Positions 1-32,420 of a DNA stretch of 32,420 bases are shown piece by piece. This DNA is from Planctomycetota bacterium. Lineage in GTDB: Bacteria > Planctomycetota > B15-G4 > SIAN01. The DNA lies in contig VGYY01000009.1 in NCBI GenBank assembly GCA_016872815.1, forward strand, positions 1 through 32,420, written 5' to 3'. Each line of letters opens with the position of its first letter. Positions within the stretch are counted from its first letter, which is position 1. A program made the position numbers and the translations under genes. A model generated the notes under the pieces. The model had not been told where the DNA came from. It did no database searches and was given only the letters and a program-made list of their open reading frames with translations.

Positions 1-410
1 GGCGCGGCGGCCCGGACCGGCGGCCGCGCGGCGGGCGCTGGCGCCGGTTCGTGCTCCGGCGGCGGTGCGCTGACCGTCGCCGGCAGCACGGTGAGCTGGT
101 AGTGCCCGATGCGGATGACATCGCCGACGTTCAGGTTGGCCCGCCCGATCGCCTGCTCGTTCAGCACCGTCTCATGGGCGCTGTCGAGGTCGATCAGGCG
201 CAGGCCGGTTTCCGCCAGCTCGACCTTGCAGTGGTGCGGGGCGACGCCGGCGCCCGGCAATACGAGGTCGCAGTCGATTGCGCTGCCGATCACGAGGAGC
301 GGGTCCGCCACCGGCACGGCACGCCGAGCACCGCTCTGCGTGTCGAGGAGCTGCAGTTGGAACACGAGGGCTCCCGGAGGGAACAGGGTGAGGCCGCGCC
401 GTCCGGACAT
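1..410 (-). CDS. FHA-domain protein (partial, C-terminus off the left edge)
   Basis: Manual translation of the minus strand from ATG at 410: MSGRRGLTLFPPGALVFQLQLLDTQSGARRAVPVADPLLVIGSAIDCDLVLPGAGVAPHHCKVELAETGLRLIDLDSAHETVLNEQAIGRANLNVGDVIRIGHYQLTVLPATVSAP. FHA-like pattern (IGS..CDLVLP...V..HHC.V......L.DL.S...T.LN......L..GD.I.IG.Y.L). Not in the ORF track because it has no stop within the window. Confidence 0.8.
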   Translation of the reverse strand, partial: MSGRRGLTLFPPGALVFQLQLLDTQSGARRAVPVADPLLVIGSAIDCDLVLPGAGVAPHHCKVELAETGLRLIDLDSAHETVLNEQAIGRANLNVGDVIRIGHYQLTVLPATVSAPPPEHEPAPAPAARPPVRAAA

Positions 411-491
411 TCCGGGTGCCCGGGGGCGGCAAGGCGGGGAAGGCCGAGAAGTTAGCTCGCGCCCCCCCATACGGCAGGGGTCGGCGTCCGG

Positions 492-1532
492 TCACGCCCC
501 GGCGCCAGCGCGCACCTCGGCGGAGAGGTCGCGCGGCTCCACCGGGCGACCGGGGTCGACCAGCGCCGCCACCCGCTGCACCTCGTTCTGCAGCTCGCGG
601 ACGTTCCCCGGCCAGCGGTAGCGCCGCAGCAGCGCGACCGCCTCGGGCGAGTAGGTGGGCGGCGCGCGGTGGCACCGCTTCGCCGCGTCGGCCGAGAGCC
701 GTTCGAGCAGCAGCTCGAGGTCGTCGCCGCGCTCGCGCAACGGCGGCAGGGTGACCTTGATCGGGCTCAGCCGGAAGAAGAGGTCCTCGCGGAACAGCCC
801 CTTCCTCACCAGCTCGGCGAGGTCCTTGTTGCTGGCCGAGATGAAGCGGACGTTGATCTTGATGCCCTGGCTGGCGCCGACTGGCCGGATCTCCCCCTCC
901 TGCAGCGAGCGCAGCAGCTTCTTCTGCAGGGCGACGCTCATGTCGCCGACCTCGTCGAGGAAGAGCGTCCCCTTGTCGGCCATCTGGAAGCGGCCCTTGC
1001 GCTGCCGATCGGCGCCGGTGAACGCGCCCTTCGAATGGCCGAAGAGCTCGCTCTCGAGCAGCGTCTCCGGAAACGCGGCGCAGTTCTCGGCGACGTAGGG
1101 GCCGGCGCGGCGCGCGGAGAGGTCGTGGATCGCCCGCGCGATCAGCTCCTTGCCGGTGCCGCTCTCGCCGTGGATCAGCACCGTCGCGTCGGTCGGCGCG
1201 ATCTTCAGGATCAGCCGGAACACGGCGAGCATCTTGGGCGAGCGGCCGATGATCCGCGGGAAACGGGCGGACAGCGTGTCGATCGTGTCGGTCTCGCTCG
1301 GTGGCGGCGCCTCGCCGTGCGCCACCGCTGCCCGCGCCGCCGGCGGCCCCGCGACCTTCGCCGCCGCCGCCAGCGCCGCCGCGGCGAGTTCGGCATCGAG
1401 CAGGTCGGCGAGGTCGTGGCGCAGCGCGTCGGCCGCGCCGCCGCCGAGTTCGTCGCGGTAGCTCGACAGGGCGCTCGCGAGCCCCATCTTCAGCGCGCGG
1501 CGCACCGGATCGCCGTCGCGTTCACCCGCCAT
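492..1532 (-). CDS. Sigma-54-interacting AAA+ transcriptional activator, no C-terminal HTH
   Basis: Walker [15 protein letters not shown] loop ([13 protein letters not shown]), Walker [12 protein letters not shown]-finger region [20 protein letters not shown]. The protein ends about 25 residues after NVRELQN, with no Fis-type HTH. Confidence 0.92.
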
Positions 1533-3744
1533 GGAGGCGCACCTTCTTCAGCCGCGCGAGCTTGAGGTCGAGCAGTTTCTCGCCGACCCGGAACGCCACG
1601 CGGACGCGCGCGCCGCGGCCGGCGCCGATCACGTCGGTGATGCGGCCGGGACCGAACTTCTCGTGCTCGACGCGTTCGCCGACGCGGAACCCCTCGTCCC
1701 CGGCCACGTCGTCGTCCAGCACCACCTGCACCGCGCGCGACGCCGCGAGACCGGCGTCGCCGCCCTCGCCCACGGCGTCGGCGTCGCCGCCGCCGGCCAG
1801 CAGGTGCGGCGGGATCTCGTGCAGGAACCGCGACGGCGTCGAGAGTTCCTGCCGGCCGAAGACGAAGCGCTGACCGGCGGAGGAGAGGAAGAGCCGCTCG
1901 CGCGCGCGCGTCACGCCGACGTAGAAGAGGCGCCGCTCCTCCTCGACCTCGAGGTCGGTCGTGGCGCGCCGATGCGGCAGACGCGTCTCCTCGAGCCCGG
2001 CGAGGAAGACCGCCCGGAACTCGAGCCCCTTCGCCGCATGGAGCGTCATCAGCGAGACCGCGTCGGTGCGATCGGCGCCGGCGTCGTCGGCGTCCTGCAC
2101 CAGCGCACGCTGCTCCAGGAAACGATCGAGACCGGCATCCTGCTCGGTCGCGTCGAAGTCGGCGGCGTCGGCGATCAATTCCTGCACGTTCTCGATCCGG
2201 TCGTCCCCTTCGGCCTCGCCGTGCGCCTCGCGCAGCCACGACTCGAAGCCGGTCAGCGCCACGATCTCCTGCAACAGGGCTGCCACCGGACGGTCGGGTG
2301 CCCGTGCCAGCCACGGCAGGAGCGTTCCGAGCGCGACCGCACCTTTCTCGGCCGCCCCCCGGAGCTTCGGGCGCCGGCCGGGCTCCGCGAACAGCGTGCA
2401 GAAGTCGAGGCCGGTCGCGCGCGCGGCGTCGAGGAGCTGGCCCTGAGCGACTTCGCCGATGCCGCGAGCGGGGACGTTCACCACGCGCAGGAACGCCTCG
2501 GGGTCGCGCGGATTGGCCTTGAGCCGCAGCCACGCCAGCAGGTCCTTGACCTCCTTGCGGGCGTAGAACTCGAGCGCGCCGACCACCCGGTACGGCAGTC
2601 CGCGCGCGCGCAGCGCCGACTCGAACGGCCGCGACAGCGCGTTGGTCCGGTAGAGGATCGCGACGTCGCGCGCGCGCATTCCGTCGTCGGCGATCAGGCC
2701 GAAGATCCGGCGCACCACCTGCTCGGCCTCGTCGCTGTCGTTCCAGCCGAACAGCAGTTCAGGCCGCTGGCCCTGGTCCAGCACCGGCACCAGTCCGCGC
2801 GCGACACGATGGACGTTCTTCTCGATCACCGCCGAAGCGACCGCGAGGATCGCCCCCTTCGAGCGGTAGTTGTGCTCGAGGCGGACGATCGTCGTCGCCG
2901 GATGGCGCTGCGTGAAGCCGAGGATGTTGGACAGGTCGGCGCCGCGCCAGGCGTAGATGCTCTGGTCGGGATCGCCGCAGGCGGCGAGGTTGCCATGCCC
3001 GGACGCGAGCCGGTCGGCCAGCTCGCTCTGCACCCGGTTGGTGTCCTGGTACTCGTCCACCAGCACGTGGACGAACCGCTCGCGCCACGGCGCGCCGGCC
3101 GCCGGATCGGCCACCAGCCGGTGCGCCTCGAGCAGGAGGTCGTCGAAGTCGAGCAGGTGCGCCTGCTTCAGTTCCGCGGCGAGATCGGGCCACAGCTGCG
3201 CCGCGACCGCATCGAGCGACGTCGCCGCACCGCGCCAGGGGGCAGCCCCGGCCGCCTCCACCAGCGCCGGGGCGCCCGGTGCCAGCCCGCGGTTCTTCCA
3301 CAGCGACACCAGCTCGACCACGCCCTCCGGCCGCAGCTCCTTCACGTCGATCCCGCGCGCCTTCATCAGTCGGCGGACGATCGCCACGAGGTCGTCGCGA
3401 TCGCAGATGGTGAAGTCCTGCGGCAGGCCGATCGACTCGCCGCCCTGGCGGAGGATGCGCGCGCACGCGGAGTGGAAGGTCGAGACCCAGGTCCGGATGC
3501 CGGGCAGCAGCTGCGCCACCCGGTCGGCCATCTCGCGCGCCGCCTTGTTGGTGAAGGTGATGGCGAGGATCCGGTGCGGCGGCACGCCGCGCGCCACCAG
3601 CGCCGCGATCCGCCGGGTGATGACCCGCGTCTTGCCCGAGCCGGCGCCGGCGACGATCAGCAGCGGCCCGCGCTCATGGCGGACCGCTGCCTGCTGGGCC
3701 TCGTTCAGCCCTTCGAGCAGCTCGTTCGGCAGGCAGGCGTCCAC
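1522..3744 (-). CDS. uvrD: UvrD/PcrA-type superfamily 1 ATP-dependent DNA helicase
   Basis: [72 protein letters not shown]-terminal HEKFGPGRI tudor-like tail. Confidence 0.95.
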
Positions 3745-3864
3745 GTGCAGGCGGCTCCGCGATCCGGCCCGGCACGCTACCCGGACGGCCCGCGCTCACC
3801 ACCGCGCTACGCTGCGCCCACGCGTGCGCCGGACGAGGTCGCGTGCACCGCGGGGAGGAGTCCT

Positions 3865-4242
3865 GTGATCGTCGGCGTCGGCATCGACTCGGTCGAGATC
3901 GTCAGGATCGCGGAGCTGCTGGCGCGCTTCGAGGGCGCCGGCCGCGGCCGCGTCTTCACCGCCGCCGAACTGGCGCTGGCCGGTGAGGGTCCGCGCCGAG
4001 ACGAGACGCTGGCCGGGCGTTTCGCGGCGAAGGAGGCGGCGATGAAGGCGCTGCAGACGGGCGTCGGCCAGGGCGCCGCCTTCGCCGAGATCGAACTGCT
4101 GCGCGACCCGACCGGCGCCCCGCGTCTCGCCTTCCACGGCGCCACCGCGGCCCGCGCCACCGCGCTCGGCGTCCGTCGCGCCCACGTCTCCTTCACCCAC
4201 ACTGCGACGACCGCGACCGCGGTCGTCGTGCTGGAGGGGTGA
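3865..4242 (+). CDS. acpS: Holo-[acyl-carrier-protein] synthase
   Basis: GTG start at 3865 preceded by gggaggag. VIVGVGIDSVEIVRI, RFAAKEAAMKAL, HVSFTHTATTATAVVVLE are AcpS hallmarks. It lies in-frame inside the spurious 1531..4242 ORF. Confidence 0.92.
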   Translation: MIVGVGIDSVEIVRIAELLARFEGAGRGRVFTAAELALAGEGPRRDETLAGRFAAKEAAMKALQTGVGQGAAFAEIELLRDPTGAPRLAFHGATAARATALGVRRAHVSFTHTATTATAVVVLEG

Positions 4243-4244
4243 GC

Positions 4245-4268
4245 ACCGCCGCGCTGCGGCGCGGCGGT
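4245..4268. terminator. Perfect GC hairpin between convergent genes (candidate bidirectional terminator)
   Basis: ACCGCCGCGC-TGCG-GCGCGGCGGT, a 10-bp perfect stem with 4-nt loop, starting 3 nt after the acpS stop and ending 10 nt before the stop of the convergent gene. No U-tract. Confidence 0.55.
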
Positions 4269-4278
4269 CAGCCCGGTC

Positions 4279-5070
4279 TCAGGGCACCTTGATCTCGACG
4301 TCCCAGATCTCGCTCTGGTCGTCGACGTTGAAGGCGGCCCAGCACTCGTCGGTGCCGCGCTTCGACGGCGCCGAGAGCAGCAGCGCGATGTCGGCGCCGG
4401 TGCCGCCGTAGAGCGCCACCATCTCGTCGCGGAACTGGTCGAGGTCGATGCGCCCCGAGATCTCGGTGCCCGTCAGCGTGCTGTCGATGCGGCTGAAGGA
4501 GGCCTGGATCGAGTCCTTCGTCGTGCTGCGCTGGCCGACGAGGATGGTCCAGTAGACCGCCTGCTTGTCGCGGCCAGAGAGTTCGAGCCTCTGGTCGTCG
4601 AAGCGATCCTCGATCTCGAACCGGCCGTTCAGCGTCAGGAACTCGGGTCCGGCGATCTGCCCCGACCGCGGCAGGTACTCGCCGTACATCAGCTTGCGCT
4701 TGCCCTTGGTGAGGATGTCGAGCACGGTCTCGCCGCGCGAGTCCGGCTCTTTGCCGACGTCGCCGAGGAACAGGTCCTGCCGCGCATGACCGGGCAGCCG
4801 CAGCCCCGGCAGCGCCCAGAACCAGTTGGCGTCGAGGGCGGCGTTCTTGCCATGCACCGCGATGTAGCCGACCTGAACGCCGTGCGGGATCGCGTTGCCA
4901 CCGGCTCCCGGCCCGTCGCTGCCGCCAGCGCCGCCGTCGCCGCGCAGCTTCGGCAGGATGTCGACACCCTCGTCGCCGCCGCCGCCGAACAGCTGCGGCG
5001 CGATCGCGAGCGTGGCGAAGCCGAGGAGCATCGCACCAGCCCAGTTACCGAGAGTGTTTCGGCACCCCAT
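4279..5070 (-). CDS. Hypothetical secreted/membrane-anchored protein
   Basis: 263-aa ORF with hydrophobic N-terminus (WAGAMLLGFATLAIAPQLF) in the same orientation as the sigma/anti-sigma genes; no recognised family. Confidence 0.65.
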   Translation of the reverse strand: MGCRNTLGNWAGAMLLGFATLAIAPQLFGGGGDEGVDILPKLRGDGGAGGSDGPGAGGNAIPHGVQVGYIAVHGKNAALDANWFWALPGLRLPGHARQDLFLGDVGKEPDSRGETVLDILTKGKRKLMYGEYLPRSGQIAGPEFLTLNGRFEIEDRFDDQRLELSGRDKQAVYWTILVGQRSTTKDSIQASFSRIDSTLTGTEISGRIDLDQFRDEMVALYGGTGADIALLLSAPSKRGTDECWAAFNVDDQSEIWDVEIKVP

Positions 5071-5092
5071 GGTCGTGACCTCGCGTCCGGAA

Positions 5093-6136
5093 CTAGCTGG
5101 CGAACAGGAGGGGGTAACGGCTGCGCAGACGGGTCAGGAACCCGCGATGCCGCAACAGGATCTGGCGGAAATCGCGCGCCCGCCGGTAGGCCGGCGCGGT
5201 GAGCGTCGCGAGGTGCTGCGGGAACTGCGTCGCCAGCCGCTCGATCGCCTGCTCCGCCTCGTCGAGGCGGCCAAGCTTCACCGCGTAGATCGACAGGTTG
5301 GTCAATGCCGCAGCCTGCCAGGTGTCGTTGCGATCGCGCTCCGCGATCGCGAGCACCTCGCGCTCGAGCTCGGCGGCGCGATCGAACTGCTGCGCCATCG
5401 AGTAGACGCGCGAGAGCTGCTGCAGCGCATAGAACTTGTGCTCGGCGTCCGCCTTGCCGTGGAGCACGGTGCGCAGTTGCTGACGGGCGCGGTCGTAGCG
5501 CCCGGTCATGCTGAAGTACTTGGCGAGGTAGATCCGCGCCGCGTGGTGGTCGGCCTTGAGCCGCAGACACTGCTCGAGGCAGGCGCGCCCGGCCTCGAAC
5601 GCGGCATCGGGCTCGACGTCGTCCTCGGCGGCGAACAGTCCGCGCTTGCTGCCGAGCGTGTCGCGCCCGGTCGCGCCCGGCTGCTTCGACAACCCGCTGT
5701 GCTCGCGGAAAAGCGCCTGCCCCTTGTGCGCGAGCCGGCTGATCGAGCCGGGCTTGCGCGCGAACAGGCGGACGCCGCGCAGCGTGGGGCTGGCGGTGAG
5801 GCCGCGCGCCACCAGCGCCTTGCCGAGTTCGTAGAGCGTGGCGGCGAGCCGGCCGCAGTTGTCGTCGAGCAGCCGTCGGGTGAGATCGCCCCACAGCTCG
5901 GTGCCGCTCGGCAGATCGTTGCCGCTCTGGACCGAGCCGAACAGGTGGAGACGCGACATCGAGGCCAGCGCCTCGACATAGCCGCGACAGCCGTCGCAGC
6001 CGCCGAGGTGCGCGGCGATCAACTCGCCGTCGAGCGCGGTCTTCTCGCCGTCGACGAAGGCGCCGAGGTCGGCCTCGAACCGGGTGCACGCCGCGTCAGC
6101 CCGGCGCGCCGCATCACGCAGCGTGGGCTCACCCAT
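5093..6136 (-). CDS. Zinc-finger (Hx3Cx2C) anti-sigma-like protein with TPR-like repeats
   Basis: AAHLGGCDGCRGYVEAL fits the ZAS Hx3Cx2C motif, followed by TPR-like helical repeats (AARIYLAKYFSMTGRYDRARQQL; ALTNLSIYAVKLGRLDEAEQAI). Overlaps the upstream sigma gene by a few nt. Confidence 0.75.
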   Translation of the reverse strand: MGEPTLRDAARRADAACTRFEADLGAFVDGEKTALDGELIAAHLGGCDGCRGYVEALASMSRLHLFGSVQSGNDLPSGTELWGDLTRRLLDDNCGRLAATLYELGKALVARGLTASPTLRGVRLFARKPGSISRLAHKGQALFREHSGLSKQPGATGRDTLGSKRGLFAAEDDVEPDAAFEAGRACLEQCLRLKADHHAARIYLAKYFSMTGRYDRARQQLRTVLHGKADAEHKFYALQQLSRVYSMAQQFDRAAELEREVLAIAERDRNDTWQAAALTNLSIYAVKLGRLDEAEQAIERLATQFPQHLATLTAPAYRRARDFRQILLRHRGFLTRLRSRYPLLFAS

Positions 6137-6923
6137 GGCGCGACTCCAGCGTGTCGGCCATGGCGCGCAACAGCTTCTTCCGCGCCCGGCAGACGATCAT
6201 CTTCAGGTTCTCGAGGCGCACGCCAATCTTCTCGGCGGCGCGACGGTACTTGAGCGCCTTCACCTCGATCAGGTGCAGAGCCTTCCGCTCGCGCTCCTTG
6301 AGCTCACGCTCGAACACCTGCTTGTAGGCCAGCAGGCAGAGCGCATACCGCTGCGCCGCGCGCGCCGATTCCTCGGCGTCGACCAGCGCCGAGTCGGGCG
6401 TGGTCGCCTTGGCGTCCTCGACCACCTCGGCCAGCGGATCGAGATCGACCTCCGCGCGCGGCACGTTGCGCAGGTGCTTCAGCAGCGTGTTGCGCACGAT
6501 CGAGAACGACCAGTTGCGGAACGAGCAGTCCTTCTCGTTCCGGAAGCGGTGCGGGTAGCGGTAGATCGACAGGAACACGTCCTGGAGGACGTCCTTGGCG
6601 TCGATCCCGGGGTGCGCGAAACGCAACCGCTTCAGGATCACCAGCAGGATCTGCCGGTGGCACAGTTCGTAGAGAAGCGAGAAACAGTCGATGTTCTGCG
6701 TTCGCGTGAACGCCTCCATCAGGAGGCTCGCCAACGCTTCCGGTGAGAGCTGGCCCTGGTCCCGGAGCCCCGCGCTGCGGTCGCGGAACTCATCGCGCAT
6801 CCCGACCGGCAGCGACGCGAAGGTGGTGGCGAGCCGCTGGCTCACCACGACCGGAATCGCGCCCTGCAGTGCAGGAGCGGCCAAGGCTGACTCCTCGGAT
6901 CGACTCATGGTCGATCGACGCAT
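6129..6923 (-). CDS. ECF-like RNA polymerase sigma factor
   Basis: Region 2-like: FSLLYELCHRQILLVILKRLRFAHPGIDAKDVLQDVFLSIYRYPHRFRNEKDCSFRNWSFSIVRNTLLKHLR. Region 4-like: RKALHLIEVKALKYRRAAEKIGVRLENLKMIVCRARKKLL. The ORF extends to 7043, but the first ~40 residues look non-coding, so an internal ATG at 6923 is preferred. Confidence 0.82.
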   Translation of the reverse strand: MRRSTMSRSEESALAAPALQGAIPVVVSQRLATTFASLPVGMRDEFRDRSAGLRDQGQLSPEALASLLMEAFTRTQNIDCFSLLYELCHRQILLVILKRLRFAHPGIDAKDVLQDVFLSIYRYPHRFRNEKDCSFRNWSFSIVRNTLLKHLRNVPRAEVDLDPLAEVVEDAKATTPDSALVDAEESARAAQRYALCLLAYKQVFERELKERERKALHLIEVKALKYRRAAEKIGVRLENLKMIVCRARKKLLRAMADTLESRHG

Positions 6924-7197
6924 CGCCGAGTCCGTTCGTTCGAGTCCTCGAAAGCCGCCGCCTCCCGCTCGCCCGCGCGGAAGGGCCCGTCGACGCACTC
7001 TCGCTGCCTGCACGAACCTGATGGAATTCCGATTCAGGTGCACGGGATCACGGCGGAGCTTGCGCCCGCGCCGCGAACCGATCCGCGACCGTCCGGGCGA
7101 TTACGGCAGCGTCGTCACGCCGTCGTCAGCGCTCGGAAACGCCACGGTCGATGCGGTAGATAACGCCGAAATCTTTACCCTGCCAGACCGGAAATCT

Positions 7198-8316
7198 TCA
7201 CGCCGTCCCGGGGGTGCTCCCGGGCGCGGTGTCCGGTTCGCGATCGGATCGTGTTTCGTCCGGCGACCGTTCGCCTCGTCCGAATCCGTCGACCCGACCC
7301 AGCCAGGCTGGGGGCAACATCGCCCGCTCCCGGGAGTCGCGCAGCGCTTCACCGGGGATGAACAGTGGAAGAGCGGTGTCCTGCGGCGGCTGCACCAGCG
7401 GCAGCGGCTCGCCCGGCCGCGGCGGCGGCGCGCCCCACGGATAGCCGCGAAGTTCTTCCTCGACCGACGCGCGCGCCATCGGCAGCAGACGGTCGTACTC
7501 GTCCAGCGGCGCCGGTTCGAGCAGCGCGAACAGGCGGATGAACGCGGCGGCGTCGGCGAGCGGTCCGCTCGGCACCGCCGCCAGCGCGTCGTCGAGCGCG
7601 TCGCCGACGAACGGCACGCGCGACCACTCGAGCGTGCGCCCGAAGCGGCGCGCGACCAGTTCGCACAGCTCGTCGAGCCGCAGCGGCGGCGCGCGCCCGA
7701 TGGCGAAGCTGCGCCCGACCACGCGGTGATGGTCGAGCGCGGTGGCCAGCGCGATGGCGACGTCGCCGACCGCGCTCGGCTGCACCCGGCCGGCGCGCAG
7801 CAGCGGGAGGCGCAGCTTGCGCGTGGCGCGCACCACCTGCTGCAGTGCGTGCAGCCACGGCGCATCGGGTGCGGTGACCAGATCGGCGCGGACGATCACG
7901 TACGGCAACCCGCTCTCGCGCAGCAGCCGTTCCGCTTCGCCCTTCGCCCGCAGCCACGGGTGCCCGGAATCGACGGCCGCGCCGCACGCGCTGAGGAAGA
8001 CGAAGCGCTCGACGCGGCGCGCCTGCGCCAGCGCGACCAGCGTGCGCATCACCGCCGTCTCGTGATCGGCCCGCGCCGGTCGGGCACCCGGCGCGACGCC
8101 GGCGACGTGGATCACCGCCTGCAGGTCGTGGAACTCCTGCGCCAGCGCGGCGGGATCGGCGGCCGCGAGGTCGCCGGCCCGGACCTGGCGCGGCCCCTCC
8201 TCCCAGCCCGGCGCGCGCGGCTGCAGCGACCACTCGACCCACGGCCTCCGGCCGGTCGGCAGCAGCGCGCACACTGCGCGACCGACCAGACCGGTCGCTC
8301 CGGCGACGAGGATCAC
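7198..8316 (-). CDS. NAD(P)-binding epimerase / NmrA-like SDR family protein
   Basis: GTG start at 8316 overlapping the upstream stop (GTGA). VILVAGATGLVGRAV Rossmann motif, DLQAVIHVAGVAP, RFVFLSACGA. Confidence 0.85.
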   Translation of the reverse strand: MILVAGATGLVGRAVCALLPTGRRPWVEWSLQPRAPGWEEGPRQVRAGDLAAADPAALAQEFHDLQAVIHVAGVAPGARPARADHETAVMRTLVALAQARRVERFVFLSACGAAVDSGHPWLRAKGEAERLLRESGLPYVIVRADLVTAPDAPWLHALQQVVRATRKLRLPLLRAGRVQPSAVGDVAIALATALDHHRVVGRSFAIGRAPPLRLDELCELVARRFGRTLEWSRVPFVGDALDDALAAVPSGPLADAAAFIRLFALLEPAPLDEYDRLLPMARASVEEELRGYPWGAPPPRPGEPLPLVQPPQDTALPLFIPGEALRDSRERAMLPPAWLGRVDGFGRGERSPDETRSDREPDTAPGSTPGTA

Positions 8317-9263
8317 GTGGTGATCACCTTCGCCGTGACCGGATGGGCGTGGATGCCGCGGGCGCGCAGGTGGTCGCGAAACTCGTCGAAGCCGTGCATG
8401 GTGAAGACCTCGCGCGGACGCGCCTCTTCCACGTAGCGCATCAGCTCGTCGAAGTCGGCATGGTCGGACAGAGGGTAACTGCGGTCGGCGCGGTAGGGCG
8501 GCGCCCCGTCGCGCGCCCAGCCGGTGGCGGCGATCAGCACCGGTCGCGTCGACTGACGCACCAGCGCCGACGTCGTGGCGTGCGGCGGCACCAGCACCAC
8601 CTTGCCGCGGGTCTGGCCCGGCCGCGCCAGCTCGTACGGCCCGAAACGGATGCCCAGCTCCTCGTAGACCTTCACCATCGCGTGCAGGTGCGGCGCGAGC
8701 GCGAGCGGGAACCCGTACGGCTCGAGCAGCTTCATCAGCTCCTGCCCGCGCCCGACCGCGTAGGCCAGCAGGATCGGCGTCGCGCCGTCGTCCAGCGTCC
8801 GCCGCAGGTCGGCGGCGAGCTGCGGCACGACCTCGCTGCGCGGCGGGAAGCGGTAGTGCGGCCGCCCGAACGTGCACTCCATCACCAGGATGTCGCACGG
8901 CACGATCACCGCCGGCGCGCACGTCTCCGATCGCTCCAGCCGGAAATCGCCGGTGCAGAGCAGCCGCTCGCTGCGGCGCACGATCTCGACCTGCGCCGCG
9001 CCGAGGATGTGGCCGGCCGGATGGAGCCGGAGGCGACAGTCGCCGCCGAGGTCATGCCAGGTGCCGTAGGCGAGCTCGGTCACCGTCAGCGGGCCGAGTC
9101 GCGCCCGCATCAGCGCCGCCGTCTCGCGGGTGGCGAGGATCGAGTGGTGGCGGCCGATGTGGTCGCCGTGCGCGTGGGTGACCACGGCGCGGGCGCGCGG
9201 AACGGGCGGATCGATCCAGAGATCGGCCGCCGGGACGTGCACCGCATCGCGCCAGACGAACAT
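8313..9263 (-). CDS. MBL-fold metallohydrolase, DNA ligase-associated exonuclease-like
   Basis: VVTHAHGDHIGRH (HxHxDH), HPAGHILGAAQVEI, LLCTGDFRLE, DILVMECTFG, SDHADFDEL, beta-CASP-like layout. Confidence 0.85.
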   Translation of the reverse strand: MFVWRDAVHVPAADLWIDPPVPRARAVVTHAHGDHIGRHHSILATRETAALMRARLGPLTVTELAYGTWHDLGGDCRLRLHPAGHILGAAQVEIVRRSERLLCTGDFRLERSETCAPAVIVPCDILVMECTFGRPHYRFPPRSEVVPQLAADLRRTLDDGATPILLAYAVGRGQELMKLLEPYGFPLALAPHLHAMVKVYEELGIRFGPYELARPGQTRGKVVLVPPHATTSALVRQSTRPVLIAATGWARDGAPPYRADRSYPLSDHADFDELMRYVEEARPREVFTMHGFDEFRDHLRARGIHAHPVTAKVITT

Positions 9264-9290
9264 CGTCGCTCCGCGTGCCCGGCCCGGCGT

Positions 9291-11105
9291 TCAGCGCGAC
9301 GCGGCGATTTGCCGCAGCCGGAGCCCGTCCGCCGCCGCCTCGATGCACCACCAGTTGCCCGGTCCGTCCGCGAGCGCGAGGCGCAGCGCCGCGCAGGCGC
9401 CAGCCGGTCCTCCCGCGGGCAGCGTCGGCGTCGACTCGCGGTCGCGCTCGAGTCGCTGCCGATCGGCGGCCGCGATCCCGCTCGCCTCGCGCCCGACCGC
9501 CTCGACCAGCCCGCCACCGACCCGCTGCACCGACCAGAGGTTGGTCGGTGCCACGGCGCCGCGCACGATGCCCATCGCCTCCGGTTCGAGCGCGAACGAC
9601 AGCAGCGACTCGAGCAGGCCGTGGTTGCCGTCGTCGCGCGGCAGCTCGGTGAAGAGTCGCGCGCACCAATCCGACGTCGACTCGTCCGCCGGATCGGAGC
9701 CGCCGGCGCCAGCGCCGGCCACGGTGGCCGCAGCGCCGCCGTCTCCGTCTCCTGCCAACTCGACCGGCGCCGGCGCCGCTTCGTCCGGCTTCCGGCCGAA
9801 ATTCAGCAGATCGAGCAGCGACGGTGCCGTCACCCGCTCCGGCGGCGGCCCGCCGGCGATCCAGAAGCGGCCGCCGAACACCTCGAGGAACGGCGGTTCG
9901 TCGGAGCCTTCGGCGACGGCGTCCTTGCGCCGAGATTCCGCCTCGACGGCCCGCTCGATCGCGGAATGCAGCGCACGCCGCCGGTGCCGACCGCCACCGC
10001 CGGCGGCCTCCTGCGCCCGCCGCAGCATCGCCGGCACCTCCTGCAGCACGGCCGGATCGACCGACGCCGCCAGCAGCACCTTCGCCTCGTCCGGCGCGCC
10101 GGTGAGCAGTTCGCCGAGCGGCCGGTTGCGCAGCACGGTCAGCGCATCGGCGAAGAACTTCCCCGGCTCGGCGCGCACGAACCACTCGAGCGTGCCGGCG
10201 CGCTCCACGACGAAGACGTGATCGATCGAGACCAGCGCCTCGATGGTGCCGCGGATCACCTCCTGCAGCGGATCGAGCATCTGGCGATAGAGCCGCGTGG
10301 CGGCTCCCCAGTCGACGTCGCCGTCCTCCTCGCGTCCCATCGCGTACTGCCAGACGCTCGACGAGGCGAACATGTTCAGCTGGTCGCGCAGCTCGTTCTT
10401 CATCTCGGCGGCCGCGGCGCCAAACTCGAACCGCACCACCAGTCCGTCGCCGGTGGCGCGATCGAGCAGTCCGGTCGCGTTCAGCGTGTCGAGCACCCGG
10501 GCGACGCCATCGCGCGCCGGCAGCAGCAGGGTGAGTCCGTCGCGCTCGACCAGCTCGTAGCGGACTTCCGGCAGCACGGCCGATCCGCGCGGTCGGTCGT
10601 TGCCGCCGTCGTAGCGGTGCAGCGCGATGGTGTTGGCGGCGATGTCGCGCACCACCGCCGACAGGCCGTCGACGCGCCCGCGCCCCGGCAGCCAGATGCG
10701 GGCGCCGTCGCTGCGGAGCCCGGCCGTGCGCGCGGCGGTGACGAAGGGCGCCGCGCCACCGCGCCAGGCGAAGCCACAGAGCGCGCCGTGCACGCTCGGA
10801 TCGAGCAGCACCACCGCGAGCGGCTCGCCCGGGGCGAGGAAACCACCGGTCGTGGCGAGGTCGAGCATGGTGACCGGTGGTCCGGCCAGCGTCCGCCGGG
10901 CCGCGGCCGGCAGCTCCTCGATCGCCGTGCCGAGCAGCGGCGCCAACCCGCCGGCGTCGGGGCAGAGCCGCACCAGGCCGATCACGTCGCGCCATGGCAG
11001 CGTGGTGGCGAGCCGCTCGCCGAATGGCGCCACCGGTGTCGGCGGCCGCCGCTCGCAAGCGGGCAGGGCAACGGCCAGCAGGATGCCGGCCGCGAGGGTC
11101 CGCAC
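9291..11105 (-). CDS. Putative lipoprotein of unknown function
   Basis: GTG start at 11105 gives VRTLAAGILLAVALPAC|ERRP, a lipoprotein-like signal. The remaining ~590 aa match no family I recognise. Confidence 0.65.
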   Translation of the reverse strand: MRTLAAGILLAVALPACERRPPTPVAPFGERLATTLPWRDVIGLVRLCPDAGGLAPLLGTAIEELPAAARRTLAGPPVTMLDLATTGGFLAPGEPLAVVLLDPSVHGALCGFAWRGGAAPFVTAARTAGLRSDGARIWLPGRGRVDGLSAVVRDIAANTIALHRYDGGNDRPRGSAVLPEVRYELVERDGLTLLLPARDGVARVLDTLNATGLLDRATGDGLVVRFEFGAAAAEMKNELRDQLNMFASSSVWQYAMGREEDGDVDWGAATRLYRQMLDPLQEVIRGTIEALVSIDHVFVVERAGTLEWFVRAEPGKFFADALTVLRNRPLGELLTGAPDEAKVLLAASVDPAVLQEVPAMLRRAQEAAGGGGRHRRRALHSAIERAVEAESRRKDAVAEGSDEPPFLEVFGGRFWIAGGPPPERVTAPSLLDLLNFGRKPDEAAPAPVELAGDGDGGAAATVAGAGAGGSDPADESTSDWCARLFTELPRDDGNHGLLESLLSFALEPEAMGIVRGAVAPTNLWSVQRVGGGLVEAVGREASGIAAADRQRLERDRESTPTLPAGGPAGACAALRLALADGPGNWWCIEAAADGLRLRQIAASR

Positions 11106-11193
11106 CCGCGCCCCGGACCGCCACGACCTAACATCGGCCGCCGGTCGCACCGTCCCTCGATCCGCTCGTCCCATTCGCGGGAACCTCGTCGCC

Positions 11194-12276
11194 TTGGAGC
11201 GCGCAGCTGACACGAACGGCCCCTACGGCGCAAACCGCGATGCGGATCGGCGGGAGCGCTGGAAAGGGGAGTTGCGGGCGTTGGCGCGCGCCCTGGGGCT
11301 GGCCGACCTCGGCGTGACCGACGCGGGGCCGTTGCCGCGCGGCGACTACTACGAGCGCTGGGTCGCCGCGGGGCGTGGCGCCTCCATGAACTGGCTGGCG
11401 CCGGACACGCGGACCCGGCCGACCGACCTGCTGCCGCAGGCGCGCACGCTGATCGCGGTGGCCGCCCGCTACGCCAAGCCGGAACACGAGCCGCAGCCGA
11501 TCGCCGCCTACGCGCTGCGCGACGACTACCACCTCGCCCTGAAGCGCGCCGTGCGCCAGCTCTCGGCGCAGCTGCGCGAGTGGGTGCCGGGCAGCACGAC
11601 CCGCACGACCGTCGACACCGCCCCGCTGCGCGAGCGCGAGGCGGCGATGCGCGCCGGCATCGGCTGGATCGGCAAGAACACCATGCTGGTCCACCCGCAG
11701 CACGGCTGCTACACGCTGCTCGGCACCATCCTGTGGAGCGAGGAGCTGCCGCCCGATCCGCCGGCCGTCGACCACTGCGCCGACTGCCGCCGCTGCCTCG
11801 ACGCCTGCCCCACCGACGCCTTCCCGGCTCCCTACCAGCTGGACGCCCGCCGCTGCCTCTCCTACTGGACCATCGAGCAGCGCGAGGCGCTGCCGGCGGA
11901 ACTCGCCGCCGCGCAGGGCACGCGCGCCTTCGGCTGCGACGCCTGCCTCGCCGCCTGCCCCTTTGGCGGCCGGACGCTCGCGGCCGAGTCCCCGCTCCTG
12001 CCGACGCTGGCGCCGCTGCAGGCGATGGGAATTGCCGCGCTGCTCGAGGCGGCGCGCGCGCGCTTCTGGAAGCTCTTCCGGCGCACGCCGGTCGAGCGGG
12101 CGCGTCGCCACGGCTTCCTGCGCAACCTGCTGGTGGCGGCCGGCAACTCGGGCGACGCCGCGCTGCTCCCGGTGGTCGCGCACTTCTGCGATGATCCCGA
12201 CCCGCGCATCGCCGGCGCCGCGCGCGACGCGCAGGCGCGATTGGGCGGCGTGAACCCGCCGAAGGAGGCCCCGTGA
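11194..12276 (+). CDS. queG: Epoxyqueuosine reductase QueG
   Basis: Two 4Fe-4S motifs (CADCRRCLDACPTDAF; CDACLAACPF), VDTAPLREREAAMRAGIGWIGKNTMLVHPQHG. Start uncertain (TTG 11194 proposed). Confidence 0.92.
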   Translation: MERAADTNGPYGANRDADRRERWKGELRALARALGLADLGVTDAGPLPRGDYYERWVAAGRGASMNWLAPDTRTRPTDLLPQARTLIAVAARYAKPEHEPQPIAAYALRDDYHLALKRAVRQLSAQLREWVPGSTTRTTVDTAPLREREAAMRAGIGWIGKNTMLVHPQHGCYTLLGTILWSEELPPDPPAVDHCADCRRCLDACPTDAFPAPYQLDARRCLSYWTIEQREALPAELAAAQGTRAFGCDACLAACPFGGRTLAAESPLLPTLAPLQAMGIAALLEAARARFWKLFRRTPVERARRHGFLRNLLVAAGNSGDAALLPVVAHFCDDPDPRIAGAARDAQARLGGVNPPKEAP

Positions 12277-13208
12277 TCGGCAGCGGACTCGACTTGCGCC
12301 ATCTCGAGATCTTCGCCCGCGTGGTGCAGGAGGGCGGGATCACGCAGGCAGCGAAGAGCCTCGGCCTCACCCAGCCGACCGTCAGCGGCCACATCCGCAG
12401 CCTCGAGACCGAGGCGGGCGCCGTGCTGCTCCATCGCGGCGGCGGCCGCGCCCGCCCCACCGCCGCCGGCGACCTGCTGTGGCGCTACGCCCGCCAGATC
12501 TGCGAGCAGAAGGCGCAGGCGCAGACCGAACTCGAGCGCTTCCTCGGGCTGCATCAGGGCGACCTGACGATCGGCGCCTCGACCACGCCGGCGACCTATT
12601 TCCTGCCGCCGTTCCTCGCCGCGTTCGCGCGCGCCCAGCCGGCGATCCGGGTCGAGCTGCAGGTGGGCGACTCGCGCGAGATCCTCGACGCGGTCGACCA
12701 CGGCAAAGTCGAGCTCGGGATCATCGGCGACGAAGTCGATCCCGAGCGGTACCGCGCGACCCGGGTGGCCGTCGACCGCATCGTGCTGGCGGTCGGCAAG
12801 GCGCACCCGTGGTTCGCGCGCTCGACGGTGAAGCTGGCCGAACTGGGCGGCCAGACGCTGGTGATCCGCGGCGAAGGCTCGGCGACGCTGTCGACCGTCG
12901 ACCAGGCGCTGGCTTCCGCCGGCCTCAAGGTCGGCCGCGACCTCAAGGTGGCGCTGCGCCTCCCCACGAACGATGCGATCCGCGAAGCCGTGGCCCGCGG
13001 CGACGCCGCCGCCTTCCTGCCGCAGTGCTGCATCGCCGGGCGCGAGCAGGACCTGAAGGCGCTGGAGGTCGCCGGCCTGTCGGTCGAGCGCCCGTTCACC
13101 GCCGTTCAGTCGCTGAGCCGCGAGATCGGCCCGTCGGCGAGACAGTTGCTCGCGATGCTCGAGTCCGCCAACGGCAGGAAGCAGCCGCGCGTCACCCCGC
13201 CGGCGTGA
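12273..13208 (+). CDS. LysR-family transcriptional regulator
   Basis: LRHLEIFARVVQEGGITQAAKSLGLTQPTVSGHIRSLETEAGAVLLHR winged HTH plus periplasmic-binding-like effector domain. GTGA overlap with queG. Confidence 0.92.
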   Translation: MIGSGLDLRHLEIFARVVQEGGITQAAKSLGLTQPTVSGHIRSLETEAGAVLLHRGGGRARPTAAGDLLWRYARQICEQKAQAQTELERFLGLHQGDLTIGASTTPATYFLPPFLAAFARAQPAIRVELQVGDSREILDAVDHGKVELGIIGDEVDPERYRATRVAVDRIVLAVGKAHPWFARSTVKLAELGGQTLVIRGEGSATLSTVDQALASAGLKVGRDLKVALRLPTNDAIREAVARGDAAAFLPQCCIAGREQDLKALEVAGLSVERPFTAVQSLSREIGPSARQLLAMLESANGRKQPRVTPPA

Positions 13209-13779
13209 TCTGCGGCAGGTGGCGCGACAGCGCCGCCGCCACGGTGTCGAGCAGCAGGCGACCGACCCGCAGTTCCCGCGGCGGGGCGCCGTCGCTGCGC
13301 AACAGCGACAACAGGCCGAGCTCGCGCTGCACGGTGAAGCCGGAGAACCGGTCGAAGCGCAGGAGGGTGCCGTCGAGCAGCACGCCCGCGCCGCAGACCG
13401 CCAGCAGGCGCACGGTGCCGGCGGCGGCGATCGGCGCGGTCAGCAGCGCCAGCGCGAACGCCAGCGGCAGCCCGAAGCGCGGCAGGAAGCTGACGATCAG
13501 CGCACCGGCGATCCAGACCAGGAGCCGCGGCGTGCGCGGCGAGCGGACGAACCACGCGCCCTCGATCGAGCAGCCGAGCGCGCGTGCCGCCGCCGCCGCC
13601 TGCCGCGGCCGGCGCCAGACCGTCCACGCGACCGCCGCGGGATAGAGGAGGACGAGCAGGAGGCGGAGCAGGAACAGGGGGGACTCCGGCGGGGAGAGCG
13701 GGAACGCAACGCGCGATCCGGCGCCAGGCGGGAACGTTCTTCCCGAATGGCGCCCCCAGTCAAGCCCCGACCCGGACAA
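13192..13779 (-). CDS. Hypothetical small membrane protein
   Basis: Hydrophobic stretches LFLLRLLLVLLYPAAVAWTVW and VWIAGALIVSFLPRFGLPLAFALALLTAPIAAAGTV. Convergent 17-nt overlap with the LysR gene. Confidence 0.6.
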   Translation of the reverse strand: MSGSGLDWGRHSGRTFPPGAGSRVAFPLSPPESPLFLLRLLLVLLYPAAVAWTVWRRPRQAAAAARALGCSIEGAWFVRSPRTPRLLVWIAGALIVSFLPRFGLPLAFALALLTAPIAAAGTVRLLAVCGAGVLLDGTLLRFDRFSGFTVQRELGLLSLLRSDGAPPRELRVGRLLLDTVAAALSRHLPQITPAG

Positions 13780-13834
13780 GTCCGATGGCCCGACGCGATC
13801 GCGCCGCCGGCTGGGAGCGCCACGGGAGCGGCGG

Positions 13835-14617
13835 ATGGATCAGGGCTTGATGACGACGCTGGGGCGGCGCGCGGCGCAGCGCATCTGCCTCCAACACGAC
13901 GTCGGCATCCTCGACGAAGCCAACGGTGCGAGCAGCTTGGGCCGCCTTCGCGAGGTCTCCCCCGTCGGCGCCTCGATCGCTTCGAAGCGAGAATTCGCTG
14001 TCGGCAAGCAGTTGCGCCTCGCCTTCGAGTTCTCGCCCGACGAGGAGCCGATCCGCCTCCATGCCGAAGTGGTCTGGACCGGCCGCATGGCGACGGCTCC
14101 CGGCCAGGTGGTTTCCGGCCTGCGCTTCACCGACCTCGCTGGCGCCGACTTCACCCGGCTGAAGGCGTTCATCGAGCGCAGGCTCTGGCAGGTGCAGAGC
14201 TTCCTCGCCGGCATCGAGCTGTTCGCCGACCTCTCCGACCTCGAGAAGCTGCTGCTCGCCTCGGTGGTCGTCGACCACCAACTCGCGGCCGGAGCCGCGC
14301 TCGATCGGGCGCTCGGGATGGGGTCGCTGTTGATCGTGCGCAGTGGCACGGTGCACTGCCGCGAGACTCTGGGCGACGGCCGCGTCGGCGAACCGCACAC
14401 CGCCGTCGCCGGCGGACTTTTCGGCGGCCTGCCGATCGACCCGCGCGGCCTCACCTGCAGCGCGGCCAAGGCGGCGACCGATGCCGCCCTGCTGGTGATC
14501 ACGCCGGACGGCTTCTCCTACCTGCTCGAGAAGCACCCCGACCTCGCGTTCAAGCTGATGGCGAGCTGGGCGCTCGCGCTGCGCGATCGCTGCTTCGCGG
14601 CGACGCCGACGGGTTGA
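13835..14617 (+). CDS. PilZ-like domain + cyclic-nucleotide-binding-like domain protein
   Basis: N-terminal RRAAQR...LREVSPVGASI...LRLAFEF...LHAEVVWTG...VSGLRFTDL is PilZ-like. The C-terminal IELFADLSDLEKLLLASVVVDHQLAAGAAL...GSLLIVRSGTVHCRE...GGLFGGLPI...ALLVITPDGFSYLLEKHPDLAFKLM resembles a CNMP-binding beta-barrel. Confidence 0.65.
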   Translation: MDQGLMTTLGRRAAQRICLQHDVGILDEANGASSLGRLREVSPVGASIASKREFAVGKQLRLAFEFSPDEEPIRLHAEVVWTGRMATAPGQVVSGLRFTDLAGADFTRLKAFIERRLWQVQSFLAGIELFADLSDLEKLLLASVVVDHQLAAGAALDRALGMGSLLIVRSGTVHCRETLGDGRVGEPHTAVAGGLFGGLPIDPRGLTCSAAKAATDAALLVITPDGFSYLLEKHPDLAFKLMASWALALRDRCFAATPTG

Positions 14618-14636
14618 ACCCGGCCGGCGCGTCCGC

Positions 14637-14891
14637 TCAGCCGACGAGGTCGAGACGCGCCGCAGCCGGCGTATCCGCCACCGGCGCCGGCGCTGCGAAC
14701 CGCCCACGGAAGTCGTAGACCGCCAGCGGCGGGCAGTCGCCCTCGCTGCAGTCGCCACCGCCATCCGGCATGGCGGCCACCCCCGCTGCGAGCGGGAGCG
14801 GCGCGGCCGGATCCACCAGCGCGCCGGCCGCGAGCGGCGCGGCGGTACGCGGCACGAGCGGCGCGGCGGCTCCCTGGATCGACGGCGTCAT
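14637..14891 (-). CDS. Possible small hypothetical protein (84 aa, low complexity)
   Basis: MTPSIQGAAAPLVPRTAAPLAAGALVDPAAPLPLAAGVAAMPDGGGDCSEGDCPPLAVYDFRGRFAAPAPVADTPAAARLDLVG. Fits the gap between convergent/divergent neighbours; Ala/Pro-rich, weak support. Confidence 0.3.
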   Translation of the reverse strand: MTPSIQGAAAPLVPRTAAPLAAGALVDPAAPLPLAAGVAAMPDGGGDCSEGDCPPLAVYDFRGRFAAPAPVADTPAAARLDLVG

Positions 14892-14966
14892 GGCTCCCCC
14901 TTCGTCGCCGGAGCGCCGGCGGCTTGAGGCGATCGGAAACTCCTTGCCCGGTCGCGGACCTCCTCC

Positions 14967-15734
14967 ATGCGCACCTCGCCCGCTCTCCGGCTCGCGGTCG
15001 ATCAGCCGTACGGCGCATTTCCGGGAGCCATCCGTGACGCTTCGCGCCAGACCACCCTCGCCCTGATGATCGCCCTGATCGTGGTGGCGGTGCCGCTGCG
15101 CCTCATCTTCGACCGCATCCTGCTCGACGGATTCGAGCAGATCGAGACGAAGGCGGCGCTGAAGAACGTGGCGCGCGTCGAGGACGCACTCGCCGGGCGC
15201 ATCGCCTGGCTGTCGGTCAAGTCCCGCGACTGGGCCTGGTGGGACGATTGCTACGCCTTCGCCAAGGATCGGAACCAAAAGTTCGTCGACTCGAACCTCG
15301 TGTCGAACTCGATCGCGTCGATGGGGATCGAGGCGATCCTGCTGTTCGATGCAGCTGACCGGAGGATCGCTGCCTCCTGCATCGATCCCGAGTCGGGCGA
15401 GGAGGCGCCGCTCTACGCGGCGCTCGAACGGCGCTTCGCTGCCGGTTCGCCGCTGCTCGACGTATCGCTGGAGCAGCGCGAGAAGTTCGGTCTCTTCATC
15501 GAGGGCGGCGAGGTCTGGTCGTTCGCCAGCACAGCGATCCTCCGCACCGACCAGACCGGCCCGGCCAACGGCGCCATCGTCTTCGCCGAGCGGATCGATG
15601 CCGCGGCCGTGGCCGAACTGGCCGAACTGACCCACCTGCAGGTCACCCTCCACCGCCTCGCACCGCCTGCTTCGGCGCCGAGCGCGTCGCCCGAGCCGGC
15701 GCCGCCGCCCTCGCCGGCACGATGCTGTGGATGA
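14967..15734 (+). CDS. CHASE4-type sensor domain, N-terminal part of a split hybrid histidine kinase
   Basis: TM helix [20 protein letters not shown], then CHASE4-like [41 protein letters not shown]. The tail after [10 protein letters not shown] is Pro/Ala-rich and looks out of frame. Confidence 0.75.
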
Positions 15735-17644
15735 CGCAGCGGACGGTCGTACGCCCACTGACGCGCGTTTCGGCGCTGATCCACGCGGTCGAGGTCGACG
15801 GCAATCTCGCACGCACGGCGCCGGAAGGCGGAGCGACCGAATTCGACCAGCTCGGGCGCGGGCTGAACGCGATGCTCCGTTCCCTCGCGCAGCACAAGGA
15901 AAGCGCGGCGGCGCTCTCCCGCAGCCTCGAAGAGACGCGCGACGCGGCGCTGGCCGCGGCGAAGGCCAAGTCCGATTTCCTCGCCAACATGAGCCATGAG
16001 ATCCGCACGCCGATGAACGGCGTGATCGGAATGACCGGGCTCCTGCTCGAAACCCGCCTCGACTTCGAGCAGCGCGAATACGCCGAGACGATCCGTGGCT
16101 GCGGCGAGTCGCTGCTCGACCTGATCAACGACATCCTCGACTTCAGCAAGATCGAGGCCGGCAAGGTCGCCATGGAACGGATCGACCACGATCCGCGGTC
16201 GCTGGTCGAGGAATGCGTCGCGCTGCTGGCCGAGCGTGCGCAGAAGAAGGGGCTCGAGCTCTGCTGCAGCATCGACGCTGCGGTCCCCGCGTGGGTCGCC
16301 GGCAACCCCGGCCGCGTCCGCCAGATCCTGCTCAACCTGGTCGGGAATGCGATCAAGTTCACCGAGAAGGGCGAGGTGGTGGTGCGGGTGACGGCGACCG
16401 CCGACGCCGCCGGCTCCCCGCAACTGCGCTTCGAGGTCACTGACACCGGCATCGGCATCACGCTGGAGCAGCAGGCAAGGCTGTTCCGTTCGTTCAGCCA
16501 GGCCGACACCTCGACCACCCGCAAGTACGGCGGTACCGGTCTCGGCCTCGCCATCAGCAAGCGGCTGTGCGAACTGATGGGCGGGAAGATCGGCGTCGAC
16601 AGCGAGGCCGGTCGGGGCAGCTGCTTCTGGTTCACGATCGCCGCCGAGCCGGCGACGTCACCGGGCGCGCAGCCGCTGCCGCCGGCCGCGCTGCGCGGCA
16701 AACGGGCGCTGGTGGTCGACGACAACGCGACCAACCGGCAGATCCTGGTCAAGCAGCTCGAGCTGTTCGGGATCGCGGCGGTGACCGCGGTCGATGGCCC
16801 CGAGGCGCTGGCGCGCGTCGCCGAGGAACGCGCAGCGGGTCGCTCGCTCGACGTCGCGATCCTCGACTACATGATGCCGGGGATGGACGGCGTCGAGCTC
16901 GCCGAGCGAATCAAGGCCGATCCGGCGGCGCGCACCCTGCCGCTGCTGCTGCTCTCGTCGGCGGTGGCGCGGACGCAGGCGCGCAATGGCGAGGGGCGAT
17001 TGTTCGCGGCGTGCCTGCTCAAGCCGGCGCGGCTCGGGCTGCTGCGCGACACCATCGCCACGGTGCTCGGCGCGGCCGAGCCGGCGGCCGGCGTCGGGAC
17101 GGCGGCGAGCCCGGCGGCGAGCACGGCGGCGGCCACCGCCGTCCCGGCGATCGGCGCGCGCGGGCGGCTGCTGCTGGCCGAGGACAATCCGGTCAACCAG
17201 AAGGTCGCGAAGAAGCTCCTCGAGGGACTCGGCTGGCGCTGCGACCTCGCCGCGAACGGCCATGAGGCGCTGACCGCTCTGGCGAAGCTGCCCTACGACG
17301 CCGTGCTCATGGACTGCCAGATGCCGGAACTGGACGGCTATGCCGCCACGCGCGAGCAGCGCGCGCGCGAAGCCGCGACCGGCGGCCGGCGCGTGCCGAT
17401 CCTGGCGATGACCGCCCACGCGATGCCGGGTGACCGCGACACCTGCCTCGCCGCCGGCATGGACGACTACCTGTCCAAACCGATCCGCAAGGAGGAGCTG
17501 CGTCGCGCGCTCGACCGCTGGGTGCCGCCGGTCGCGCCGCGCGACGGCGTCGCGCCGGACGCCCTTGTCGAACCGCTGCCGGAGGTCCCGACTCAGCCCA
17601 TCGATCGCCGCCGCGGACTGCGCCAACCCTCGGCCAGCACGTAG
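15722..17644 (+). CDS. Hybrid histidine kinase (HAMP, HisKA, HATPase, two receiver domains), C-terminal part of the split gene
   Basis: [19 protein letters not shown] (HAMP), [24 protein letters not shown] (H-box), [34 protein letters not shown]1 ([12 protein letters not shown]...[12 protein letters not shown]), REC2 ([17 protein letters not shown]...[17 protein letters not shown]...YLSKPI). Confidence 0.92.
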
Positions 17645-18273
17645 GCGCAGAAGGCGATCGCGTAGGCGCCGACGACGTCGATCGCATAGTGCAGGTGGGC
17701 CAGCAGCACGACCGCCGTGGTGAACAGTTGCGCCAGCAGCGCGAGCGGACCGAGCACCCGGTCGCCGCGGCAGTAGAGCCAGAGCAGCGTCGTGGTCGCG
17801 ACGTGACCGCTGAAGAAGAGGTCCTTGGTCAGCGCGACGTGCGGCGCCTCGGTGAACAGCGCGCTCACCGGGTTGACGATCGCCCACCAGGCGGCCAGCA
17901 GCTCGTCCGCGGCGGCGCCCGCGTTGCGATCGATGCCGTCCACCGGTCCCAGCCCGGTCAGCACGACGCAAGCGCCGCGCGCGAGGCTCAGCCAGCCGCC
18001 GATCCAGAGGAAGCGGACCCCGTCGGCGCGGCGCCGGCAGAGCAGCGCGATGGTCAGCGGCACCCACGCGGCGAGCCAGAGCCAGTAGTTCGCGCGCGCG
18101 ATCCAGTCGACGCGCGGGACCAGTTCGAGCACCCGGTCGGGCAGCGACGGCGCCGGTCGCGCCTCGTTCCAGAGCGCTGCCGCCACCATCGCCGCATGCG
18201 TGGCGTAGCGCCAGGCGATCCCGAGCACGATCGAATCGCGCCAGCCCGGGCGGACGCCAGGCACGTCGCTCAT
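17593..18273 (-). CDS. PAP2-like / sphingomyelin synthase-like membrane protein
   Basis: [15 protein letters not shown]...[19 protein letters not shown] matches the PAP2_C SGH...H...D pattern. ATG at 18273 overlaps the stop of the GT2 gene (ATGA). Confidence 0.75.
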
Positions 18274-18965
18274 CGCGGCCCCCGATCGAGCACGCCGTAG
18301 CGGAAGATCGTCCAGAGGATCTTCCAGCCGGCTCGCAGCGTGCCGCTGAGGGTGCCGGTGATCTTCGAGACGCCGGTCCGGCGGCGGTAGGAAACCGGCA
18401 CGTCGACCACGCGCAGGCCGTGGCGCAGCGCCTTGATCTGCATCTCTACGGTCCAGCCGAAGTTGGTGTCGACCATGCCGATGCGCTGCAGCGCGGTGCG
18501 GGTGATGGCGCGGAACGGGCCGAGGTCGGTGTAGCGGTGACCGAAGAGGAGGCGCATCAGGGAGCAGGCGAGCGCGTTGCCGAAGCGCGCCTGCGGCAGC
18601 AACGCGCCCCGCTCGGCCTTGCCGAGGCGGCGGGAGCCGATGACCAGATCGGCCTCGCCGCGCGCGATCGGCTCGAGCAGCAGCACCGTTTCCTCGGCGT
18701 GGTCGGAGTGGTCGGCGTCGAGGAACAGCACGACGTCGCACTCGGGCGGGAGCGCCGCGATGCCGGTGAGGCACGCCTGCCCGTAGCCGCGGCGCGGCTC
18801 ACGGATCACCTGCGCGCCGGCCGCCGCCGCTCGCTCGGCGCTGGCGTCGCGCGAACCGTTGTCGACCACGATCACCCGCTCGACCAGCGCGCGCGGCAGA
18901 TCGCGCAGCACCAGCCCGATCGAGGCCTCCTCGTCGAGGGCGGGGATGACGGCGCAGACGTGCAT
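18270..18965 (-). CDS. Glycosyltransferase family 2
   Basis: CAVIPALDEEASIGLVLRDLP, VIVVDNGSRDASAERAAAAGAQVIREPRRGYGQACLTGI, VVLFLDADHSDHAEE, VSYRRRTGVSKITGT. Confidence 0.92.
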   Translation of the reverse strand: MHVCAVIPALDEEASIGLVLRDLPRALVERVIVVDNGSRDASAERAAAAGAQVIREPRRGYGQACLTGIAALPPECDVVLFLDADHSDHAEETVLLLEPIARGEADLVIGSRRLGKAERGALLPQARFGNALACSLMRLLFGHRYTDLGPFRAITRTALQRIGMVDTNFGWTVEMQIKALRHGLRVVDVPVSYRRRTGVSKITGTLSGTLRAGWKILWTIFRYGVLDRGPR

Positions 18966-19117
18966 GCGGGCGGATCGCTCCAGCGCCGCCCCCGGGGCGG
19001 CCGCGCCGGTCGGGAACGGATCGCCCGTCCCCGGTCAGCGCAAGGGGGCGTGCTATATCCTCCCCGGCCTCGCCCTCCTCCGGCTGGCCGGTACCCCCCA
19101 CCGAGACGCCATCGCGA

Positions 19118-20221
19118 ATGACTCGTCCCGTCGTGTCCGCCGCCACCCCGCCGTGGACGGCACTGGTCGCACTCGCGCTGCTGGCGTCGACGGCGCCGGC
19201 GCAGGTGCAGGTGCACGCCGGCCCGAATCAGCGGCTGCCGGTCGGGCAGACCCTGACCCGGCTTGCCGGCAAGGTGCGCAACCTCTCGCCGCTCTCGTTC
19301 TGGGTGGCGGATGGCGATGGCGCGACCGAAGACAAGTTGCTGCAGTGGCACGACCAGACCGGCCTCACTTCGGTCGGGCCGCTCACCGACGGCGCCGGCA
19401 AGACCTACGGCTGGCCGAGCGACTTCGAGGAGATCCAAGGCGTCGTCTACGGCATCGAGACGTTCCACAAGAAGCTCTGCACGCTCGACGCCAACACCGG
19501 TGTGTGCACGCCGGTCGGCGGCACGCAGAAATACTCGCGGTTGTTCGGGCTCTCCTACGACGCGCAGAACGACAAGCTCTACGGCGTCGATCAGTCCAGC
19601 CGGAAGCTGCTGACCTTCGACCGCACCACCGGCGCGGCCACCGTCGTCCTGACGCTGCCGAGCAACTTCACCGACATCCGCGGCATCGCGTACAGCGGCG
19701 GCGACGGCAAGGTCTACTTCTGCGATGACGCCACCGAGACGCTGCAGCGCGTCGATCCGAGCACCAAGGTCGTGGAGCACGTGCTCGACCTGAACGACGG
19801 GCCGGACGCGAAGGTCGACGAGATCGAGTTCCATGCCGGGGCGCTCTTCTGCTCCTACCGGAGCTTCGACCCGGCGACCGCGCTCTGGTCGATGCAACTG
19901 GCACGGATCGACCTGGTCGACCAGATCGCCATCCCGTACGGGCCGGTCATCCCGGACTGCTCGGCGCACAGCCTGCTGATCCGCTCGGTTCCCGAGATCG
20001 TGCGCTGGGAACAGGTGGCGGGACCGCTCCCGGCCCACCTCGTCGACAAGTCCGATCCGACGACCCCGGTCCGCTTCGATGCGCCCGGGCGCTATGTCTT
20101 CGAACTGCGCGCGTCGACGTTCAGCCGGGTGCGCGACAGCGACCAGGTGATCATCGTGATCGAGCACGGTCCGATCCAGCCGCCCGGCAGCGGCGCCACC
20201 CCGCCGCGGACCACCAAGTGA
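19118..20221 (+). CDS. Secreted beta-propeller-like protein with C-terminal PKD/Ig-like segment
   Basis: Signal peptide (ALVALALLASTAPAQ), repeated blade-like units (GIAYSGGDGKVYFCDDATETLQRVDPSTKVV), C-terminal RFDAPGRYVFELRAS...VRDSDQVIIVIE. Confidence 0.65.
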   Translation: MTRPVVSAATPPWTALVALALLASTAPAQVQVHAGPNQRLPVGQTLTRLAGKVRNLSPLSFWVADGDGATEDKLLQWHDQTGLTSVGPLTDGAGKTYGWPSDFEEIQGVVYGIETFHKKLCTLDANTGVCTPVGGTQKYSRLFGLSYDAQNDKLYGVDQSSRKLLTFDRTTGAATVVLTLPSNFTDIRGIAYSGGDGKVYFCDDATETLQRVDPSTKVVEHVLDLNDGPDAKVDEIEFHAGALFCSYRSFDPATALWSMQLARIDLVDQIAIPYGPVIPDCSAHSLLIRSVPEIVRWEQVAGPLPAHLVDKSDPTTPVRFDAPGRYVFELRASTFSRVRDSDQVIIVIEHGPIQPPGSGATPPRTTK

Positions 20222-20697
20222 CCGACGGGCCGGCCAACGCGTCGGAGACCTTCCTCACGCTGCTCTCGGCCCACGCCGGGATGCTCGACCGCTTCCTGCA
20301 GCACCAGGAGGCGCTGCTGGCGCAGGACTTCGGTCGCGCGCTCGAGCGGCTCCTCGAGACGCGGCGGGAGTTCGAGCAGCACGTTCGCGCCGAGGAGGAG
20401 CTCTTCCCGCGGCTGTTCGCCGACAACGAGGTCCAGGGCACGCCGCTCGACCTCTTCACCGGCGAGCACAAGCACCTGCGCGAGCTGCTGACCGCGTTCG
20501 AGTCGGCCACGCGCCGGCTCGATCGCGCCGATCCCGCGGTGATGCGCCGCCTGATCGAGCTGATCGAGGAGGAGGCGCTCTGGAAGAGCTTCTTCCTCCA
20601 CCACGACGAGCGCGAGCGCAACCTCCTCTACCCCGCCTTCGACCGCGGCACCGCCGACGCCGGCCGCCAGGAACTCCTCAGCCGCTTCCATGCCTGA
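20218..20697 (+). CDS. Hemerythrin-domain protein
   Basis: GTG start overlapping the upstream stop (GTGA). EFEQHVRAEEELFPRL, FTGEHKHLRELL, FFLHHDERERNLLYPAFD iron-ligand pattern. Confidence 0.85.
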   Translation: MTDGPANASETFLTLLSAHAGMLDRFLQHQEALLAQDFGRALERLLETRREFEQHVRAEEELFPRLFADNEVQGTPLDLFTGEHKHLRELLTAFESATRRLDRADPAVMRRLIELIEEEALWKSFFLHHDERERNLLYPAFDRGTADAGRQELLSRFHA

Positions 20698-20751
20698 CAG
20701 ACTGATCCGACAAACTGTGCCTGGAACAGTTTGTCTGGATCAGTTTGTCTG
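20698..20751. repeat. Compound inverted + direct repeat / extended hairpin between convergent genes
   Basis: CTGATCC-GACAAACTGT-GCCTGGA-ACAGTTTGTC-T-GGATCAG: 10-bp perfect inner stem, 1-nt bulge, 7-bp outer stem. On the minus strand there are two tandem units CAGACAAACTGATC/CAGACAAACTGTTC. Lies entirely in the gap between stops at 20697 (+) and 20764 (-). Confidence 0.85.
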
Positions 20752-20763
20752 CGGCGACCGAGT

Positions 20764-21525
20764 TCAGCCGGCGAGCGCGACCGCCCCTTCGATCAGCAGC
20801 TTCCCGCCGGCGATGACCAGCACGGCGCCGAGCGCCTGGCGCAGCCGGAGCGGATCGAGCCGGCGCACGCCGAGCGAACTGCCGAGCAGCCCGCCGACCA
20901 GCACCGCCGCCGCGAACCACGGCAGCTCGCGCGGGAGCGTCTCGCTGTGCACGCGATGGCCGAGCAACCCGGCGATCGACGTGACCAGGATGTAGACCGA
21001 CGAGAGCGCCGAGATCTCGCGGATGCGCGCCCAGCGCCGCAGCAGGGCGAGCGGCGACAGGAAGATGCCGCCGCCGGTGCCGGTGATGCCGGAAAGCAGG
21101 CCGATCGCGCCGCCAACCGCCAGCGAGAGCGGCACGCGCGGGGGCCGCGGTTGCTCGATCTCCTGCTCGCCCTTCACCAGGAGCAGGCGCGCGGCGGCGG
21201 CCAGCAGCACCAGCCCGAGCAGCGGCTTGTAGAGCGCGGGCGAGACGGCGAGGCGGCCGCCGAGGAACGCCATCGGGACGGTCGCCAGCCCGAACGGCCA
21301 GAAGAGGCGCCACGAGAAGAGGCCGGCGCGGACGAAACGCCACACGCCGAGCGTCGCGACCACGATGTTCAGCAGCAGCGCGGTCGGCTTCATCTGCTCG
21401 GGCGCGACGCCGAGCAGCGCCATCGTCGCGAGGTAGCCCGACGCGCCGGCATGACCGACCGACGAGTAGAGCGCCGCAATCGCGAGGAAGGCCGCGCACA
21501 GCACCACGACGGTCGCGAGTTCCAT
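20764..21525 (-). CDS. Sulfite exporter TauE/SafE family membrane protein
   Basis: Multi-TM; AALYSSVGHAGASGYLATMALLGVAPEQMKPTALLLNIVVA and GLLSGITGTGGGIFLSPLAL are TauE/SafE signatures. Confidence 0.92.
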   Translation of the reverse strand: MELATVVVLCAAFLAIAALYSSVGHAGASGYLATMALLGVAPEQMKPTALLLNIVVATLGVWRFVRAGLFSWRLFWPFGLATVPMAFLGGRLAVSPALYKPLLGLVLLAAAARLLLVKGEQEIEQPRPPRVPLSLAVGGAIGLLSGITGTGGGIFLSPLALLRRWARIREISALSSVYILVTSIAGLLGHRVHSETLPRELPWFAAAVLVGGLLGSSLGVRRLDPLRLRQALGAVLVIAGGKLLIEGAVALAG

Positions 21526-21615
21526 CGATGCGCTCCGTGGCTCCGATTCGCGATCGCGATCGCGACGACGTACCTGCGGCTCAGGGCGGCGGAACGCTCC
21601 CGGAGCGGACCGCCG

Positions 21616-23271
<1,656 letters not shown>

Positions 23272-23386
23272 GGGAGCGATTCCGGTTCCTCATCGCGCGC
23301 GGCGCGCTGGCTCAGCGCCGCGCGAATTCGGCATGGTAGCGGACCGTGGCGACCGGCACGGCGCCGCACCCGCGAGCGCCACCTCG

Positions 23387-25567
23387 CTACGGCCCCTTCG
23401 GCTCCGCCGCCGTCCTCAGCCGCTCGAACTGCTTCGCCAGGAACTCGACGTCCATGAAGGGGTCGCCGCCGGTGCGCTTCCAGTGCACGCGACCCTGCGC
23501 GTCGAGCACGATGGTCGAGTGGAGTTCGAGTTCCTCGAAGTCGTCGTAACTGGCGAAGCGGCGCGCGGCGTCGTGGTTCACGTCGGAGAGCAGCTTGAAC
23601 GAAAGGGCGCCCAACTGCTCGGAGGCGCGATTCTTCTCGGGCGGGGCGCTGCTGACGGCCAGCAGGACGGCGTCACCGAAGCCGCCCGCCTTCGCCTTCA
23701 GGTCGATCTGCTTCAACTGCTCGACGCAGTGGGCGCACTCCTCGCCGAGGAAGAAGACCAGGAGCACGTTCTTGCCGCGGAAATCGGCGAGACGGACGCG
23801 GGCGCCGTCGGCCGCCAACACGTCGAGCTCGGGCGCGGCGAACGGCTCCCAGTCGAGCGGGCCGACGTCCCGGTTGCTGTCCTGCGTGTAGGGGCGCTCG
23901 GGCGCCGGCGTGGCGCCGTCCGGCCTGGCGTCGAGCTTCAGCGCCGCGACCTCGCGCGACCAGCGCAGCCCCGGATCGGCCGCCGACCAGACCCACGCGA
24001 AGCGGCCGGCCGTCGCCTTCGCCGCGTCGCGCTCGCCCGCCGCCGCCTGCGACTGGCACAACGCCGCCAGCACGAAGGCGTCGTTCGGCAGCGCGACCAG
24101 CGCCTTCTGGTAGGCGGCGACGGCGAGGCGGTGATCGCCGTGGCGGCGGAAGAGGTCGCCCAGCAGGTGCCACGCCGACCACGGCTCGTCGGGCGGATCG
24201 TTCTCGTAGGCGTCGTCGGCGCGCAGCAGCGCCTCGATCTCGCCGGCCTCGGTGAGGCGCTGCACCGCGCCGAGCAGATCGCCGTCGGCGTCGCGCAGCA
24301 GCCCCTCGCCGAGCTTGAGCTTGAGCGTCAGCGGTCCGCCGGCGTTCTCCCCCGCCTCCGCCTGCGCCACCCGCCTGGCGAGCTGCGCCAATCTGGGCCG
24401 CGCCTCCTCGACCTTGCCGGTCGCGATCAGCGCCACCGCCTCGCCGAACGCGCGGGCGTCCTTGTCCCAGTCGAGCTCGCGCCACGGGATGGTGCCGGGC
24501 TTCAGGAACTCCTCCCACCGCTCGAAGCGCAGCAGCCCGCGCACCAGCGCCTTCATGCCCTCGTCGACGTCGCCGTAGCTGCCGTCCTTGTTCTTCTCCG
24601 GGTCGCGCGGCGCCACGATCAGGTCGCGCGCGCCGGCCCGCGCCACCGCCTCCATCCCGAGCTGCTCCTGGATGTGGCAGAGGTAGTTGCGGTTGTGGGC
24701 GAAGTTCCACGACTCGAACGGCAGCGCCAGATGGGCCGACATGTAGGCCAGCTCGACGCGGGTGGCGCGGTCCATCGAGTGCGCCGCCTCGTGCCACATG
24801 CCGATCTTGCTGTAGATGTGGCCGGGCATGTGGTTGGCATGGCCGCTGCCCGGCGCCACCGGACCATAGGCGCGACAGCTGGCGAGCGCCTGCAGCGGAT
24901 CGATCCGGTCCCAGTTGTGGATGCGGTAGTGGTGCGCGCCGGGATGGTCGGGCTCGCGCGCGAAGACCTGCTGCAGCAGCAACTCGTTGCCGAGCGCATG
25001 CTTCTGGCGGATCAGGTAGAGCGCCGCGACCGCCTTCGCCTCGACGTCGTCGGGGAACGCCACCGCCAGCGCCTGCAGCTTCGCCGCGAGCTTGCGGTGC
25101 GGCTGCCTCTCGCCGGCGCGATACGCCTCGGCGAACGCCTCGATCCACGCCCGCTCGCGCGGCGACACCTTCCCCTTGCGCTTCACCGCCTCGGCGAGGA
25201 AGTCGCGGTAGCGCTGCAGCCCCGGCTCCTCGAACTGCCCGTCGACGAACCAGGTGAGCCCGGTGCGCGCCAGCCCGAGGTAGGCCATCGCGCACTCGGG
25301 ATCGAGCTTCAAGCACCAGCGGAACGCCCGCTCCGCCTCCTCGAACCAGAAGTTGTGCAGCAGCGTGTTGCCCTGGTCGAACCACTGCTGCAGCTCGGCC
25401 GCGACCGCCGGCACGTTCGCCGTGATCGCGAAGTGGGTCGCCCCGATCCCCTCCATCCGCCACGGCCGCTGGCGCATCCCCGAGTCGAAGGCGCTGCCGT
25501 GCTTGCTGTGGCCGGGGCCGTCGCCGGGAGCGAAGAGGAACGACGCGAGCAGGACGCGAGCGAGCAT
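23387..25567 (-). CDS. TPR protein with C-terminal AhpC/TSA (redoxin) domain
   Basis: FDQGNTLLHNFWFEEAERAFRWCLKLDPECAMAYLGLA; C-terminal VRLADFRGKNVLLVFFLGEECAHCVEQLKQIDLKAKAGGFGDAVLLAVSS (CxxC peroxiredoxin-like). N-terminal signal-like sequence. Confidence 0.85.
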   Translation of the reverse strand: MLARVLLASFLFAPGDGPGHSKHGSAFDSGMRQRPWRMEGIGATHFAITANVPAVAAELQQWFDQGNTLLHNFWFEEAERAFRWCLKLDPECAMAYLGLARTGLTWFVDGQFEEPGLQRYRDFLAEAVKRKGKVSPRERAWIEAFAEAYRAGERQPHRKLAAKLQALAVAFPDDVEAKAVAALYLIRQKHALGNELLLQQVFAREPDHPGAHHYRIHNWDRIDPLQALASCRAYGPVAPGSGHANHMPGHIYSKIGMWHEAAHSMDRATRVELAYMSAHLALPFESWNFAHNRNYLCHIQEQLGMEAVARAGARDLIVAPRDPEKNKDGSYGDVDEGMKALVRGLLRFERWEEFLKPGTIPWRELDWDKDARAFGEAVALIATGKVEEARPRLAQLARRVAQAEAGENAGGPLTLKLKLGEGLLRDADGDLLGAVQRLTEAGEIEALLRADDAYENDPPDEPWSAWHLLGDLFRRHGDHRLAVAAYQKALVALPNDAFVLAALCQSQAAAGERDAAKATAGRFAWVWSAADPGLRWSREVAALKLDARPDGATPAPERPYTQDSNRDVGPLDWEPFAAPELDVLAADGARVRLADFRGKNVLLVFFLGEECAHCVEQLKQIDLKAKAGGFGDAVLLAVSSAPPEKNRASEQLGALSFKLLSDVNHDAARRFASYDDFEELELHSTIVLDAQGRVHWKRTGGDPFMDVEFLAKQFERLRTAAEPKGP

Positions 25568-25686
25568 GCGGAGACCTCCGGAGCGGCGACGCGAATCGGG
25601 CGGGGCAAGCTAGCGCTTGGAGCCAAGCCGGGGACCGCAGGATTCCCCGTTACCATCGCTCCGTCCCGAGGGAGCGCCGCCCGCGC

Positions 25687-26634
25687 ATGATCGAGTTCCA
25701 ACGCCTGATCCTCGGTGATGCCCGCCGCAACGAGCTCTTCGCGGCGGCGCTGGAGCGGGCGATCGCGCCGGGCAAGACGACGGTGGCCGACCTCGGCGCG
25801 GGGACCGGGTACCTGTCGTTCATCGCGCGCAAGCTCGGCGCGAAGCACTGTTTCCTGGTCGAGCAGTCGGAGCTGATCGGGCTGGCGCAGCGCCTGGCGA
25901 AGGCGAACCGGATCGACGGCTGCACCTTCATCCACGCCCATTCGGCCGAGCTCGGCGAGCCGCCGAAGGTCGACCTGCTGGTGAGCGAGACGCTCGGCAA
26001 CCTCGCGTTCGAGGAGAATCTGCTCGAGACGCTGCAGGATGCGCGGCGCTGGCTGGTGCCGGGCGGGACGATGATCCCGCAGGTCGTGCGGCAGTTCGCG
26101 GCGCCGGTGGTCGCTCCGCGCTGGTTCGCCGAGCTCGATGTCTTCTCGCGCGTCGGCCACGGCCTCGACTTCGCCGCCGCCCGCACGCTGGCGACCGACA
26201 ACGTCTACGTGCGCCGCTTCGCGCCGGCGGATCTGCTCGCCGAGAAGTCGGTCCCCGCCGCCCGCTGCCTCGACGACGTCGACCTGCGCCGCCGCACGCC
26301 GAGCGTCCGCCGCGGCAGCGCCGAATGGAAGCTCGCGAAGGCGACCGAACTCCACGGCTTCGCCCTCTGGTGGGAGTGCGAGCTCCTGGCCGGCGCGCCC
26401 GACCTCGTGCTGTCGACCGCGCCGACGGCGCCCCCCACCCACTGGGAGCAGGTCTGGCTGCCGCCGCGCGCGCCGCTCGCCGCGAAGGCGGGCGACACGC
26501 TCGCGCTCGAGCTCGAATGCGACTCGCGGCCGCAGGTGAAGATCAACCTGAAGTGGAAGGTGACGCTGCGCGACCGGAGCGGCAGCGTCCGCGCCGAGGA
26601 GGCGCACGACATGAGGAAGGGGTACCTCGAATGA
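25687..26634 (+). CDS. Class I SAM-dependent methyltransferase, PRMT-like
   Basis: [29 protein letters not shown] (SAM motif), [38 protein letters not shown], which parallels the PRMT VSEWMGY...E..L......KPGG...P block. Confidence 0.8.
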
Positions 26635-27809
26635 CGCTCGCCGCCGTCGTCGCTGCTCTCGCCCTTCTCGCGCAGGAGTCGTCCCTCGACAAGGCACGCC
26701 GCATCCACGCTGACCGGCCGGTCTTCGACGGCCACAACGACCTGCCGTGGGAGATCCGCGAGAAGCTCGCCGGCGACCCCGCCGCGGTCGACTTCCGCCA
26801 GCGCCAGCCGCAATTCCACACCGACCTCGAGCGGCTGAAGGAGGGCGGCGTCGGCGCGCAGTTCTGGTCGTGCTACGTCGCCTTCGATCCCGACAGGTCG
26901 ACCGCCGCGATCTTCATCGAGCAGCTGCTGCTGATCCATCGCCTCGTCGCCGCCTACCCCGAGCAGCTCGAAATGGCCGGCAGCGCCGACGAGATCGAGG
27001 CGATCAGGAAGCGCGGCAAGCTCGCCTGCCTGATCGGCGTCGAGGGCGGCCACGCGATCGACGACTCGCTTGCGAACCTGCGCGTGCTCCACCAGCTCGG
27101 CGTCCGCTACATGACGCTGACCCACGGCGGCACGCTCTCGTGGGCCGACTCGGCCACCGACGTACCGCGCCACGGCGGCCTCACCGCGTTCGGCGAGGAG
27201 GTGGTCCGCGAGATGAACCGCCTCGGGATGCTGGTCGACCTCTCGCACGTCTCGCCCGACACGATGGACGACGCGCTGCGCGTGACCAGGGCGCCGGTGA
27301 TCTGCTCGCACAGCTCGGCCCGGGCGATCGCCGACCACCCGCGCAACGTGCCTGACGCGCAGCTGAAGGCGATCGGCGCCGGCGGCGGCGTGGTGATGGT
27401 CAACTTCTTCCCCGGCTTCGTCGTGCCGGAGTCGGCGCGCACGCTCTCCGATGGGCTGGCGCACCGCTTCGAGCTGAAGGCGCAGGGCATGAAAGGCGCC
27501 GAACTGTCGCAGGCGATGGACGCCTGGAACGCCGGCCATCCGCTCGCGCGAGGCAACATCGACGACGTGGTCGCCCACATCGAGCACATCGCGGCAATCG
27601 CCGGCAAGGCGGCCGTCGGCCTCGGCTCCGACTACGACGGCATCCCGTCGGTGCCGGCCGGGCTCGAGGACGTCGCGAAGTACCCGGCGATCACGGCGCG
27701 CCTGCTCGACCGAGGCTGGAGCGAGAAGGAGGTGCGCGGGCTGCTCGGCGGCAACGTGCTGCGCGCGCTGCGCGAGGCGGAGCGGGTGGCGCGCGAGCAG
27801 CGGCGATGA
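26631..27809 (+). CDS. Membrane dipeptidase (peptidase M19, renal dipeptidase family)
   Basis: [85 protein letters not shown] overlap with the methyltransferase. Confidence 0.92.
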
Positions 27810-28588
27810 GCGCGCCGCGCGTCCTCGCACTGTTCGCCCACCCTGACGACGCCGAGTTGCTCTGCGGCGGGACGCTCGCGCTGCTGGCCGATCTCGGCTG
27901 GCGGGTGCACCTCGCGGCGATGAGCCCGGGCGACCTCGGTTCGCCGACGCTCGACCGCGAGGCGATCGCGGCGATCCGTCGCGAGGAGGGGCGGCAGGCG
28001 GCGGCACTGCTGAGGGGCGCATGGCACTGCCTCGAGGCGCGCGACCTGTCGATCTTCTTCTGCGACGAGCTCTGCCGCCGCGCCACCGCGCTGATCCGCC
28101 AGGTCGCGCCTGACGTCGTGCTGACCCACTGCCCGACCGACTACCTCGCCGACCACGAGGAGACCGCACGCATCGTCGCCCACGCCTGCTTCGCCGCGCC
28201 GGTGCGCCTCTACGCCGCCGAGTTCGGCAGCGACAGCGAGGCGCCCCCGACCGTCGCGATCGCGCCGCTCTACTACGCCGATCCGCTCGAGCAGGTCGAC
28301 CGCTTCGGCCAGCCGGTGCCCGCCACCCTCGTCGTCGACGTCGAGTCGACATGGCCGGCGAAGGAGTTGCTGCTCCAGGCGCACCTGAGCCAGCGCGAGT
28401 GGCTCCGGCGCCAGCACTCCGCAGACGACCCGAGCACCCTCGCGCGTCGGTGGGCCGCGGTCCGCGGCGCGACCGCCGGCCTCGCGCTCGGCGAAGGATT
28501 CCGGCCGCACCACGGCCATGCGTTCCCGCGGACCGGAGTGCTGGAGAAGGCGCTCGGGCGGCGAGTGAGGACGCCCGCGAACGGGTAG
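27806..28588 (+). CDS. PIG-L family (LmbE-like) deacetylase
   Basis: [63 protein letters not shown] overlap with the dipeptidase gene. Confidence 0.93.
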
Positions 28589-28599
28589 GGGCACTCGCC

Positions 28600-29040
28600 C
28601 GACGAGTGGCTGCGGTGGTCTGGAGCCTGGTGCCGACCGCCCGGCCCACGGCCGATTGCGCCGAGCTCGACGGCTTCTCCCTCCACGCCGGCGTACGCGC
28701 CGCCGCGCTCGTGCTGCCGCCGCATGCGAACCAGATCCTCTGCCACGGTGTGCTTGCCTCGGCTGCGGCGATGCGACGGTACGTGACTCCCGACGGACAG
28801 GAGGCGCGCGAATCGCCGGCAACGGCGGAAACGCAGGACACTCCGCCGTCGGCGGCGCGCGCCGCGTGATCGGCGTCATCACGCGCCCTGATGTCGTCCG
28901 CGCGATCCTGCGCTGCCTCGACCTTGCGCCGCTTCGCGCCGCGCGCGGACCGCCCACTGACGCGACGATCGTCCTCGAACAGGAACCGTCCATCGCCCCA
29001 TCCGATTGCCGCCCACTGGGCTTCCTCTTCGGCCACCCCG
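28600..29040 (+). pseudogene. Decayed IS91-family-like transposase (C-terminal relic, two frames, internally deleted)
   Basis: Frame A: CAELDGFSLHAGVRAAALVLPPHANQILCHGVLASAAAMRRYVTPDGQ...stop at 28869. Frame B continues: GGARRVIGVITRPDVVRAILRCLDLAPLRAARGPP. This order (DGFxLHAxV ... PP.....HGVLA.....R..V.P ... V...P.VVR.IL..L.L) is the C-terminal layout of IS91-like transposases. Confidence 0.6.
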
Positions 29041-29227
29041 AACTACCCGAAGAACAGGGTCGCGCCCCGCGATCGCTCCCACACCCCCCGTCACCGACGA
29101 TCGGGAACTCGCAGTCGTTTGCCCTATGCCTAAAACGTCACCCACAATCGCCCGAACGTGCCCGCTGTCAGTTACCCATCAGTGTTTCACGATGAACCTG
29201 AATATCAAGGCCAATAGGGGAACGAAG

Positions 29228-30103
29228 ATGACACACAGGTTGCTGTGCTTCGCCGCGTTGTGGTTGGTGTTGTGGGGGAATGATGACAGCCACGCGCAAG
29301 AGACTCCGCTGCCTCAGTCGCACGAGTATACCGCGGCGATGAAGCGGGTCGCGGCGAAGTTCTCGGGGCGAGCCGGAGTGGTGCTGCATGTTGGGGACTC
29401 GATCACTTACTCGAATCCGTATGGAGCATGGGCTCGGTATGGCGCGGGGAAGACGGACGAAGACAAAGCGGTGCTCGCTTGGATGCATGCGGGAAAGGAC
29501 GATGACTCCGATGGTTGGTGGCTGTGTCGCGTTGATCTGCCGGGAGGTCGATCGCATACCGCGTGCGGCGGCATTCGGTTGAATGAGATGCTTGCTGGCG
29601 GTCGCAGCAACATGCTGTCCCTCGCGCAACTCGTTGAGAAATATCGGCCGCAAGTCGTCGTGCTGATGCTCGGGACGAATGATGCTTCGGCGGGTCGCAA
29701 GGTCGATGAGTTCCGACGCGACTTTCAACAAGCTGTCGATCTGCTGACGAATGCTGGAGTCGTGCCGATCGTCTCCACGATTCCGCCTCATGTCGGGAAG
29801 CGTGACCTCGCTCGTGAGTACAGCGAGACGATTCGAGCGGTCGCGAAGGATCGACAACTGCCGCTGATCGACTTCGAGCAAGAGATCCTCAAACGCCGTC
29901 CCGATGATTGGGACGGCACGCTGCTCAACAAGGGCGACGTGCATCCCAACACGGGCATCAATGGAGTGACTGCGGCATCGGCTCCGACGGCAGAGAACCT
30001 CAAGAGCAGCGGCTACTTGTTACGCGGCTGGCTGTCGGTGAAGAAGATCGCGGAAGTGAAAGTCGCGGTCATTGATGCGGCTGCTAAGGGGAGCGGCAGA
30101 TAA
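29228..30103 (+). CDS. Secreted SGNH/GDSL-family hydrolase
   Basis: Signal peptide MTHRLLCFAALWLVLWGNDDSHAQ; block I VVLHVGDSITYSN, block III VVVLMLGTNDAS, catalytic DVHPN. Lower GC than surroundings. An alternative ATG at 29192 is in frame. Confidence 0.85.
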   Translation: MTHRLLCFAALWLVLWGNDDSHAQETPLPQSHEYTAAMKRVAAKFSGRAGVVLHVGDSITYSNPYGAWARYGAGKTDEDKAVLAWMHAGKDDDSDGWWLCRVDLPGGRSHTACGGIRLNEMLAGGRSNMLSLAQLVEKYRPQVVVLMLGTNDASAGRKVDEFRRDFQQAVDLLTNAGVVPIVSTIPPHVGKRDLAREYSETIRAVAKDRQLPLIDFEQEILKRRPDDWDGTLLNKGDVHPNTGINGVTAASAPTAENLKSSGYLLRGWLSVKKIAEVKVAVIDAAAKGSGR

Positions 30104-30160
30104 ACCCGAAGCGTTAGCGAGGGACGGTCGCTCGCTGGGGGCCTTCGCTGACGCTTTTTG
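30104..30160 (+). terminator. Hairpin repeat with T-tract immediately after the SGNH stop (planctomycete 'NPKRQRG'-type repeat)
   Basis: ACCCGAAGCGTTAGCGAGGG...CCTTCGCTGACGCTTTTTG. AAGCGT(T)AGCGA pairs with TCGCT(G)ACGCTT via one wobble, followed by TTTTT. Confidence 0.65.
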
Positions 30161-30165
30161 ATGCG

Positions 30166-30306
30166 GTGCGCGCCGTCGAGCTCTCGGCCGATGGGCGCAC
30201 GCTCTTCCTCGCAATCGACGGCATGGCGCCGGTGATGCAGATGCGCGTCGCCTTCGACTGCTTACGCAGCCGACGGCGGCCTCGTGCGCGGCGCGGCCCA
30301 ATGGTG
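30166..30306 (+). pseudogene. 3'-end relic of a protein-coding gene (frameshifted tail)
   Basis: AVELSADGRTLFLAIDGMAPVMQMRVAFDC then, in another frame, YAADGGLVRGAAQW-stop (30304-30306). The pair reads as one degraded C-terminus resembling '...DGR.VFL.I....PVMQM.I.....AADG', as I recall from planctomycete cytochrome/heme-binding-type proteins. Confidence 0.35.
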
Positions 30307-30335
30307 ACGCGGGCGCGGATGCGTATCCTCCCCGC

Positions 30336-31919
30336 ATGCGATATCGACTTGGCGGGCTCGCATCGATCCTCTGCCTGATCACGATCGGTTGCGAGGCGCC
30401 TTCAACGGTCTCCGGAGTTGCGTGCGCGTCCTTCGACGTTCGTGCGTTCGGGGCGCGGGGCGACGGCGAGGCGCTCGACACGGCGGCAATCCAACGCGCG
30501 ATCGACGCGGCCGCGACCGTCGGCGGAGGCACGGTCCGCTTCGCCGCGGGCGACTACCGCTCGGGTACGTTGCGACTGCGAGACGACGTGACGCTCCATC
30601 TCGAGAGCGGCGCGACGCTTTGGGGCAGCACCGACCTTCGCGACTATGACGCGGAGCACAAGCACCTCCTCTGGGCCGCAGATGCCGCGAACGTCGCGAT
30701 CGAAGGACGGGGGGCGATCGACGGGAACGGCCCGCGCTTCTGGGACGGCGGCCGACTCGAGCGCTGGCTGCGCGGCGAGGGTCCGCTCGAGCGGACCAGC
30801 GACATGCTGCGCTTCGACCGCTGCACGAACGTTGCGCTCGAGGATGTCGACGTGCGTTACGGCTCCTTCTGGAACATCGGGTTCGGGGACTGCGAGCGGG
30901 TCACGCTGCGCGCGCTCACGCTGATCAACGGGATCTACGCGGACGACGGTCCCAATACGGACGGCATCAACCTCTGGAACTGCAGGCGTGTCCGGATCTC
31001 CGACTGCGACCTGCAGACCGGGGACGACTGCATCGTCGTGCTCGGCGAGAGCCGCGACGTCACGATCACCAACTGCAAGTTCACGACGACCGAGACGGCT
31101 CTCATGATCTCGGGCGTGCGCAACCTGACCTTCTCCAACAGCACGATCCACGACGCCGGCTGCGGCGTTGGCTTCCGCGTGTGGAACGGGATCGTCGTGG
31201 ACGGCGTGAGGGTCGACAACATCGTGATGGACGTCTCGCCGGCCTTCGACACCGGCGGCCAGGTCATCTACCTTTGGTCCTACCCGCTCTACGTCGAGTC
31301 GCCGCCACCGGCCGGAACGGCACTGCCGCCGGCAGGCATTGTCGCCAATGTGACGATCTCGAACGTCACGGCGCGCGCCAATGGCGGGATCTTCGTCACC
31401 GGCTTCCGCGAGAAGCCTGGCTACGTGCACAACCTCACGCTAGAGAACATCCACATCTTCATGTTCGGCGGGAAGGACAAGTCCCGACTGAACGACGACC
31501 CGCCCGACGACCCGTATCCGATCTACGGTTTCCATGGCGCGCCCTACGCGATGTTCGTGCGCTACGTGCGCGACCTCGAGCTGCGCAACGTGAAGTTCGA
31601 GTGGAACGAGCCCGAGAACGCGAAATGGGGGAGCGCCTTGCGCTGTTTCAGCGTCGACGAGCTCGAGATCGACGGCTTCGACGGCCGCCAGTCCCTGGGC
31701 TCCGAAGCGCCGGCGATCTGGCTGAAGGACGTCGAACGCGCGTTCGTCCACGGCTGCCGCGCGCCGACGGGAACGGGCACCTTCCTGCATCTCGACCGCG
31801 GCACTCGGGACGTCACCCTGATCGACAACGACCTCAGCCGCGCGCGCGCGGCCTGGTCCGCGGCGCAAGACGCGACGCCGCAGGTGTTCGAGACCGGCAA
31901 CCGGCCGCCTGACGAGTAG
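30336..31919 (+). CDS. Glycoside hydrolase family 28-like (polygalacturonase) lipoprotein
   Basis: Lipoprotein signal LASILCLITIGCEAP; FDVRAFGARGDGEALDTAAIQRAIDAAATVGGGTVRFAAGDYRSGTLRLRDDVTLHLESGATLWGS; NTDGINLWNCRRVRISDCDLQTGDDCIVV (NTDG ... DD catalytic region). Confidence 0.88.
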   Translation: MRYRLGGLASILCLITIGCEAPSTVSGVACASFDVRAFGARGDGEALDTAAIQRAIDAAATVGGGTVRFAAGDYRSGTLRLRDDVTLHLESGATLWGSTDLRDYDAEHKHLLWAADAANVAIEGRGAIDGNGPRFWDGGRLERWLRGEGPLERTSDMLRFDRCTNVALEDVDVRYGSFWNIGFGDCERVTLRALTLINGIYADDGPNTDGINLWNCRRVRISDCDLQTGDDCIVVLGESRDVTITNCKFTTTETALMISGVRNLTFSNSTIHDAGCGVGFRVWNGIVVDGVRVDNIVMDVSPAFDTGGQVIYLWSYPLYVESPPPAGTALPPAGIVANVTISNVTARANGGIFVTGFREKPGYVHNLTLENIHIFMFGGKDKSRLNDDPPDDPYPIYGFHGAPYAMFVRYVRDLELRNVKFEWNEPENAKWGSALRCFSVDELEIDGFDGRQSLGSEAPAIWLKDVERAFVHGCRAPTGTGTFLHLDRGTRDVTLIDNDLSRARAAWSAAQDATPQVFETGNRPPDE

Positions 31920-31942
31920 CGGCGCTGCACAGGCGCTGACGG

Positions 31943-32420
31943 TGACCTGCCCCCCAAGAACTAGTCCACCCGCATGATGGCAGGTGGCCGCATTCGAGGG
32001 AGGCGGCGATGGCACGGCACAAGAAGTTGGCGCCCGAGCAGATCATCACGATGCTGCGCGAAGCGGAGGTGAAGCAGTCGCAGGGCGCGTCGATCCGGGA
32101 GATCTGCAAGCAGCTCGCGATCACGGATCAGACGTACTGCCGATGGCGCAAGGAGTTTGGCGGCCTCAAGGTTGACCAGGCGAAGCGGCTGAAGGAGCTC
32201 GAGCGCGAGAACGCCCGACTGAAGAAGGTCGTGGCGGACCAAGTGCTCGACATCGCGATCCTGAAGGAGGCGGCCTCGGGAAACTTCTGAGCCCGTCGCG
32301 GCGGCGGCGAGTCGTGGCGGCGGCTCTGGCTGGCGGACGGCTCGTGCGTGCGGCTGCGGGCGGCGCGCCGAGATCACGCCTGATCCTGTGACTTCGTGGC
32401 AGCGCGGACGCGCGAGGGTC
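31943..32420 (+). mobile_element. IS3-family insertion sequence, left part (right end outside window)
   Basis: Putative left end TGACCTGCCCCCCAAGAACTAGTCCACC at 31943, then OrfA at 32009. The element runs off the window. Confidence 0.75.
32009..32290 (+). CDS. IS3-family transposase OrfA (HTH + leucine-zipper-like)
   Basis: MARHKKLAPEQIITMLREAEVKQSQGASIREICKQLAITDQTYCRWRKEFGGLKVDQAKRLKELERENARLKKVVADQVLDIAILKEAASGNF, typical OrfA. Confidence 0.93.
   Translation: MARHKKLAPEQIITMLREAEVKQSQGASIREICKQLAITDQTYCRWRKEFGGLKVDQAKRLKELERENARLKKVVADQVLDIAILKEAASGNF

Follow-up and report, generated by a model that had tools for sequence, protein, structure and literature searches.

A dispersed, untagged palindromic repeat family near gene 3' ends in two congeneric Planctomycetota genomes

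The stretch of DNA analyzed here (the window; 32,420 nucleotides, positions 1 to 32,420 of contig VGYY01000009.1, assembly GCA_016872815.1) comes from a Planctomycetota bacterium, referred to below as the host (genome G000). In the gap between two convergent genes it carries a long nested palindrome, which raises the question of what such a block is and how it came to lie there. The features of the locus are as follows, with half-units 3 and 4 given in their minus-strand reading.

20218 to 20697, plus strand: hemerythrin HHE-domain protein (Pfam PF01814, E 4.8e-10)
20695 to 20751, no strand assigned: nested palindrome of the form U.U.U'.U', folding to a 23-bp stem with one bulge
20696 to 20708, plus strand: half-unit 1, GACAGACTGATCC, outer left arm, one mismatch against GACAAACTGNTCC
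20709 to 20721, plus strand: half-unit 2, GACAAACTGTGCC, inner left arm, one mismatch, with 20719 to 20721 in the loop
20719 to 20725, no strand assigned: 7-nt loop GCCTGGA, from the fold
20723 to 20735, minus strand: half-unit 3, GACAAACTGTTCC, inner right arm, exact match
20737 to 20749, minus strand: half-unit 4, GACAAACTGATCC, outer right arm, exact match
20764 to 21525, minus strand: TauE/SafE-family exporter, convergent (Pfam PF01925, E 1e-34)

The TGA stop codon of the hemerythrin gene (20695-20697) forms the first bases of the element, which thereby supplies this stop one codon before the first in-frame stop of the orthologue in G002, a third congener; the stop codon of the TauE/SafE gene lies 14 bp from the outer arm. 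In the fold, positions 20696-20718 pair with 20726-20735 and 20737-20749 (10 + 13 bp; 23 bp in total); the stem includes one G.U pair, U20736 bulges out of it, and the loop measures 7 nt. The first-pass annotation, made from the sequence alone, had described a stem of 10 + 7 bp plus CAGA/TCTG between the two convergent stop codons; the fold confirmed the palindrome at this place together with its 10-bp part and its bulge, and showed that the outer arm, with 13 base pairs, had been slightly understated. The tandem reported there for the minus strand was likewise found, with CAGACAAACTGATC at 20738-20751 and CAGACAAACTGTTC at 20724-20737, and both of its halves also occur inverted, at 20696-20708 and 20709-20721. 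No U-tract follows the hairpin and a terminator scan identified nothing at the element, in line with the earlier statement that it is no textbook terminator; an Rfam scan of the window gave no match above the gathering score. The folding energy, calculated with 10-19 nt of flank included, was -45.1 kcal/mol versus -23.9 ± 3.0 kcal/mol in dinucleotide shuffles (z = -7.05; none of 200 shuffles was as stable). An uninterrupted 10-bp stem by itself is not unusual for a GC-rich window of 32 kb, and folding energy by itself did not separate the element from the surrounding GC-rich background. The element stands out from chance through the bulged 23-bp structure in its entirety and, above all, through the copies found elsewhere.

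In the host genome, exact GACAAACTGNTCC half-units cluster on many contigs as inverted pairs with a constant spacing of 14 bp, and the family unit consists of GGACAAACTGWTCC or GGAACAACTGWTCC paired with its own inverted copy. A covariance model built from 20 units recovered about 31 loci (best E 2.8e-12), a number to be taken as a lower bound with 150 candidates scored and the assembly in 470 contigs; the single, unconserved copy that had been named as the refuting outcome was not what we obtained. Scores were nearly equal on both strands, as expected for a palindromic unit. The consensus is a 51-bp palindrome, GGTGACGAACCGGAACAACTGATCCAGGATCAGTTGTTCCGGTTCGTCACC. Two symmetric types were distinguished, GGACAAAC..GTTTGTCC and GGAACAAC..GTTGTTCC, and each of the five clean 28-bp tandem arrays joins one arm of each type. 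Besides single palindromes and these tandems, three nested forms are present, the window copy among them. Contig C172 ends and contig C244 starts with the same sequence of about 190 bp, the one difference being a single 28-bp unit (L077, L079); the sampled population may therefore be variable in unit number, unless an assembly artefact or repeat-caused contig break mimics such variation.

In G001, a congener of the host, two weak hits exposed a second version of the repeat, a 51-bp palindrome with the consensus GGTGACGAAACCGACGTTCTGTGTCTGGATCAGATTGTCGGTTTCGTCACC. A pattern search gave sixteen copies, and a model trained on G001 copies alone gave 49 hits. Most of these hits represent the full 51-bp version (eight score as identical over 51 bp), and no isolated half-elements occurred among the matches of this model in G001. 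The flanks of the G001 copies diverge sharply, right up to the GGTGAC/GTCACC ends. The G001-only model also recovered host copies (best E 4.6e-8; window copy 6.8e-5). The units of the two versions have the same ends, a similar centre and a different yet still paired stem, with the shared nine-base ends occurring in a minority of host copies. Neither version was detected in 390 other Planctomycetota genomes including G002 (no match past 1e-5), and a strict pattern scan of GTDB genomes, from which close records may have been withheld, gave no match. A viral-contig collection contained no exact match to the patterns of either version, leaving a phage origin without support. In G001, a separate repeat of about 35-55 nt (TTCTGGCGAACGGCGAATGCCGGGGAGGTGGCGCA) is present in tandem and inverted orientation between two palindromes (L138 1741-1923; G001:C10:20740-20922), and stretches related to it were seen in L090 and L141.

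The position of the copies relative to genes was evaluated with gene calls from our own codon-usage script and not with an official annotation. Over both genomes, 33 copies lie between convergent genes, 37 between co-directional genes and one between divergent genes, versus 5, 66 and 17, respectively, for the remaining adjacent gene pairs of these loci (p = 1e-9 for the excess of convergent and p = 2e-4 for the deficit of divergent positions). The distance between a stop codon and the start of a copy is usually no more than 20 nt, and the stop often lies inside the copy. The bias towards gene 3' ends is strong. The sole copy called between divergent genes (L091; G001:C9:27160-27210) is 127 and 85 bp away from the gene starts. 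Coding-looking copies are few among roughly 80. They are in frame in host genes for Mur-ligase-like, DUF1501 and cytochrome c proteins, where they read (D/E)KLIQEQ; the called coding copies in the DUF1501 gene and on C3 are near the 5' end of the gene and may be extragenic if the true start lies later. In the Mur-ligase-like gene, the palindrome is in frame within the same linker in both species (L032 1228-2997; L146 102-1979); a second, degenerate copy stands beside it in G001, and the linker in G002 is a different one.

These properties allow a comparison with known repeat classes. REP/BIME and REPIN repeats are GTAG- and CGTC-tagged palindromes (PMC3733652, PMC3116915); REPs adjoin stop codons with a convergent or unidirectional bias, supply stop codons, and are in some cases intragenic (Di Nocera and co-workers, PMC3733652). 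Like REP, BIME and REPIN elements, the present repeats are short dispersed palindromes in single, tandem and nested form with many copies per genome, and like the REPs of PMC3733652 they adjoin stop codons, rarely lie between divergent genes, supply the stop in some cases and are in frame in a few. In contrast to REPs, they form one long symmetric palindrome of 51 bp instead of a tagged stem-loop of 20-40 bp, and they have no unpaired GTAG or CGTC tag, GTAG being missing from the 51-bp consensus. The CGTC-REP class was considered since the ends contain CGTC, and was rejected as GACG/CGTC lies paired and symmetric in the stem. Unlike in the REPIN/RAYT system, no RAYT gene (Y1_Tnp, PF01797) was found in either carrier genome; both are drafts (G000 94% and G001 84% complete), for which such an absence is no proof. 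Single Y1_Tnp genes were observed in two relatives, at L203 (G002:C46:73032-73355) and L204 (G003:C15:229641-229964). The repeat was not found in G002 or G003, and an association with RAYT was rejected because PF01797 was not found in the carriers and was found where the repeat was not. The REP/BIME-like nature put forward by the first-pass annotation therefore holds for the form (multi-copy, palindromic, single, tandem or nested, with a gene-3'-end bias); for the RAYT link there is no support.

Rickettsia palindromic elements (RPEs) are 105-146 bp long and are known both from intergenic positions and as in-frame fusions with conserved protein genes (PMC2229807). By description, the present family resembles them in combining palindromes between genes with a minority of in-frame copies in protein genes, and is set apart by its unit of 51 bp versus 105-146 bp. 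Like the MITEs RUP, ERIC and NEMIS (PMC2229807), it is non-autonomous, dispersed and built of inverted repeats with sharp ends, and its G001 copies are near-identical; a target-site duplication was not readable in the diverged empty sites, and no parent transposon with the ends of the repeat was identified. From a Rho-independent terminator it differs in that no U-tract directly follows the hairpin. Since neither a tag nor a RAYT gene was found, we refer to the family as an untagged REP/RPE-like palindromic repeat. The family is apparently undescribed; its kind, the bacterial palindromic repeat, is ordinary and known.

To compare the two carriers site by site, loci were aligned by BLAST and at their junctions, using subsets of orthologous sites of our choice, so that the proportions of shared and unshared sites should not be read as rates. 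The host and G001 both have a copy at eight or more sites (host C33, C36:10746, C154, C219, C76, C92, C49 and C5). With about 3,500 equally likely gene ends, we estimate that independent random insertion would give roughly 0.4 shared sites; many copies must therefore either be of old date or have come back to preferred sites. At four of the tested G001 sites, the host has no copy. For five of the shared sites, the aligned G002 orthologue showed no copy, the C49 site being cleanly empty; the orthologous hemerythrin/TauE gap of G002 also has no such palindrome. No target-site duplication was readable, as orthologous empty sites were too diverged at the junction. A proposed orthology of host C36:5123 with G001:C24:26693 was discarded, having no BLAST support and flanks that lead to G001:C10:19.8-21 kb. 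Over the central 41 bp, mean identity was 0.77 within the host and 0.92 within G001, versus 0.63 for orthologous copies and 0.61 for any cross-species pair; orthologues showed no clear gain in identity over reshuffled pairs (p = 0.06). Shared positions together with species-wise sequences point to homogenisation within each genome, to a return to the same sites, or to both.

We consider it likely that the window block belongs, as one copy, to a lineage-specific family of short dispersed palindromic repeats, which would have spread independently of RAYT, been shuffled by half-units and survived at gene ends. Units would spread by a copying process for which no detectable RAYT is needed, such mobility being the probable cause of their dispersal. 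Local rearrangement through duplication of 14/28-bp half-units would have given the nested form seen in the window. Inserts would persist mainly just past stop codons, the least harmful place, with a few persisting in frame in proteins; the 3'-end bias would then reflect tolerance. If transcribed, the element would fold into a stable hairpin at the 3' end of the mRNA from one or the other flanking gene, and this hairpin may serve to mark or protect the end. Against this explanation, no mobilising enzyme was identified in the two carrier genomes, target-site duplications could not be read at the diverged empty sites, and the filled sites common to both species are not required by a purely selfish element that moves freely.

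A refinement of this explanation, rather than an exclusive alternative to it, is concerted evolution, in which the positions date from a common ancestor, and the copies of each genome are kept alike by gene conversion or by new insertions, time and again, into sites already filled. The higher identity within than between species, despite the shared sites, is what this model predicts. However, an identical pattern would be expected from independent insertion at preferred sites, some sites have a copy in just one of the species, and there are no more than two carrier species; we therefore regard concerted evolution as a plausible but tentative addition. The more specific proposal that positions are conserved between the species while copies are driven, independently of RAYT, to a species-specific and still paired sequence appears doubtful. 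If true, it would imply a dedicated homogenising or copying machinery, or co-evolution with a trans-acting reader of the hairpin at gene ends.

The repeat might instead be a bidirectional terminator or 3'-end stabiliser maintained by the host, with the symmetric hairpin stopping or protecting both convergent transcripts, selection keeping it at gene ends and compensatory change keeping its pairing. The strong 3'-end and convergent bias and the sites kept in two species agree with such a role, as do the differing stems of host and G001, which both pair. Furthermore, where one arm shows the CA/AC swap, the opposite arm shows the matching TG/GT (about 10 copies of one type and 12 of the other, none mixed). 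This count excludes the diverged C5 copies and the 28-bp mixed tandem arrays, and the signal appears only with this grouping, which was made after seeing the data. These matched swaps may, however, represent two subfamilies instead of many independent events, and pairing was not above that of column shuffles (20 single 37-nt units, tandem arrays included). Only about 1% of gene ends carry a copy by our estimate, the same gene pairs do without copies in G002, and some copies are in frame within coding regions. Besides having no U-tract, most copies start 0-20 nt past the stop codon, where ribosomes repress intrinsic termination in E. coli, nearly abolishing it at tR2 (PMC4824070). Maintenance as a terminator or stabiliser is accordingly an unlikely explanation of the family as a whole. 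The window hairpin may act as a true terminator, but we do not favour this because of the missing U-tract, the proximity to the stop codon and the G002 gap without the element.

The AC-type half-unit GGAACAACTGTTCC is itself near-palindromic and the units are spaced at 14/28 bp, which would suit an array of binding sites for a dimeric DNA-binding protein, e.g. a LexA-like or nucleoid protein, that reads GGAACA-N2-TGTTCC, a motif that we take to coincide with LexA-type boxes; this protein-binding array, also raised in the first-pass annotation, is very improbable, as copies avoid divergent (promoter) intergenic regions (1 of 71) and the two half-unit sequence types are not equally suited to one recognition code.

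As a lineage-specific dispersed repeat, the element of the window adds a well-delimited palindromic family for the Planctomycetota, with the usual REP mobiliser not found in either carrier. With its many near-identical, recent copies in one carrier and empty sites in a congener, the family lends itself to the study of how untagged palindromic repeats spread, and of whether tolerance or function explains why REP-like repeats lie at gene ends.
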